Origin: Solirhodobacter olei | Lineage (GTDB): Bacteria; Pseudomonadota; Alphaproteobacteria; Rhodobacterales; Rhodobacteraceae | DNA: 64,000 nt | NCBI RefSeq assembly: GCF_004010155.1 | Contig: NZ_RRYH01000018.1 | Coordinates: 62,001 to 126,000 of the forward strand | Direction of reading: 5' to 3' | Part shown: in pieces, positions 1 through 64,000 of the stretch | Position numbering within the stretch: the stretch's first letter is position 1 | Layout of the letters: every line of letters begins with the position of its first letter | The notes under the pieces: generated by a model | The model's database searches: none | Seen by the model: the letters and a program-made list of their open reading frames with translations, nothing else | Told to the model about the DNA's origin: nothing | Translations under genes and position numbers: made by a program

Positions 1-1844
<1,844 letters not shown>

Positions 1845-1852
1845 TCCCCCGC

Positions 1853-1878
1853 CGTAGGGTGCGCATTCATTGCGCACC
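1853..1878. repeat. Intergenic palindromic repeat, copy 1
   Basis: CGTAG leader followed by arms GGTGCGCA and TGCGCACC around a 5-base loop (TTCAT). The same element recurs at six other gaps in the window. It sits 9 bp after the purL stop and could form an 8-bp hairpin in the transcript. Confidence 0.9.
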
Positions 1879-1890
1879 TCCTCCCCCCAA

Positions 1891-2023
1891 TTTCGGCCCG
1901 AAACAGCGGGCGCTTCTGGTGAGTCATCGCCCCGGCAAACCGAAGGGGTTCATTACCCCATAAACGGACAGACCCTCCTCTCCGCCAGCGCCCCCCCTGC
2001 GGACGATCGCCGGCCCTCCTCAT
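1891..2023 (+). repeat. Composite intergenic repeat, copy I (internally deleted, palindrome at its left side)
   Basis: Shares long blocks with the repeats at 9496-9700 and 21130-21336: the start CGGCCCGAAACAGCG, then a block reading GGCGCTTCTGGTGAGTC, then CGGCAAACCGAAGGGG, then CCATAAACGGACAGACC, then a GC-rich tail. About 40 bases between the first and second blocks are missing here. Unlike the other copies, the palindrome lies to the left (1853-1878), not at the right end. This repeat fills most of the gap between purL and the small ORF at 2168. Confidence 0.8.
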
Positions 2024-2040
2024 CGCCTCTCCCCAACCCC

Positions 2041-2077
2041 ATAAAAAACCGCCGCACTTCCGGACGGAAGGCGGCGG
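2041..2077 (-). terminator. Rho-independent terminator downstream of the small membrane ORF
   Basis: On the minus strand, arms CCGCCGC and GCGGCGG enclose an inner pairing CTTCCG/CGGAAG and are followed by six Ts. It lies about 90 bases after the stop of the ORF at 2168-2290 and faces purL, so it separates the two convergent units. Confidence 0.85.
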
Positions 2078-2167
2078 CAGTGGCGTGTCTCGGGCGCCAG
2101 GGGCGGGATGGCCTCGGGGCATCTTGGGGATGGATGCGAAGGCGCCGGGCAGAGACCGCAGGCAGGA

Positions 2168-2290
2168 TCAGATCAGGGAAGGCAGCGCCAGCCCGACGAC
2201 AAGGATCGCCACCAGCGCCACGACACCGGCAGCATCGGCCGCAAGCCCGGGGGCGGTACGTTCGAGAACGGATTTCCATTCGGCGATCAT
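2168..2290 (-). CDS. Small single-pass membrane protein, 40 aa
   Basis: Forty codons reading MIAEWKSVLERTAPG, then a hydrophobic stretch from about residue 17 to 39 rich in A, V, L, I and G, ending PSLI. It starts at the ATG at 2290 because AGGGAGA lies 6-7 bases upstream. A strong intrinsic terminator follows at 2041-2077, which supports a real transcript. Residues 1-15 are amphipathic and hydrophilic, and the rest would form one transmembrane helix. No family is recognised. It resembles in size and design the second small ORF at 62604-62744, though the sequences are not obviously related. Function unknown. Confidence 0.7.
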   Translation of the reverse strand: MIAEWKSVLERTAPGLAADAAGVVALVAILVVGLALPSLI

Positions 2291-2400
2291 CGGGCATCTC
2301 CCTGCTGAGTTGCCCCTTTGTTCTCACATGACCGAGATCAAGTAAAGAACTTTTTGAGAACATATGTGAACAAGAAGTTAACGCCGCGCAAACGCGGCCC

Positions 2401-4490
2401 CTAGCCGACCCCCATCAGCCGGATCGCCCTGTCTTGCTCCATCAGCCAAAGAAGCACCCGCGCCGCCTTCCCGCGCGGGCTGGCCAGCGTCGGATCGTCG
2501 GCCAGCAACTTGCGCGCATCGGCCTGCGCCACCGCCATCAGCCCCGCCTGCCGCTCCAGGTCCGCGATGCGGAACCGCGGCAGGCCGGACTGCGCCGTGC
2601 CGATCAGATCGCCCGCGCCGCGCATCGCCAGGTCCTCCTCGGCGATGCGAAAACCGTCATCGGTGTCGCGCAGCACCTGCAGCCGGCGCTGCCCGCCCTC
2701 CGTGAGCGGCGGCTGGTAGACCAGCAGGCAGGTCGAGGTCAGACTGCCCCGCCCCACGCGCCCCCTGAGCTGGTGCAGCTGCGCCAGCCCGAAGGTCTCC
2801 GCCCGCTCGATCACCATGATGGAGGCGTTGGGCACATCGACCCCGACCTCGATCGCCGTGGTGGCGACAAGCACCTTGGTCTCGCCGGCCGCGAAGCGCG
2901 CCATCGCGGCATCCTTCTCCGCCGGTGGCAGCTGGCCGTGGACCAGCCCCACCACCCCTTCCCCCAAGGCCGCGCGCAGTTTCGTGAAGCGATCCTCGGC
3001 GGCGGCAAGGTCGCTCACCTCGCTCTCGCCCACCAGCGGGCAGACCCAGTAGGCCTGCCGCCCCTCGTCCACGGCGCGGCGCAGATGCGCCACCACCTCG
3101 TCCATGCGCCCGGCAGAGATCAGCGCCGTCGTTACCGGTTTTCTGCCCGCCGGCTTCTCGTCGAGGACCGAGACATCCATGTCGCCGAACTGCGCCAAGC
3201 TCAGGCTGCGCGGGATCGGCGTCGCCGTCATCACCAGCATGTCGGCGGCCAGGCCCTTCTCGCCCAGCTCCATCCGCTGGGCGACGCCAAAGCGATGCTG
3301 CTCGTCGACCACGGCCAGCCTGAGGTCGCGAAACACCACGTCCTTCTGGAACAGCGCATGCGTGCCCACCAGCACCTGGATATCGCCCCGCGCCAGCGCC
3401 GCAAGCTTCGCCGCCCGCTCGGCCCCCTTGTCGCGTCCGGTCAGGATTTCCATCACCACGCCCGCCGCCTCCGCCATCGGGCGCAGGCTGGCGAGATGCT
3501 GGCGGGCGAGGATCTCGGTCGGCGCCATCATCGCGCCCTGCCCGCCGGCCTCGACCGCGATCATCAGCGCAAGACAGGCGACAAGCGTCTTGCCCGCCCC
3601 CACATCGCCCTGCAGCAGCCGGTTCATGCGCAGGCCGGATGCCATGTCGCCCGCGATCTCGCCCAGCGCCCGCTCCTGCGCGCCGGTCGGGCGGTAGGGA
3701 AGCGCGGCCAGAACCTTGCGCTGGAGCGCGCCCGTCCCCTCGCTCGCTCGCCCCTTGCCGCGCCGCACCGCCGCGCGCGCCAGCGCCAGCGTCAGCTGAT
3801 GGGCCATCAGCTCGTCATAGGCCAGCCGCGCCCGCGCGGGCGCCGCCGGCGCCAGATCGCCCGCCGATCCCGGCGCATGGGCCGCGGCCACGGCGGCATC
3901 CCAGTCCGGCCAGCCCTCGCGCATCTTCAGCGCGGGATCGATCCACTCGGCCAGCGGCGCCAGCCGCGTCAGCGCCCCCGCCACGGCCTTCGCCATCACC
4001 TTCTGGCTGACCCCCGCCGTCAGCGGATAGACCGGCTCATAGGCGGGCAGCTCCCCCGCCTCCTCGGGGCGCAGGACGTGATCGGGATGCACCATCTGCG
4101 CAATCCCGTCGAACAGCTCCAGCTTGCCAGAAACCACACGCCGCTGTCCGACCGGCAGAAGCTTCTGCAGGTAATCCGCCTTGGCGTGGAAGAAGACCAG
4201 CTGGAATTCCACCTTCTCGTCCCGCACCGCCACGCGATAGGGTCGTCCCTTCGTGCGCGGCGGGAAATGCGCCGCGACCTCGACCTCGACAGTCGCGACG
4301 CAGGGCGGCACCACGTCGCGGACGGACGCCTTCCGCGCCCGGTCCACCCCCGCATAGGGCAGCGTCAGGATCAGGTCCCGTGGCCGCTCGATCTCGATCG
4401 CGGCCAGCGCCTCGGCCGTCTTCTTGCCGACGCCGGGCAGCGTTTCCAGGCTCGCGAAGAGCGGAAACAGGATCTCCGGCCGCCCCGCCA

Positions 4491-4491
<1 letters not shown>
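2401..4491 (-). CDS. recG: ATP-dependent DNA helicase RecG
   Basis: Branch-migrating helicase that reverses stalled forks and processes Holliday junctions. The 696-residue length matches the family. Visible motifs include Walker A GDVGAGKT, the DEQH box (VVDEQHRFG), TATPIPRS, and the C-terminal RGRVGRG of motif VI. The N-terminal wedge domain carries the usual helix-hairpin-helix-like start (LETLPGVGKKTAEAL). The ATG at 4491 overlaps the ligA stop by one base (TGATG), implying translational coupling in a ligA-recG operon. A longer open frame upstream is out of frame with ligA and is only read-through of the ligA sequence, so it was not used. Confidence 0.97.
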
Positions 4492-7116
<2,625 letters not shown>

Positions 7117-7821
7117 TCAGGCCCCGACGGCCGCGCGCGCGGCTGGCTGCGGGTCGCGCAGCACGTAGCCGCGCCCCCAGACGGTATCGATGTAATTCTC
7201 GCCCCCCGTCGCCTCGGCCAGCTTCTTGCGCAACTTGCAGATGAAGACGTCGATGATCTTCAGCTCCGGCTCGTCCATCCCGCCGTAAAGGTGGTTGAGA
7301 AACATCTCCTTGGTCAGCGTCGTCCCCTTGCGCAGGCTCAGAAGCTCCAGCATCTGATATTCCTTGCCGGTCAGATGGACAGTCCGCCCGTCGACCTCCA
7401 CCGACTTGGCGTCGAGGTTCACGGCGACCTTCCCGGTATGGATCACCGATTGCGAATGCCCCTTGGAACGGCGGATGATCGCGTGGATGCGCGCCACCAG
7501 CTCCTCGCGGTGGAAGGGCTTGGTGAGGTAATCGTCCGCGCCGAAGCCGAAGCCCTTGATCTTGTTCTCGGTATCGTCAGAGCCGGAGAGGATGAGGATC
7601 GGCGTGTTGACCCGCGACATCCTGAGCTGCCGCAGCACCTCGTGCCCGTTCATGTCGGGCAGGTTCAGGTCCAGCAGGATCAGGTCGTAATCGTAGAGCC
7701 GGGCAAGATCGATGCCCTCCTCCCCCAGATCGGTGCAGTAGACGTTGAGATTTGCATGGGTCAGCATCAATTCGATGCTGCGCGACGTGGCCGGATCGTC
7801 TTCAACCAGCAGGATACGCAT
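7117..7821 (-). CDS. ctrA: Cell-cycle response regulator CtrA
   Basis: OmpR-family two-component regulator. In alphaproteobacteria it controls cell-cycle, motility and, in Rhodobacterales, gene-transfer-agent genes; its phosphorelay is CckA-ChpT. The receiver domain spans residues 1-115 with acidic pocket EDD (7-9), phosphoacceptor D51 and K in TKPF. The winged-helix DNA-binding domain covers residues about 125-230. The very high similarity of [20 protein letters not shown] to CtrA makes the call secure. The ATG at 7821 was chosen over a GTG at 7830 because GGAG lies 8 bases upstream of it. Two GGTTAACC palindromes just upstream (7850-7857, 7873-7880) suggest autoregulation. Confidence 0.97.
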
Positions 7822-7849
7822 GCCTTCCACTCCACAACGGCCTCTTGTC

Positions 7850-7880
7850 GGTTAACCAGACTGCCTCCCATTGGTTAACC
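7850..7880 (-). promoter_or_regulatory. Paired GGTTAACC palindromes upstream of ctrA (candidate CtrA sites)
   Basis: GGTTAACC occurs at 7850-7857 and again at 7873-7880, with centres 23 bp apart, roughly two helical turns. TTAACC/GTTAAC half-sites are the core of CtrA recognition sequences. The pair lies 29-59 bases upstream of the ctrA ATG and between sciP and ctrA. CtrA autoregulation is known in Caulobacter; here it is an inference. Confidence 0.6.
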
Positions 7881-7916
7881 TACCGTTACTGTGGCGACGC
7901 GGAGACAAAATACAAT

Positions 7917-8195
7917 CTAAAGTTGACGGAATTTTTGAATCAAAGTCACCTTCAGGGCCGAAACCCCATGTTCGCTGACCGCGCGGCACCAGCTGTCGAA
8001 CTCCTCGTCGGACAGGCCATAGCGCTTCAGCGCCTCGGGCCGTCCGATCAGGCCGAAGGCGACAGCCTCCACCACCGTGGCCTTGCGGCTGGCCACCCAG
8101 CGGCGGGTCTCCGCCGGCGGCAGGTCCGCGCGGCTGAGGATCCGGCCATCCGGCAGGGTCACCTGGCGTGGTCCATCGACACGTTTGAGATACAT
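7917..8195 (-). CDS. sciP: CtrA inhibitor protein SciP (DUF1153)
   Basis: Small helix-turn-helix protein of 92 residues that, in Caulobacter, binds DNA and CtrA and blocks CtrA-dependent transcription. The sequence starts MYLKRVDGPRQVTLPDGRILSRADLPP, typical of DUF1153, and the helix-turn-helix falls at about residues 35-80 (TVVEAVAFGLIGRPEALKRYGLSDEEF). The ATG at 8195 is the only plausible start. The gene lies directly upstream of ctrA on the same strand with a 95-bp gap that holds the candidate CtrA sites. The repressor and its target are therefore neighbours, which could give a compact feedback loop. Confidence 0.9.
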   Translation of the reverse strand: MYLKRVDGPRQVTLPDGRILSRADLPPAETRRWVASRKATVVEAVAFGLIGRPEALKRYGLSDEEFDSWCRAVSEHGVSALKVTLIQKFRQL

Positions 8196-8267
8196 CCGCC
8201 CAAGGCTCCTCGGTCCCGTTCGCGGCAGTGTTGCCGCCGAGCCTTAAAAGGCGGTGAAACGCGGGGC

Positions 8268-8296
8268 TTGAGACTAGCTCGTATTTTCCCTATCTC
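8268..8296 (+). promoter_or_regulatory. Candidate promoter of mnmA
   Basis: TTGAGA at 8268-8273, 17 bp, then TATCTC at 8291-8296, about 30 bp before the mnmA start. This is the best sigma-70-like pair in the gap between divergent sciP and mnmA. Confidence 0.4.
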
Positions 8297-8325
8297 TTCG
8301 GCTTTCCCAGCAAGGCCCGGATGCC

Positions 8326-9471
8326 ATGGCCCTCGACCGCCCCACGCCCCTCAATTCGCTCGGCTTCGCCAAACCCCCGGCAGAGACGCGCGTCGTCGTC
8401 GCCATGTCGGGCGGCGTCGACAGCTCGGTCGTGGCCGCGATGCTGGCCGAGGAGGGCTATGACGTCGTCGGCGTCACGCTGCAGCTCTACGACCACGGCG
8501 CGGCGCTGGCCAAGAAGGGCGCCTGCTGCGCCGGCCGCGACATCCACGACGCCCGCCGGGTGGCGGAGACGATGGGCTTCCCGCATTACGTGCTCGATTA
8601 CGAGAATATCTTCCGCGACGCGGTGATCGACGAGTTCGCCGATGCCTATCTCGCCGGCGCGACCCCGGTTCCCTGCATCCGCTGCAACGAGCGGGTGAAG
8701 TTCAAGGACCTGATGGCGACCGCGCGCGAGCTGGAGGCCGACTGCATGGCCACCGGCCATTACATCCAGCGCAAGATGGGCGCCGAGGGGCCGGAACTGC
8801 ACCGCGCCGCCGATGCCGCCCGCGACCAGAGCTATTTCCTGTTCTCGACCACGGCCGAGCAGCTCTCCTACCTGCGTTTCCCGCTGGGCCACCTCGGCTC
8901 GAAGGCCGAGACGCGCGCGCTCGCCGCCCGCTACGGCCTGCCCGTCGCCGACAAGCCCGACAGCCAGGACATCTGCTTCGTCCCCGACGGCAACTACGCC
9001 TCGGTGATCGAGAAGCTGCGCCCCGGCGCCGCCGACCCGGGCGAGATCGTCGACATGGAGGGCCGGGTGCTGGGCGAGCATCGCGGCGTGATCCACTACA
9101 CCATCGGCCAGCGCCGCGGCCTCGGCATCGGCGGGCTGGCCGAGCCGCTCTACGTGGTGAAGCTCGACCCGGAAAGCCGCCGCGTCGTCGTCGGCCCGAA
9201 AGAAGCGCTGGAGACCCGCGTGGTCCCGGTGCGCGAGCTGAACTGGCTGGGCGACGCGCCGCTCACCTCGGCGCCGGAATGGCATATGGAGGTTCGCGTG
9301 CGGTCCACCCGCCCGCCGCGCCCGGCGATCCTGCGGCCAATCTCGGCGACCGAGGCCAAGGTGGAACTCCTGACCCCGGAAGAGGGCGTCAGCCCCGGCC
9401 AGGCCTGCGTGTTCTACGCCCCCGACTCGAGCCGCGTGCTCGGCGGCGGCTGGATCTGGCGCGGCTACTGA
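8326..9471 (+). CDS. mnmA: tRNA-specific 2-thiouridylase MnmA
   Basis: Adds sulfur to U34 of tRNA Lys, Glu and Gln anticodons using ATP and persulfide sulfur relayed by TusE or IscS. Residues 28-34 are the PP-loop SGGVDSS. The catalytic cysteine is C120 in IRCNERVKF, and its partner lies in [11 protein letters not shown]. The C-terminal half is the usual beta-barrel region with [18 protein letters not shown]. Length (381 aa) fits the family. The ATG at 8326 is in frame with a second conserved region right after it; an overlapping ATG at 8321 is out of frame. A copy of the composite intergenic repeat starts 24 bp after the stop. Confidence 0.96.
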
Positions 9472-9495
9472 GGGGCAGCCCTTCCAACCAACACG

Positions 9496-9700
9496 CCCCC
9501 GGCCCGAAACAGCGGCACGGAGTGCCGCCGGGCCAGCGCCCGTCCGCCCCCGAGGGCGGGCGCCATTGGTGAGTCCGCCGCCCCGGCAAACCGAAGGGGG
9601 TGGTTAAGCCATAAACGGACAGACCCGCGCCTCAGCCAGCGCCCACTCGCGGACGGTCCCCGCCCGCCTCACCGCGTAGGGTGCGCATTCATTGCGCACC
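9496..9700 (+). repeat. Composite intergenic repeat, copy II (full length, about 205 bp)
   Basis: Starts CCCCCGGCCCGAAACAGCG and runs through a GC-rich hairpin, GGTGAGTC, the block CGGCAAACCGAAGGGG, the block CCATAAACGGACAGACCC and a second CCAGCGCCC, ending in the palindrome at 9675-9700 (arms GGTGCGCA and TGCGCACC). It matches the copy at 21130-21336 along its whole length and lies right after mnmA. On the minus strand it keeps an open frame with peptide words shared with other copies (THQ, GADGRWPG, RCFGPG). Confidence 0.85.
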
Positions 9701-9720
9701 GCAAATCCTCGCCCCAAAAC

Positions 9721-9758
9721 GAAAAAGGCGGCGCCCCGGCCTCCGCCGGAACGCCGCC
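9721..9758 (-). terminator. Rho-independent terminator of katG
   Basis: On the minus strand, arms GGCGGCG and CGCCGCC with an inner CCGGCGG/CCGG pairing are followed by TTTTTC. It lies about 35 bp after the katG stop. Confidence 0.85.
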
Positions 9759-9794
9759 CTCATCTCACCCCCGGTCCCCCGGGGTCGCACGCCC

Positions 9795-12140
<2,346 letters not shown>

Positions 12141-12148
12141 GTGAAGTT

Positions 12149-13075
12149 ATGAACAACCTCACCCTGAAGCAGCTGAGGTATTTCGAGGCCCTCGCCCGCC
12201 ACCGCCACTTCGGCCGCGCGGCGGAGACCTGCGCCATCTCCCAGCCCGCCTTGTCGATGCAGATCAAGGAGTTGGAGGCCGCGCTCGGCACGCCGCTCTT
12301 CGAGCGCTCCGCCCGCCAGCTGCGGCTGACCGGCTTCGGCGAGGAGGTGGCGCTGCGGGTCGGCGAGATTCTGCGCTCGGTCGACGAACTCGGCGATCTC
12401 GGCCGCGCCGCGCAGGACCGGCTCTCCGGCCGGCTGCGGCTGGGGGTGATCCCGACGGTGGCGCCCTACCTGCTGCCCACGATCATCGCAGAGCTGACGC
12501 GGATCTACCCCGGCCTCGATCTTCACCTGCGCGAGACGCTGACCGGCCGGCTTCTGGGCGAGCTGGCCGAGGGTCGGCTCGACACGGCCATCGTGGCGCT
12601 CCCGATATCCGAGCCGACCCTGACCGAAACCCCCCTGTTCTCCGAGGATTTCGTCCTCGTCCGCACCAGCGCTGATGCCGCGCTCCCCGTGCCCGACCGC
12701 GAGCGCCTGCGCGAGATGCGGCTTCTGCTGCTGGAGGAGGGGCATTGCTTCCGCGACCAGGCGCTCTCCTTCTGCAACATGCAAAGCGCGATGCCGAGAG
12801 AGCTTCTGGACGGAAGCTCGCTCTCAACGCTGGTGCAGATGGTCGGCGCGGGCATCGGCGTGACGCTGATCCCCGAGATGGCCGTGCCGGTGGAAACCCG
12901 CTCCGCCGCCGTTTCCGTCGCCCGCTTTCCGAAGCCGCGGCCGACGCGCACGATCGGGATGATCTGGCGAAAGACAAGCCCGCTGGCCCCCCAGCTCAGC
13001 CAGCTCGCCGCGCTGGTCCGCCAGTCCGCCAAGATCCTTCACAGCACCGGCGCGACAGCCGGCGTTACGCCCTAG
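12149..13075 (+). CDS. oxyR: Hydrogen-peroxide sensor and activator OxyR
   Basis: LysR-family regulator of 308 residues. The helix-turn-helix covers residues 4-62 (LKQLRYFEALARHRHFGRAA). The regulatory domain carries the redox pair C200 and C209 in EEGHCFRDQALSFC, at nearly the same positions as C199 and C208 of E. coli OxyR. This pair is what separates OxyR from other LysR proteins. The divergent katG is the expected target. The stop codon lies in a degenerate version of the window's palindromic repeat (13071-13098). Confidence 0.94.
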   Translation: MNNLTLKQLRYFEALARHRHFGRAAETCAISQPALSMQIKELEAALGTPLFERSARQLRLTGFGEEVALRVGEILRSVDELGDLGRAAQDRLSGRLRLGVIPTVAPYLLPTIIAELTRIYPGLDLHLRETLTGRLLGELAEGRLDTAIVALPISEPTLTETPLFSEDFVLVRTSADAALPVPDRERLREMRLLLLEEGHCFRDQALSFCNMQSAMPRELLDGSSLSTLVQMVGAGIGVTLIPEMAVPVETRSAAVSVARFPKPRPTRTIGMIWRKTSPLAPQLSQLAALVRQSAKILHSTGATAGVTP

Positions 13076-13098
13076 GCTGCGCAATCATCGCGCAACGG
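13071..13098. repeat. Degenerate palindromic repeat overlapping the oxyR stop
   Basis: CCTAGGCTGCGCAATCATCG then CGCAACGG; it keeps a TGCGC/GCGCA pairing but differs from the consensus at several arm positions. The TAG stop of oxyR is part of it. Confidence 0.5.
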
Positions 13099-13114
13099 AC
13101 GCCATGCCCCGCGG

Positions 13115-13606
13115 TCACAGCCAGCGCCGCACCCGCGTGCAATAGGCCGCGTATTCCGTCCCGAAGACCCGGCCCATCGTCGCCTCCTCATGCGGGATCA
13201 CCACCCGGTCGAGAATCCAGAGCGGCACCACCAGAAACACCAGTGGCCACAGCCCGCCCAGAAGCAGCACGCCGCCGAGGTAAAACACCGTGATCCCCAG
13301 GTACATCGGGTTCCGCGTCCAGCCGTAGATCCCGTTCGCCACCAGGCTGCTCGGCTCGCCGAACGGGTTGAGCGTCGTCCCGCGCAGCGCGAAGCGCAGC
13401 GCCGCACCGGGCCCGATCGCCAGGCCCGCGAGGCAGATCAGCAGCCCGAGCCCCTCCCGCCCGGGAAACCCGAACGCCAATGGCGCGATGCGCTCCGCGC
13501 CCACGCCGATGACGAAGGCCAGAAGGAAAAGAAGCGGCGGCGGCACCCGGAACATCTGCGCCGGTCGTGGCGCAGGATCGGGGGAAGACGAACCGGCCTC
13601 GGACAT
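13115..13606 (-). CDS. Isoprenylcysteine carboxyl methyltransferase (ICMT)-family membrane protein
   Basis: Protein of 163 residues with about four transmembrane helices. The C-terminal half has the ICMT/phospholipid-methyltransferase signature: GIYGWTRNPMYLG, then a hydrophobic helix, then HEEATMGRVFGTEYAAYCTRVRRWL. Bacterial members methylate small thiols, lipids or unknown substrates, and nothing nearby identifies the substrate. The ATG at 13606 is preceded by GGAGGAGGT. It stands alone: oxyR ends just to its left (convergent), and the Lrp gene is upstream on the same strand, separated by 143 bp with a palindrome. Confidence 0.8.
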   Translation of the reverse strand: MSEAGSSSPDPAPRPAQMFRVPPPLLFLLAFVIGVGAERIAPLAFGFPGREGLGLLICLAGLAIGPGAALRFALRGTTLNPFGEPSSLVANGIYGWTRNPMYLGITVFYLGGVLLLGGLWPLVFLVVPLWILDRVVIPHEEATMGRVFGTEYAAYCTRVRRWL

Positions 13607-13700
13607 CCCGACCTCCTCCTCCCGCTGCGGCGGGCGTTGCGCAGGGTTCAGCCCAGAATGCCAGAGAATGCGCGGCTGTCACGCATTATCGCGCGCGCCC

Positions 13701-13726
13701 CGTAGGGTGCGCATTCATTGCGCACC
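13701..13726. repeat. Intergenic palindromic repeat, copy 3
   Basis: Identical in core to the copy at 1853-1878 (CGTAG leader, GGTGCGCA and TGCGCACC arms, TTCAT loop). It lies 24 bp after the 3' end of the Lrp gene. Confidence 0.9.
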
Positions 13727-13749
13727 AAACCGCCCCCCCGGCACTGCCC

Positions 13750-14211
13750 TCACAGGGGCAGCATCGTCGTCGCCTTGATCTCCTCCATCGAAAGAAGCGC
13801 GGTCACGTTGTAGATCCGCACCTCCGAGATCAGCGCCTGGTAAAAGCTGTCATAGGCGCGCGCATTGGCCACCCGGACCTTCAGAATATAGTCGATGTCC
13901 CCCGCCAGCCGGTGCGCCTCCAGCACCTCGGGCCGGTTCTGAAGCACCTTCAGGAAGGCCTTCTGCCAGTCCGCCTCGTGCTCGCTGGTGCGGATCAGCA
14001 CGAAGAAGCAGGCCTCCAGCCCAAGCGCCTCGGCGTCCAGAAGCACGGTCTGCCGGGTGATCACCCCCTGCTCCTTCAGCTTGCGGATCCGGTTCCAGAC
14101 CGGCGTCTTCGAAGACCCCACCTTGCGGGCGATCTCGTCCAGGGACTGGCTCGCGTCCTCCTGCAGCTCGGCAAGGATTTTCCGATCCATCTCGTCAAGC
14201 CGGGCCACCAT
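13750..14211 (-). CDS. Lrp/AsnC-family regulator, probably of sulfur assimilation
   Basis: 153 residues with an N-terminal helix-turn-helix (LDEMDRKILAELQEDASQSLDEIARKVGSSKTPVWNRI in pieces, residues 5-50) and a C-terminal RAM/AsnC ligand domain (residues about 70-150). It is divergent from the cysG-cysI-cysH operon with a 145-bp AT-rich gap, which suggests it controls that operon, perhaps in response to cysteine or another sulfur amino acid. This role is inferred only from position. The ligand is not shown by the sequence. Confidence 0.85.
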   Translation of the reverse strand: MVARLDEMDRKILAELQEDASQSLDEIARKVGSSKTPVWNRIRKLKEQGVITRQTVLLDAEALGLEACFFVLIRTSEHEADWQKAFLKVLQNRPEVLEAHRLAGDIDYILKVRVANARAYDSFYQALISEVRIYNVTALLSMEEIKATTMLPL

Positions 14212-14356
14212 TCCGAATTCTCCCTCGGTTCAAAACGCTGTTTTACTTACCCCCACTTATCCAAACCAATGTCCTAATTTGCAAGGGATACTGGCGACCA
14301 ACCGGAAGAAAATTCTATATTGCCAGCCATAACCAGCTGCAACCGGACCGCCACCG
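14212..14356. promoter_or_regulatory. AT-rich divergent control region between the Lrp gene and cysG
   Basis: Markedly AT-richer than its surroundings, with stretches such as CAAAACGCTGTTTTAC and GAAAATTCTATATTGCC. TATATT near 14317 could be a -10 for cysG. No clear Lrp box was defined. Both promoters must lie here. Confidence 0.5.
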
Positions 14357-15745
14357 ATGGACCACTTCCCCATCTACCTCTCACTCGCCGACCGCCGCGT
14401 TCTGATCGCCGGCGGCGGAGAGGTGGCGCTGGCCAAACTGCGGCTGGCCCTGAAGACCCGGGCCGCGATCGAGGTCTTCGCCCCCGCGCCCATCCCCGCG
14501 ATCGCGGCGCTGGCAGAGGCGGGCCGCCTGACGCTCCACCGCCGCCCCCTCGCTCATGGAGACGCCCATGGCGCGGCGCTCGTCTATGCCGCGACCGAGG
14601 ATACGGACGAGGATGCCTGGATCGCCGCCATCGGCCGGGCCGAAGGCGCGCTGGTCAACGTCGTCGACAACCTCGCGGCCTCCGACTTCATCACCCCCGC
14701 CATCGTCGACCGCGACCCGGTCACCGTCGCCATCGGCACCGAGGGCGCGGCCCCGGTCCTCGCCCGCGCGATCAAGGCGCAGGTCGAGGCGGCGCTCTCG
14801 CCGCTGACCGGCCCCCTCGCCCGCATCGGCAAGTCCTTCCGGACCGAGGCCGAGGCCCTGCCCCAGGGCCGCGCTCGCCGCGCCTTCTGGGCGGAATACT
14901 ACGACACCGCCGGCCCCGCTGCCTATGCCGAGGGCGGCGAAGCGGCCGCCGAAGCGGCGCTGCACGCCCTCCTCGCCCGCCACCTCGCCGCCGCAGCAGC
15001 CCCCGGCCGGGTCGATCTCGTCGGCGCCGGCCCCGGCGACCCCGAGCTTCTGACGCTGAAGGCCCGCCGCGCACTGGACCGCGCCGACGTGGTGATCCAC
15101 GACCGCCTCGTCGCCCCGGAGATCCTCGAACTTGCCCGCCGCGAGGCCCTGATCCTCGATGTCGGCAAGACCGGCTTCGGCCCCTCCACCCCGCAGGCCG
15201 AGATCGACGCGCTGATCGTCGAACACGCGCGCGCCGGCGCCCATGTCGTCCGGCTGAAATCCGGCGATCCCGGCATCTACGGGCGCCTCGACGAAGAGAT
15301 CGAGGCCCTCGAGGCCGCCGGCATCGCCTGGCAGGTCGTGCCGGGCATCACCGCCGCCTCGGCCGCCGCCGCCGCCATCGGCCAGTCGCTGACCCGTCGC
15401 GGCCGCAACGGCACGCTGCGCCTGCTGACCGGGCACGACGTCAAGGGTTTCGCCGAACAGGACTGGCGCGGCCTGGCCGCCCCCGGCGCCGTCGCCGCGA
15501 TCTACATGGGCAAGAAGGCCGCCCGCTTCCTGCAGGGCCGCCTGATGATGCATGGCGCCGCCCCCGAGACCCCGGTGACCGTGGTCGAGAACGCCTCCCG
15601 CCCCGACCAGCGCTGTCTCGGCACCACGCTCTCCCGCCTGCCCGAGGTGACCGCAAGCCTCGAAGGCCCCGCCGTCCTGCTTTACGGCCTCGCGCCCCGC
15701 GCGGCAGAGGCCCGTCTCGAAGACCTGAAGGAAGCCCTGTCATGA
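14357..15745 (+). CDS. cysG: Siroheme synthase CysG (trifunctional)
   Basis: Makes siroheme, the cofactor of the sulfite reductase encoded two genes on. The N-terminal half (residues 1-205) is the precorrin-2 dehydrogenase/ferrochelatase with the NAD-binding VLIAGGGEVALAKLRL. The C-terminal half (about 215-455) is uroporphyrinogen-III methyltransferase, with VGAGPGDPELLTLKA, KSGDPGIYGR and VVPGITAASAAAA. At 462 residues it matches E. coli CysG. It is the first gene of a tightly coupled operon; its TGA overlaps the next ATG (ATGA). Confidence 0.96.
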   Translation: MDHFPIYLSLADRRVLIAGGGEVALAKLRLALKTRAAIEVFAPAPIPAIAALAEAGRLTLHRRPLAHGDAHGAALVYAATEDTDEDAWIAAIGRAEGALVNVVDNLAASDFITPAIVDRDPVTVAIGTEGAAPVLARAIKAQVEAALSPLTGPLARIGKSFRTEAEALPQGRARRAFWAEYYDTAGPAAYAEGGEAAAEAALHALLARHLAAAAAPGRVDLVGAGPGDPELLTLKARRALDRADVVIHDRLVAPEILELARREALILDVGKTGFGPSTPQAEIDALIVEHARAGAHVVRLKSGDPGIYGRLDEEIEALEAAGIAWQVVPGITAASAAAAAIGQSLTRRGRNGTLRLLTGHDVKGFAEQDWRGLAAPGAVAAIYMGKKAARFLQGRLMMHGAAPETPVTVVENASRPDQRCLGTTLSRLPEVTASLEGPAVLLYGLAPRAAEARLEDLKEALS

Positions 15746-16062
15746 GCCGCCGCTTCACCCCGAAAGTCGTCACCGCCAACGCCCTGATCGAGGGCGACGT
15801 CGTCTACCTGACCGAAGACGACCGCTGGTCCCGCCACCACCACGAGGCCGAACTGATCGAGGACGAGGCCCACGCCCAGATGCGCCTGCTCAGCGCCCAG
15901 GCGCAGCATCTCCTCGTCGTCGGCGCCTACCTGGCCGATGCCAAGGCCGGCCCCAACGGCCCCGAGCCCACGCATTTCCGCGAGACGTTCCGCACCCGCG
16001 GCCCCTCGAACTACGCCCACGGCAAGCAGGCCAAGACCCCGAAGGACGGCCCCCATGTATAA
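15742..16062 (+). CDS. DUF2849 protein of the sulfite reductase operon
   Basis: 106 residues starting MSRRFTPKVVTANALIEGDVVYL, a DUF2849 sequence. The family is known from sulfite-reductase operons of alphaproteobacteria, but its function is not established. It has no signal peptide and no transmembrane helix. Histidine-rich HHHEAELIED and the motif AQHLLVVGAYLADA are visible. It overlaps cysG by 4 bases and cysI by 8, so it is surely translated with them. A role in sulfite reductase assembly or electron supply is a guess. Confidence 0.85.
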   Translation: MSRRFTPKVVTANALIEGDVVYLTEDDRWSRHHHEAELIEDEAHAQMRLLSAQAQHLLVVGAYLADAKAGPNGPEPTHFRETFRTRGPSNYAHGKQAKTPKDGPHV

Positions 16063-17725
16063 ATACAACGACTTCGACGAGGCCTTCGTCCGCACCCGCG
16101 TCGCCCAGTTCTCGCAGCAGGTCGCCCGCCGCATCGACGGCTCGCTGACCGAGGACGAGTTCAAGCCGCTGCGCCTGATGAACGGGCTCTACCTGCAGCT
16201 TCACGCCTATATGCTTAGGGTGGCGATCCCCTACGGGACGCTGGACAGCCGCAAGATGCGCCAGCTCGCCCATATCGCCGACACCTGGGACAAGGGCTAC
16301 GGCCATTTCACCACGCGCCAGAACATCCAGTACAACTGGCCGAAGCTCTCCGACGTGCCCGCCATCCTCGGCGCGCTGGCCGATGTCGAGATGCACGCGA
16401 TCCAGACCTCCGGCAACACCGTCCGCAACGTGACGGCGGACCATTTCGCCGGCGCCGCCGCCGACGAGATCGCCGACCCGAGGCCCTACGCGGAACTGCT
16501 GCGGCAATGGTCCACCGACCACCCGGAATTCCAGTTCCTGCCGCGCAAGTTCAAGATCGCCATCACCGGCGCGCCCAATGACCGCGCCGTGACCAAGGCG
16601 CATGACATCGGACTGCGCATGGTCACCAACGCCGCCGGAGAGCCGGGCTTCGAGGTCATCGTCGGCGGCGGGCTCGGCCGCACGCCGCTGATCGGCCAGA
16701 CCGTGCGGGAGTTCCTGCCGGAAGCCGACCTGCTGCCCTATGTCGAGGCGGTCCTGAGCGTCTACAACCTCCTCGGCCGGCGCGACAACAAGTTCAAGGC
16801 CCGCATCAAGATCACGCTGCACGAAACCGGAAAGGAAGAACTTTCCAGGATGATCGAGGAGCGGTTCGAGGAGATCCGCGGCAGCTTCTCCGGCGCCGAC
16901 CAGGCGCTTCTGGAAGAGATCCGCGCCGCCTTCGCGCCGCCGGCCTTCAAGACCGCGCCGACGGACGCGCATTACGCGGCGCAGGCCAGGGACCCGGCCT
17001 ACCGCGCCTGGGCCGACACCAACCTCGCCCGCCACAGGAACGCCGATTACGCCATCGTCACCGTCTCGCTGAAGGCCCATGGCGCGACGCCGGGCGACGC
17101 CAGCTCGGCGCAGATGCGGGTGCTGGCCGAGCTCGCCGAGACCTACGGCCATGACGAGCTGCGCATCAGCCACGAGCAGAACGTGATCCTGCCCCATGTC
17201 CACAAAGGCGACCTGCCGGCGGTCCATGCGGCGCTGAAGGCCGCGGGCCTCGCCACCGCCAACGTGGGCCTGATCTCCGACATCATAGCCTGCCCGGGGA
17301 TGGATTACTGCTCGCTCGCCACCGCGCGCTCCATCCCGATCGCGACCCAGATCGCCGAGCGCTTCAAGGAGCTCGACCTCGAACACGAGATCGGCCCGAT
17401 GAAGATCAAGATCTCCGGCTGCATCAACGCCTGCGGCCACCACCACGTCGGCCATATCGGCATCCTCGGCCTCGACCGCGCGGGGGTGGAGAACTACCAG
17501 ATCACACTCGGCGGCGACGGAACCGAGACCGCCTCCATCGGCGAGAAGGCCGGCCCCGGCTTTGCCTATGACGAGGTCGTCCCCGCCATCGAGCGCCTGA
17601 TCTCCGCCTATCTCGAAACCCGGCTGGAGCCGGCCGAAACCTTCCTCGCGGCCTTCCGCCGCCTCGGCCCCGCCCCGTTCAAGGCCGCGCTCTACCCCGA
17701 AGAAGGGAATAGAAATGCCGCTTGA
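16055..17725 (+). CDS. cysI: Sulfite reductase, siroheme hemoprotein (CysI type)
   Basis: Reduces sulfite to sulfide by six electrons in the cytoplasm. 556 residues with two ferredoxin-like/siroheme repeats; GHFTTRQNIQYNWPKL lies in the first. The [4Fe-4S]-siroheme ligands appear as C-X5-C in ACPGMDYCSLA and C-X3-C in SGCINACGHH. No CysJ flavoprotein gene accompanies it, and a ferredoxin-NADP reductase gene follows the operon, so ferredoxin is a likely electron donor (inference). The ATG at 16055 overlaps the end of the DUF2849 gene. It could also act on nitrite, but the cysG/cysH context favours sulfite. Confidence 0.95.
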   Translation: MYKYNDFDEAFVRTRVAQFSQQVARRIDGSLTEDEFKPLRLMNGLYLQLHAYMLRVAIPYGTLDSRKMRQLAHIADTWDKGYGHFTTRQNIQYNWPKLSDVPAILGALADVEMHAIQTSGNTVRNVTADHFAGAAADEIADPRPYAELLRQWSTDHPEFQFLPRKFKIAITGAPNDRAVTKAHDIGLRMVTNAAGEPGFEVIVGGGLGRTPLIGQTVREFLPEADLLPYVEAVLSVYNLLGRRDNKFKARIKITLHETGKEELSRMIEERFEEIRGSFSGADQALLEEIRAAFAPPAFKTAPTDAHYAAQARDPAYRAWADTNLARHRNADYAIVTVSLKAHGATPGDASSAQMRVLAELAETYGHDELRISHEQNVILPHVHKGDLPAVHAALKAAGLATANVGLISDIIACPGMDYCSLATARSIPIATQIAERFKELDLEHEIGPMKIKISGCINACGHHHVGHIGILGLDRAGVENYQITLGGDGTETASIGEKAGPGFAYDEVVPAIERLISAYLETRLEPAETFLAAFRRLGPAPFKAALYPEEGNRNAA

Positions 17726-18482
17726 AGCTCCCCTGCCCTCGGCCGCCGAACGCGTCGCCGAGCTGAACGCCCGCACCCGCCACCATTCGGCGCCCGACGT
17801 GCTGGCCCACGCGCTGCGCGACCCGCTCGTCGGCCGCATCGCGATGGTCTCCTCCTTCGGCGCGGAATCGGTGGTGCTCCTGCACCTGGTCGCGCAGGTC
17901 GACCGCACCGTGCCGGTGGTCTTCGTCGACACGCGGATGCTGTTCGAGGAAACCCTGGCCTACCAGGCCGAGGTCGCCGAGCAGCTCGGCCTCGCCGAGA
18001 TCCGCATCATCCGCCCCGATCCGGTGGCGGTGCTGGCGCGCGACGTCGACAACATCCTGCACCAGACGGACCCCGACGCCTGCTGCGCGCTGCGCAAGAC
18101 CGAACCGCTGGAACGCGCGCTCGGCGGCTTCGACGCCTGGATCAACGGCCGCAAACGCTACCAGGGCCAGTCGCGGACCGAGATCGACTTCTTCGAGACC
18201 GACGACGCCGGCCGCATAAAGGTCAACCCGCTCGCCATGTGGGACCGTGACGACCTGCAAAGCTACATCGTGGAGAACCGCCTGCCGCGCCACCCGCTGG
18301 TCGCCAAGGGCTTCCCCTCCATCGGCTGCGCCCCCTGCACCACGCCCGTGAAGCCCGGCGAGGATCCCCGCGCCGGCCGCTGGCGCGGCCGCGACAAGGA
18401 GGAATGCGGCATCCATTTCGTCGGTGGCCGCCTCGTGCGCGGCGGGTCCTCCGGCACCGGCAGCGAGGAGAGCGCCGCATGA
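17715..18482 (+). CDS. cysH: Adenylyl-sulfate (APS) reductase, thioredoxin-dependent
   Basis: Reduces activated sulfate to sulfite. 255 residues. It carries the paired cysteines C123-C124 (DACCALRKTE) and C205/C208 (SIGCAPCTTP) that bind a [4Fe-4S] cluster in APS reductases, plus the catalytic ECGIH with C231. The cluster cysteines indicate APS rather than PAPS as substrate. It starts at 17715, overlapping cysI by 11 bases, with AAGGGAA upstream. Its TGA overlaps the start of the DUF934 gene. Confidence 0.94.
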   Translation: MPLEAPLPSAAERVAELNARTRHHSAPDVLAHALRDPLVGRIAMVSSFGAESVVLLHLVAQVDRTVPVVFVDTRMLFEETLAYQAEVAEQLGLAEIRIIRPDPVAVLARDVDNILHQTDPDACCALRKTEPLERALGGFDAWINGRKRYQGQSRTEIDFFETDDAGRIKVNPLAMWDRDDLQSYIVENRLPRHPLVAKGFPSIGCAPCTTPVKPGEDPRAGRWRGRDKEECGIHFVGGRLVRGGSSGTGSEESAA

Positions 18483-18883
18483 GCATCATCGTCACCGACC
18501 ACGGCTTCGCCCCCGAGGATTTCTCCGGCGCCTTCGCGGCGCCGGAGGCGCTTGCCGGCGCCGAGGCGCTCGACCTCGGCCCGGATGCCGATCTCGCGCC
18601 CCTCGCCGGCCAGCTCGACGGGCTCAGCCTGATCCGCATCGCCTTCCCGAGCTTCGCCGACGGCCGCGGCTTCACCCTCGCCCGCCGCCTGCGGCTGATG
18701 GGCTATGCCGGCCGCCTGCGCGCCGCCGGTCACGTGATCGCCGACCAGTACGCCATGGCCCGCCGCGCGGGGTTCGACGAGGTCGAGATCTCCGAGGAGC
18801 TCGCCGCCCGCCAGCCGGAGGAGCAATGGCTCTTCCGCGCCGACTGGCAGGCGCATGACTACCGCGCCCGCCTTCGGGCCTGA
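18479..18883 (+). CDS. DUF934 protein (sulfur assimilation operon)
   Basis: 134 residues of the DUF934 family, which is found almost always next to cysI/cysH in proteobacteria. Conserved words visible are LIRIAFPSFADGRGFTLARRLR and the MGYAGRLRAAGHVIADQYAMARRAGFDEVEI stretch (shown here in two parts of the same region, residues about 55-100). No catalytic motif is known. It is the last gene of the operon, overlapping cysH by 4 bases, and a new promoter follows for fpr. Confidence 0.88.
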   Translation: MSIIVTDHGFAPEDFSGAFAAPEALAGAEALDLGPDADLAPLAGQLDGLSLIRIAFPSFADGRGFTLARRLRLMGYAGRLRAAGHVIADQYAMARRAGFDEVEISEELAARQPEEQWLFRADWQAHDYRARLRA

Positions 18884-18900
18884 GCCCCGCCCAAACTCAT

Positions 18901-18929
18901 TTGCATACAAACGAACCCTGCGCTAGATT
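18901..18929 (+). promoter_or_regulatory. Promoter of fpr
   Basis: TTGCAT at 18901-18906, exactly 17 bp, TAGATT at 18924-18929, 29 bp before the fpr ATG. A good sigma-70-type match in a GC-rich background. Confidence 0.65.
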
Positions 18930-18958
18930 GGCGCAGGCCTTGTCACGAAAGCGCCGAC

Positions 18959-19786
18959 ATGACAGATCAAACGCCGATGGATCAGACCGCCAAAGCAACC
19001 GTGCGCACGCTCCCCGACGCACAGACCGTGACCGAGGTCCGCCACTGGACCGATCGGCTGTTCTCGTTCCGTGTGACGCGCCCGCAGTCGCTCCGCTTCC
19101 GCTCTGGCGAATTCGTGATGATCGGGCTTCTGGGCGACAACGGCAAACCTCTGCTGCGCGCCTATTCCATCGCCTCCCCCTCCTGGGACGAAGAGCTGGA
19201 ATTCTACTCCATCAAGGTCCCCGACGGGCCGCTGACCTCGAAGCTCCAGCACATCCAGCCGGGGCAGGAGATCATCCTGCGCCCGAAGCCGGTGGGTACG
19301 CTGGTGCTTGACGCGCTCTTGCCCGGAAAGCGGATCTGGTTCCTCGCCACCGGTACCGGCATCGCGCCCTTCGCCTCGCTCATGCGCGACCCGGAGACCT
19401 ACGAGAAATACGAGCAGGTCGTGATGATGCACACCTGCCGCACCGCCGACGAGCTGGAATACGGCCGCCAGCTGGTGGAAGGCCTCAAGAACGATCCCCT
19501 GATCGGCGAGATGGTCGAGGGCAAGCTGCTCTACTACCCGACCACGACGCGGGAAGAGAGCGCCTACATGGGCCGCATTACCGACAACCTGCAGAACGGC
19601 AAGGTCTTCGCCGACCTCGGCATTGCGCCGATGGACCCGGCCACCGACCGCGCCATGGTCTGCGGCTCGCTCGCCTTCAACCAAGACGTCAAGACCGTGC
19701 TCGAAGGCTTCGGCCTGACAGAGGGCGCCAATTCCGACCCGAAGGAATACGTGGTCGAGAAGGCCTTCGTCGGCGACGGCATCTGA
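18959..19786 (+). CDS. fpr: Ferredoxin-NADP reductase
   Basis: FAD enzyme moving electrons between NADPH and ferredoxin or flavodoxin. 275 residues. FAD-binding motif RAYSIASPSWDEELEFYSIKV (RAYS with following residues, about 62-82) and NADP-binding GTGIAPFASL are visible, and CGS in AMVCGSLAFN is the usual C-terminal site. The end EKAFVGDGI matches the bacterial subclass. It has its own promoter 30 bp upstream. Position after the sulfite reductase operon suggests it supplies reduced ferredoxin to CysI, but FPR also serves oxidative-stress defence. Confidence 0.94.
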   Translation: MTDQTPMDQTAKATVRTLPDAQTVTEVRHWTDRLFSFRVTRPQSLRFRSGEFVMIGLLGDNGKPLLRAYSIASPSWDEELEFYSIKVPDGPLTSKLQHIQPGQEIILRPKPVGTLVLDALLPGKRIWFLATGTGIAPFASLMRDPETYEKYEQVVMMHTCRTADELEYGRQLVEGLKNDPLIGEMVEGKLLYYPTTTREESAYMGRITDNLQNGKVFADLGIAPMDPATDRAMVCGSLAFNQDVKTVLEGFGLTEGANSDPKEYVVEKAFVGDGI

Positions 19787-19950
19787 CCCCCGGCCCGAAC
19801 GGCCAACGAGCGAGCGGCCGACGCCCGGATTGTAACGCGGATCGGCGGAATTCCGTTCGAAACGGCAGGGTCCTGCCGATCTCCGCACGATGGGGCAGAC
19901 GCCGGCCGCGCGGATTCCTATGTAAGTCTCAAAGACTGTGAGGAGACGTC

Positions 19951-20337
19951 ATGGGACACGGTAAACCCTTCGCTCTGGCCGCCGCCGCCGTGCTCGGCCT
20001 CGGCACGCTCGCCCTCGCCGGCCCCGCCCTGGCGGACCGTGGCGGCTGCCCGCCCGGTCTTGCTGCCAAGCACAACGGCTGCATGCCGCCCGGCCTCGCC
20101 AAGAAAGAGCGCCATCACGATTACTACAGCCGCGAGCGGGAATATCACCGCTGGCACGAGGGCGACCGGATCGGCCGCAACAACTACGTCATCATCCAGG
20201 ACTACCGCCGCTACCGCCTGCCGCCGCCCCCGGACGGGACGGTCTATGTCGTCTCCGGCGGGCAGCTTCTTCGGGTCGACCCCAACACGCTGCAGATCCT
20301 CGGCATCATGGGGCTGATGAACAACCTGCTGCGCTGA
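19951..20337 (+). CDS. RcnB-family periplasmic protein
   Basis: 128 residues. A signal peptide covers residues 1-29 with cleavage after ALA. The mature part holds the RcnB pattern: CPPGLAAKHNGCMPPGLAKK, then a His/Tyr/Arg-rich stretch (RHHDYYSREREYHRWHEG), then DYRRYRLPPPPDGTVYVV. E. coli RcnB takes part in nickel/cobalt homeostasis; in alphaproteobacteria the family is common and poorly studied. Two cysteines in the mature N-terminus could form a disulfide. GAGGAGA lies 5 bases upstream of the ATG. Isolated gene; metal link not tested here. Confidence 0.8.
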   Translation: MGHGKPFALAAAAVLGLGTLALAGPALADRGGCPPGLAAKHNGCMPPGLAKKERHHDYYSREREYHRWHEGDRIGRNNYVIIQDYRRYRLPPPPDGTVYVVSGGQLLRVDPNTLQILGIMGLMNNLLR

Positions 20338-20406
20338 CCCGCCCGGCGACGCAGGGGCCGCCGCTACCGGCTTGACACTCCCCGCCTTTGGCGGCGTCAT
20401 CGCGCC

Positions 20407-21123
20407 ATGCCTTCCTCATCCGCCCGCACCGCCGCCGCCGGCCCGCATCTTACCCAGGCCCATGTCGACCGCACCCTGCGCGTCGTGCCCGATCCCGGCC
20501 CCTCCGGCCGCACGCCGCTGACCGATGAGGACATCGCCGCCCGCGCGGCAGAGCTTCTGGCAGAGAAACCGCCCGGCCCGCTCTACGTCTTCGCCTATGG
20601 CTCGCTGATCTGGAAACCGGGCTTCGACTTCGCCGCCCGCCACCGTGCCACGGCCCCCGGCTGGCACCGCCAGTTCTGCATCGAGATCGACGGCTGGCGC
20701 GGCACCCCCGAGACGCCCGGCCTGATGCTGGCGATCGTCTCCGGCGGCTCCTGCACCGGCGTGGCGCTTGAAGCGCCCGAGGCCGAGGCGCAGGCCGCGC
20801 TCGAGGCCATGGTCCGGCGCGAGACCCCCTACGCCGAGTTCAGCGAGATGGTCCGCTGGATCAGCATCCGCACCGAGGCCGGCCCCGCCCGCGCGCTGGT
20901 CTTCTGGGCCGGCCCGACCGGAGAGCGCATCCGCCGCGGCCTGCCCCCGGCGCGGGCCGCGAAGATGATCGCCCATGCCTGCGGCCACGCCGGATCCTCC
21001 ACCGAATACCTTCACAACACGGTCGCCGCGCTCGAGGCCCACGGCATCCGCGACCGCAACCTGTGGCAGCTCCAGCGCCTCGTCGCCGAGGAGATCGACA
21101 GCTGGCCCGCCGAGGCTGGATAA
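20407..21123 (+). CDS. chaC: Gamma-glutamylcyclotransferase ChaC
   Basis: Cleaves glutathione into 5-oxoproline and Cys-Gly in the cytoplasm. 238 residues with the nucleotide-binding-like YGSLIWKPGF and the RRETPYAEF segment that holds the catalytic glutamate in this family. The first 45 residues are a low-complexity extension. The start at 20407 is the first ATG and lacks a clear Shine-Dalgarno sequence, so the true start could be a little downstream. A full copy of the composite repeat begins 7 bp after the stop. Confidence 0.92.
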   Translation: MPSSSARTAAAGPHLTQAHVDRTLRVVPDPGPSGRTPLTDEDIAARAAELLAEKPPGPLYVFAYGSLIWKPGFDFAARHRATAPGWHRQFCIEIDGWRGTPETPGLMLAIVSGGSCTGVALEAPEAEAQAALEAMVRRETPYAEFSEMVRWISIRTEAGPARALVFWAGPTGERIRRGLPPARAAKMIAHACGHAGSSTEYLHNTVAALEAHGIRDRNLWQLQRLVAEEIDSWPAEAG

Positions 21124-21129
21124 AGCCTG

Positions 21130-21336
21130 CCCCGGCCCGAAACAGCGTCGCGCAGCGACGCCGGGCCAGCGCCCGTCCGCCCCCAAGGGCGGGCGCTTCT
21201 GGTGAGTCAGGATCCCGGCAAACCGAAGGGGTTCTTTGCGCCATAAACGGACAGACCCGCACTTCCGCGAGCGCCCCCCCCCGCGGACGCACCCTGGCCC
21301 TTTTTCACCGCGTAGGGTGCGCATTCATCGCGCACC
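21130..21336 (+). repeat. Composite intergenic repeat, copy III (full length, about 207 bp)
   Basis: Matches 9496-9700 block by block: CCCCGGCCCGAAACAGCG, GC-rich hairpin TCGCGCAGCGACGCCGGGCC, CCAGCGCCCGTCCGCCCCC, GGTGAGTC, CGGCAAACCGAAGGGG, CCATAAACGGACAGACCC, ending in the palindrome at 21311-21336, whose right arm has one change (TCGCGCACC). It starts 7 bp after the chaC stop. Confidence 0.85.
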
Positions 21337-21386
21337 GCTCACCGCAAGACCCGTTGCGCAAACCCCACGACCCCCGTCCCGAAATA

Positions 21387-21430
21387 CGGTACGCTTACGG
21401 TGCCAAAGCGGTGCCAAAGCTGTGCTGAAT
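21387..21430 (+). repeat. Four 11-bp iterons, copy 1
   Basis: Head-to-tail units CGGTACGCTTA, CGGTGCCAAAG, CGGTGCCAAAG and CTGTGCTGAAT. An array with the same unit length, order and flank (CCCGA then TTA or ATA) is at 51102-51145. It lies between convergent chaC and the cupin gene, 87 bp from the cupin stop. Confidence 0.7.
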
Positions 21431-21516
21431 CGGCACCCCGTTTTCCAAGCCACCCCAACGGCTTGCAGCACGAAGCTCACGGCAGGGCTCCGCCCCGCCG
21501 CACCCCGGCATTAACC

Positions 21517-21864
21517 TTAACGGATCATGTAGACCTTCTTGACGGTCTCATGGACGGTGCAGACCCCGGCCCAGCCCGCAGGAAAGACCGCCGCCGTGTC
21601 CGGGGTGATCTCGATCACCTCGCCCGTGTCATGCACATAGGTCGCCCGCCCCTCGAGGAAGTGGCAGAACTCGTCCCGCTCCACCTCGCAGCGCCAGACC
21701 CCCGGCGTGCAGATCCACAGCCCGCATTCCGAGGCACCCCCCGGCCCCTTGTGGATCACCCGGCCCGAGACGCGGCTTTCGCCCTCGATCATCGTCGGCA
21801 CCACGCCCCAGTCGACAATATCCTGCGTCGCCAAGGGGTTGCGCATCAAAGGTACAGTGGTCAT
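21517..21864 (-). CDS. Cupin-domain protein (cupin_3/DUF861 type)
   Basis: 115 residues forming one small beta-barrel cupin. The core reads WRCEVERDEFCHFLEGRATYVHDTGEVIEITPDTAAVFPAGWAG (residues about 57-100), with the E-FCH-LEG part typical of the ureidoglycine-aminohydrolase-like group. It lacks the full two-histidine metal motif, so enzyme activity is doubtful. Its ATG overlaps the stop of the upstream glycosyltransferase (ATGA), so the two are co-translated. It may bind a small ligand linked to the glycosyl-transfer reaction; the function is unknown. Confidence 0.8.
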   Translation of the reverse strand: MTTVPLMRNPLATQDIVDWGVVPTMIEGESRVSGRVIHKGPGGASECGLWICTPGVWRCEVERDEFCHFLEGRATYVHDTGEVIEITPDTAAVFPAGWAGVCTVHETVKKVYMIR

Positions 21865-23138
21865 CGGTTCAATATCCCGTCCAGAATCCGCGCCGCCTTG
21901 CGCGGCCCCTCCGCTGCCTGCATCGCCGTACTGGTCGCCGCCAGCCGCGCCTTCAGGTCCGGATCGTTGAGGCAGGAGAACAGCTTCTCCGCCAGTTCCA
22001 CCTCGCTCCAGTCGTAGCGCGGCAGCTTGAAGCCGTGGCCGGTCTCCTCCACCCGCGTCGCGTTGTCATGGCCGTCCCAGACGAAGGGCATGATGATCGC
22101 GGGCTTGCCGAAATAGAGGCATTCGGTGAACGAGTTGTTGCCGCCGTGATGGATCACCGCATCCACCTGCGGGATCACCGAAGGCTGTGGAAACCAGTTC
22201 GAGATCAGCACGTTACCCGGCAGATCGTGGTATTCCCCCGCATAGTCCCCGACATTCACCAGCGCCCGGTAGGGCAGCCGCCCCAGCACGTCGATCAGCC
22301 GCTTCAGCAGGTCCACATCCCCCGCGCCAAGGCTTCCGAAGCTCACGTAGACCAGGGGCCTGTCGCCGTTCTCCCGGAACATCGGCACCTCATAGGGCGC
22401 CTCGTGCCGGACGCAGCCCTCCAGATACTGGAACCGCTCCGGATCGAGCGGCTCGGCCCGGTCGAACTTCACCGCCTCGGGGTAGAGCAGCAGGTTCATA
22501 TGGGGCGAGGCCTCGAAGAACTGCCCCGCCGGATAGGGCGCCTCCCCGCAGCGGCCCAGAAAGGCGTTGAAATCGTCGTGGATCGGCCCGATCACCTCTT
22601 CGAACCGCGCCCGGAACGCAGCATGGCAGGCGTGGTCCGCCGCCGCGCAGCCCGACAGGTGCGGCGGGATCGCCGGGTCCTCGATCTCGTTCTCCGAGCA
22701 GGAGATGATCCGCACCCATGGCACCCCGAACTGCTTGATTGCAGGAAACAAGATCACATTGTCGACGCAGATCAGGTCCGGCTGGATCTTGGCAAGGACG
22801 CCCGGCAGGTCCTTCTCGGCCCATTTCGCGCTGTCGACGATCGCGGCCCAGCAATCCTTCACGTAATTGTCCAACTGGTCGATCGGGCTCTTGCGGAAGT
22901 TCGGGATATGGCTGTTGATGAAGTCCTCCCAGAACCTCGCCATCTGCTCCGCCGGCATCGGCTCCGACAGGTTCACCGGATGCGCCTCGAAGCCGTAGCC
23001 GCGATAGACCTCCACGAAGCCCGGATCGGACAGGAACACCGCCCTGTGCCCGCGCGCCTCTACCGCCTGGGCGATGCCCACCGAGTTGAGCGCCGGCCCG
23101 AAGGCCGCCTCCGGGAAAAAAGCCACCACCTTCGTCAT
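21861..23138 (-). CDS. GT1-family (MGT-like) glycosyltransferase
   Basis: 425 residues with a GT-B fold. The N-terminal domain starts MTKVVAFFPEAAFGPALNSVGIAQAVEARGH; the C-terminal nucleotide-sugar site is FPQPSVIPQVDAVIHHGGNNSFTECLYFGKPAIIMPFVWDGHDNATRVEE (residues about 325-375), close to the macrolide/UDP-glycosyltransferase motif HHGG-N-T-E. The acceptor is unknown; lipids, carotenoids or small aromatics are all possible. The ATG at 23138 was chosen because upstream codons overlap the divergent DUF72 gene. It forms a two-gene operon with the cupin gene. Confidence 0.85.
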   Translation of the reverse strand: MTKVVAFFPEAAFGPALNSVGIAQAVEARGHRAVFLSDPGFVEVYRGYGFEAHPVNLSEPMPAEQMARFWEDFINSHIPNFRKSPIDQLDNYVKDCWAAIVDSAKWAEKDLPGVLAKIQPDLICVDNVILFPAIKQFGVPWVRIISCSENEIEDPAIPPHLSGCAAADHACHAAFRARFEEVIGPIHDDFNAFLGRCGEAPYPAGQFFEASPHMNLLLYPEAVKFDRAEPLDPERFQYLEGCVRHEAPYEVPMFRENGDRPLVYVSFGSLGAGDVDLLKRLIDVLGRLPYRALVNVGDYAGEYHDLPGNVLISNWFPQPSVIPQVDAVIHHGGNNSFTECLYFGKPAIIMPFVWDGHDNATRVEETGHGFKLPRYDWSEVELAEKLFSCLNDPDLKARLAATSTAMQAAEGPRKAARILDGILNR

Positions 23139-23281
23139 GCCACGCTCCCCTTCCCCACGAGTCGCCCCGAAGTCTCCAACGGATCGCCGCGCAGGACAAT
23201 GCCGCCGGGCCGCGGGGGCGGGAATGGGCCTCGCCCCCGCGCCGCGCCGCGCTATCTTCCGCCGGAACGAGGGAGGGGCGC

Positions 23282-24076
23282 ATGGCACAGGGCAGGATCA
23301 GGATCGGCATCGGCGGATGGACCTTCGAGCCCTGGCGCGGGCCGTTCTACCCGGCCGGCCTGCCGCAGCGGCGCGAGCTGGAATATGCCGCGAGCCGCCT
23401 GACCTCCATCGAGGTCAACGGCACCTACTACGGCAGCCAGAAGCCCGAAAGCTTCGCCAAATGGCATGACGAGACACCGGACGATTTCGTCTTCGCCCTG
23501 AAGGGTCCGCGCTTCGCCACCAACCGCCGGGTGCTGGCCGAGGCGGGACCCTCGGTCGAGAAATTCCTCGCCTCCGGGATCACCGAGCTGAAGGCCAAGC
23601 TCGGCCCGATCAACTGGCAGTTCATGGCGACGAAGAGGTTCGACGCCGAGGATTTCGCGGCCTTCCTGAAGCTCCTGCCCCCCTCAGCCGGCGGCCTGCG
23701 CCTGCGCCATGCGGTGGAGGTCCGCCACCCGAGTTTCCAATGCGCGGAGTTCGTGGCGCTCGCCCGCGAACATGGCGTGGCGGTGATCACGGCGGGCGAT
23801 GCCGACTTCCCCCAGATCGCCGATCCGACCGCCGATTTCGTCTACGCGCGCATCATGGGCACGGCAGAGGGAGAGGCGCTCGGCTACGCCCCGGCAGAGC
23901 TCGACCGCTGGGCCGCCCGGGCCGGGACCTGGGCCCAGGGCGGTGTCCCCGAGGGGCTGGAAACCTTCGGCCCCGCACCTGCCGCAGGGCCGCGAGACGT
24001 CTTCCTCTACGTCATCGCCGGCCACAAAGTCGCCAACCCCGCCGCCGCACAGGCCCTGATCGAACGCATCAACTGA
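23282..24076 (+). CDS. DUF72 (YecE-like) protein
   Basis: 264 residues with a TIM-barrel DUF72 domain. Marker words are [50 protein letters not shown] and [10 protein letters not shown]. The biochemical role of DUF72 proteins is not established, although they have been linked to DNA or nucleotide metabolism. GAGGGAGGGGCGC precedes the ATG. A shortened copy of the composite repeat begins 2 bp after its stop. Confidence 0.88.
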
Positions 24077-24077
24077 G

Positions 24078-24178
24078 CCCCGGCCCGAAACAGCGTCGCG
24101 CGAGCCCCGCCGGGCCAGCGCCCACCCGCGCACGGCCCCTGCCCCTCCTCCGCGTTGGGTGCGCATTTATTGCGCACC
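24078..24178 (+). repeat. Composite intergenic repeat, copy IV (central deletion)
   Basis: Begins like copies II and III (CCCCGGCCCGAAACAGCG, then CCGGGCCAGCGCCCAC) but then jumps straight to the tail (CGCGCACGGCCCCTGCC) and ends in a palindrome at 24153-24178 with leader CGTTG and loop TTTAT. The missing middle is flanked in the full copies by two CCAGCGCCC words, so deletion by recombination between them explains the form. Confidence 0.8.
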
Positions 24179-24315
24179 GTTCATCGCCCCCCAACGGACA
24201 AGGACCGGCTCTCTTCCCCGCCCCCGTTGACATCCCCGCCCGCCCGGCGCAGAGAGACCGCATCATACCCGCAACCGGGCGTTCCGTGGGCGCCAAACCG
24301 ACGAGGAGTGCCGCA

Positions 24316-26274
24316 ATGGCCAAAGACTCCCCCTCCATTTCCCTGACCTTCCCCGATGGCTCCGTGCGCGCCTTCCCGGCCGGCTCCACCCCCGCCGAAG
24401 TGGCCGCCGCCATCGCCCCCTCGCTCGCCAAGAAGGCGATCTCCGCCACCGTCGACGGCCAGCACTGGGACCTGCAATGGCCGATCGAGGCCGATTGCGC
24501 CATCAAGATCAACACCATGGCCGACGAGGCAGAGGCGCTCGAGCTGATCCGCCACGACTTCGCCCATGTCATGGCCCGCGCCGTGCAGGAACTCTGGCCC
24601 GAGGTGAAGGTCACCATCGGCCCGGTCACCGAGAACGGCTGGTTCTACGATTTCGACCGCGCGGAGGCCTTCACCACCGAGGACCTCGGCGCGATCGAGA
24701 AGAAGATGCGCGAGATCATCGGCAAGCGCGACCCCGTGCGCACCGAGATCTGGGACCGCGCCCGCGCGATCGCCCATTACGTGGCCAAGGACGAACCCTT
24801 CAAGGTCGAGCTGATCGATCGCATCCCGCAGGACGCGCCGATCCGAATGTACTGGCACGGGCATTGGCAGGACCTCTGCCGCGGGCCGCACCTGCAATCG
24901 ACCGGCCAGCTCCCGGCCGACGCCTTCAAGCTGATGGGCGTCTCCGGCGCCTACTGGTTCGGCGACGTGACCCGGCCGCAGCTGCAGCGCATCCAGGGCG
25001 TCGCCTTCAAGAACCGCGAGGATCTGAAGGCCTACCTGAACATGCTGGAGGAAGCCGCCAAGCGCGACCACCGCCGGCTTGCGAAGGAGATGGAGCTCTT
25101 CCACCTGCAGGAAGAGGCCCCCGGCATGGTCTTCTGGCACCCCAACGGCTGGACCATCTGGCGCGAGCTGGAGGCCTACATGCGCCGCCGCCTCCGCGGC
25201 GCGGGCTACAAGGAGATCAAGACCCCGCAGGTCGTGGACCGCGTCCTATGGGAACGCTCCGGCCACTGGGACAATTACCGCGAGAACATGTTCATCGTGG
25301 AGGTGGACGAGGAAGGCGCGAAGGAAAAGCGCATCAACGCGCTCAAGCCGATGAACTGCCCCTGCCACGTCCAGGTCTACAACCAGGGCCTCAAGAGCTA
25401 CCGCGACCTGCCGCTCAGGCTGGCCGAATTCGGCTCCTGCCACCGCTATGAATCCTCGGGCTCCATGCACGGGCTGATGCGGGTGCGCGGCTTCACCCAG
25501 GACGACGCGCATATCTTCTGCACCGAGGACCAGATCGAGGCGGAATGCGCGGGATTCATCTCGCTGCTGTCCTCGGTCTACCGCGACCTCGGCTTCGAGA
25601 GCTTCGACATCAAGCTGTCCACCCGGCCCGATGTCCGCATCGGCACCGATGCCGACTGGGACCGCACCGAGGGCGCGCTGAAGGGCGCCATCGAGCATCT
25701 CGGCCTCGCCTATGAGATCAATCCCGGCGACGGCGCCTTCTACGGGCCCAAGCTCGACTTCAAGCTGACCGACGCGATCGGCCGGGAATGGCAATGCGGC
25801 ACCTTCCAGGTCGACGCGCAGCTTCCGGGCCGGCTTGGCGCCGAATATGTCGGCGAGGACGGGATGAAGCATATGCCCTATATGCTCCACCGTGCCATCC
25901 TCGGCTCGTTCGAGCGCTTCCTCGGCATCCTGATCGAGCATTACGCCGGCAAGCTGCCCTTCTGGCTGGCGCCGCGGCAGGTGGTCGTGGCCTCCATCGT
26001 CTCCGACGCCGACGACTACGTGGCGGAGATCACCAGGGCGCTGAACGCCCGCGGCCTCCGGGCCGAGGCCGACACCCGCAACGAGAAGATCAACTACAAG
26101 GTCCGCGAGCACTCGCTCGGGAAGGTGCCGGTGATCCTCGCCATCGGCCAGCGCGAGGTGGCGGAACGCACCGTCTCCGTCCGCCGGCTGGGCGAGACCC
26201 GCACCGAAACGATGAGCCTGGATGCCGTCCTCGACGCGCTCGCCGCCGAGGCCGTGGCGCCGGACCTGCGCTGA
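24316..26274 (+). CDS. thrS: Threonyl-tRNA synthetase
   Basis: Charges tRNA-Thr. 652 residues. Domains in order: TGS (1-65, [21 protein letters not shown]), editing domain (about 66-235, HDFAH and CRGPHL), class II core (240-535) with [12 protein letters not shown] zinc-site cysteine, [23 protein letters not shown] motif 2 region (in two parts), and [14 protein letters not shown] motif 3, then the anticodon-binding domain from about 545. GAGGAG lies 7 bases upstream of the ATG at 24316. A longer frame upstream is only read-through. A terminator follows at 26279-26322. Confidence 0.97.
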
Positions 26275-26603
26275 CACCGGCGCCCGCGCGCGGGGCTAAC
26301 CCCTGCGCCCTCGCGCCTTTTTACCTGGGCCGCCCCACTCCGGCCCAGCCCCCCGGCGGTTTTCCGCCGATATATATCGGGTGATCGGCCCGCCAGCGTT
26401 CCAGCGCGCCCCGTTTTCGACATTCGTCGGAAACGGAGCAATTCGTTCGTTCTTGATTCTTCTCACGGATGCGTCATCATATCGGGCTGTGACGACCGCT
26501 TCTTAAAGACCGCCTCCTGATTCAGGCAGCCGGACGACTTGGAAGACCGGGCTGCACGACCCGTCGCACTCCCGCGGCGGGGGAATTAGTAAGGAGAAAC
26601 GGC
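26275..26603 (+). other. Gap between thrS and the cold-shock gene: terminator, palindromes, long leader
   Basis: Holds the thrS terminator (26279-26322), then CGGCGG-TTTT-CCGCCG (26354-26369), overlapping a perfect 14-bp palindrome CCGATATATATCGG (26367-26380). From about 26440 the sequence is AT-richer and probably carries the csp promoter and a leader of 100 bases or more, as in other cold-shock genes. No open frame with a good ribosome site was seen. Confidence 0.6.
26279..26322 (+). terminator. Rho-independent terminator of thrS
   Basis: GGCGC (26279-26283) pairs with GCGCC (26313-26317), with an inner GGGG/CCCC pairing around CTAA, followed by TTTTT. It begins 5 bp after the thrS stop. 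Confidence 0.75.
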
Positions 26604-26810
26604 ATGCCGACGGGCACCGTGAAGTGGTTCAACAGCACCAAGGGCTATGGGTTCATCGCTCCCGATGATGGTGGCAAGGACGTCTTCGTCCATATCTCGG
26701 CCGTTGAACGCGCCGGGCTGAAAGGGCTCAACGACAATCAGAAGATCGCGTACGAGCTGCAGGCCGGCCGCGACGGCCGCTCCTCCGCGGGCGATCTGAA
26801 ACTGCTCTGA
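26604..26810 (+). CDS. Cold-shock protein, CspA family
   Basis: 68 residues, a single OB-fold. RNP1 KGYGFIAPDD and RNP2 VFVHISAVE are intact, and the start MPTGTVKWFNSTKGYGFI is typical. It binds single-stranded RNA or DNA and melts RNA structure at low temperature or in stationary phase. AAGGAGA lies 6 bases upstream of the ATG. A long upstream leader and a strong terminator (26853-26880) define a one-gene transcript. Confidence 0.95.
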   Translation: MPTGTVKWFNSTKGYGFIAPDDGGKDVFVHISAVERAGLKGLNDNQKIAYELQAGRDGRSSAGDLKLL

Positions 26811-26852
26811 GCCGATCTTCGGCCAAGGAACATTCCGCCCATAGGCGGCACC

Positions 26853-26880
26853 AAGCCCGGGGATCTTCTCCGGGCTTATT
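26853..26880 (+). terminator. Rho-independent terminator of the cold-shock gene
   Basis: Arms AAGCCCGG (26853-26860) and CCGGGCTT (26870-26877) around a 9-base loop, then ATT; about 43 bp after the stop. Confidence 0.75.
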
Positions 26881-26975
26881 CATGCGCCCCCGGTCCGGGC
26901 CCGCCCGGGCCCGGTCTTGCCCTCCCCGCCCCTCGCGCCGATAACGGGGCAAACCTGAAATCGGAGGCTTGAATC

Positions 26976-27866
26976 ATGCGCATTCTCTTCACCGGCGGCT
27001 CCGGCAAGGCCGGCCGCCATGTCATCCCCTATCTCCTGTCCCAGGGCCACCGCGTCCTCAACGTCGACCTCACGCCGCTCGACCATCCCGGCGTCGACAA
27101 CCTGACCGCCGACATCACCGACAGCGGGCAGATGTTCAACGCGCTGACCGCTTACGCCGGCTTCGACGAGCTGGAGCCCGGCACCGGCACCCCGACCTTC
27201 GACGCGGTGGTGCATTTCGCCGCCATCCCGCGGATCCTGATCGCGCCCGACAACGAAACCTTCCGCGTCAACACCATCGGCACCTACAACGTGATCGAGG
27301 CGGCGGTGAAGCTCGGCATCCGCAAGGTCGTCGTCGCCTCGTCCGAGACGACCTACGGCATCTGCTTCGCCGACGGGCCCCGCGCCCCGAAATCCCTGCC
27401 GCTGGAGGAAGACTACGACATCGACCCGATGGACAGCTACGGCCTGTCAAAGGTGGTGAACGAGGCGACCGCGCGCGCCTTCGCGCTGCGCTCGGGGGCG
27501 GATATCTACGCGCTCCGCATCGGCAACGTGATCGAGCCGCACGAATACGAAACCCTCTTTTCGGGCTTCTTCGCAGAGCCGGAGGTGCGGCTGCGCAACG
27601 CCTTCTGCTACATCGACGCCCGCGACCTGGGCCAGATCGTGGATCTCTGCCTGAAGAAGGACGGGCTCGGCTTCCAGGTCTTCAACGCCGGCAACGACGA
27701 TACCTCCGTCAACCTCACGACGCAGGAAATCCTCGACCGGTTCTACAAGGGCGTGCCGGTCACGCGCGACCTGGGCCCGCGCGAGGCGCTGTTCTCCAAC
27801 CGCAAGATCCGCGAGGTCCTGGGCTTCCGCGAGGAACACCCCTGGAGCCGCTACGTGAAGGCCTGA
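26976..27866 (+). CDS. NAD-dependent epimerase/dehydratase (extended SDR)
   Basis: 296 residues. The Rossmann motif TGGSGKAG is at residues 6-13, and the catalytic YGLSK (SYGLSKVVNEATARAF) is near residue 155. The fold is that of nucleotide-sugar epimerases and uronate dehydrogenases, but the substrate cannot be read from the sequence. It stands alone between the cold-shock gene and a convergent glutathione transferase. GGAGGCTTGAATC precedes the ATG. A palindrome lies 22 bp after the stop. Confidence 0.88.
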   Translation: MRILFTGGSGKAGRHVIPYLLSQGHRVLNVDLTPLDHPGVDNLTADITDSGQMFNALTAYAGFDELEPGTGTPTFDAVVHFAAIPRILIAPDNETFRVNTIGTYNVIEAAVKLGIRKVVVASSETTYGICFADGPRAPKSLPLEEDYDIDPMDSYGLSKVVNEATARAFALRSGADIYALRIGNVIEPHEYETLFSGFFAEPEVRLRNAFCYIDARDLGQIVDLCLKKDGLGFQVFNAGNDDTSVNLTTQEILDRFYKGVPVTRDLGPREALFSNRKIREVLGFREEHPWSRYVKA

Positions 27867-27887
27867 GCCAATGCCCCGTCCGGTCCG

Positions 27888-27913
27888 GGTAGGGTGCGCA
27901 TTCATTGCGCACC
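27888..27913. repeat. Intergenic palindromic repeat, copy 6
   Basis: Arms GGTGCGCA and TGCGCACC around TTCAT, leader GGTAG. It is followed by CCCCGCGGACGGGCACCGG, a fragment of the composite repeat's GC-rich tail, as in copy I. Confidence 0.88.
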
Positions 27914-27959
27914 GTTTACCCCCCGCGGACGGGCACCGGCCCTCCTCACGGCATCTCCC

Positions 27960-28619
27960 TCAGGCCGGTTCCGCCTCGCGCATTTCCCACATCTTCCTGA
28001 ACCCGGGCCGGGCGTGGCAACGCTCGTACCAGGCCTTCAGATGCGGGAATTCCGAAAGCAGCGTCGGGTGCCCCTCGGCGTAGCGCACGCATTCGGCGCT
28101 GTTGATATCGGCCACGGTGAAGCGGTCGCCCACCATCCAGTCGTGCTTGGCCAGATGCGCGTCGAGCCGCCGGAACGGCCGGCGCAGCTTCTCCGCCGCA
28201 ACCGCGATCACCGCCTGCCCCTCGGGCGTCGCATCGCCGCCGTCGCGCTGGATGAAGGTGATCTCCAGCGCGGGCCCCTCGATCCCGGTCACCGCATGCA
28301 GCGCCCATTGGATCATCAGCGCCGATTCGGCATCGGTCTGCGGCCCCAGCAGCCCGCCGTAGCGCCGCGCCAGGTAAAGGTCGATGCCGAGGGATTCGGT
28401 CAGCACCAGGTCGCCGTCGACGAGGCAGGGCACCTGCCCCTGCGGATTGATCTCCAGATACTCGGCCGAGGCCGTGTTGAGCGGCGCATCCGCCGCCTTC
28501 GGCTGGTCCAGTCGATAGGCCTGGATCACCGGCACATGCAGATAGTCCATGCCGATTTCAGCCAGCATCCAGAGCGGCCGCGAGGCGCGCGAGCGGGCGA
28601 CACCGTAAAGCGTGACCAT
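27960..28619 (-). CDS. Glutathione S-transferase family protein
   Basis: 219 residues. The thioredoxin-like N-terminal domain (1-80) has the start MVTLYGVARSRASRPLWMLAE, with serine/arginine residues where the catalytic serine or cysteine usually lies, and the cis-proline and glutathione-binding part PCLVDGDLVLTES. The all-alpha C-terminal domain (about 90-210) ends with the N-capping DWMVGDRFTVADI. The ATG at 28619 has GGAGGG 4 bases upstream; an in-frame TTG further up is less likely. Substrate unknown. Confidence 0.9.
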   Translation of the reverse strand: MVTLYGVARSRASRPLWMLAEIGMDYLHVPVIQAYRLDQPKAADAPLNTASAEYLEINPQGQVPCLVDGDLVLTESLGIDLYLARRYGGLLGPQTDAESALMIQWALHAVTGIEGPALEITFIQRDGGDATPEGQAVIAVAAEKLRRPFRRLDAHLAKHDWMVGDRFTVADINSAECVRYAEGHPTLLSEFPHLKAWYERCHARPGFRKMWEMREAEPA

Positions 28620-28785
28620 GAATCCCTCCGTCAATGATCGGGCGGAGACTAGGCCCCCCCGCCGCCAAGCGGAAGGGCCGCCGCGCGGGCGGCCACTTCC
28701 CCCCGCCCTTCGCCTCCCGCCCCCCTTTGAAACGCAACCTGACGGAGAGCTTGCCCCGCCCCCGCCCCTCGGCTAAGGCACTGGC

Positions 28786-30162
28786 ATGGGAGACAATCAG
28801 ACGCGGTTTCCGGTCCAGGCCCGCGCGCTTCTGAGGCTCGGCCTGCCGCTGGTGGGATCGAACCTCGCGCAGGTCGGGCTGCATGTCACCGATACGGTGA
28901 TGATGGGGTGGTACTCGGTGCCGGCCCTGGCCGCCGTCGTGCTTGGCGCCTCGTCCTTCTTCATCCTCTTCATCCTCGGCTCCGGCTTCGGGGTCGCGGT
29001 GATGCCTATGGTCGCCTCCGCCGACGGGGACGAGGTGGAAACCCGCCGCGCCACCCGCATGGGGCTCTGGCTGTCGCTTCTTTATTCCGCGCTGGTGCTG
29101 CCGGTGTTCTGGTATGCCGGGCCGATCTTCATCGCCCTCGGCCAGACCCCCGAGACCGCGGCCACCGCGCAAAGCTTCATGCGCATCGCCGGGTTCGGCA
29201 TGGCGCCCGCGCTCTTCGTCATGGTGCTGAAAAGCTTCCTCGCCGCGCTGGAGCGGACACATATCGTGCTCTGGGCCACGCTTGCCGGGGTGGTGATGAA
29301 CGCGACGCTGAACTGGGCCTTCATCTTCGGCCACTGGGGCGCGCCGGAGATGGGGGCGGCAGGCTCGGCCACGGCGACGCTCGGCACCCAGATCCTGACG
29401 CTGATCGTCGTCGCGGCATATGCGCTCCTTCACCCGAAACTGCGGCATTTCCAGCTCGCCACCCGGTTCTGGCGGCCGGACTGGCAGTATTTCTTCCGCG
29501 TATTCCGCCTCGGCTACCCGATCGGGCTGACCAGCGTCTCCGAGGGCGGGCTGTTCCAGGCCACGGCGATCATGATGGGCTGGATCGGCACCGTGCAGCT
29601 GGCCGCCCACGGCATCGCGCTGGAGCTGGCCTCGATCACCTTCATGGTCCATCTCGGCCTGTCGCAGGCCGCGACCGTGCGGGTCGGGCGCGCCCACGGG
29701 CGCCGCGCCCTGGGCGAGATGCGCGCCGCGGCGCTGGCCGCCACCGGCCTCTCGCTGGTCTTCGCGGCGGTCTGCGTGACGATCTTCCTGACGCTTCCGA
29801 AAGAGCTGATCGGCCTCTACATCCGCCCGGGCGACCCGCTGGCGCCGCAGATCCTGGCCTTCGGAAGCCGGCTTCTGCTGGTTGCCGCGCTGTTCCAGGT
29901 GGCCGATGCCAGCCAGGTGATGGCGCTCGGCCTGCTGCGCGGCGTACAGGACACGCGGGTTCCGATGTGGATGGCGGGCGTCAGCTACTGGTGCATCGGC
30001 ATCCCGGCAAGCTACGTGCTGGCCTTCCCGCTGCACATGGGGGGCACGGGCCTCTGGCTCGGCCTCGTCGTCGGCCTCGTCGCCGCCGCCTCGCTGATGA
30101 TGACGCGGTTCTGGCTCGGCCCCGCCCGCCTGCCCGGCCCCGCCGCCCGCGCGACGTCCTGA
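28786..30162 (+). CDS. MATE-family multidrug/toxin efflux transporter (NorM type)
   Basis: 458 residues with about twelve transmembrane helices in two MATE bundles. Characteristic parts are LRLGLPLVGSNLAQVGLHVTDTVMMGW at the start and the mirrored GYPIGLTSVSEGGLFQATAIMMGWIGTVQLAAH in the second half. It exports cationic compounds in exchange for Na+ or H+. The start has no obvious strong ribosome site but is the only good candidate. A short hydrophobic ORF follows at 30221, perhaps in the same transcript. Confidence 0.92.
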   Translation: MGDNQTRFPVQARALLRLGLPLVGSNLAQVGLHVTDTVMMGWYSVPALAAVVLGASSFFILFILGSGFGVAVMPMVASADGDEVETRRATRMGLWLSLLYSALVLPVFWYAGPIFIALGQTPETAATAQSFMRIAGFGMAPALFVMVLKSFLAALERTHIVLWATLAGVVMNATLNWAFIFGHWGAPEMGAAGSATATLGTQILTLIVVAAYALLHPKLRHFQLATRFWRPDWQYFFRVFRLGYPIGLTSVSEGGLFQATAIMMGWIGTVQLAAHGIALELASITFMVHLGLSQAATVRVGRAHGRRALGEMRAAALAATGLSLVFAAVCVTIFLTLPKELIGLYIRPGDPLAPQILAFGSRLLLVAALFQVADASQVMALGLLRGVQDTRVPMWMAGVSYWCIGIPASYVLAFPLHMGGTGLWLGLVVGLVAAASLMMTRFWLGPARLPGPAARATS

Positions 30163-30220
30163 GCGCGTGACTTGCCCGGCGGCACGGCGCGGCTACACTG
30201 GCCGGCGGGAGGGATGCGCC

Positions 30221-30466
30221 ATGACAGGTTCCCCACCGAAACCCTGGTTCGCCGCCAAGCGCTTCGGCTTCGGCGCGGGCCGTCCGATCACCTGGCAGGG
30301 CTGGGCGGCAACGGCGCTTCTCGTCGCGGTGCTGATCCTCGCAACCTTCGCGCTTCGGGGGGCAGAGCGGCTGGCCGTCCTTCTCGCCGCGCTGGCCGTG
30401 TTCTCGGCCATCGCCTGGCGCAAGACCGAGGGCGGCTGGCGCTGGCGCGGCGGCGGCCGGCGCTGA
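30221..30466 (+). CDS. Small hypothetical membrane protein, 81 aa
   Basis: Starts MTGSPPKPWFAAKRFGFGAGRPITWQGW. Two hydrophobic segments (about residues 29-45 and 49-63) suggest a hairpin in the inner membrane, followed by a basic, tryptophan-rich tail (RKTEGGWRWRGGGRR). GGGAGGGATG lies upstream of the ATG at 30221. It is 58 bp from the MATE gene on the same strand and converges with the GntR gene. No known function; similar small proteins are common in Rhodobacterales. Confidence 0.7.
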   Translation: MTGSPPKPWFAAKRFGFGAGRPITWQGWAATALLVAVLILATFALRGAERLAVLLAALAVFSAIAWRKTEGGWRWRGGGRR

Positions 30467-30487
30467 ACGCCCGCGCGGACCCGCGCC

Positions 30488-31153
30488 TCAGGCTGCGTTC
30501 TTCCGCATCCGCGTGAAGCTCATCGAGATATGCGCCCGGTGGACATGCGCCGCCGCCTCCAGATCGCCGATCCGCAGGGCGCGGACGTAATCCTCCACCT
30601 CGCGGTCGAAGACCTGCACTTCCTCGACCAGGTCGATCCGCCGGCTGGTCACCGATTTCAGCCAGATCCGGTGGGTCTGGTAATACAGCCTGCGGCTGAT
30701 CTCGCGCAGCGGCTCGTTCGCGGTCAGCGCCATATGCGCCTCGAAGAAGTCGATGTTGAGCTGTGCAAAGCCCCGCGGATCGGGCCGCGCGACCAGCGCC
30801 TTGGCCCGCGCCACCAGCCCGTCGAGCGAGGCGATCAGCTTCGCGTCGGGCGGCACCGGATCGAGCAGGCCCGCCAGTTCGGCCAGTTCGGTGCGCAGCC
30901 GGTAGACCTGGATCAGCTCCTCGATCTCGACATCGGTGACGAGCGTGCCGACGCCATGCACCGATTGCAGCAGCCCCTCCGCCTCCAGCCGCCCCAGAAC
31001 GCGGCGCAGCGGCGTGCGGCTGACGCCGAACTCCCGCGCCATCGCCTCTTCCGAAAGCCGGGTGCCGGGCGGGTAGTCGAGCAGGCAGATCCGCATCCGG
31101 ATCTCGTGATACATCTTGCCGAACCGCCCGCGGGCGCTGTCCTCCTCGGGCAT
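30488..31153 (-). CDS. GntR-family regulator (FCD subfamily)
   Basis: 221 residues. The winged helix-turn-helix (residues about 12-72) contains LSEEAMAREFGVSRTPLRRVLGRLEAEGLL, and the all-helical FCD effector domain follows. The gene is coupled to the ArgE-like gene upstream (TGATG overlap), and both diverge from the ehuBCDA-eutBC operon. A perfect 16-bp palindrome ATGTTGTATACAACAT in the divergent gap has the TNGTNNNACNA form bound by FCD proteins, so this protein is the likely repressor of both units. Confidence 0.9.
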   Translation of the reverse strand: MPEEDSARGRFGKMYHEIRMRICLLDYPPGTRLSEEAMAREFGVSRTPLRRVLGRLEAEGLLQSVHGVGTLVTDVEIEELIQVYRLRTELAELAGLLDPVPPDAKLIASLDGLVARAKALVARPDPRGFAQLNIDFFEAHMALTANEPLREISRRLYYQTHRIWLKSVTSRRIDLVEEVQVFDREVEDYVRALRIGDLEAAAHVHRAHISMSFTRMRKNAA

Positions 31154-32310
31154 CACGCAAGCCTCTCGGCGAGCCGGCCGAGCATCGCCAGGCACTGGTC
31201 GATCTGCACCATCTCGATATACTCGTCGGGCTTGTGCGCCTGCTGGATCGAGCCGGGCCCGCAGACCACCACCGACATGCCCATCTGCTGGAAAAGCCCC
31301 GCCTCCGTGCCGAAGGGTACCACGTCGGCCGTCTGCGCCCCGGTGAGTTCGGAGACGACGCGCCGCGCTTCGGCCGCGCCCGCCGGCTCCAGCCCGCAGA
31401 CCTCGCCGATGACCTCCAGCTCGATCCCGGCCTCCGGCGCCACAGCGCGCATCGCGGGCAGCAGTTCATCGGCGCAGAACGCCTCCAGATCCGCCTTCAC
31501 GAAATCGGCGTCCGCGCCCTGCACCGGCCGCATCTCCCAGTCCACCCGCGCCTTGCCGGGGATCACGTTATGCGCCACCCCGCCGACCAGCGCGCCGGTG
31601 TTGATCGTCGTCCAGGGCGGCTCAAAGCGCGACCCCTCCGGCGCCCGCGCCTTGAGCTGTTCCTTCAGCTCCAGCAGCCGGCCGACATAGCGCACCGCGT
31701 ATTCCACCGCGTTCACCCCCCGGTCCGGGTCGGAGCCATGGCCCTCGAAGCCGGTGAAATGGGTGGAATATTCGTAGCAGCCCTTGTGCCCCTCGATGAT
31801 CCGCATCTCCGTCGGCTCGCCGATGATGGCGACGGCGGGACGGATCTCGCGGGTCTGCAGCACCTCGACCAGCGCCTTGGCGCCGAGGCAGCCGACCTCC
31901 TCGTCATGGGTGAAGGCGAAATGGACCGGGCGGTCGCCGATCGTCTCCGCAAACACCGGCGCCATCGCCACGGCGGCAGCGATGAAGCCCTTCATGTCGC
32001 AGGCGCCCCGGCCATACAGGCGGCCCGCCCGCTCCACCATCTCGAACGGGTCCGAGGTCCAGTCCTGGTCGGCCACCGGAACCACGTCGGTATGGCCCGA
32101 CAGCAGGATCCCGCCGTCCACCTCCGGCCCGATCGTGGCGAAAAGGTTGCCCTTGGTGCCGCTCGCGTCGAGGAACACCTCGCAGCGCGCCCCCGCCGCC
32201 TCCAGCCGTTCGGCCAGGCGGGCGATGAGGCCAAGGTTGCTGTCGGCCGAGACTGTGGGAAAGCCGATCAGCTCCGCCAGGATCTCCTTCGTGTCAGTCA
32301 GAGCGCTCAC
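31153..32310 (-). CDS. M20-family deacylase, acetylornithine deacetylase (ArgE)-like
   Basis: 385 residues from a GTG start at 32310 (VSALTDTKE). It has the M20 metal-site motifs: LSGHTDVVPV, GRGACDMKG and the catalytic glutamates in THDEEVGCLGA, and EPTEM further on. ArgE removes acetate from N-acetylornithine. In this locus, next to ehu and eut genes, it may act on another N-acyl diamino acid, for example N-acetyl-diaminobutyrate from ectoine breakdown, one carbon shorter than acetylornithine. That is an inference. It overlaps the GntR gene by one base. GGGGGA lies 3 bases before the GTG, a short spacing. Confidence 0.85.
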   Translation of the reverse strand: MSALTDTKEILAELIGFPTVSADSNLGLIARLAERLEAAGARCEVFLDASGTKGNLFATIGPEVDGGILLSGHTDVVPVADQDWTSDPFEMVERAGRLYGRGACDMKGFIAAAVAMAPVFAETIGDRPVHFAFTHDEEVGCLGAKALVEVLQTREIRPAVAIIGEPTEMRIIEGHKGCYEYSTHFTGFEGHGSDPDRGVNAVEYAVRYVGRLLELKEQLKARAPEGSRFEPPWTTINTGALVGGVAHNVIPGKARVDWEMRPVQGADADFVKADLEAFCADELLPAMRAVAPEAGIELEVIGEVCGLEPAGAAEARRVVSELTGAQTADVVPFGTEAGLFQQMGMSVVVCGPGSIQQAHKPDEYIEMVQIDQCLAMLGRLAERLA

Positions 32311-32619
32311 ATGTCCCCCTTGAACTTCCGGCCGGGCCACGCCGCGCCGCGGGCCGCCGCCATGAAAGGCAAAGCCGGTTCCGGCGACAAGGCCGAAACA
32401 CGCGTCGCGAGGCCGGGCGGATGCCCGATCTTGAAACCTGTACACAACGCGGGGGCAACCGTCCTGCCCATTATTGATGCTCTCAACAAATACAGACCAC
32501 CACCACAGCACCATTCTTGACAGAATCGGAAACTGCATGATGTTGTATACAACATGATCAAGGCGCCACAGAAGCGTCAACGGAAAATCGACATCTGAAC
32601 CCGACACGGAGGCCCCGAC
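32311..32619. promoter_or_regulatory. 309-bp divergent control region, GntR operator and ehu promoter
   Basis: Perfect palindrome ATGTTGTATACAACAT at 32540-32555. A related half-palindrome CTGTACACAAC lies near 32438-32448. A perfect -35 element TTGACA is at 32517-32522, so the palindrome covers the expected -10 region of the plus-strand promoter. The part from about 32450 to 32580 is AT-richer than its surroundings. Repression by the adjacent GntR protein is the simplest reading. Confidence 0.65.
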
Positions 32620-33465
32620 ATGAAATCTTCCATCCTCAAGACCCTCGCCACGGCGGGCCTGCTTCTGGGCACCTCGGCGGCGGTCGCGCTCGCCGGCCCG
32701 CTGATGGAGCGCGCCAAGGCGGGCAAGGCGATCCGAATCGGTTTCGCCAACGAAAAACCCTTCGCCTATCCCGGCGACAACGGCGCGCCCAAGGGCTTCG
32801 TGAACGCCTATGTCCTCGCCGTGCTGAAGAACATGGGCTACACCAAGATCGAGCCGGTGGAGACCGATTGGGGCGGGCTGATCCCGGGCCTCAACGCCGG
32901 GCGGTTCGACATCATTACGGGCGGCATGAACATCCTGAAGAAGCGCTGCGAGAACGTGGACTTCTCCCAGCCGATGGGCCGCGTGGGCGACGCCTTCATC
33001 GTCGCCAAGGGCAACCCGAAGCACATCGAGAACTACACTGACATCAAGAAGGCCGGCGCCATCATGGCTACCGGCGCGGGCTATTCCAACATTGCCCAGG
33101 CCAAAGAGGCCGGCGTTCCCGCCTCCGACATCATGACGGTGCCCGGCCCGACCGAGATCCTCGCCGCGGTCAAGTCCGGCCGCGCCGACGCGGGCGCCAT
33201 GACCTTCTTCGCCGCCGAGCAGCTCGCCCAGAGCGCGCCGGACAAGGTTCAGGTCACCGATCCCGGCAAGATGCCGGAAAGCTCGATGAACTGGATCGGC
33301 ATCGGCTTCAAGAAGGCGGACGCCGACTTCGTGAAGGCCTTCGACGCGGCGCAGAAGAAGTACCTCGGCACGCCGGCGATGCTGAAGTCGGTCGCGCAGT
33401 ACGGCTACACCAAGGCCTCGCTGCCCGGCGGCAAGACCACCGCCTGGGTCTGCGCCCACCGCTGA
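32620..33465 (+). CDS. ehuB: ABC transporter periplasmic binding protein, ectoine/hydroxyectoine type (EhuB-like)
   Basis: 281 residues, solute-binding family 3. Signal peptide 1-26 ending VALA. The mature protein has RIGFANEKPFAYPGDNG, GGLIPGLNAGRFDIITGGMNILKKRCENVDFSQPM (residues about 86-120) and two cysteines (one there, one near the C-terminus) as in EhuB. The assignment rests on these features and on the adjacent eutB and eutC; a general amino-acid binding protein is the alternative. First gene of the transport operon. Confidence 0.8.
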   Translation: MKSSILKTLATAGLLLGTSAAVALAGPLMERAKAGKAIRIGFANEKPFAYPGDNGAPKGFVNAYVLAVLKNMGYTKIEPVETDWGGLIPGLNAGRFDIITGGMNILKKRCENVDFSQPMGRVGDAFIVAKGNPKHIENYTDIKKAGAIMATGAGYSNIAQAKEAGVPASDIMTVPGPTEILAAVKSGRADAGAMTFFAAEQLAQSAPDKVQVTDPGKMPESSMNWIGIGFKKADADFVKAFDAAQKKYLGTPAMLKSVAQYGYTKASLPGGKTTAWVCAHR

Positions 33466-33507
33466 GCCGAGATCGACCGACGACCTGACTGACCCGCGGG
33501 GGCCGAG

Positions 33508-34173
33508 ATGTCTCTCTGGCACTTCCTCCAGACCTTCGGCCCCCGTCTTCTCGACGGGACGCTGGTGACGGTCGAGCAGTTCTTCCTCGCCGCCGTGGTG
33601 GCCGTGGCCATCGCCGTGGCGGCGGGGTTGATGAAGCTCTCCCGCAACCTCGCCCTCAAAGGCGTCGCGGTGATCTATATCGAGATCTTCCGCGGCACCT
33701 CGCTTCTCGTGCAGCTCTACTGGATCTTCTTCGTCCTGCCGCTCTTCGGGATCACGCTGCCGAAATTCGCGGCCGGCTTCATGGCCGTCGGCATGAACCT
33801 CGGCGCCTATGGGGCAGAGCTGGTACGCGGCGCGATCCAGGCCGTGCCGCGGGGGCAGTGGGAGGCGGCCTATGCCCTTTCCATGTCCCCCGCCCGCCGG
33901 ATGCGGCGGATCATCCTGCCGCAGGCGCTGCTGATCATGCTGCCGCCCTGGGGCAACCTTCTGATCGAGCTTCTGAAGGGCACCGCGCTGGTCGCGCTGA
34001 TCTCGGTGACGGACCTGATGTTCCAGTCCAAGCAGATCAACGCCTCCACCTATCTCTCGGCCCAGTCCTTCGGCGCGGCGCTGGTGATCTATTACATCCT
34101 CGCCCGCTTCCTGCTGACGCCCGCGATGCGCTGGCTGGAGACGACGCTCCGCCGCCGCCAGGAAAGGAGCTGA
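33508..34173 (+). CDS. ehuC: ABC transporter permease, EhuC-like
   Basis: 221 residues, His/Glu-type amino-acid permease with about five transmembrane helices and the cytoplasmic EAA loop (GQWEAAYALSMSPARRMRRIILPQA, residues about 116-140). Forms the membrane channel with EhuD. One base separates its stop from the ehuD start. Confidence 0.85.
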   Translation: MSLWHFLQTFGPRLLDGTLVTVEQFFLAAVVAVAIAVAAGLMKLSRNLALKGVAVIYIEIFRGTSLLVQLYWIFFVLPLFGITLPKFAAGFMAVGMNLGAYGAELVRGAIQAVPRGQWEAAYALSMSPARRMRRIILPQALLIMLPPWGNLLIELLKGTALVALISVTDLMFQSKQINASTYLSAQSFGAALVIYYILARFLLTPAMRWLETTLRRRQERS

Positions 34174-34174
34174 G

Positions 34175-34846
34175 ATGGGCTTTCACTGGCGCTGGGATTT
34201 TACCTGGCAGATCCTGCCCCGCCTGCTCGACGCGACGCTGAACACGCTCGCGGCCGCCGGCATCGGCTATGGCATCGCGCTGGTGCTGGGCCTCGTCTTC
34301 GCGCTGGCGCAGCGGACACCCTACCGCATGCTGACCGTCTCCGTGCGCGAGGCGGTGGAATTCGTCCGCTCCACGCCGCTGGTGCTGCAGATCTTCTTCT
34401 TCTTCTACGTCGGCCCGCAGATGGGCCTGCGCCTTTCGCCCTGGGTCTCGGGCATGATCGCGATCGGGCTCCACTACGCCTCCTACCTCTCCGAGGTCTA
34501 TCGCGGCGGGCTCGAGGCCGTGCCGAAGGGCCAGTGGGAGGCAGCGACTGCGCTCAACCTCTCGACCCGCGATACCTATGCCCGCATCATCATCCCGCAG
34601 GCCCTGCCGCCCGCGCTCGCCGGGATGGGCAATTACCTCGTCGGGATCTTCAAGGACACGCCGATGCTCTCCGTCATCGGGGTGGCGGAGCTGATGCACA
34701 CCGCCAATTCCATCGGCTCGGAAAACTACCGCTACCTGGAGCCCTATACGCTGGTCGGGCTGATCTTCCTTCTGATCTCGCTGCCGACCGCCGGGCTGAT
34801 CCGCCTCTTCGAGTGCTGGGTGCGGCGCAAACTGGGGATGCGATGA
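34175..34846 (+). CDS. ehuD: ABC transporter permease, EhuD-like
   Basis: 223 residues, same permease class as the gene before it, with its own EAA loop (GQWEAATALNLSTRDTYARIIIPQA). AAGGAGCTGAG precedes the ATG. Its stop overlaps the ehuA start (ATGATGA region), so the ATPase is translated in step. Confidence 0.85.
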   Translation: MGFHWRWDFTWQILPRLLDATLNTLAAAGIGYGIALVLGLVFALAQRTPYRMLTVSVREAVEFVRSTPLVLQIFFFFYVGPQMGLRLSPWVSGMIAIGLHYASYLSEVYRGGLEAVPKGQWEAATALNLSTRDTYARIIIPQALPPALAGMGNYLVGIFKDTPMLSVIGVAELMHTANSIGSENYRYLEPYTLVGLIFLLISLPTAGLIRLFECWVRRKLGMR

Positions 34847-35661
34847 TGGACGAGACCGCCGACTATCCGCTGGAGCTGACCGGAGAGGACGTGCCGATGG
34901 TGCGCTTTCTCAACGTCACCAAGCGCTACGGGCCGCTGACCGTGCTCGACAAGCTGAACCTCGACGTGGCGGAGGGCGAGATGGTCTCGGTCATCGGCCC
35001 CTCCGGCTCGGGCAAGACCACGGTGCTGCGCATGCTGATGACGCTCGAGACGATCAACGGCGGGGTGATCTACGTCGATGGCAAGCCGTTGACCCATATG
35101 CCGAAAGGGGGCCGGCTGGTGCCCGCCGATCCGCGCTACCTCCGGCGGATGCGGGCCAACATCGGCATGTGCTTCCAGCACTTCAACCTCTTCCCCCACA
35201 TGACCGCGCTGCAGAACTGCATGGAGGGGCCGGTGCAGGTCCTCGGCCTGCCGAAGGCGGAGGCGCGGGCCCGCTCCGAAGAGCTTCTTGAGATGGTCGG
35301 CATGATCGACAAGAAGGACCAGCACCCTTCCCGCCTCTCCGGTGGCCAGCAGCAGCGGGTGGCCATCGCCCGGGCGCTGGCGATGCGCCCCAAGGTGATG
35401 CTCTTCGACGAGGTGACATCCGCGCTCGACCCCGAGGTGATCGGCGAGGTGACCAACGTCATCCGCAAGCTGGTGGCGGAGTTCAAGCTGACCATGCTGA
35501 TGGTCACCCACCAGATGGGCTTCGCGCGCGACATCTCCGACCGGGTCTGCTTCTTCTATGCCGGACGGATCGAGGAACAGGGCCCGCCGGATGCGCTTTT
35601 CGGCAATCCCCAGCGGGAGCGCACCCAGCAGTTCCTGAGCGCGGTTAAGGACGCCGGCTGA
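34843..35661 (+). CDS. ehuA: ABC transporter ATP-binding protein, EhuA-like
   Basis: 272 residues, GlnQ/HisP class. Walker A GPSGSGKT, signature LSGGQQQRVAIARAL, Walker B VMLFDEVTSALDPE and the switch histidine in MVTHQMGFA are intact. An inserted stretch around THMPKGGRLVPADPRYLRRM between Walker A and the Q-loop is typical of the ehuA/ocp-type group. Starts MMDETADYPLELTG. A palindromic repeat follows 17 bp after the stop and precedes eutB. Confidence 0.88.
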   Translation: MMDETADYPLELTGEDVPMVRFLNVTKRYGPLTVLDKLNLDVAEGEMVSVIGPSGSGKTTVLRMLMTLETINGGVIYVDGKPLTHMPKGGRLVPADPRYLRRMRANIGMCFQHFNLFPHMTALQNCMEGPVQVLGLPKAEARARSEELLEMVGMIDKKDQHPSRLSGGQQQRVAIARALAMRPKVMLFDEVTSALDPEVIGEVTNVIRKLVAEFKLTMLMVTHQMGFARDISDRVCFFYAGRIEEQGPPDALFGNPQRERTQQFLSAVKDAG

Positions 35662-35677
35662 TGCAGCCGACCCGCCC

Positions 35678-35703
35678 CGTAGGGTGCGCATTCATTGCGC
35701 ACC
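35678..35703. repeat. Intergenic palindromic repeat, copy 7, inside the ehuA-eutB gap
   Basis: Full consensus (CGTAG leader, GGTGCGCA and TGCGCACC arms, TTCAT loop). It is the only copy lying between two genes that look like one operon and may lower or adjust expression of eutBC relative to the transporter. Confidence 0.88.
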
Positions 35704-35743
35704 TTTCCTCTCTGCCCCCTCCCCACCGCACCGCCCCTCGCCC

Positions 35744-36751
35744 ATGACCCTCACACTCGCCGATATCCTCTCCGCCGCCCGCGCCATCGCGGGCCTCGCC
35801 GACGCCACGCCCCTCGTCCCCTCACCCCACATGTCCCGCCTGACGGGGCAGGACTTCCTCCTCAAGCTCGAGACCTGCCAGCCGATCGGCGCCTTCAAGC
35901 TCCGCGGCGCGCTGAATGCCATCGCGGCGCTGCCCGCCGACACCCCGGGTGTCACCTGTTGCTCCACCGGCAACCACGGCCGGGGCGTGGCCTTCGCCGC
36001 CCGCGCCCGCGGCCTGCGCGCCACCATCTGCATGTCCGAGCTCGTCCCCCAGGCCAAGGTTGACGGCATCCGCGCGCTCGGCGCCGAGGTCCGCATCACC
36101 GGCCGCAGCCAGGACGACGCCCAGGCCGAGGCGCTGCGCCTCTGCGCCGAGGAGGGCCTGACCGACATCTCCCCCTTCGACGACCCGCACGTGATCGCGG
36201 GCCAGGGCACCATCGGGCTGGAGCTTCTCGCCGCCCGCCCCGACCTCGGCACGATCCTGGTGCCCCTCTCCGGCGGCGGCCTCGCCGCGGGAGTCGCGCT
36301 GGCCGCCAAGACGATCAAGCCCTCGATCCGCGTCATCGGCATCACCATGGAACGCGGCGCCGCCATGGCCGCCTCCCTCGCCGCCGGCCGCCCGGTGGAG
36401 GTGGAGGAGGTCGAGAGCCTCGCCGACAGCCTCGGCGGCGGCATCGGCCTGAAGAACCGCCTCTCCTTCCCGCTCTGCCGGGACCTGCTCGACGACGTGA
36501 TCCTGGTGACGGAGGAGGAGATCCGCGACGCCATGCAGGCGCTCTATTTCGAGGACCGGATGGTGGCCGAGGGCGCCTCCGTCGTCGGCCTCGCCGCCGT
36601 GCTCGCGGGCAGGCTGCCCGTGGCCAGCGCCCCCATCGCCACCATCCTCACCGGCCGCAACCTCGACATGGGCACGTTCACCCGCATCATCGCGGGCGAG
36701 GACATCGCCCTCGGTCCCCGCATCCTGAAAGGACGCCGCTATGGCGCGTGA
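35744..36751 (+). CDS. eutB: PLP-dependent dehydratase, hydroxyectoine-utilization EutB-like
   Basis: 335 residues, threonine-dehydratase fold type II. The PLP lysine lies in GAFKLRGALNAI, and the phosphate-binding loop is SGGGLAAG. Words such as CCSTGNHGRGVAFAARARGLRATICMSEL (residues about 75-103) and SLADSLGGGIG match EutB, which dehydrates the hydroxyl group of a hydroxyectoine-derived intermediate. The related beta-hydroxyaspartate dehydratase BhcB is the main alternative. The start at 35744 is the first ATG of the conserved N-terminus. It overlaps eutC by 11 bases. Confidence 0.82.
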   Translation: MTLTLADILSAARAIAGLADATPLVPSPHMSRLTGQDFLLKLETCQPIGAFKLRGALNAIAALPADTPGVTCCSTGNHGRGVAFAARARGLRATICMSELVPQAKVDGIRALGAEVRITGRSQDDAQAEALRLCAEEGLTDISPFDDPHVIAGQGTIGLELLAARPDLGTILVPLSGGGLAAGVALAAKTIKPSIRVIGITMERGAAMAASLAAGRPVEVEEVESLADSLGGGIGLKNRLSFPLCRDLLDDVILVTEEEIRDAMQALYFEDRMVAEGASVVGLAAVLAGRLPVASAPIATILTGRNLDMGTFTRIIAGEDIALGPRILKGRRYGA

Positions 36752-37727
36752 CATCCGCATCCTGACCGAGGCCGAGCTGCGCGCCGCCACCACCCTCGAC
36801 CTCGCCCTGGTCGACGCGATCGAGGCTGCCTTCGCTGCGCTTTCCTCCGGCCGCGTCACCCAGCCGCCGATCCTTTCCATGGCGCTGCCCGAGGTGCATG
36901 GCGAGGTCGACGTCAAGACCGCCTACATCCCCGGCTTCGAGGGCTTCGCCATCAAGGTGTCTCCCGGCTTCTTCGACAACCCGAAGCTCGGCCTGCCCAG
37001 CCTCAATGGGCTGATGATCCTGTTCTCGGCCAGCACCGGCCTTGTCGAGGCGGTCTTCCTCGACAACGGCTACCTGACGGACCTCAGGACCGCCGCCGCC
37101 GGCGCCGTCGCCGCCCGCCACCTCGCGCCGAAAGAGGTCGAGACCGCAGGCGTGATCGGCACCGGCACCCAGGCGCGGCTGCAGCTGCAGGCCGCCCATC
37201 TCGTCCGCCCGTTCAGGCGCGCCCTCGTCCACGGCCGCGACCCGGCGAAGGCAGAGGCCTGCGCCGCCGATCTCGCCCGCAGCCTCGGCATCGCGGCCGA
37301 GGCCGTCGCCGACCCGGCGGAGCTCGTCGCCCGCGCCCAGCTCGTCGTCACCACCACGCCCGCGCGCCAGCCCGTCCTGATGGCGGGCTGGCTCCACCCG
37401 GGCCTCCACATCACTGCCATGGGCTCCGACCAGGAGGGCAAGAACGAGATCGACCCGCAGGCCCTCGCCCGCGCCGATCTCTACGCCTGCGACCGCGTCA
37501 GCCAGTGCGAAACCCTGGGCGAGCTGCGCACCGCGCTCGAAACCGGCCTCTGGACCGCCCCGCCGCCGCCCGAGATCGGCGCGATCATCGCGGGAAGCGT
37601 GGCCGGCCGGCAGGCGGAGGATGCGATCACGATCTGCGACCTCACCGGCACCGGCGCACAGGACACCGCCATCGCCGCCCATGTCCTGCCCCGCCTCGGC
37701 ACGGCCGGCACCATGATCCGCGCCTGA
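36741..37727 (+). CDS. eutC: Ornithine cyclodeaminase-family imine reductase, EutC-like
   Basis: 328 residues, mu-crystallin/ornithine cyclodeaminase fold. Motifs: VDVKTAYIPGFEGFAIKVSPGFFDNPKLGLPS (residues about 53-84), the NAD-binding GVIGTGTQARLQL, DLTGTGAQDTAIA at the end. EutC works with EutB in hydroxyectoine use, and the iminosuccinate reductase BhcD is the nearest alternative. AAAGGACGCCGCT precedes the ATG. A GC-rich hairpin (37731-37755) follows the stop. Confidence 0.82.
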   Translation: MARDIRILTEAELRAATTLDLALVDAIEAAFAALSSGRVTQPPILSMALPEVHGEVDVKTAYIPGFEGFAIKVSPGFFDNPKLGLPSLNGLMILFSASTGLVEAVFLDNGYLTDLRTAAAGAVAARHLAPKEVETAGVIGTGTQARLQLQAAHLVRPFRRALVHGRDPAKAEACAADLARSLGIAAEAVADPAELVARAQLVVTTTPARQPVLMAGWLHPGLHITAMGSDQEGKNEIDPQALARADLYACDRVSQCETLGELRTALETGLWTAPPPPEIGAIIAGSVAGRQAEDAITICDLTGTGAQDTAIAAHVLPRLGTAGTMIRA

Positions 37728-37730
37728 GGC

Positions 37731-37755
37731 CCGGCCCGGGGCAGCCCCGGCCCGG
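37731..37755 (+). terminator. Hairpin after eutC
   Basis: CCGGCCCGGGGC and GCCCCGGCCCGG form a near-perfect 12-bp inverted repeat almost without a loop, followed by TT. It could end or weaken the ehu-eut transcript before asnC. Confidence 0.5.
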
Positions 37756-37836
37756 TTGACGCGCCCCCGGCCGCGCAGTACCGCCATCCGAAGCGCGCGC
37801 ACCCGTGCCCGTGACATCTGAGAGAGCGAGACCCGC

Positions 37837-38316
37837 ATGCGCCTCGACGCCCGCGACCTGGAGATCCTGCGCGTCCTCGCCCGCGAGGGCCGCATCACCA
37901 AGGCCGCGCTTGCCGAGCGCGTCGGCCTCTCGCCCACCCCCTGCTGGGAACGGCTGAAGAAGCTCGAGGAGGCCGGTATCGTCGAGGGCTACCGCGCCGA
38001 GATCGCGCTCAGGAAACTCGGGCCACACGTCACCGTCTTCATGGCCGCCGAGCTGGCCGACCACACCGCCGCCCGCTTCCGCCAGTTCGAGGACGAGATC
38101 CGCCGCCGCGACGAGATCACCGCCTGCTGGGCGCTCGGCGGCGGCTTCGACTACATCCTGCAGATCGTCACCCGCGACATCGACGCCTACCAGCGCCTCG
38201 TCGACGAGCTGCTCGAGGCCCGCATCGGCCTCGCCCGCTATTTCACCTATGTCGTGACGAAGCCGGTAAAGGGCGCAGGCGTCCCGCCGCTGGAGCTGAT
38301 CGCCGGCCTGACCTGA
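37837..38316 (+). CDS. Lrp/AsnC-family regulator of the ectoine-type locus
   Basis: 159 residues. N-terminal helix-turn-helix (RLDARDLEILRVLAREGRITKAALAERVGLSPTPCWERL in its first 45 residues) and C-terminal AsnC ligand domain. An asnC-type gene follows the eut genes in many Rhodobacterales ectoine clusters, where AsnC helps activate catabolism. TTGACG (37756-37761) could be its own -35 element. It would sense a pathway intermediate; this is inferred from context. Confidence 0.85.
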   Translation: MRLDARDLEILRVLAREGRITKAALAERVGLSPTPCWERLKKLEEAGIVEGYRAEIALRKLGPHVTVFMAAELADHTAARFRQFEDEIRRRDEITACWALGGGFDYILQIVTRDIDAYQRLVDELLEARIGLARYFTYVVTKPVKGAGVPPLELIAGLT

Positions 38317-38335
38317 TCCCCCAGCGCAGAAGAGG

Positions 38336-38365
38336 GCCAGCACCCGCCCGCGGGTGGGCGCTGGC
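38336..38365 (+). terminator. Hairpin after the asnC-type gene
   Basis: GCCAGC (38336-38341) and GCTGGC (38360-38365) with an inner ACCCGC/GCGGGT pairing; no T-run. The words GGGCCAGC and GGGCG resemble part of the composite intergenic repeat. Confidence 0.5.
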
Positions 38366-38525
38366 ACGGCGGGCTGCGCGTGCCCCTTCGGGCGGCGGCG
38401 CGGGGCGGCCGCGAAACCTCCCCGAAAAAAAATTTACCGATTTTGAAACTCCCGGCGGGACCGCCCCGTATCTCCCCACATGGACCGGGCAGGACGCCCG
38501 CCACAAACACGAGAGGAGATTCAGG

Positions 38526-39074
38526 ATGAAACTTAAGATCCGCGCCCTCGCCGCCGTCTGCGCCCTCGCGCTCGCCGGCCCCGCGCTCGCCAACCCGATG
38601 GTCGGCGGTGCGCCGATGTACGCGAACAAGAACATCGTCCAGAACGCCGTGAACTCGAAGGACCACACGACGCTGGTCGCCGCGGTGAAGGCCGCGGGCC
38701 TCGTCAAGACGCTGGAGGGCAAGGGCCCGTTCACCGTCTTCGCTCCGACCAACGAGGCCTTCGCGAAGCTGCCGAAGGGCACCGTCGCGACGCTGCTGAA
38801 GCCCGAGAACCATGCCAAGCTGGTGAAGATCCTCACCTGCCACGTGGTCGCCGCCAAGCTCACCGCACAGGATATCGAGCAGACCGCGATGAAATACGGC
38901 GGCGCCGTCACCATCAACACCGTCGGCGGCTGCAAGCTGACCGCGATGGAGAAGATGGGCCATCTCTACATCAAGGATCAGGCCGGCGACACCGCCGAGG
39001 TCACGATCCCCAACGTGATGCAGTCGAACGGCGTGATCCACGTCATCAACACCGTCCTGCTGCCGGGGTCCTGA
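38526..39074 (+). CDS. Secreted fasciclin-domain protein
   Basis: 182 residues. Signal peptide 1-22 (ends GPALA). One FAS1 domain: LVAAVKAAGLVKTLEGKGPFTVFAPTNEAFAKLPKGTVATLL (residues about 53-94), the H-box CHVVAAKL and the final NGVIHVINTVLLPGS. Bacterial FAS1 proteins are periplasmic or surface adhesion-like proteins of unclear role. GAGAGGAGATTCAGG lies upstream of the ATG. A hairpin at 39096-39122 separates it from the convergent ABC gene. Confidence 0.93.
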   Translation: MKLKIRALAAVCALALAGPALANPMVGGAPMYANKNIVQNAVNSKDHTTLVAAVKAAGLVKTLEGKGPFTVFAPTNEAFAKLPKGTVATLLKPENHAKLVKILTCHVVAAKLTAQDIEQTAMKYGGAVTINTVGGCKLTAMEKMGHLYIKDQAGDTAEVTIPNVMQSNGVIHVINTVLLPGS

Positions 39075-39095
39075 TCGGCACCCGCCAGTACTGCC

Positions 39096-39122
39096 GCCGC
39101 GCGGGGGATGCCCTCGCGCGGC
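39096..39122. terminator. Bidirectional hairpin between the fasciclin and ABC ATPase genes
   Basis: GCCGCGCG (39096-39103) and CGCGCGGC (39115-39122) around an 11-base loop, in a convergent gap; no T-run on either side. Confidence 0.45.
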
Positions 39123-39138
39123 GCAACCCGGCTCCGGC

Positions 39139-40200
39139 CTAGCGGATCCGCGCCTCGGTCCTCGCGTCGAAGAGCATCGCCTCCTCCGCCTTCAGGCGCA
39201 TCCCCACCTTCGATCCCGGCGCCAGCCGCAGATCATCGCGGTACTCCACCGTCACCCGCTCGCCGGTCGGCCCGTGAAGGTAGAGGTAGGAGACCCCGCC
39301 CAGCGCCTCGCTCATGTCGACGCCATGGGTCGCGCCGTCACGGTCAAGCTCGATATGCTGCGGCCGGATCCCAAGGATCACCTCGGTCCCGTTCGCCGGC
39401 AGGTTCACCGGCAGCGACAGCCGCGCCCCGCCAAGACCCGGCACCACGACCGCGCCCTCCTCCACCTTCGCGGCCAGGAAGTTCATCGAGGGCGACCCGA
39501 TGAAGCCCGCCACGAAGCGGTTGTCGGGATCCCTGTAAAGCTCCAGCGGCGCGCCCACCTGCTCGATCCGCCCCGCGCGCAGCACCACGATCTTGTCGGC
39601 CAGCGTCATCGCCTCGACCTGGTCATGCGTCACGTAGATCATCGTCGCTCCGATCTCGCGATGAAGCCGCGCGATCTCCACCCGCATCCCCACCCTGAGT
39701 TCCGCGTCGAGGTTGGAGAGCGGCTCGTCGAACAGGAACACCTCCGGCCCGCGCACGATGGCCCGGCCGATGGCGACCCGCTGGCGCTGTCCCCCCGACA
39801 GCGCCTTGGGCTTGCGCTTGAGGTACTCCTCAAGCCGCAGGATCCCCGCCGCCTCGCCGACCTTCTGCGCGATCTCGGCCTTGGGGTGGCCGGTCATCTT
39901 CAGACCGAACCCCATGTTCTCCTCGACCGTCATATGCGGGTAAAGCGCGTAGGTCTGGAACACCATCGCCACCCCCCGTTCGGACGGGTCGACCTGCGTC
40001 ACGTCGCGGCTGCCGATGGCGATCGCGCCGCCCGTGGTCTCCTCCAGCCCCGCGATCATCCGCAGAAGCGTGGACTTGCCGCAACCCGAGGGGCCCACGA
40101 AGACGCAGAACTCGCCGTTCTCCACCTCAAGGTCGACGCCGTGGATCACCTGCGCCTGGCCGTATTTCTTCACCACACCGTTCAGCTTTACGCCGGACAT
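39139..40200 (-). CDS. ABC transporter ATPase of the galactoside importer (MalK/UgpC class)
   Basis: 353 residues. Walker [11 protein letters not shown]-loop [13 protein letters not shown], signature [15 protein letters not shown], Walker [17 protein letters not shown], switch YVTHDQ, then the C-terminal OB/TOBE domain typical of sugar importers. It must energise the binding protein and permeases encoded on the opposite strand at 41141-44237, which lack an ATPase gene. ATG at 40200 overlaps the IclR stop by one base (TGATG), so regulator and ATPase are coupled. Confidence 0.93.
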
Positions 40201-41012
40201 CACCGACCTCCCCTTTTGTCCTGTTCCGGAAAGCGCCAGCTCTCCGCATCCGCGGCGATCGCCGCGGCCGTCTGAAGGATCCCCGGCGCAAGCGCCTCCA
40301 GCGCCGGTATGTTCATCCGCTCGGTCGTCGAGGTCACCGAGAGCGCCCCAAGCACCCGGCCCGCCCGGGTCAGGATCGGCGCGGCAAGGCAGATGATCCC
40401 CGGCTCGTGCTCTTCGTCGTCGAAGGCGTAGCCACGGGCGCGGATCCGCGCGAGATCGGCCTTCAGCGCCTTGGCCGAGGTCAGCGTGTGATCGGTGAAA
40501 CGGTGGAAGGACTGGCGCGCCAGCGCATCCTCTAGCGGGCCCGGCTCGAGGAAGGCCAGCATCGCCTTACCGACCCCGGTGCAATGGGCCGGGCCGATCT
40601 TGCCGGCCTGGCTGAACATCTCCACCGGCTGGCGGGCGTTGCGCTTGTCGACATAAAGCACCTGGCCGTTGTCGAGCTGGGCAAGGTGGACCGTCTCGCC
40701 CACCTGCGCGGCCAGCCGGTCGACATGCGGCCGCGCGATCGGGGCCAGCGAGCTTTGCCGCCAGGCCGAATGCGCCAGCCGCACCAGCCGCATCCCGGGC
40801 GCATAGCTCTGCCGGTCGGGATCGTAGGAGAGCATCCCCTGGCTGGTCAGCGTCTGCAGCAGCCGAAACAGCGTGGCCTTCGGAAACCGCTCGGCAGCCA
40901 GCAATTCGCTGAACCGCACGGGGCGCTCGAAATCGGCAACCATGTCAAGGACTTCCAAAGCCTTGCCAACCGTACCGTCGGCCCGCTGCGGCGCTGGATC
41001 CTCTGCGTTCAT
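40200..41012 (-). CDS. IclR-family repressor of the galactoside locus
   Basis: 270 residues. Winged helix-turn-helix (about 15-75, [26 protein letters not shown]) and the IclR effector domain (about 90-255) with [14 protein letters not shown] and [32 protein letters not shown] lies just before the ATG. It is divergent from the galactoside operon, and the inverted repeat at 41088-41122 is a probable operator. Effector unknown; a galactose-derived sugar acid is plausible. Confidence 0.92.
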
Positions 41013-41058
41013 CTCATCCTCCCCGGCCCCGGGCCGCATCGGGCCGCCCTCAAGGCTG

Positions 41059-41087
41059 TTGACAGCATAGCCGAGCGGCGGCATAGT
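41059..41087 (+). promoter_or_regulatory. Promoter of the galactoside operon
   Basis: TTGACA at 41059-41064, 17 bp, CATAGT at 41082-41087. Perfect -35 and spacing, close -10. It lies 54 bp before the first gene. Confidence 0.75.
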
Positions 41088-41122
41088 TTTCAATAAGTAA
41101 AACCGAGTTTCATTTATTGGAA
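41088..41122. promoter_or_regulatory. Inverted repeat, probable IclR operator
   Basis: Arms TTTCAATAAGTAAAAC (41088-41103) and GTTTCATTTATTGGAA (41107-41122) match at 13 of 16 positions as an inverted repeat, with a 3-base spacer. It begins directly after the -10 element, so bound repressor would block promoter clearance. AT-rich arms of this kind are usual for IclR proteins. Confidence 0.7.
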
Positions 41123-41140
41123 CCAACCAGGGAGGAAACC

Positions 41141-42382
41141 ATGGTCCAATATTCCCGCCGCGGCATCGCGGCACTTGCGGTTGCCGCGGCGCTCGTCGCC
41201 TCGACGGCCGCCGCCGATACGCTGAGGATCTTCACCGACACCTCGGACCCGGCGCCCAAGAAGGCGTTCCAGACGCTGATCAACGACTTCGAGAAGGCGA
41301 ACCCGGACGTTAAGGTGAAATGGACGGTGTTCGACCACGAGGGCTACAAGACCTCGATCCGGAACTTCCTGTCGGCCGACGCGCCGGACCTGGCGAACTG
41401 GTACGCCGGCAACCGCATGGCGCCCTTCGTCAAGGCGGGGCAGTTCCTCGACGTCTCGGACGTGTGGAAGAAGAACGGGCTGGACAAGACGCTGGCCTCC
41501 GCCCTGCCCTCGATGACCATCGACGGCAAGCAGTGGGGCGTTCCCTACACGTATTACCAGTGGGGGATGTACTACAACAAGGACGTCTTCAAGAAGTTCG
41601 GCGTCTCGGTTCCCACGACCTGGGATCAGTTCATTTCCGACTGCGCCAAGTTCAAGGCGGGCGGCGTTGACTGCACGACCACCGGCACCAAGGCGCTCTG
41701 GCCCTCGGCCGGCTGGTTCGACTACATGGACCTGCGCACCAACGGCTACCAGTTCCACATGGATCTCACCTCCGGCAAGGTGAAGTGGACCGACCCGCGC
41801 GTGAAGAAGGTCTTCACCGAATGGGCCAAGCTGATCAAGCCGGGCTACGTGACCGCCAACGCCGCCGCGCTCGACTGGCAGGATGCTGCGCCGCTCCTGG
41901 TGCAGGGCAAGGCCGCGACCTACCTGATGGGCAACTTCGCGGTGGCCACCTTCAAGCAGGGCGGCATGAAGGAATCCAACCTCGGCTTCTTCCCCTTCCC
42001 GCAGGTCACCCCCGGCGTGCCGCGGGCCGAGGACGCCCCGACCGACACGATGCACATCCCGGCCAAGGCCAAGAACGTGAAGGACGCCAAGCGCTTCCTC
42101 GCCTTCCTTGCCTCCGCGCCCGAGCAGACCAAGATCAACGACATCCTCGGTCAGCTGCCGGTCAACAACCAGTCCACCGTGGGCAACGACCCGTTCCTGC
42201 AGCAGGGCTTCAAGATGCTGTCGACGGCCCACGGCCTGGCGCAGTTCTTCGACCGTGACGCCCCGGCGGAGATGGCGAAGATCGGCATGGAGGGCTTCCA
42301 GGAATTCATGGCCCACCCGGACCGGGTGGACGCGATCCTGAAGCGCCTCGAGTCCGCGCGCGAGCGCATCTACAAGAACTGA
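41141..42382 (+). CDS. Extracellular sugar-binding protein of the galactoside ABC importer
   Basis: 413 residues, solute-binding family 1. Signal peptide 1-25 (SRRGIAALAVAAALVAST), with cleavage before DTLRIF; the SRR at its start leaves Tat export possible. The mature protein has the cluster-B sugar-binding pattern (LINDFEKANPDVKVKW, YTYYQWGMYYNKDVFKKFG). GGAGGAAACC precedes the ATG at 41141. First gene of the operon under the promoter at 41059. Confidence 0.93.
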   Translation: MVQYSRRGIAALAVAAALVASTAAADTLRIFTDTSDPAPKKAFQTLINDFEKANPDVKVKWTVFDHEGYKTSIRNFLSADAPDLANWYAGNRMAPFVKAGQFLDVSDVWKKNGLDKTLASALPSMTIDGKQWGVPYTYYQWGMYYNKDVFKKFGVSVPTTWDQFISDCAKFKAGGVDCTTTGTKALWPSAGWFDYMDLRTNGYQFHMDLTSGKVKWTDPRVKKVFTEWAKLIKPGYVTANAAALDWQDAAPLLVQGKAATYLMGNFAVATFKQGGMKESNLGFFPFPQVTPGVPRAEDAPTDTMHIPAKAKNVKDAKRFLAFLASAPEQTKINDILGQLPVNNQSTVGNDPFLQQGFKMLSTAHGLAQFFDRDAPAEMAKIGMEGFQEFMAHPDRVDAILKRLESARERIYKN

Positions 42383-42464
42383 CGCGGCTCTGACGCGTCC
42401 CTCCCTCCGCCCCGGCAACGCGCCCGGGGCGGAGGGCCCCAGACCGACAGCGGGAGGAACGACC

Positions 42465-43388
42465 ATGACCCCGGCGCTCGCCGACGCGAGGGAGCCGTCC
42501 CGGCGCAGCTACTGGCGCCGGAACCAGAGACGCCTCGCCCCCGCTCTCTTCATCGCCCCGGGCGGGCTGATGTTCCTGATCTACGTCGTGATCCCGATCT
42601 TCCGGTCGATCTCGATCTCGTTCTACCACTGGGACGGGCTTGGCGCGATGAAATGGGCAGGCTTCGGCAATTACGCCGAGCTCTGGTCCGATCCGGCCTT
42701 CGTCGTCTCGCTGGAAAACAACCTGATCTGGCTGGTGCTCTACATGTTCGCGGTGCCTGCCGGGCTCTTCATCGCGATCTTCCTGAACCAGACCGTGCGC
42801 GGCATCCGGATCTACAAGTCGCTGTTCTTCTTCCCCTTCGTGATCTCGCAGGTGGTGGTCGGGCTGATCTTCTCCTGGTTCTACGCGCCCGATTTCGGCC
42901 TGCTCTTCAAGCTGACGAAGATGCTCACCGGCCACGGCATCGCGGTACTCGCAAGCGAGACCTACGCCACCTACGGCATCATCGCCGCCGGCCTCTGGCC
43001 GCAGATCGCCTATTGCATGATCCTGTATCTCACCGGCCTCAACAACGTCGCCCCCGACCAGATCGAGGCCGCACGCCTCGACGGGGCCAAGGGCTGGCGG
43101 ATGCTCTGGTATGTCGTCATTCCGCAGCTGCGGCCAGCGACCTTCATCGCCGTCGTCGTCACCGTGATCGGCGCGCTGCGCTCCTTCGACCTGGTGTCGA
43201 TCATGACCCAGGGCGGCCCCTACGGCGCGACGCGGGTGCTCTCCTACTACATGTACGAGGAGGCACTATCCGAATACGGCTACCGCATGGGCTATGGCGC
43301 CGCCATCGCCGTGGTGCTGTTCCTCATCATGATGGTCTTCATCTCCGGCTTCATCTGGAAGATGTACCGCGACGAGACGGAGCGCTGA
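42465..43388 (+). CDS. Sugar ABC transporter permease 1
   Basis: 307 residues, MalF/UgpA-class permease with six predicted transmembrane helices and the EAA loop EAARLDGAKGWRMLWYVVIPQL. The N-terminal 25 residues are basic and cytoplasmic. It pairs with the next gene. Confidence 0.93.
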   Translation: MTPALADAREPSRRSYWRRNQRRLAPALFIAPGGLMFLIYVVIPIFRSISISFYHWDGLGAMKWAGFGNYAELWSDPAFVVSLENNLIWLVLYMFAVPAGLFIAIFLNQTVRGIRIYKSLFFFPFVISQVVVGLIFSWFYAPDFGLLFKLTKMLTGHGIAVLASETYATYGIIAAGLWPQIAYCMILYLTGLNNVAPDQIEAARLDGAKGWRMLWYVVIPQLRPATFIAVVVTVIGALRSFDLVSIMTQGGPYGATRVLSYYMYEEALSEYGYRMGYGAAIAVVLFLIMMVFISGFIWKMYRDETER

Positions 43389-43391
43389 GCC

Positions 43392-44237
43392 ATGTTCCCC
43401 CGCCCCATCCAGCAAACCCGAGTCACCACCCAGATCGCCTACAGGATCGCGCTGCCCGTAGCGCTGATCATCTGGCTTCTGCCGCTTCTCGGCGTGGCGA
43501 TGACCTCGCTGAAACCCGCCTCCGACCTTGCCAAGGGCAATTACTTCGGCTGGCCCTCGCACCTCGCCTTCGTCAACTACGCCGACGTGTTCCGCAACTC
43601 GCCGATCGCGCAATACATCCTGAACAGCTTCAAGGTGACGATCCCGACGGTGATCGGCGCGGTGGCGCTGTCCTGCATGACCGGCTTCGCGCTCGCGGTC
43701 TACCGCTTCCGGCTGAACCTGGTGATCTTCTTCATCTTCGTGGCGGGCAATTTCGTGCCCTTCCAGATCCTGATGGTGCCGGTGCGCGACCTCACGCTGC
43801 AGCTCGGCCTCTATAACACCATCACCGGGCTCGCGCTCTTCCACATCTCCTTCCAGACCGGCTTCTGCACCCTCTTCATGCGCAACTTCATCCGCGCGCT
43901 GCCCAGCGAGCTGATCGAGGCCGCGCGGGTCGAGGGCGTCAGCGAGGTCAAGATCTTCTGGTACATCGTGCTGCCCCTCATGCGCCCGGCCATCGCGGCG
44001 CTGAGCGTCCTGGTCTTCACCTTCATCTGGAACGACTATTTCTGGGCCACGGTGCTGACCAACGGCTCGTCAACCCAGCCGGTCACGGCGGGCCTTTATT
44101 CGCTGAACGGCCAATGGGTCGCGCAATGGCAGCTGGTCTCCGCCGGCTCCCTCGTCGCAGCCCTGCCGCCGGTCCTGATGTTCTTTGCCATGCAGCGCCA
44201 CTTCATCGCCGGCCTGACGCTGGGAGCCGTGAAGTGA
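43392..44237 (+). CDS. Sugar ABC transporter permease 2
   Basis: 281 residues, MalG/UgpE class, six transmembrane helices, EAA loop EAARVEGVSEVKIFWYIVLPL. It starts 3 bases after the previous stop, and its own stop overlaps the GTG of the alpha-galactosidase gene (GTGA), so transport and hydrolysis are translated together. Confidence 0.93.
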   Translation: MFPRPIQQTRVTTQIAYRIALPVALIIWLLPLLGVAMTSLKPASDLAKGNYFGWPSHLAFVNYADVFRNSPIAQYILNSFKVTIPTVIGAVALSCMTGFALAVYRFRLNLVIFFIFVAGNFVPFQILMVPVRDLTLQLGLYNTITGLALFHISFQTGFCTLFMRNFIRALPSELIEAARVEGVSEVKIFWYIVLPLMRPAIAALSVLVFTFIWNDYFWATVLTNGSSTQPVTAGLYSLNGQWVAQWQLVSAGSLVAALPPVLMFFAMQRHFIAGLTLGAVK

Positions 44238-46303
44238 CCAAGACCTGGCGCCTCGACGCCGGCCTCCAGACCCTCGTCCTCGCCAGTGCCGGGGGCCTGC
44301 CAGAGGCCGTCTACTGGGGCGCGCGCCTGCCCGCGGGCGAAGACCTCGCCACGCTGGCCACGCTCTCCCGGGGCGACGTGACCGGCGGCATGCTCGACAC
44401 CAACGCGCCCCTGTCGCTGACGCCAGAGCCCCGCGCCGCCTTCCCCGGCCAGCCCGGCCTGTCGCTGGCCGAGGCCGACGGCACGCCGCTGGCCCCGCGC
44501 TTCACCTTCGAAGGCGTCGAGGCCACGCCCACCACGCTCCGCCTCACCTCCACCGCCGAGGGCCTGCGCCTGATCCACGAGATCGAGGCCCTCGCCTGCG
44601 GCCAGTTCGCGCTCACGACCCGGCTGGAGGCCTCCCGCCCCCTCCGCCTCGCCTGGCTCGCTGCCCCGGTCCTGCCGGGGCCGCAACAGGGCCGCGAGAT
44701 CGTAGAGCCCTCGGGCCGCTGGATCGGAGAGTTCCAGCTCCACGCCACGCCCTGGTCGCCCGGCGCGCGCCTGCGCGACGCCCGCCAGGGCCGCTCGGGG
44801 CAGGAACACCCGCCCTACCTCCTGCTGCCCGCCGCGGGCGCGACCAATACGGCCGGCGAGGTCCACGCCCTCAGCTACGGCTGGTCCGGCGGCCACCGGA
44901 TGGTGGCCGAGGAGCTTGCCGACGGCCGCCGCCAGATCCAGTTCGGCCACGCCTGGGGGGCAGAGACCGCCCCCGCCACGCGCTTCGAGACGGCCCCCCT
45001 CTACGCCGCCTATTCGGCCGAAGGCTTCAACGGCATCGCCGAGGCGAACCAGGCCCTGATCCGCGCCCTCGTCCGCTTCCCCGATCCCGACCGCCCGCGC
45101 CCGGTGCATTACAACTGCTGGGAGGCGGTCTATTTCAAACACGCCCTCGGGCCCCTCTCCGAGATCGCCACCCGCGCGGCGGCGATCGGGGCGGAGCGCT
45201 TCGTGCTCGACGACGGCTGGTTCGGTCGCCGCGACGACGACACCACCAGCCTCGGCGACTGGACGGTGGACCGGCGCAAATGGCCCGAGGGGCTGCACCC
45301 GCTGATCGCCCATGTCCACAGCCTCGGCATGACCTTCGGCCTCTGGGTCGAGCCCGAGATGGTGAACCCGGAAAGCGATCTCTTCCGCGCCCACCCCGAC
45401 TGGGCGCTCGGCCCCGCCGACCAGACCCTCGGCCGCCACCAGATGGTGCTCGACCTCTCCCGCGCCGAGGTCCGCGACCATCTGTTCGAGGTACTCTCGG
45501 CCATCCTCGCCGAATACCAGATCGACTACCTGAAATGGGACCACAACCGCCTGCTGCCGGTGACCGAGGCCGCCCAGACCCGCGGCATCTACGCCCTGCT
45601 CGACCGGCTGCGCGAGGCCTTCCCGCAGGTGGAGATCGAAAGCTGCGCCTCCGGCGGTGGCCGGATCGACCCCGGCATCCTCGCCCGCACCCACCGCGTC
45701 TGGCTGTCGGACAGCAATGACGCCATCGAACGGCTCAGGATCCAGCATGACGCGGCGCTCTTCCTGCCGCCCGAGGTCACCGGCAGCCATGTCGGTCCGC
45801 GCCATTGCCACACCTCCGGCCGCGAGCTTCCGATGTCCTTTCGCGCCCGCGTGGCGGCCCAGCGGCACATGGGCTTCGAAATGGACCTGCGCGAGCTGAC
45901 CGAGGACGAGGCCGCAACCCTCACCGCCGTCACCGCCTGGTGGAAGGCGGGCCGCGACTGGCGCCTGTCCGGCCGCATCCTGCGGCTCGACACCCCCGAC
46001 CCGAGCGTGACGGCAGAGATCCAGATCGCCCGGGACGGCAGCCGCTTCAGCCTCTTCGCCGGCCATTTCGCGACCAGCGCGCAGATCCTGCCGCGCCCGC
46101 TCCGCCTGACCGGCCTCGACCCCGATGCCCGCTATCGGGTGACACTCCTGAACCCCGAGGACGCCTCCCCCCGCAGCCGCGGCGAGGTGGCGCTGAAACG
46201 GGGGCCGGTGGTGCTGTCCGGCCGGGCACTGATGCAGGCGGGGCTGACGCTCCCCTGCGCCGACCCCGCCACGCTCTGGGTGCTGGACGGCGAGCGGCTC
46301 TAG
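44234..46303 (+). CDS. Alpha-galactosidase, glycoside hydrolase family 36
   Basis: 689 residues from a GTG. GH36 layout: N-terminal beta-sandwich (1-285), catalytic barrel (290-600), C-terminal beta domain. The nucleophile is D436 in YLKWDHNR, and the acid/base lies in WLSDSNDA (residues 490-497). LDDGWFGRRDDD and WVEPEMV line the pocket. No signal peptide, so melibiose- or raffinose-type galactosides would be cut in the cytoplasm after uptake. Followed by genes for galactonate breakdown and a beta-galactosidase. Confidence 0.94.
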   Translation: MTKTWRLDAGLQTLVLASAGGLPEAVYWGARLPAGEDLATLATLSRGDVTGGMLDTNAPLSLTPEPRAAFPGQPGLSLAEADGTPLAPRFTFEGVEATPTTLRLTSTAEGLRLIHEIEALACGQFALTTRLEASRPLRLAWLAAPVLPGPQQGREIVEPSGRWIGEFQLHATPWSPGARLRDARQGRSGQEHPPYLLLPAAGATNTAGEVHALSYGWSGGHRMVAEELADGRRQIQFGHAWGAETAPATRFETAPLYAAYSAEGFNGIAEANQALIRALVRFPDPDRPRPVHYNCWEAVYFKHALGPLSEIATRAAAIGAERFVLDDGWFGRRDDDTTSLGDWTVDRRKWPEGLHPLIAHVHSLGMTFGLWVEPEMVNPESDLFRAHPDWALGPADQTLGRHQMVLDLSRAEVRDHLFEVLSAILAEYQIDYLKWDHNRLLPVTEAAQTRGIYALLDRLREAFPQVEIESCASGGGRIDPGILARTHRVWLSDSNDAIERLRIQHDAALFLPPEVTGSHVGPRHCHTSGRELPMSFRARVAAQRHMGFEMDLRELTEDEAATLTAVTAWWKAGRDWRLSGRILRLDTPDPSVTAEIQIARDGSRFSLFAGHFATSAQILPRPLRLTGLDPDARYRVTLLNPEDASPRSRGEVALKRGPVVLSGRALMQAGLTLPCADPATLWVLDGERL

Positions 46304-46343
46304 ACCCTGCCAACCCCGGCTCAACGAACCCATAGAGGACAAG

Positions 46344-47306
46344 GTGACAGACGCAGCCCCCGCAACCGGCCCAGGAACCGAAAGCCCGATGTCCGCCCGG
46401 ATCGAAGCAGAATGGATCGCCGTCGACTGGGGCACCACCAACCTGCGCGCCTGGGCGATGGGGGCTGGGGGAGAGACCCTCGCACTGGCCTCCTCAGACG
46501 AGGGCATGGGCCGGCTGAACCGCGCGGGCTATGAGCCCGCGCTGCTGCGGCTCATCCAGACCTGGCTCGCGCCCTCCCGCGCTACGCCCGTCGTGGTCTG
46601 CGGCATGGCCGGCAGCCGCCAGGGCTGGATCGAGGCGCCCTACCGGCCGGTGCCCTGCGCCCCGGTGGACGGCCAGGGCCTCACCCCCGTCCCCACCGCC
46701 GATCCGCGGCTCTCCGTCCATATCATCCCCGGCCTCTGCCAGCGCGACCCGGCCGATGTGATGCGCGGCGAGGAAACCCAGATCGCCGGCTTCATGGCCG
46801 AGACCCCGGGGTTCGAGGGCGTCCTCTGCCTCCCCGGCACCCATACCAAATGGGTCCGGCTGAAAGCGGGTCGCGTGACCGCCTTCCAGACCTTCCTGAC
46901 CGGAGAGCTGTTCTCGCTCCTCTCCAGGCACTCGGTGCTCTCGCACCTGATGGCTGGCGAGGGCTGGGACCAGCAGGCGTTCGAAACCGCCCTCGACGCG
47001 GCGCTGGCCGCGCCCGAGCGCACCTCCGCCAGTCTCTTCTCACTGCGCGCCGAGGCGCTGCTGGAGGGTCTCGCACCCGCGGCCGCCCGCGCCCGCCTCT
47101 CCGCCACGCTGATCGGCGCCGAGCTGGCCGCGGCCCGGCCGTTCTGGCAGGATCAGGCCCTCGCCGTCGTCGGCGCCGCGGCGGTCGCCCGCGCCTATGC
47201 CTCGGCCCTCACCGGCCAGGGCCGGCCGGTCCTGACCACAAGCGGCGACAGCGCCGCGCTTGCCGGGCTCGCCATGGCCCGCGCCCTGATGAAAGAGACG
47301 ACATGA
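46344..47306 (+). CDS. dgoK: 2-Dehydro-3-deoxygalactonokinase
   Basis: Phosphorylates 2-keto-3-deoxygalactonate, the fourth step of the De Ley-Doudoroff galactose pathway. 320 residues, DgoK family, with the ASKHA phosphate motif IAVDWGTTNLRAW and CGMAGSRQGW, PGTHTKWV. The GTG at 46344 was chosen because GAGG lies 5 bases upstream; an ATG at 46389 would shorten the protein by 15 residues, which are not conserved, so the start is open. Overlaps the aldolase gene by 4 bases. Confidence 0.93.
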   Translation: MTDAAPATGPGTESPMSARIEAEWIAVDWGTTNLRAWAMGAGGETLALASSDEGMGRLNRAGYEPALLRLIQTWLAPSRATPVVVCGMAGSRQGWIEAPYRPVPCAPVDGQGLTPVPTADPRLSVHIIPGLCQRDPADVMRGEETQIAGFMAETPGFEGVLCLPGTHTKWVRLKAGRVTAFQTFLTGELFSLLSRHSVLSHLMAGEGWDQQAFETALDAALAAPERTSASLFSLRAEALLEGLAPAAARARLSATLIGAELAAARPFWQDQALAVVGAAAVARAYASALTGQGRPVLTTSGDSAALAGLAMARALMKETT

Positions 47307-47914
47307 CCCGTTCCCTCATCGCGATCCTCCGCGGCATCCGGCCAGAGGAGGCCGTGGAGACCGGCGCCGCTCTGATCACGGCCGGGATCACCTCGATCGA
47401 GGTGCCGCTGAACTCGCCCGACCCGCTCGACAGCATCGCGCGGCTGGCCGAGGCCTTCGGCGACCGGGCCCAGATCGGCGCCGGCACCGTGCTGACGGCG
47501 GCGGCCGTGGCCGATGTCGCGGCGGCGGGCGGAAAGCTCATCGTCTCGCCCAACATGGACCCCGCCGTGATCGCCGAGACGAAGCGACATGGCATGGAAA
47601 GCTGGCCCGGCACCTTCACCCCCACCGAATGCTTCGCGGCGCTGGCCGCCGGCGCGGATGGGCTGAAGATCTTCCCCGCAAACCTCGTCGGCCCCGCCGG
47701 GCTGAAGGCGATCCGCGCCGTCCTTCCGCCCGAGACCCGCATCTACGCCGTCGGCGGCGCGGGGGCGGAGAATTTCGCCGACTGGTTCGCCGCAGGTGCG
47801 GACGGCTTCGGCATCGGCACCGCGCTCTACAAACCCGGCCAGTCCGCGGCAGAGACCGCCGCAAAGGCCGCCCGCATCACCGCCGCCTATGACGCCGCAC
47901 GGCCCGCCGGCTGA
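47303..47914 (+). CDS. dgoA: 2-Dehydro-3-deoxy-6-phosphogalactonate aldolase
   Basis: Splits KDPGal to pyruvate and glyceraldehyde 3-phosphate, the last step of the pathway. 203 residues, KDPG-aldolase fold: LIAILRGIRPEEAVE, the Glu in GITSIEVPLNSP and the Schiff-base lysine in GLKIFPANLVGP. Its coupling to dgoK separates it from KDPG aldolase of the Entner-Doudoroff route. The dehydrogenase, lactonase and dehydratase of the earlier steps are not in the window. Confidence 0.94.
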   Translation: MTRSLIAILRGIRPEEAVETGAALITAGITSIEVPLNSPDPLDSIARLAEAFGDRAQIGAGTVLTAAAVADVAAAGGKLIVSPNMDPAVIAETKRHGMESWPGTFTPTECFAALAAGADGLKIFPANLVGPAGLKAIRAVLPPETRIYAVGGAGAENFADWFAAGADGFGIGTALYKPGQSAAETAAKAARITAAYDAARPAG

Positions 47915-47942
47915 CCCCGCCACGGCCCCGAAAGGACCCCAG

Positions 47943-49865
47943 ATGACCACCGCCTCCCCGCCCCTCACACGCGCCCTCGGTGTCTGCTACTACCCCGAAC
48001 ACTGGCCGCAGGAAATCTGGGCCGAGGATGCCGCCCGCATGGCCGAAGCCGGGATCACCTGGGTCCGCATCGGCGAATTCGCCTGGTCGCGGATCGAACC
48101 CGCCCCGGGCAGGTTCGACTGGGACTGGCTCGACACCGCGATCGAAACCCTCGGCGCCGCCGGGCTCAAGGTCGTGCTCGGCACACCCACCGCCACGCCG
48201 CCGCGCTGGCTCGCCACGAAACTGCCCGACATGTTCGCGGTCGATGCAGAGGGCCGCCCGCGCGGCTTCGGCTCGCGCCGGCATTACGACTTCAGCCACC
48301 GCGGCTTCCGCGCGGAATGCGCCCGTATCGTCACCGCGCTTGCCACCCGCTACGGCGCGAACCCCCATGTCGCCGCCTGGCAGACCGACAACGAATACGG
48401 CTGCCACGACACGATCCTCAGCTATTCCCCCGCGGCGCTCTCGGCCTTCCGCGACTGGCTGGCGCAGAAATACCAGAGCCCCGAGGCCCTCAACCGCGCC
48501 TGGGGCAATGTTTTCTGGTCGATGGACTATTCGGGCTTCGATGAGATCGGCCTGCCGAACCTCACCGTGACCGAGGCCAACCCCTCCCATGTGATGGACC
48601 TCCGCCGCTTCGCCTCGGACGAGGTCGTGTCCTTCAACCGCCTGCAGGTAGAGATCATCCGCAGGCATTCCGCGGCCCCCATCCTTCACAACTACATGGG
48701 CCGGGTGGTGGACTTCGACCATTTCAAGGTCGGCGCCGATCTCGACGCGGCAAGCTGGGACAGCTACCCGCTCGGCTTCCTGATCGGCCGGCTGGGGGCG
48801 TCCGAGGCCCACAAGGCCCGCTTCCTGCGCCAGGGCGACCCCGACAACCAGGCCTTTCACCACGACCTCTACCGCGCTGTCGGGCGCGGCCGCTGGTGGG
48901 TGATGGAACAGCAGCCCGGCCCGGTGAACTGGGCGCCCTGGAACGCCGACCCGCTGCCCGGCATGGCCCGCCTCTGGGCTTGGGAGGCCTTCGCCCACGG
49001 GGCGGAAACCGTCAGCTACTTCCGCTGGCGCCAGGCTCCCTTTGCGCAGGAACAGATGCATGCAGGCCTCCTGCGCCCCGACAGCGCCGCGGCACCCGCG
49101 CTGGCGGAAGCGACGCAGGTCGCCCGCGAACTTGCGCTGGAACCCGAGGCCGGCACCGCCGCCGCCCCCGTCGCCCTCGTCTTCGATTACGAGAGCGCCT
49201 GGGCCTGGAAGATCCAGCCCCAGGGCCAGGATTTCGACTATTTCGACCTGGTGACCAGCACCTACCGCGGCCTGCGCGCGCTCGGTCTGAACATCGACAT
49301 CCTGCCGCCCGACACGGGCGACCTCTCGGCCTACCGGCTCGTCCTCGTCCCCGGCCTCGCCACGCTCTCGGCGCCCTTGACCGCGGCGCTCGCCCGCTTT
49401 CAGGGCCGCGCCATCCTCGGCCCGCGCACCAACGCCAAGACGGAGGATTTCGCCATCCCCGTGCCGCTTCCCCCTGCGCTCCCCGGGCTCGACTGCACCG
49501 TGGCGCGGGTCGAAAGCCTGCCGCCCGGCACCGAAATCCCGCTTTCGGGCGGCGGCGCGATCCAGCGCTGGCACGAGGTTCTGGAGGGCAGCGCCGAGGC
49601 GCGCCTGACCACCACCACCGGCGCCCCCGTCGCGATGACGGCGGGTCCCCTCACCTATCTCGGCGGCTGGCTGGACGAGACGGCGCTGAAAGACCTCCTG
49701 CGCGCCGCCTGCGCCGAAACCGGGGTCGAGACGACGGAGATGCCCGAGGGCCTGCGCCGCCGCGACACCTCGCGCCTCCGGATCCTGCTGAACTACAACC
49801 CCGAACCGGTGACCTTCGACGGCGTCACCATCCCGGCCGCGGGCGTCCATATCAGCCCGCTCTGA
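47943..49865 (+). CDS. Beta-galactosidase, glycoside hydrolase family 42
   Basis: 640 residues, GH42 A4-type. Acid/base E151 in WQTDNEYGCH and nucleophile E322 in WWVMEQQPGPVNW are in the usual places. N-terminal barrel to about 390, trimer/glutaminase-like domain to about 580, small beta domain at the end. AAAGGA lies upstream of the ATG. No signal peptide. Together with the GH36 enzyme it lets the operon use both alpha- and beta-galactosides. Confidence 0.94.
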   Translation: MTTASPPLTRALGVCYYPEHWPQEIWAEDAARMAEAGITWVRIGEFAWSRIEPAPGRFDWDWLDTAIETLGAAGLKVVLGTPTATPPRWLATKLPDMFAVDAEGRPRGFGSRRHYDFSHRGFRAECARIVTALATRYGANPHVAAWQTDNEYGCHDTILSYSPAALSAFRDWLAQKYQSPEALNRAWGNVFWSMDYSGFDEIGLPNLTVTEANPSHVMDLRRFASDEVVSFNRLQVEIIRRHSAAPILHNYMGRVVDFDHFKVGADLDAASWDSYPLGFLIGRLGASEAHKARFLRQGDPDNQAFHHDLYRAVGRGRWWVMEQQPGPVNWAPWNADPLPGMARLWAWEAFAHGAETVSYFRWRQAPFAQEQMHAGLLRPDSAAAPALAEATQVARELALEPEAGTAAAPVALVFDYESAWAWKIQPQGQDFDYFDLVTSTYRGLRALGLNIDILPPDTGDLSAYRLVLVPGLATLSAPLTAALARFQGRAILGPRTNAKTEDFAIPVPLPPALPGLDCTVARVESLPPGTEIPLSGGGAIQRWHEVLEGSAEARLTTTTGAPVAMTAGPLTYLGGWLDETALKDLLRAACAETGVETTEMPEGLRRRDTSRLRILLNYNPEPVTFDGVTIPAAGVHISPL

Positions 49866-49912
49866 CCCTCCCCCGCGCGCGCCTCATCCCCAAGGCACGC
49901 GCGGGGTCCCGA

Positions 49913-50983
49913 TCAGCCGGCCGCATCCTCCGGCACCGGGAAGACCATCCCGTCGAAAAGCTTCCGCGCCGTGCGGAGCGTCCCGGCCGACAGCACCTCG
50001 CCCCCCGGCCCGATCTCCAGCAGTACTTCCGCCGCACCGCTCGGATGCTCGATGCGGTACCGCCCGTCCGCCGGACGAACCGCCAGCCCCGCCGCCGGGC
50101 TCCCTTCCAACAGGCAGGCGGTGGCGACAGAGACCGCGGCGAACACCCCGACGGAGGCATGGACACGGTGCGGAATGAAACTCCGTGTGCTGATCGCCCC
50201 TCCGGCCATCGGGGCGGAGACCAGCGTCATCTTCGGCACCGAGGCCTCGGTGACATCGCCAAGGTTCATCATCGGCCCCGCCTTCAGCCGGATCGCCTCG
50301 ATCCGCGCCTTGAGATCGGCGTCCCCCTCCAGCGCCTCCCGGCTCTCCTGCCCGCTCAGCCCGAAGTCGGCGGCGCGCAGGATCACGCAGGGCATGCCGT
50401 TGTCGATCAGCGTCGCCTCCACGCCATCGATCACGTCGACCGCCCGGCCGGTCGGCAGAAGCGCCCCGCACATCGACCCCGCGATGCTGTCGAACATCAG
50501 GGGCACCGCCGCGTGATGCCCCGGCACCCCGTCGATCACCGTCGTGCCGCGGTAGCTGACCACGCCCCCCGGCGTCGCCACCCGCGCCACCGCGACCTCA
50601 CCGGTGTTGACCATGTGGATCCTGACCGGCGTCTCCCCCTCCCGCGCCGGCACCAGTCCCCGCTCGATTGCCGCCGGCCCTACACCGGCAAGGATATTGC
50701 CGCAGCCCTGCCGGTCCGAAACCAGCGCCTGATCGACGAAGACCTGCAGGAAGAGGTAATCCACATCCGCATCCGCCCGCGCGGAGGCCGAGAGGACCGC
50801 GACCTTCGAGGTCAGCGGATCCGCCCCGCCGATCCCGTCGATCTGCCGCGGATCGGGCGAGCCCATGACGCGCAGCAGAAGCGCGTCACGCGCGGCCGGG
50901 TCGGCGGGCAGGTCCCCGGACAGGAAATACGCCCCCTTCGAGGTGCCCCCGCGCATCCAGAGACAGCGGATGCCCTCGCTCAT
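49913..50983 (-). CDS. 4-Oxalomesaconate tautomerase, GalD/PrpF type
   Basis: 356 residues, PrpF-like fold of two similar halves. It starts MSEGIRCLWMRGGTSKGAYFLSGDLP, and QGCGNILAGVGPAAIERG is typical of the family. GalD of Pseudomonas converts the keto and enol forms of 4-oxalomesaconate. The neighbours on the same strand (GalC-type aldolase, GalB-type hydratase) make this role more likely than 2-methylaconitate isomerase (PrpF). It is last in the minus-strand unit, separated from the aldolase gene by a gap with an iteron array and a type B repeat. Confidence 0.85.
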   Translation of the reverse strand: MSEGIRCLWMRGGTSKGAYFLSGDLPADPAARDALLLRVMGSPDPRQIDGIGGADPLTSKVAVLSASARADADVDYLFLQVFVDQALVSDRQGCGNILAGVGPAAIERGLVPAREGETPVRIHMVNTGEVAVARVATPGGVVSYRGTTVIDGVPGHHAAVPLMFDSIAGSMCGALLPTGRAVDVIDGVEATLIDNGMPCVILRAADFGLSGQESREALEGDADLKARIEAIRLKAGPMMNLGDVTEASVPKMTLVSAPMAGGAISTRSFIPHRVHASVGVFAAVSVATACLLEGSPAAGLAVRPADGRYRIEHPSGAAEVLLEIGPGGEVLSAGTLRTARKLFDGMVFPVPEDAAG

Positions 50984-50994
50984 CGGGCGGGCCT

Positions 50995-51055
50995 CCGGGG
51001 GCAGCCGCGCAGGGTCTCTGCCTCCGCGCCCCCGGGATATTTGCGGACAGAAGAA
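50995..51055 (+). repeat. Intergenic repeat type B, copy 2
   Basis: Outer arms CCGGGGGC (50995-51002) and GCCCCCGG (51028-51035), then GGGATATTTGCGGACAGAAG. The tail differs from the copy at 7031-7076 (minus strand) by one or two bases, but the hairpin loop is longer. It lies just upstream of the GalD-type gene's start codon. Confidence 0.65.
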
Positions 51056-51101
51056 AGGGCGCGGGGTGTTGCGCGGGGCGCGGGGGGACCGTCCCGATTT
51101 A

Positions 51102-51145
51102 CGGTGCTCTTACGGTGCGAAAGCGGTGCGGAAACGGTGGCACGG
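51102..51145 (+). repeat. Four 11-bp iterons, copy 2
   Basis: CGGTGCTCTTA, CGGTGCGAAAG, CGGTGCGGAAA, CGGTGGCACGG. Same unit length, unit order and left flank (CCCGATTTA) as the array at 21387-21430. It ends 3 bases before the stop of the aldolase gene. Confidence 0.7.
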
Positions 51146-51148
51146 CAG

Positions 51149-51823
51149 TCAGACATATTTCAGCCCCTTCGCCGCCAGCGCCTCGCGCATCTGGTACATG
51201 TCGAGGCCGAGCTCTCCCGCCGCCAGCCGCGCGCGCTTGGCCGCCTCGTTCGCCAGCCGCGCCTCCGCCGCCGCCAGCACCTCCGCCGCCGCCGCGCGGG
51301 GGACGACGACGACCCCGTCGTCGTCGGCCACCACCACGTCGCCGGGGTTGACCGCCTGTCCGGCGCAGACCACCGGCACGTTGACCGAGCCGAGCGTCGC
51401 TTTGACGGTACCCTGCGCGCTGATCGCCTTGGACCAGACCGGAAAGCCCATCGCGGTCAGGTCCCGCACGTCGCGCACGCCCGCGTCGATCACCAGCCCG
51501 CGGCAGCCCCGCGCCATCGCCGAGGTCGCCAGCAGATCGCCAAAATAGCCGTTGTCGCAAGGGCTTGTGGGCGCGAGGACGAGGATGTCGCCCTCCCTGA
51601 CCTGCTCGATCGCGACATGCAGCATCCAGTTGTCGCCCGGCGGGGCAGAGATCGTCACCGCCGATCCCGCGACCTGCGCGCCGGCCCAGATCGGCCGCAT
51701 GTGCGAGGCCAGGCACCCGGTCCGGCCCTGCGCCTCATGCACCGTGGCGACCCCCGCCGCCGCGAGCCCCGCGATCACCTTCGGGTCGGCCCGCTCGATA
51801 TCCTGCACCACGACAGCGCCCAT
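51149..51823 (-). CDS. 4-Carboxy-4-hydroxy-2-oxoadipate aldolase, GalC/LigK type (RraA-like)
   Basis: 224 residues, RraA-like fold. The class II pyruvate aldolase signature D-X20-R-D is D96 with R117-D118 ([10 protein letters not shown] then GVRDVRD). These enzymes split CHA to pyruvate and oxaloacetate and can decarboxylate oxaloacetate. RNase E inhibitor RraA lacks this context. The ATG at 51823 is preceded by GGGAAGGAGAGAAGCG. Confidence 0.88.
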
Positions 51824-51852
51824 CGCTTCTCTCCTTCCCGGCGTCCCGCCCT

Positions 51853-52815
51853 TCAGTCCTTCGTCACCGGCGGCGTGCCGTGGGTGTGGAAGGTCTCGAT
51901 CGTCTTCAACCCCCAGGCCTGGCCCTTCTTCCGGTCCGCCTCCGTCCAGACCACCGGCTCCCAGTCCGGTGCGAGGATCAGCCGCGCCCCGGCATTGGCC
52001 AGCTCCACCCGGTTGCCCGCCGGTTCCCAGACATAGAGGAAGAACGAGCCCTGGATGGCGTGCTTGTGCGGCCCGGTTTCGATATGAACGCCGTTTTCCA
52101 GCATGATGTCAGCCGCGCGCAGGATGTCCTCGCGGGTGTCGGTCGCATAGGTCACATGGTGCAGACGGCCGGTACCGCCGCCGCGCTCCTCCGAGCAGAC
52201 CAGATCGTAGGTCTTGTTGTTGCAGCTGAACCAGACCCCGCCGATGCGGCCGTTGTCGAGCTGGATGTATTCGGTGACCCGGGAACCCAGCGTCAGCGCC
52301 GCCCAGTCGCGGAAGGCCGCGGCGTCCTCGCCCAGCAGGTTCACATGGTCGATCCGCCGCGGACAGGCCCCCTGGGCGTGGAATTTGGAGGCGAGATTCT
52401 TCAGCGCCGAAGCATCGCCCGGCGGCGGGCGGTTGGTGTCCCAGTAGATTTCGAAGACATGGCCGAAGGGATCCTCCCAGCGATAGGCACGGCCATGGCC
52501 GGCATCGCCCTCGACCCAGCCGATCTTCCTGTAGGGGCTGGCCTCGATCACCTCGACACGACGCTCCAGCGCCTCCGGCGAGGCCGCCCGGTAGGCGACA
52601 TGGCCGACGCCGGTGGTGTGGTGCCGTGTCAGCTTCAGCGAGTGGAATTCGTAATCGTCCCAGGCCCTGAGATAGGCCGATGCCCCGTCCTGACCGGACA
52701 GCTTCAGCCCGTAGACGCGGGTGAAGAAATCCAGGCTTTCCTCGAACCGGTCGGTATAGACCTCGACATGGGCCAGATGGGCAATCTCGAAGCTCGGGTT
52801 CGTCGGTGCGGTCAT
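51853..52815 (-). CDS. Extradiol ring-cleavage dioxygenase, catechol 2,3-dioxygenase-like (VOC superfamily)
   Basis: 320 residues in two VOC repeats. Metal ligands H157 (RRIDHVNL), H220 (RLHHVTYA) and E271 (GNRVELAN) give the type I 2-His-1-Glu iron site. The C-terminal half is close to Xyl[26 protein letters not shown] (two parts), with the conserved H252 and Y261. Where XylE has the second-sphere H199, this protein seems to have Y203. It sits between the GalC- and GalB-type genes, so it probably opens the ring that feeds 4-oxalomesaconate, for example gallate. That substrate is inferred; a methylated or other catechol is possible. Confidence 0.85.
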
Positions 52816-52825
52816 CTCTGCCCCC

Positions 52826-53584
52826 TCACAATTCGTCCACCGTGCGCGGGAAGACGCTCTGGAACCCTTCGGCATATTTCGCCGCGCGCCCCCCGGCCTG
52901 CCCGCCGGAGTTGCGGCGGAAGTGATTGCCGCGGTTCTCCGCAACATTGGTATAATAGTCCCAGAGATGCTCCTGCCCCTCCATGCATTCGATGGCGGCG
53001 CGCTTCTTGCCCCAGACCGGCGTGATGTCGAGGAAGACATCCGGCTTCCAGCCCATCTGCTCGGTCTGGTGCGGCTCGAACAGGTAGAGCTGCGGCGCGC
53101 CGAGCACCTTCTCGCCCGGGTTATGGCCCCAGGCCTGAGCGATCATCCGGCATTCCAGCGCCACCTGCGTCGCGTACATGTGGTCGGTGTTGTAGGGATC
53201 GTAGGACGAATGGCTGAGCATGAAGGACGGCTGCACCCGCCGGATCACCTCGACCAGCCTGTACTTGTCGTCATCGCTCAGCCGCAGCGGGTAGTCGCCG
53301 AGATCGAGGCAGACCAGCTCGTGAACGCCAAGCGCCTCGGCCGCCCGCTCCGCCTCCGCGCGCCGCGCGGCCTTGACCTTCTCCAGCGTCATCCCCGGCT
53401 GCTTCCAGAGCTTGGCGCTTTCCCCGCGCTCGCCGAAGGAGAGGCAGACCACCGTCACCTGGTAGCCCATCTCGGCATGAAGCGCGATCGCGCCGCCGCA
53501 GCGCCAGACGAAATCGGCGGCATGGGCGCTGATCACCAGCGCCGTCTTGGGGGCCGGCTTCGGCGCGGTCGGGGCGGCGGGCAT
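52826..53584 (-). CDS. 4-Oxalomesaconate hydratase, GalB type (PIG-L family)
   Basis: 252 residues, PIG-L/LmbE fold. The zinc motif is the hydratase variant SAHAADFVWRCGG (H21, D24) instead of AHPDDE, as in Pseudomonas GalB, together with SHSSYDPYNTDHMYAT. GalB hydrates 4-oxalomesaconate to CHA, the substrate of the aldolase two genes on. An N-deacetylase role is less likely because of this variant and the neighbours. AAGGAG lies 6 bases upstream of the ATG. First gene of the minus-strand unit. Confidence 0.87.
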   Translation of the reverse strand: MPAAPTAPKPAPKTALVISAHAADFVWRCGGAIALHAEMGYQVTVVCLSFGERGESAKLWKQPGMTLEKVKAARRAEAERAAEALGVHELVCLDLGDYPLRLSDDDKYRLVEVIRRVQPSFMLSHSSYDPYNTDHMYATQVALECRMIAQAWGHNPGEKVLGAPQLYLFEPHQTEQMGWKPDVFLDITPVWGKKRAAIECMEGQEHLWDYYTNVAENRGNHFRRNSGGQAGGRAAKYAEGFQSVFPRTVDEL

Positions 53585-53661
53585 CGGGTTCTCCTTCCTC
53601 GGTCTCACCCCCTTGTCGGCCAAAATGCAGGCGAGGCCCAATCAGAAGCTCATCCCCTGCC

Positions 53662-53676
53662 ATAACCTCACGCTAT
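53662..53676. promoter_or_regulatory. LysR-type box in the divergent gap of the ring-cleavage locus
   Basis: ATAACCTCACGCTAT: ATA-N9-TAT with a T-N11-A core, in the 168-bp gap between the GalB-type gene and the dehydrogenase gene. A likely site for the LysR-type protein encoded at 54637. Confidence 0.4.
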
Positions 53677-53752
53677 AGCGCATGGACGGGCGGGGGACGA
53701 TCTGCCACCCTGCAGCCGCGTCGAACGAGGGCCAGGGACAGGGGAGAACACC

Positions 53753-54640
53753 GTGAGCGAGACAGCCGAAACCGCCCGGATCGCCTTCATCGGCTTCGGC
53801 GAGGCCGGGCGCGCCTTCGCAGGCGGCCTCGCCCTCGGCGGCACCGGGCGGGCCACGGCTTATGACCTGAAATCGCGCGACCCAGCGACGGCCGCTGCCA
53901 TGGCAGCCTGCCAGGCCGAGGCCGGCGTCGCGGGCCATGACAGCCCGGCCGGGGCGCTTTCCGGCGCGACGGCCGTCTTCTGCCTCGTCACCGCGGACCA
54001 GGCCCTTGCGGCGGCAGAGGCGGCGGCGCCCCACCTTCCCCCCGGCGCTTTCTGGTTCGACGGAAATTCCTGCGCCCCCGGCACCAAGCGCGCGGCGGCG
54101 GACCTCGTGGCGCGCCACGGCGGGCGCTACGTCGACATGGCGATCATGGCGCCGGTCCACCCCCGCCGGCATCTGACGCCGGTCCTTCTCGCCGGCCCCG
54201 ATGCCGAACCCGCCGCGCGCTTCCTCACCGCCCTCGGCATGGCCCCGAAGATCGCGGGGCCCACGGTGGGCGAGGCCTCCGCCATCAAGATGATCCGCTC
54301 CGTCATGGTGAAGGGGGTCGAGGCGCTGACCGCCGAGTGCCTCCTCGCCGCCCGCCGCGCCGGGGTGGAGGAGGCCGTGCTCGCCTCGCTCCAGGCCTCC
54401 GACCCGGGCAGCGACTGGGCGAAGCGCGCGGCCTACAACCTGGAACGCATGATGGTCCACGGCACCCGCCGCGCCGCCGAGATGCGCGAAGTCGCCGCCA
54501 CCCTGCGCGAACTCGGCCTGCCCGACCGCATGGCCAGCGCCACGGTGGACTGGCAGGCGGAGATCGGCGCGCTGGGGCTGAGCGGCGGGCCGGAGGATGC
54601 GGCAGACCGCGCCGACCGCATCCTAGACGCCCGGAAATGA
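53753..54640 (+). CDS. NAD(P)-dependent dehydrogenase with DUF1932 (6-phosphogluconate dehydrogenase-like)
   Basis: 295 residues from a GTG. Rossmann start ARIAFIGFGEAGRAFAGGLA, substrate loop WFDGNSCAPGTK, and the helical DUF1932 half from about residue 185 with the catalytic-type lysine in EASAIKMIRSVMVKG. Beta-hydroxyacid dehydrogenase superfamily; substrate unknown. It is divergent from the dioxygenase unit and coupled to the LysR gene (ATGA), so it may act on an intermediate or side product of ring cleavage. GGGGAGAACACC precedes the start. Confidence 0.82.
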   Translation: MSETAETARIAFIGFGEAGRAFAGGLALGGTGRATAYDLKSRDPATAAAMAACQAEAGVAGHDSPAGALSGATAVFCLVTADQALAAAEAAAPHLPPGAFWFDGNSCAPGTKRAAADLVARHGGRYVDMAIMAPVHPRRHLTPVLLAGPDAEPAARFLTALGMAPKIAGPTVGEASAIKMIRSVMVKGVEALTAECLLAARRAGVEEAVLASLQASDPGSDWAKRAAYNLERMMVHGTRRAAEMREVAATLRELGLPDRMASATVDWQAEIGALGLSGGPEDAADRADRILDARK

Positions 54641-55806
54641 AAGAGAACCTCCGCCACCTGCGCGTATTCCTCGCGGTCGCGGATCTCGGTTCGATCACCC
54701 GGGCGGCGGAGGCCTGCAACGTCACCCAGCCCGCCGTGACCCAGGCGACGGCAAAGCTGGAACGCGCTGCGGGCACGGCGCTCTTCCGCAGGTCCACGCA
54801 GGGTGTCTTTCCCACCCCGGCGGGCGAGGCCCTGGTCATCCGCGCGCGGCGCGCCTTCGCGCTGCTCGACCCGGCGCTCTCGGATCTTGCACCCCGGCTG
54901 CGCCTGACCGCCACCACCGCCCAGCTCCAGGCGCTGATCGCCATGCGCGAGGCGGAGAATTTCACCCTCGCCGCCCGCCGCCTCGGCCGCGCCCAGCCCA
55001 CTGTCCATCGCGCCATCACCCAGCTGGAGCAGGAAGCCGCCCGCCCGCTTTTCGAGCGCACATCCTACGGCATGGTCGCGACCCGGCCCGCCCAGGCCCT
55101 CGCCCAGGCCGCCCGCCTCGCCTTCGTCGAACTCGACCAGGCCGAGGCCGACCTTGCCGAGGCCACGGGCCGCGAGGCCGGCGGCCTGACCATCGGCGCC
55201 ATGCCTCTGTCGCGCAGCCACGTCCTGCCCCGCGCCATCGCGCGCTTCCGCGAGGCCCGCCCGCGCCTGCCGCTCAGGGTGCTCGACGGGCCCTATGCCG
55301 ATCTCCTCGCCGGGCTCCGGCGGGGCGAGATCGACTTCCTGATCGGCGCCCTGCGCGACCCCGCCCCGATTGCCGACGTGGTGCAGGAGGTGCTCTTTCT
55401 CGACGACCTCGCGCTGGTCGCCCGCCACGGTCATCCCCTCCTCTCCGGCCGGCCAATCACGGTCGAGGCGCTCTCCGGCTTTCCTTGGGTGGTGGCCCCC
55501 TCCGGCACCCCGACGCGGCAGCATTTCGACGCGATGTTCGCGGCCGCCAACGTGCCCCGCCCCATAAGCATCGTGGAGTCAGGCTCGATGATCCTGATGC
55601 GAGAGCTTTTGCGCCTCAGCGACCACCTCGGCTGCATCTCCCGCCGTCAGGTCGCCCCGGAGCTGGCACAGGGCACGTTCGCGCTGCTGCCCCGCGGCGT
55701 CGACGGCACCGAGCGCCCAATAGGGCTGACCTTTCGCGAGGGCTGGGCGCCGACCCGGGCGCAGGCGGATTTTCTGAACGCGCTGCGGGACGTGACCGCG
55801 GATTGA
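54637..55806 (+). CDS. LysR-family regulator with two N-terminal helix-turn-helix domains
   Basis: 389 residues, about 90 more than a normal LysR protein. HTH 1 is at residues 5-64 (LRVFLAVADLGSITRAAEACNVTQPAVTQA), and a second, separate LysR-type HTH is at 95-154 (LQALIAMREAENFTLAARRLGRAQPTVHRA). The effector domain covers about 184-385. The doubling looks intact, with no frameshift. It probably controls the divergent oxalomesaconate genes and the coupled dehydrogenase. Binding of longer or paired sites is a natural guess. Confidence 0.9.
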   Translation: MKENLRHLRVFLAVADLGSITRAAEACNVTQPAVTQATAKLERAAGTALFRRSTQGVFPTPAGEALVIRARRAFALLDPALSDLAPRLRLTATTAQLQALIAMREAENFTLAARRLGRAQPTVHRAITQLEQEAARPLFERTSYGMVATRPAQALAQAARLAFVELDQAEADLAEATGREAGGLTIGAMPLSRSHVLPRAIARFREARPRLPLRVLDGPYADLLAGLRRGEIDFLIGALRDPAPIADVVQEVLFLDDLALVARHGHPLLSGRPITVEALSGFPWVVAPSGTPTRQHFDAMFAAANVPRPISIVESGSMILMRELLRLSDHLGCISRRQVAPELAQGTFALLPRGVDGTERPIGLTFREGWAPTRAQADFLNALRDVTAD

Positions 55807-55841
55807 GCCGGTCCCGCCCGGCGGGTCCGGGCCCGGAAACC

Positions 55842-56984
55842 TCAGCCTAGGTGCGCCAGCACAGAGCGCGCAGCCCGCAGCCCGGGCGCCTCGCCTCCGG
55901 CGCCAAGTGCCACCATGCAATCCGCCATCGCCGCGACCTGTGCCGCGCGCTCCGGCCCGTCCGCCAGCATCCGCACCACCGCCGGGGCGATCCGCTCCGG
56001 CCGGCAGGCCTTGCCGAGGAACTCCGGCACCGCCCGCGTCCCGGTGACGAGGTTCACCAGCGTCACCGTGTCGAGCTTCAACATCCGCCCGATGATCGCC
56101 CGGCTGAGCGGATTGAAATCATAGGCCACGACCATCGGCACCCGGTTCGCCGCCAGCTCCAGCGAGACAGTGCCCGAGGCCGCAAGCGCCGCATCCGCCG
56201 CGGCGAAGGCCGCGCGCTTCTCCGCCGCGCCTTCGACCACCACGGGCCGGCCGGGCCAGGTCGCCGTCATCTCGCGCACCAGCCCCGCCACATGCGGCAC
56301 CGTCGGCACCACCACGCGCAGCTCGGGCCGCGCCGCGACCACCCGTTCCAGCGCCGCACCGAAGCGGGGGCCGAGGCGGCCCACCTCGCCCTTGCGCGAG
56401 CCCGGCAGCACCATCAGAAGCGGCGCGGAACCTATGCCAGAGGCCTCGCGAAACGCCTCTGCCGCCGCCCGGTCGGCCAGCGGCTCGGCGACCACCGGAT
56501 GGCCGACAAAGTCGCAGGTCATCCCCGCGGCTTCCATGTAGGGCGGCTCGAACGGCAGAAGCGCCAGCACATGGTCGACGACCTTCGCCATCTTCGCCGC
56601 CCGCCCCGGCCGCCAGGCCCAGACCGAGGGCGCGACGTAATGGATCACCCGCTGGTCCGGCCGCGCCTCCCGCACGATCCGCGCCACCCGCAGGCAAAAA
56701 TCCGGACTGTCGATGGTAATGAGCGCGGCGGGGGAGAGCCGCAGCACCTCCGCCGCCGTCTGCGCGATCCGGCGTTTCAGGGCGCGGTATTTCGGCAGGA
56801 TCTCGGCCAGCCCCATGACCGAAAGCTCCTCCATCGGGAAAAGGCTTTCCAGCCCCTCGGCCTGCATGGCCGGCCCGCCGACCCCGGCGAACTCCACCGC
56901 CGGTTCCAGCGCCTTAAGCCCGGCCATCAGCGCGGCGCCCAGCCGGTCACCCGACGGCTCGCCCGCAATCAGGAACAGCTTCAT
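55842..56984 (-). CDS. lpxB: Lipid-A-disaccharide synthase
   Basis: 380 residues, GT19. Joins lipid X and UDP-diacylglucosamine into the lipid A disaccharide at the inner membrane. KLFLIAGEPSGDRLGAALM at the start, YVAPSVWAWRPGRAAKM and LPGSRKGEV are family motifs. Last gene of the envelope operon; its ATG overlaps the lpxI stop by 4 bases. Confidence 0.96.
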   Translation of the reverse strand: MKLFLIAGEPSGDRLGAALMAGLKALEPAVEFAGVGGPAMQAEGLESLFPMEELSVMGLAEILPKYRALKRRIAQTAAEVLRLSPAALITIDSPDFCLRVARIVREARPDQRVIHYVAPSVWAWRPGRAAKMAKVVDHVLALLPFEPPYMEAAGMTCDFVGHPVVAEPLADRAAAEAFREASGIGSAPLLMVLPGSRKGEVGRLGPRFGAALERVVAARPELRVVVPTVPHVAGLVREMTATWPGRPVVVEGAAEKRAAFAAADAALAASGTVSLELAANRVPMVVAYDFNPLSRAIIGRMLKLDTVTLVNLVTGTRAVPEFLGKACRPERIAPAVVRMLADGPERAAQVAAMADCMVALGAGGEAPGLRAARSVLAHLG

Positions 56985-57823
56985 GGCTCCCGCGCCCAGA
57001 GGAACAGGCCCAGCTCATCCGCCCGCGCCACCATCGCCGCGCGGTCGAGCATGAGCACCCCCCCGGCCTCGAAGACCAGCCCGCCAAGCCCCGCCTCTGC
57101 CGCCAGCTCCACCGTCCGCAGCCCCATCGCCGGCAGGTCCACCCGCCGGTCCTGCCCCGGCTTCGGCGCCTTGTAGAGAAGCCCGCGGCCCTTCGCCGGA
57201 TCCGGCCGCCGCGCGGGCTCCATCGCCGCCACGGCGCCAAGCATCGCGTCGGTCCCCGGCAGCGCCTCCACGGCAAGGCAGAGGCCCTGCGCCACGACCA
57301 CGCCCTGCCCGATGTCGAGCGGGCCCGTCAGGGCCAGGATCTCCGCAGCGCGCGCGGCATCTGACAGGTCCACCTTGCCTGGCTCCACGGCACCGAGAAT
57401 TCCCGCCCCCGGCACCAGCTCGGGCGCGATCTCGCCCACACCGGAGACCGGCAGCCCGGCCTCCTCGAAAATCGCGATCACCTCGCGCAGCAGGCTGTCG
57501 TCGCCCCGCGTCAGCGCCGGCAGGATCCGCGGCACCAGCGCGGCGGTGTCGGGATCGAACAGCGCCGGGTCGAGCCGCGGCCGATGCACGGCACCGGCGA
57601 AGACCACGCGCGAGACGTCGCGCGCCGCCAGCTCGCGCAGAAGCGGCACAAGCCGTTCCACCCGGAATTCGATATCCGCGGCCACGCCCTCGACCGGAAA
57701 GCCCTGCATCGCGGCGACCAGCGGCACCTTCCCGGCCCGCTCCAGCGCCGCGGCCAGAAGCCCGGGCAGCACCCCCGTGCCCGCGATCAGCGCGACTGGA
57801 CCCTGCGCCTCCGCCCCGCTCAT
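56981..57823 (-). CDS. lpxI: UDP-2,3-diacylglucosamine pyrophosphatase LpxI
   Basis: 280 residues, DUF1009 family, shown in Caulobacter to hydrolyse UDP-2,3-diacylglucosamine to lipid X, replacing LpxH. Words such as PVALIAGTGVLPGLLA, VVFAGAVHRPRLDP and LCLAVEALPGTDAML fit. It lies between lpxA and lpxB and overlaps both by 4 bases, the expected place for the missing enzyme. Confidence 0.95.
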   Translation of the reverse strand: MSGAEAQGPVALIAGTGVLPGLLAAALERAGKVPLVAAMQGFPVEGVAADIEFRVERLVPLLRELAARDVSRVVFAGAVHRPRLDPALFDPDTAALVPRILPALTRGDDSLLREVIAIFEEAGLPVSGVGEIAPELVPGAGILGAVEPGKVDLSDAARAAEILALTGPLDIGQGVVVAQGLCLAVEALPGTDAMLGAVAAMEPARRPDPAKGRGLLYKAPKPGQDRRVDLPAMGLRTVELAAEAGLGGLVFEAGGVLMLDRAAMVARADELGLFLWAREP

Positions 57824-58617
57824 CGCGGCGTCAGGAAGGAGCGGTCCGAGCCGCCGAGGATGAAATCGGTGACCGTGCGGACATAGTCGCTGTCGGTCTC
57901 CTCGGCGAGGCGGCGGGCGCGGTCGGCAAAGGCCCCCTCGCCCTGCGCCAGCATCTGGTAGGCGGCCCGAAGCGCCGTGATGTCCGAGCGCTCGACGCCG
58001 CGCCGCTTCAGCCCAACAAGGTTCAGCCCGTCCAGCTCGCCCCGCGGCGCCTGCACCAGGCCGTATGGGATCACGTCATTGGTCACCATTGTGACGGCGC
58101 CGATGATCGCGCCCTGGCCGATGCGGACATATTGGTGGATGCCCGAGAGCCCGCCGATGATCACGTCGTCGCCGATCACGCAATGGCCGGCGATCGCCAC
58201 CTGGTTGGCCAGCACCACCCGGTCGCCGATCCAGCTGTCGTGGCCGACATGGGAGCCGGTCATGAAAAGCCCGTCGTCGCCGACGCGGGTCACGCCGCCG
58301 CCGCCTTCGGTGCCAGTGTTCATCGTCGCGCCCTCGCGGATGCGGTTGCGCTTGCCGATGATCAGGCGCGTACGTTCGCCCTTGAATTTCAGGTCCTGCG
58401 GCACCTCGCCGACGCAGGCGAAGGGCCAGATCACCGTGCCCTCGCCGATCTCGGTCCAGCCGGTGACGACGGCATGGGATTTCAGCTCGACCCCAGGACC
58501 CAGCACGACCTCCGGCCCGACCACCGAGAACGGCCCGATGATACAGCCCTCGCCCACCTCCGCACCGGCCTCGATGACGGCGGAGGGATGGACCTGGGCC
58601 GAACCGGCGATGCCCAT
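57820..58617 (-). CDS. lpxA: UDP-N-acetylglucosamine O-acyltransferase
   Basis: 265 residues, left-handed beta-helix of hexapeptide repeats (IGPFSVVGPEVVLGPGVEL and later VIGDDVIIGGLSGIHQYVRIG in parts). The catalytic histidine lies in TMNTGTEGGGGVTRVGDDGLFMTGSHVGHDSWIG (about 112-146). Transfers a hydroxyacyl chain to UDP-GlcNAc, first step of lipid A. One base separates its start from the fabZ stop. Confidence 0.96.
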   Translation of the reverse strand: MGIAGSAQVHPSAVIEAGAEVGEGCIIGPFSVVGPEVVLGPGVELKSHAVVTGWTEIGEGTVIWPFACVGEVPQDLKFKGERTRLIIGKRNRIREGATMNTGTEGGGGVTRVGDDGLFMTGSHVGHDSWIGDRVVLANQVAIAGHCVIGDDVIIGGLSGIHQYVRIGQGAIIGAVTMVTNDVIPYGLVQAPRGELDGLNLVGLKRRGVERSDITALRAAYQMLAQGEGAFADRARRLAEETDSDYVRTVTDFILGGSDRSFLTPR

Positions 58618-58618
58618 C

Positions 58619-59110
58619 TCAGCCCCTCAGGTCGATCATCGCGGTGAATTCCGCCTCCGCCGCCAGCTCGCCCTCGACAAGGGCCCGGCCGTGGAACTTC
58701 CAGATCTTGCCACCGCCGCGCTTCACCGTGACATGCAGCTCAAGCACGTCGCCCGGCACCACCTTGCGGCGGAACTTGCAGCCGTCGATATTCATGAAAT
58801 AGACCAGCGGGTTCCGGTCGACGAGGTCCAGCGTCAGGCTGACCAGCACCGCCGAGGTCTGCGCCATCGCCTCGACGATGGTCACGCCCGGCATGATCGG
58901 CACGCCGGGGAAATGGCCCTGGAAATGCGGTTCGTTGAAGGTGACGTTCTTGATGCCCACGGCGGATTTCGAGGGCAGGATGTCGCGGACCTTGTCGACC
59001 AGCAGGAAGGGATAGCGGTGCGGGATGCAACGCTGGATCAGCGCCAGGTCGGCGTGCAACGGGGCCACCGACTGGCCGTCCTCCACTTCGATTGCGGGGG
59101 TCTCGGTCAT
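58619..59110 (-). CDS. fabZ: 3-Hydroxyacyl-ACP dehydratase FabZ
   Basis: 163 residues, hot-dog fold. Catalytic His in [17 protein letters not shown] and Glu in [12 protein letters not shown]. It competes with LpxA for hydroxyacyl-ACP, so its place in the operon is typical. GGAGAGACGG precedes the ATG. No lpxD gene lies between it and ompH. Confidence 0.95.
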
Positions 59111-59198
59111 CCGTCTCTCCTTCGGACCAGGGCAACAGTCTGCTACCGCGCCTGACTAGCAACTCGCCCACCGCGAGGCAAGGCGGAGCCGCCGGCGC

Positions 59199-60032
59199 CT
59201 AGTTGCCCGTCGCGGGCGCTGCGGGGGCGGTCCCAGGCGCCGCGTCGGGCGGTGGCTTGGAGGGCGCCGCACCCGACCCGGCCGCACCCGGCGCTGCGGG
59301 GGCCGCAGGCTTGGGTGCGTTCAGCGCCGGCGCGTTGGTGCCGGGCGCCGTGCCCTCGGGTGTGTTCTTGTCCAGCGCAGCGCCATCGCCGATCTTGGCA
59401 TTGATCCGGGCGATGGCGCGGTCTGTCACGTCGATGCCGCTGAACGACAGGAAGATGGCCTGCCGGTTCAGGATCGCCACGGCCCCATCCTCGCGGATCA
59501 GGTTGGCCAGGATCGGCAGCACCAGCTGCAGGAACTTCTTCCGCTCCGCCTCGCGCCGGGTGCCGAGCGCCTTGTTCTTGTCGTCCTGCTCCTTGCGGAT
59601 GCGCTGGACCTTGGCGTCGAAGGCATCGGCGAGCTTGCGGAACGCGTCGGGCGCCATCTTCGGGCGCTCCTCGGTCAGCTGCTTCTCCTCGGTCTTGAGC
59701 GCATCCTCGATCTTGCGGTTCTGAGACGCGAGCGCGCGGGCCTGCGCCTCCAGGTCGCGTTCCACCCGCTTGCCATAGTCGGAATCGGTGAACAGGCGAT
59801 CGGGGTCGATCGTCAGAACCGGGCTCGGAATGGTCACGCCGCCATTGCCGCCGCCCAGGGCCTTGCCGGCCTCGGGTTTCAGCGCCGGCGCCGCACCGTT
59901 TGCCGTATTCGCCGCCGGCTGCCCCTGCCCCTGCGCGGGCTGCCCGGCTGCCGTCTGCCCGGCCGCCGGCATGACCCCGAGGGCCAGCGCCAGCGCCGCC
60001 AGTCCGGCCCGGGCTGCCCCCGGCGCGCGCAT
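59199..60032 (-). CDS. OmpH/Skp-family periplasmic chaperone with a Pro/Ala-rich tail
   Basis: 277 residues. Signal peptide 1-25. A Gly/Ala/Gln-rich linker (26-65), then the OmpH domain (about 70-205) with the coiled-coil EAQARALASQNRKIEDALKTEEKQL (in part) and the C-terminal strand region, then a low-complexity tail of Ala, Pro and Gly to the end. Skp holds unfolded outer-membrane proteins for BamA, encoded just upstream. The linker and tail make it about 110 residues longer than E. coli Skp. Overlaps bamA by one base (TGATG). Confidence 0.9.
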   Translation of the reverse strand: MRAPGAARAGLAALALALGVMPAAGQTAAGQPAQGQGQPAANTANGAAPALKPEAGKALGGGNGGVTIPSPVLTIDPDRLFTDSDYGKRVERDLEAQARALASQNRKIEDALKTEEKQLTEERPKMAPDAFRKLADAFDAKVQRIRKEQDDKNKALGTRREAERKKFLQLVLPILANLIREDGAVAILNRQAIFLSFSGIDVTDRAIARINAKIGDGAALDKNTPEGTAPGTNAPALNAPKPAAPAAPGAAGSGAAPSKPPPDAAPGTAPAAPATGN

Positions 60033-62380
60033 CAGAACTGCGTCGCCAGGGTCAGGTCGAAGTTCTGCGTCTTGTCATAGGGCATCTTCTTGATCGCCCG
60101 GCTGAAGTCGAAGCGCAGCGGCCCGATCGGGGTGGACCAGAACAGCGAGAGGCCAACGGTGGACCGCAGGTGGAAACTGTCGTCGACCGTGCCCCCGGTG
60201 CCCGCGGTGTTCTTCAGCCCCCAGACGGAGCCGGTATCCACGAACACCCCGCCAGAGACGCCGTAGTCATCCGGCAGCCCCACCGGGAACCGCGCCTCGA
60301 ACCGCGCCACGGCGTAGAAATTACCGCCGAGCGCATTGTTGCCCCCCGCCGTCGTGTCGCGCGGGCCAAGGCCATTCGGCTCGAAGCCGATGATCTTGTT
60401 GTTCAGGAAGTAGCGGTCGAGCACGTTGCTGTCCTGCCCGTGCAGCATCGAAAGCACGCCGCCCTCCAGCTCCGCCTTCAGCGTCACCGCCTCATGCGCC
60501 ACCTTGGTTTCGGCCGAGACCAGCGCCGAGGAGGCGATGTATTTCTCGGTCCCGCCGAAGCCGGCAAGGTCCTGGCTCAGCTTGAAACGGAAGACCGATT
60601 TCGGGTTCAGCCCGTCGCGGTTCGAATCGTAGCTGTAGGTGTAGCCGAAGGCGCTGACCGTGCCGGCCTTGCTCTCGGACTGGATGATGGCAGATGTGTC
60701 GCTGTCGATATTGTGCAGGACGCGCCGCTCGGCATCGTAGCGCAGCTGCAGCCGGCCCCGGGCGCTGATCGGGAAGGTCAGGCTCGGGCTGAAGCTGAGA
60801 ATGCGGGTGTCGTAGGTCGTGTAGCTGTGCGTCGCTGTGACGTAGCCGCCGTTGATCCCCAGATCGAGGTTGCGACCAAACAGCGCCGGCTCGTCGAAGC
60901 TGATCGAGGAGTTGCGGTCGCTCGAGGTGGTGTTGATCGACACCCCCACGTGCTGGCCGCGGCCAAGGAAGTTGGCCTCGTTGAACGACAGCGCCACCCC
61001 GAAGCCCGTGCTCACCCCGTAAGTGCCGCCGATGGAAAGCGAGCCAGTCGGCTGCTCCACCACGTTGACGTTGACAATCGCCTCGTCGGGCGCAGAGCCC
61101 TGCTTGGTGGTGACCTGCACGCTCTTGAAATAGCCGAGCGCCTTGATCCGGTTCTCCGCCGCTTTCAGCTCGCGCGGGTTCAGCGGGTCGCCCTCGCTCT
61201 GGTGGAACTGCTGGCGGATCACGCGGTCGAGCGTGGTCGAGTTGCCCTCGATGTCGATCCGCTGGATGAACATCTTCGGACCCCGGTCGATGACGAAATC
61301 GACGTTGACGGCGAGGTTGCGGTCATCGCGCGTGATCTTCGGGGTGATGCGGATGAAGTTCAGCCCCTGCCGGGCGGCGAGGTTCTGCATCCGCAGCGCC
61401 GTCGCATCGATCGCGTTGGGCGAATAGGTCTCGCCCTTGCTGATGCGGATCTGGCTCTGGAAGGCCTTCAGGTCGATCCCCTTCAGCGCGGTGGAGGCGG
61501 TCGCCTTTTCGAAGTGATACTTCTGCCCTTCCTGGATCATGAAAGTCAGGAAGAAGCCGTTGCGCTGCCGGTCGAGCTGGGCGCTCGCGTTCAGGATCCG
61601 AAAGTCGATGTAGCCGCGCGAGTGGTAGAACTCGGTCAGCGCCTTCCTGTCCTGCTCCAGCCGGTTCTCGGAGAAGGTGTTGTTGGTGAACAGGAAGTGC
61701 AGCAGCCCCGCCTGCTTGGTTGACAGCACCTGGCGCAGACGGTGGGTGGAGAAGGCATGGTTGCCGATGATCGTCAGACGCTGCACCTCGACGGTCTGGC
61801 CCTCGTCGATCTTGAAGACGAGGTCGACCCGGTTCTGGCTGCGCGGAATGATCTGCGGCGTCACCTCGGCGGCGAAGCGCTTGGTCTGGCGATAGGCCTC
61901 GGTGATCGCGGCGGCATCGGCCTCGGCCTGGGCCGGGGAATAGACGCGGCGCGACTGCGACTTGATGATCTTGGCGAGCTGGTCGCTCTTGATCCGCTTA
62001 TTGCCCTCGAAATTGATCACGTTGATCGTCGGGAATTCCTTCACCGCGATCACCAGGGTGGACCCTTCGGGCGTCAGCGTCACGGTCTGGAACAGCCCGG
62101 AATCGGAGATCCGCTGGTAGGCCGCGTTCAGGTCCGCGTCGCTGATCGTCTTGTTGAGCGGAATCGCGGCATAGGTCTTGACCGAGGAGGCATCGATCCG
62201 CTGCAGCCCCGCGACCTTGATGCGACTGAAGCTGTAATCCGCCGCCCGCGCCGCCGGGGCCTGCAGCACCCAGAGCATTGAAACGGCAAGAATTGCCAGA
62301 ATTTTCAGGATGTTGGACGCCATCATCCGGTCCACGCCCCGGCCGCGCGCGCCTGCCCGGGCCCCGCCTTCGTCCTGCAT
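60032..62380 (-). CDS. bamA: Outer-membrane protein assembly factor BamA
   Basis: Up to 782 residues. Signal sequence (KILAILAVSMLWVLQAPAARA), five POTRA domains (about 47-425), then a 16-strand beta-barrel ending in the aromatic C-terminal residue F (NFDLTLATQF). GPLRFDFSRAIKK and the VRGF-like loop region are in the barrel. Inserts beta-barrel proteins into the outer membrane. The ATG at 62380 has AGGGA close upstream; an ATG pair at 62326/62323 directly before the signal peptide is an alternative start with a weaker ribosome site. Confidence 0.95.
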   Translation of the reverse strand: MQDEGGARAGARGRGVDRMMASNILKILAILAVSMLWVLQAPAARAADYSFSRIKVAGLQRIDASSVKTYAAIPLNKTISDADLNAAYQRISDSGLFQTVTLTPEGSTLVIAVKEFPTINVINFEGNKRIKSDQLAKIIKSQSRRVYSPAQAEADAAAITEAYRQTKRFAAEVTPQIIPRSQNRVDLVFKIDEGQTVEVQRLTIIGNHAFSTHRLRQVLSTKQAGLLHFLFTNNTFSENRLEQDRKALTEFYHSRGYIDFRILNASAQLDRQRNGFFLTFMIQEGQKYHFEKATASTALKGIDLKAFQSQIRISKGETYSPNAIDATALRMQNLAARQGLNFIRITPKITRDDRNLAVNVDFVIDRGPKMFIQRIDIEGNSTTLDRVIRQQFHQSEGDPLNPRELKAAENRIKALGYFKSVQVTTKQGSAPDEAIVNVNVVEQPTGSLSIGGTYGVSTGFGVALSFNEANFLGRGQHVGVSINTTSSDRNSSISFDEPALFGRNLDLGINGGYVTATHSYTTYDTRILSFSPSLTFPISARGRLQLRYDAERRVLHNIDSDTSAIIQSESKAGTVSAFGYTYSYDSNRDGLNPKSVFRFKLSQDLAGFGGTEKYIASSALVSAETKVAHEAVTLKAELEGGVLSMLHGQDSNVLDRYFLNNKIIGFEPNGLGPRDTTAGGNNALGGNFYAVARFEARFPVGLPDDYGVSGGVFVDTGSVWGLKNTAGTGGTVDDSFHLRSTVGLSLFWSTPIGPLRFDFSRAIKKMPYDKTQNFDLTLATQF

Positions 62381-62489
62381 CTGTCCCTACCGCTCGTTAA
62401 GGAAATCCGGTCGATCCTTGCTAGCGGGAATGGGGGGGGATGTCAAAAGGCACGGGGAAGGAAAAGATGGCGTGGGATCGCGGGCCGAC

Positions 62490-62510
62490 GGTGCGCAATC
62501 GGTGCGCACC
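62490..62510. repeat. Palindromic repeat, variant copy 8
   Basis: Arms GGTGCGCA (62490-62497) and TGCGCACC (62503-62510) around AATCG-type loop (ATCGG with flank), without the CGTAG leader. Same stem as the other copies. Confidence 0.7.
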
Positions 62511-62545
62511 CTGCCCCGGAAGACAGCGCCAGCGCCCGCCTCCCC

Positions 62546-62575
62546 GAAAACGCAAAAGGGCGGCCGAAGCCGCCC
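62546..62575 (-). terminator. Rho-independent terminator of the small membrane ORF
   Basis: On the minus strand, GGGCGGC and GCCGCCC around TTCG, followed by TTTTGCGTTTT. Begins about 29 bp after the ORF stop and separates it from bamA. Confidence 0.85.
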
Positions 62576-62603
62576 GGATCGTCATGCTGTACGCCGGCTG
62601 CCG

Positions 62604-62744
62604 TCAGAGGCCGACGATCGCCTGGCCGAGGAACGCACCGGCAAGAAGCCCGACCACCACGGTGCCGAGCGCGAAAAGCCGGTCCCAGTTCAGCCAGACG
62701 AGAAGCGAAAGCCCCTCATAGCCCTGCTGCATCACCGCTTGCAT
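62604..62744 (-). CDS. Small single-pass membrane protein between rseP and bamA, 46 aa
   Basis: MQAVMQQGYEGLSLLVWLNW, then a hydrophobic helix (about residues 22-43, LFALGTVVVGLLAGAFLGQA). GGAGGG lies 5-6 bases upstream of the ATG at 62744, and a strong terminator follows, so a one-gene or rseP-linked transcript is supported. No known family is recognised. Its place between the site-2 protease RseP and BamA suggests an envelope role, but the sequence gives no proof. Confidence 0.72.
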   Translation of the reverse strand: MQAVMQQGYEGLSLLVWLNWDRLFALGTVVVGLLAGAFLGQAIVGL

Positions 62745-62855
62745 GATCGCCCTCCTGAGCATTCACCCCGGAATCCGGGATCATTCGGGAGATAGGCGCC
62801 GAATATGGCCGGAATGCGGCAATCTCATGGTGCCTTTTGGGGCGCCCGCCTGCCC

Positions 62856-64000
62856 TCAGGGGCAGAAGACGTCGTTCGACAGCGCAAAGGCCATCAGCGC
62901 CAGGATGGCAAACAGCCCGCCGCCCATCAGCAGCCGCAGCGCCCGGTCGCTCGGCGGCCGCCCCGCCACAGCCTCCCAGGCGTGGAACACCAGGTGCCCA
63001 CCATCGAGCACCGGCACCGGGAAAAGGTTCAGCAGACCCACCGCGGTCGACAGCATGGCGATGAAGCTCAGGAAGGTCAGCGCCCCCTGGCTCGCCGCCG
63101 CGCCCGAGGTCTCGGCGATCCCCAGCGGCCCGTGCAGGTTGCAGGCGCTGATCGCCCCCGTCACCATGTGCCAGAGGCCCGAAAGGCTGGTGAAGATCAC
63201 GTAGCGGGTCTGCGACACCGCCATCCCAAGCGCCTCGAACGGACCCGGCAGGCGGGTGTCAGGGCTGAAGAAAAGCCCCCCCGACACCCCGATCAGCCAG
63301 CGCGTCTGGAAGGCGCCGCCGGTGGTCGGCAGGTCGCTCCGGCGCGGCTTCAGCGTGACGGACAGCGTCTTGCCATCGCGCCAGACGGTCAGCTTCAACG
63401 GCGCACCGCCGCCGTTCACCACGTCCTTGCGCAACTCCTCGAAGGTCGAGATCGGCTTGCCATCCACCGCGGTGAAGACGTCGCCCGCCTTGATCCCCGC
63501 CGCATAGGCCGCCGATTGCGGCGCCACCGCTTCGGCCCGCGCTGGCATCGGGTTCGGGCCCGTCACCGTCATCTCCTGCCCGTCGCGGCGGATCTTGTAG
63601 CTGACCGAGGGCTCGGACACGAGCGAGCCCGCCGTGCTATAGAAGCTCTCGGTATTCGGCGTGGCCTTGCCATCGATGGCAAGGATCTGGTCGCCGGGCC
63701 TGAGCGCGTCGGCGGTTGCGGCCGGCGCGGGCTTCAGCTTTCCGACCGTGACGGGCGCGGTCGGCACCCCCTGAGCATAGGCCAGGATGACCAGCAGGAA
63801 GATCGAGAAGATCAGGTTGAACGCCGGCCCCGCCACCACGGTTGCCGCCCGCGCCCAGAGCGGCGCCCCATGCATCGAATGGCGCCTCTGATCCTCGCTC
63901 AGCCCCTCCATCGCGTGCTCGTCGCGGCCCGAGGCCGCGTCGCTGTCGCCGAGAAAACGCACGTAACCCCCGAAGGGCAGTGCCGAGACCTGCCAGCGTG
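62856..64000 (-). CDS. rseP: Site-2 intramembrane protease RseP (5' end missing)
   Basis: Metalloprotease that cuts membrane-bound substrates such as anti-sigma factors. The frame is open to the window edge; about 380 residues are seen, from WQVSALPFGGYVRFLGD on. The N-terminal HExxH lies outside. Visible are the second transmembrane helix (WARAATVVAGPAFNLIFSIFLLVI), two PDZ domains (about 75-260) and the conserved NLFPVPVLDGGHL, whose Asp is a metal ligand, near the C-terminus. Confidence 0.95.
   Translation of the reverse strand, partial: RWQVSALPFGGYVRFLGDSDAASGRDEHAMEGLSEDQRRHSMHGAPLWARAATVVAGPAFNLIFSIFLLVILAYAQGVPTAPVTVGKLKPAPAATADALRPGDQILAIDGKATPNTESFYSTAGSLVSEPSVSYKIRRDGQEMTVTGPNPMPARAEAVAPQSAAYAAGIKAGDVFTAVDGKPISTFEELRKDVVNGGGAPLKLTVWRDGKTLSVTLKPRRSDLPTTGGAFQTRWLIGVSGGLFFSPDTRLPGPFEALGMAVSQTRYVIFTSLSGLWHMVTGAISACNLHGPLGIAETSGAAASQGALTFLSFIAMLSTAVGLLNLFPVPVLDGGHLVFHAWEAVAGRPPSDRALRLLMGGGLFAILALMAFALSNDVFCP

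Follow-up and report, generated by a model that had tools for sequence, protein, structure and literature searches.

Which enzyme opens the aromatic ring for a gal operon in which the only dioxygenase gene is of an unexpected type? The question is raised by a 64,000-nucleotide stretch of Solirhodobacter olei DNA (the window; positions 62,001 to 126,000 of contig NZ_RRYH01000018.1), where four minus-strand genes at window positions 49913–53584, galD, galC, a VOC dioxygenase gene and galB, lie in a row. The sequence-only reading of this DNA had suggested that the VOC enzyme may serve as a dioxygenase for gallate or a related compound, non-homologous to those described, and the gene context set out below supports that suggestion as a hypothesis.

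Organization of the operon

The product of galD (49913–50983; 356 aa), a 4-oxalomesaconate tautomerase, scores 508.5 bits against the NCBIfam model for this function (NF033377; cut-off 440) and 487 and 484 bits against PDB entries 6p3j and 6p3h, deposited as ‘(4E)-oxalomesaconate Delta-isomerase’. The 4-carboxy-4-hydroxy-2-oxoadipate aldolase encoded by galC/ligK (51149–51823; 224 aa) reaches 383.7 bits with the NCBIfam LigK model (TIGR02798; cut-off 304.5) and 300 bits with PDB entry 3noj. The 252-aa product of galB (52826–53584), a PIG-L-type 4-oxalomesaconate (enol) hydratase by its Pfam match, reaches no NCBIfam model at its cut-off, and 5cgz, ‘4-oxalmesaconate hydratase’ (321.6 bits), is the one PDB entry that it matches at E ≤ 1e-10. 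On these strong family matches GalD, GalC and GalB are well assigned, and with the VOC dioxygenase they make up the four minus-strand genes recognized earlier from the letters alone. The cluster therefore contains the three enzyme types by which a gal operon is defined, and such an operon needs a source of 4-oxalomesaconate (OMA).

The VOC gene (51853–52815; 320 aa) lies between galC and galB; a longer alternative reading frame of 395 aa, ending at 53040, would overlap galB. Divergent from galB on the plus strand are a DUF1932 NAD-binding oxidoreductase gene (53753–54640; Pfam) and, beyond it, a gene for a LysR-family regulator (54637–55806) with two HTH_1 stretches (Pfam) and a below-cut-off match to a PcaQ-like model. 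LysR-type matches of approximately 380 aa occur in many loci of VOC homologues, and the regulator is a candidate GalR-like activator by analogy with GalR (PMC9942251). In the E. coli reporter of that study GalR responds to gallate if galA is supplied, its effector being OMA.

The VOC enzyme and its active site

In Pfam the VOC protein matches Glyoxalase (PF00903), with Glyoxalase_4 below cut-off and no other family, and neither Pfam nor NCBIfam detects in it the LigB catalytic domain of the GalA/DesB type. Its top NCBIfam model is catechol 2,3-dioxygenase (TIGR03211), at 284.7 bits against an equivalog cut-off of 320.2. The 2-His-1-Glu site noted earlier proved intact, since H157, H220 and E271 are aligned in every printed row. 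The AlphaFold model (pLDDT 81.4) has the VOC fold, Foldseek searches with it returned 3lm4 and 7q2a at E about 1e-31, and its fold neighbours are AphC, LapB and catechol 2,3-dioxygenase (1mpy). By modelled fold and 2-His-1-carboxylate motif, the protein is assigned to the type I (VOC) extradiol dioxygenase family, and ring cleavage is predicted for it.

The enzyme shares its fold and metal ligands with Rhodococcus AphC (3lm4; 37.3% identity), with LapB (3hpv) and homoprotocatechuate 2,3-dioxygenase (HPCD; 1f1x; both 27–28%) and with XylE, another type I relative. It differs from all four in having OMA-pathway neighbours and in Tyr203 (codon 52207–52209, minus strand, calculated from the start at 52815), which the sequence-only reading did not mention and which in the alignment occupies the position where catechol and homoprotocatechuate dioxygenases keep a conserved histidine. 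This second-sphere residue is treated here as conserved, not as strictly defining, for type I enzymes, and its position is presumably that of HPCD His200. Tyrosine is present in 124 of 129 rows (repeated loci included) and histidine in five, as it is in three of the four PDB references. The exception is 9wgj (deposited name ‘Catechol 1,2-dioxygenase’; 47.0% identical over 315 columns), which also has tyrosine and is basal in the VOC clade; no paper was found for this PDB code. Tyr203 marks one side of a tree branch with support of 95/90 in a tree of 49 of 133 aligned rows. One alignment (A1) comprised 43 of the 80 close-homologue loci and the window protein. A 46% identical homologue with histidine in place of the tyrosine adjoins a 4-hydroxy-2-oxovalerate aldolase gene. 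HPCD R243 and R293, which we take to be the carboxylate binders, align with Thr and Gly in the VOC enzyme. Any link between Tyr203 and a trihydroxylated substrate is conjectural.

Ring-cleavage genes elsewhere in the genome

No LigA domain was found in the S. olei genome, and the only NCBIfam match at E ≤ 1e-5 of its one LigB-superfamily gene is 4,5-DOPA-extradiol-dioxygenase (151 bits; cut-off 233), so no GalA, DesB or LigAB was found that could feed the operon. The earlier statement that the window lacks a LigB-type dioxygenase can thus be extended to the genome within the reach of these searches, and a circumstance that would have refuted the earlier reading, a genuine GalA or LigAB gene elsewhere in the genome, was not encountered in them. 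The VOC protein retrieves only itself from its own genome at E ≤ 1e-3. A LigM-type gene is present, unlinked to the operon, and no tannase was detected at E ≤ 1e-40. Compared with a LigI-like protein, the best hit in the genome shows 35% identity, and a PDC route in this genome was rejected on that score; the reference protein was labelled LigI by its place in LigAB-GalBCD clusters, and its sole NCBIfam match, below cut-off, is 4-sulfomuconolactone hydrolase. An adjacent pair of intradiol dioxygenase genes is read by position as pcaHG, for protocatechuate.

Gene neighbourhoods of VOC homologues

A comparison of neighbourhoods, which the sequence-only reading had called for, revealed conserved VOC-GalBCD linkage, with LigM, TRAP transporter and tannase genes as neighbours in some loci. 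GalB, GalC and GalD are all present at 63 of 80 close-homologue loci, and at 54 of the 80 they and VOC share a strand and fall within 5 kb. Of the 17 loci without full GalBCD, five have VOC no more than 2 kb from a contig end. Final gene calling placed VOC in its cluster at 77 of the 80 loci. On the Agrobacterium tumefaciens walnut plasmid pAt the order is GalB-VOC-GalC-GalD-tannase on one strand (Pfam Tannase, 437.9 bits). This linkage belongs to one Agrobacterium plasmid lineage; a carboxylesterase takes the place of the tannase in A. vitis, and no further locus among 174 yielded a tannase hit. Maritimibacter carries a LigM-type O-demethylase, a TRAP transporter, VOC and GalBCD in a single run, and at locus L056 the order is GntR-LigM-TRAP-VOC-GalB-GalC-GalD-PurU. 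At three loci (L107, L108 and L109) canonical GalA/DesB-type gallate dioxygenase genes adjoin a TRAP transporter like that of VOC loci (DctP and DctM, 64–74%).

A DUF1932 oxidoreductase gene is a close neighbour of VOC at 27 of 77 loci, and it also recurs beside GalBCD in clusters with LigAB and in clusters with neither ring-cleavage gene; it was therefore rejected as a specific VOC partner.

Co-occurrence across the family

VOC was counted in 49 of 295 genomes of this Rhodobacterales family, one of an initial 50 (39% identical, His-type) having been dropped. Genome tallies treated as independent of ancestry place a LigM-type gene in 37 of the 49 VOC genomes and in 8 of the 246 others. LigM lies within 10 kb of VOC in 15 of the 37 genomes with both; these 15 are among 16 same-contig genomes for which distances were taken, the other being at 30 kb, and outside this set one genome (G188) has the two genes on the same contig more than 1 Mb apart. 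LigM exceeds its cut-off in 39 genomes, of which 38 have VOC or a LigA domain. LigA is absent from 45 of the 49 VOC genomes; however, its frequencies (4/49 versus 25/246 in the others; odds ratio 0.8) led mutual exclusion of VOC and LigA to be rejected. Searches for the canonical fused gallate dioxygenase gave 4 genomes among the 295, one of which has it beside VOC. Tannase is weakly associated with VOC (10/49 versus 20/246; p = 0.017, Fisher test on genome counts, which ignores shared ancestry).

Several genomes fit less well. Going by the matches listed, 17 of 49 VOC genomes lack a GalD gene within 10 kb of VOC, a count that takes matches of at least 481 bits and one partial gene (G133) and leaves out weaker ones; nine of the 49 fall below the line for a ‘high’ OMA tautomerase match (486 bits), which was set after the scores were known. 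Eight genomes have Gal-type genes and neither VOC nor a LigB-superfamily gene, so Gal genes can have some other feeder. One genome (G005) encodes a canonical gallate dioxygenase (720 bits) in the same TRAP-VOC gene run, where VOC would be redundant or act on another substrate. GalBCD is absent within about 9 kb either side of VOC in five of six loci from one family (f8; 58–60%) and at the locus of one family member at 66% (L173).

Proposed pathway and alternative substrates

Taken together, VOC-GalBCD linkage, the Agrobacterium tannase, and the linkage and co-occurrence with LigM point to gallate and methoxylated gallates as substrates, as far as comparative sequence context can indicate, and the VOC enzyme is probably a gallate dioxygenase, non-homologous to GalA/DesB, that converts gallate to OMA. 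Its Fe(II) or other divalent metal would be bound by H157, H220 and E271 and chelated by two adjacent gallate hydroxyls, and the ring would be opened next to the carbon bearing the third hydroxyl, presumably giving OMA directly. This product would be tautomerized by GalD, hydrated by GalB and cleaved by GalC to pyruvate and oxaloacetate. The GalD, GalB and GalC steps are established in Pseudomonas. Linkage suggests that gallate may come from syringate or 3-O-methylgallate, O-demethylated by a LigM-type enzyme encoded elsewhere in the genome, and in some relatives from tannins via tannase.

Relatives in which VOC lies near a LigB-type gene, or near genes for an aldehyde dehydrogenase and a 4-hydroxybenzoate hydroxylase, make 3-O-methylgallate or protocatechuate possible substrates. 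That VOC mainly cleaves 3-O-methylgallate to the CHMOD methyl ester or PDC, from which other enzymes make OMA, is considered unlikely. LigM linkage speaks for such a route, as do LigA, LigB and a PcaD-like hydrolase next to the L056 operon and the Roseomonas homologue (58% identical), whose gene is preceded by class III extradiol dioxygenase and alpha/beta hydrolase genes; the same cluster encodes the alpha subunit of a ring-hydroxylating oxygenase and a reductase of the PDR/VanB family. There is also a precedent in Pseudomonas sp. NGC7, where, according to PMC12314914, MgaAB, MgaC and MgaD are proposed to turn 3-O-methylgallate into OMA. However, the six scanned genes of the window cluster include no ester hydrolase, PDC hydrolase or LigI-like gene, the LigI-like match elsewhere in the genome is the distant one noted above, the second methyl group could be removed by a LigM-type enzyme, and the tannase linkage would yield gallate, not its methyl ether. 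Protocatechuate 4,5-cleavage, followed by dehydrogenation of the resulting semialdehyde to 4-carboxy-2-hydroxymuconate for GalDBC, is suggested in Thermus oshimai, where VOC (59%) lies near aldehyde dehydrogenase, PIG-L, GalC and 4-hydroxybenzoate 3-monooxygenase genes, and the DUF1932 oxidoreductase near VOC at some loci also favours it; but the six window genes include neither an aldehyde dehydrogenase nor a LigC-like gene, the putative pcaHG would already serve protocatechuate, and at one locus (L138) DUF1932 sits in a LigAB cluster beside a Gfo/Idh-type gene taken for LigC, all of which leaves this route improbable.

Hardly more probable as the substrate is some other aromatic acid, trihydroxylated or halogenated, such as a halogenated gallate or a pyrogallol-type compound. 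In its favour is a reductive-dehalogenase/oxidoreductase fusion (closest PDB entry 4ras) just upstream of DUF1932-VOC, but the fusion is limited to 4 of 80 loci, and the same VOC type occurs with tannase and LigM elsewhere. Chance inclusion of an ordinary catechol 2,3-dioxygenase would agree with the top NCBIfam model and the fold neighbours, yet it is very improbable given the sub-threshold score, membership of the Tyr203 clade, the recurrent co-location with GalBCD and the lack of hydroxymuconic-semialdehyde pathway genes among the six scanned.

Relation to known systems and significance

On the gallate reading, the VOC enzyme would carry out the same predicted reaction, with the same GalBCD-type partners, as GalA/DesB, which are type II enzymes of the LigB superfamily built of LigB and LigA, whereas the window enzyme is a VOC protein with no LigB match. 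The mga/gal syringate system of NGC7 is alike in its GalBCD end pathway, LysR activator, GntR regulator and O-demethylation but, unlike the window operon, uses LigB/LigA-type MgaAB and VanAB (PMC12314914). The ring-cleavage genes listed there are galA, desB, desZ, ligAB and mgaAB, and the terms ‘voc’ and ‘extradiol’ are absent from its main text, as are ‘gallate’ and ‘oxalomesaconate’ from that of PMC11705938. No VOC gallate dioxygenase was recognized among the papers listed by the literature searches, a body from which subscription journals are mostly missing.

Carbon from syringyl lignin and tannins passes through gallate and 3-O-methylgallate, and a survey restricted to ring-cleavage genes of the LigB type would class such bacteria as incapable of ring opening. 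The balance of evidence leans towards VOC enzymes of the Tyr203 clade having displaced canonical gallate ring opening by non-orthologous replacement, being approximately 12 times as common in the family as the canonical fused gallate dioxygenase (found in 49 versus 4 of 295 genomes), so that they may feed GalBCD and link lignin methoxyaromatics and tannins to central metabolism. If so, gallate ring opening would have a second, unrelated solution, lignin funnelling would gain a new enzyme, and the way in which a second-sphere tyrosine supports extradiol cleavage could be put to the test.

The operon and its products

As proposed in the sequence-only reading, four minus-strand genes separated by small gaps encode three enzymes of the 4-oxalomesaconate (OMA) pathway and a type I extradiol (VOC) dioxygenase. 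The tautomerase GalD (49913-50983) and aldolase GalC (51149-51823) pass their NCBIfam equivalog cut-offs and, together with the PIG-L-type hydratase GalB (52826-53584), match solved structures whose names correspond to the reactions expected of them, and the VOC protein (51853-52815) matches Pfam Glyoxalase. Divergent from these genes are those for a DUF1932 oxidoreductase (53753-54640) and a LysR regulator (54637-55806). The latter contains two HTH_1 stretches, and its homologues at many VOC loci align across ∼380 aa, suggesting that doubling of the DNA-binding domain may be conserved. The adjoining plus-strand genes (44114-49865) presumably encode, to judge from translations alone, proteins resembling alpha-galactosidase, 2-dehydro-3-deoxygalactonokinase, a KDPG-type aldolase and beta-galactosidase.

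The VOC metal ligands (H157, H220, and E271) are kept in the alignment among the rows listed. At position 203, the place of a conserved second-sphere His, Tyr occupies 124 of the 129 homologue rows (certain loci are represented twice) and is also found in PDB entry 9wgj; the five His rows correspond to four different genes, of which L119 has two, L120 has one, and L157 and L171 share one. A branch supported at 95/90 sets the Tyr-type rows apart in a 49-row tree that has very long branches for some references. The AlphaFold model (pLDDT 81.4; residues 1-4 and 299-320 under 50) has 3lm4 and AphC 7q2a as its nearest structures. We infer the role of Tyr203, and likewise the substrate and product of the enzyme.

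Conservation of the gene neighborhood

Comparison of 80 close homologue loci (the best 80 of at least 558 relatives; 76-83% identity; mainly Rhodobacterales and Hyphomicrobiales) showed that the VOC-GalBCD linkage is conserved, with GalB, GalC, and GalD all present in 63, one or two in seven, and none in 10; in 54, all four genes lie on the same strand within 5 kb. In the same best 80, gene calling found a LigM-type O-demethylase gene in 18, the TRAP transporter gene dctP in 25, and DUF1932 in 28; the LigM label rests on one cluster member (609.5 bits against a cut-off of 580), which also matches solved LigM structures. On one strand, a Maritimibacter locus (L056) carries GntR-LigM-DctP-DctQ-DctM-VOC-GalB-GalC-GalD-PurU, then a gene with weak similarity to MTHFR (E=1.6e-5, under the cut-off) and LysR; LigB, LigA, and a PcaD-like hydrolase adjoin on the opposite strand.

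Other gene associations were also observed. In L006, L010 (5682-8900), L021, and L042, a reductive dehalogenase/ferredoxin-reductase fusion (cluster c35; closest PDB entry 4ras) lies immediately upstream of DUF1932-VOC. Four loci have a DOPA-type LigB gene near VOC (tested in L065; assigned by cluster in L068, L069, and L079) and a divergent GalD-GalB-GalC set, in which GalB shares just 53% identity with that of the window. A cobalamin-independent methionine-synthase-like gene adjoins or lies near VOC in L163 (8505-9608), L164 (10538-11737), L040, and L075, and lies beside GalBCD in Pantoea piersonii (L178), where GalC and GalD, with GalB ahead of them, are ∼6 kb from VOC; it could possibly supply a methyl acceptor step in O-demethylation.

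Further afield, VOC matches at E≤1e-50 were detected in 20 of 398 phylum genomes. Among 13 fetched neighborhoods, GalB, GalC, and GalD occur together in L162, L163, L164, and L172, GalB and GalC in L169 and L174, and none of the three in the stretches fetched for L165-L168, L170, L171, and L173. On a plasmid of Pantoea sp. At-9b (L160), a 75% identical VOC homologue is flanked by ABC importers and an FMN monooxygenase, with no GalBCD within 9 kb.

Ring-cleavage enzymes in the genome and family

The window had been read as containing no LigB-type dioxygenase, and this holds for GalA and LigAB across the Solirhodobacter olei assembly (4.78 Mb, 122 contigs, completeness listed as 100%): a genome-wide domain search found no LigA domain, and the only LigB-superfamily gene encodes a 265-aa DOPA-dioxygenase-like protein whose sole NCBIfam match, 4,5-DOPA-extradiol-dioxygenase, is below cut-off. 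The window VOC query returned itself alone from this genome at E≤1e-3. Three intradiol-dioxygenase matches were detected, two of them adjacent on one contig and read as pcaHG by position.

In a survey of 295 genomes, the family being taken as Rhodobacteraceae (VOC genes of G217, G258, G018, and G279 lie at the coordinates of L002, L003, L004, and L013), VOC was detected at E≤1e-60 in 50; 49 were counted, one 39%-identical His-type match being left out. GalD lies within 10 kb of VOC in 32 of the 49, among the matches listed. A LigA domain occurs in 29 genomes, four of which also have VOC. High-scoring OMA tautomerases occur in 72, accompanied by VOC only in 36, LigA only in 21, both in four, and neither in 11; no LigB-superfamily gene was found in the eight of these 11 that were searched. 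The four LigA matches with an open frame of at least 436 aa (G005, G222, G229, and G097) were confirmed as canonical fused gallate dioxygenases (NF009904), and that of G005 shares one gene run with TRAP genes and VOC.

GalB and GalD are present in L121-L125, L127, L128, and L132 (genomes G048, G074, G084, G025, G091, G149, G002, and G235, respectively), all but one of which also gave a GalC call, and LysR and DUF1932 often occur there; these genomes yielded no VOC (E≤1e-60), LigA domain or LigB-superfamily gene. In L111 (8175-9221), a single ORF fuses a PcaD-like alpha/beta hydrolase to a LigA domain beside a LigB gene, an arrangement suggesting that hydrolase and LigAB may work jointly, as proposed for MgaC and MgaAB.

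Substrate of the dioxygenase

Type II extradiol dioxygenases include DesB, LigAB, and DesZ (PMC3962378), AromaDeg assigns gallate dioxygenases to the LigB superfamily (PMC4250580), the effector of GalR is OMA, the gallate response in E. coli requiring galA (PMC9942251), and the syringate system of Pseudomonas sp. NGC7 employs MgaAB and GalBCD (PMC12314914). No VOC-type gallate dioxygenase was found among the literature matches listed.

We consider the VOC enzyme to be probably a gallate dioxygenase. On plasmid pAt of the walnut strain Agrobacterium tumefaciens 186, PIG-L-VOC-GalC-GalD-tannase lie on one strand, and Pfam confirms the tannase (437.9 bits). The matches listed include many near-identical walnut plasmids, as far as can be told one lineage; in A. 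vitis a carboxylesterase occupies the tannase position, and the pAt tannase had no match (E≤1e-15) in any other of 174 loci. Cleavage of 3-O-methylgallate is unlikely. LigM-type genes (E≤1e-120) occur in 45 survey genomes, 37 of the 49 with VOC versus eight of the 246 that lack it (odds ratio 92, p=8e-29, in a test that ignores shared ancestry). LigM exceeds its cut-off in 39 genomes, 33 with VOC and five of the other six with a LigA domain; the Solirhodobacter LigM (629 bits against 580) adjoins a GntR gene on another contig than the operon and is 83-85% identical to LigM from VOC loci elsewhere.

Another trihydroxy or a halogenated compound is an improbable substrate, protocatechuate a shade more so, and plain catechol the least probable of all, the window enzyme scoring 284.7 bits against the NCBIfam catechol 2,3-dioxygenase equivalog cut-off of 320.2. 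A protocatechuate variant may exist in Thermus oshimai, where a plasmid-borne homologue (L175, 59.5%) is followed by GntR, DUF6282, PIG-L, GalC, and DUF1932 genes and preceded by a divergent aldehyde dehydrogenase (best NCBIfam model HpaE, below cut-off), with a 4-hydroxybenzoate 3-monooxygenase nearby. Ahead of a Roseomonas homologue (57.8%) stand genes for a small hypothetical protein (LigA to judge by position alone), for a class III extradiol dioxygenase and for an alpha/beta hydrolase; further along come genes for the alpha subunit of a ring-hydroxylating oxygenase, for GntR, and for a PDR/VanB-family reductase. Gallate remains the favored substrate of the window enzyme, and the Thermus and Roseomonas neighborhoods suggest that substrate may not be uniform across the wider VOC clade.
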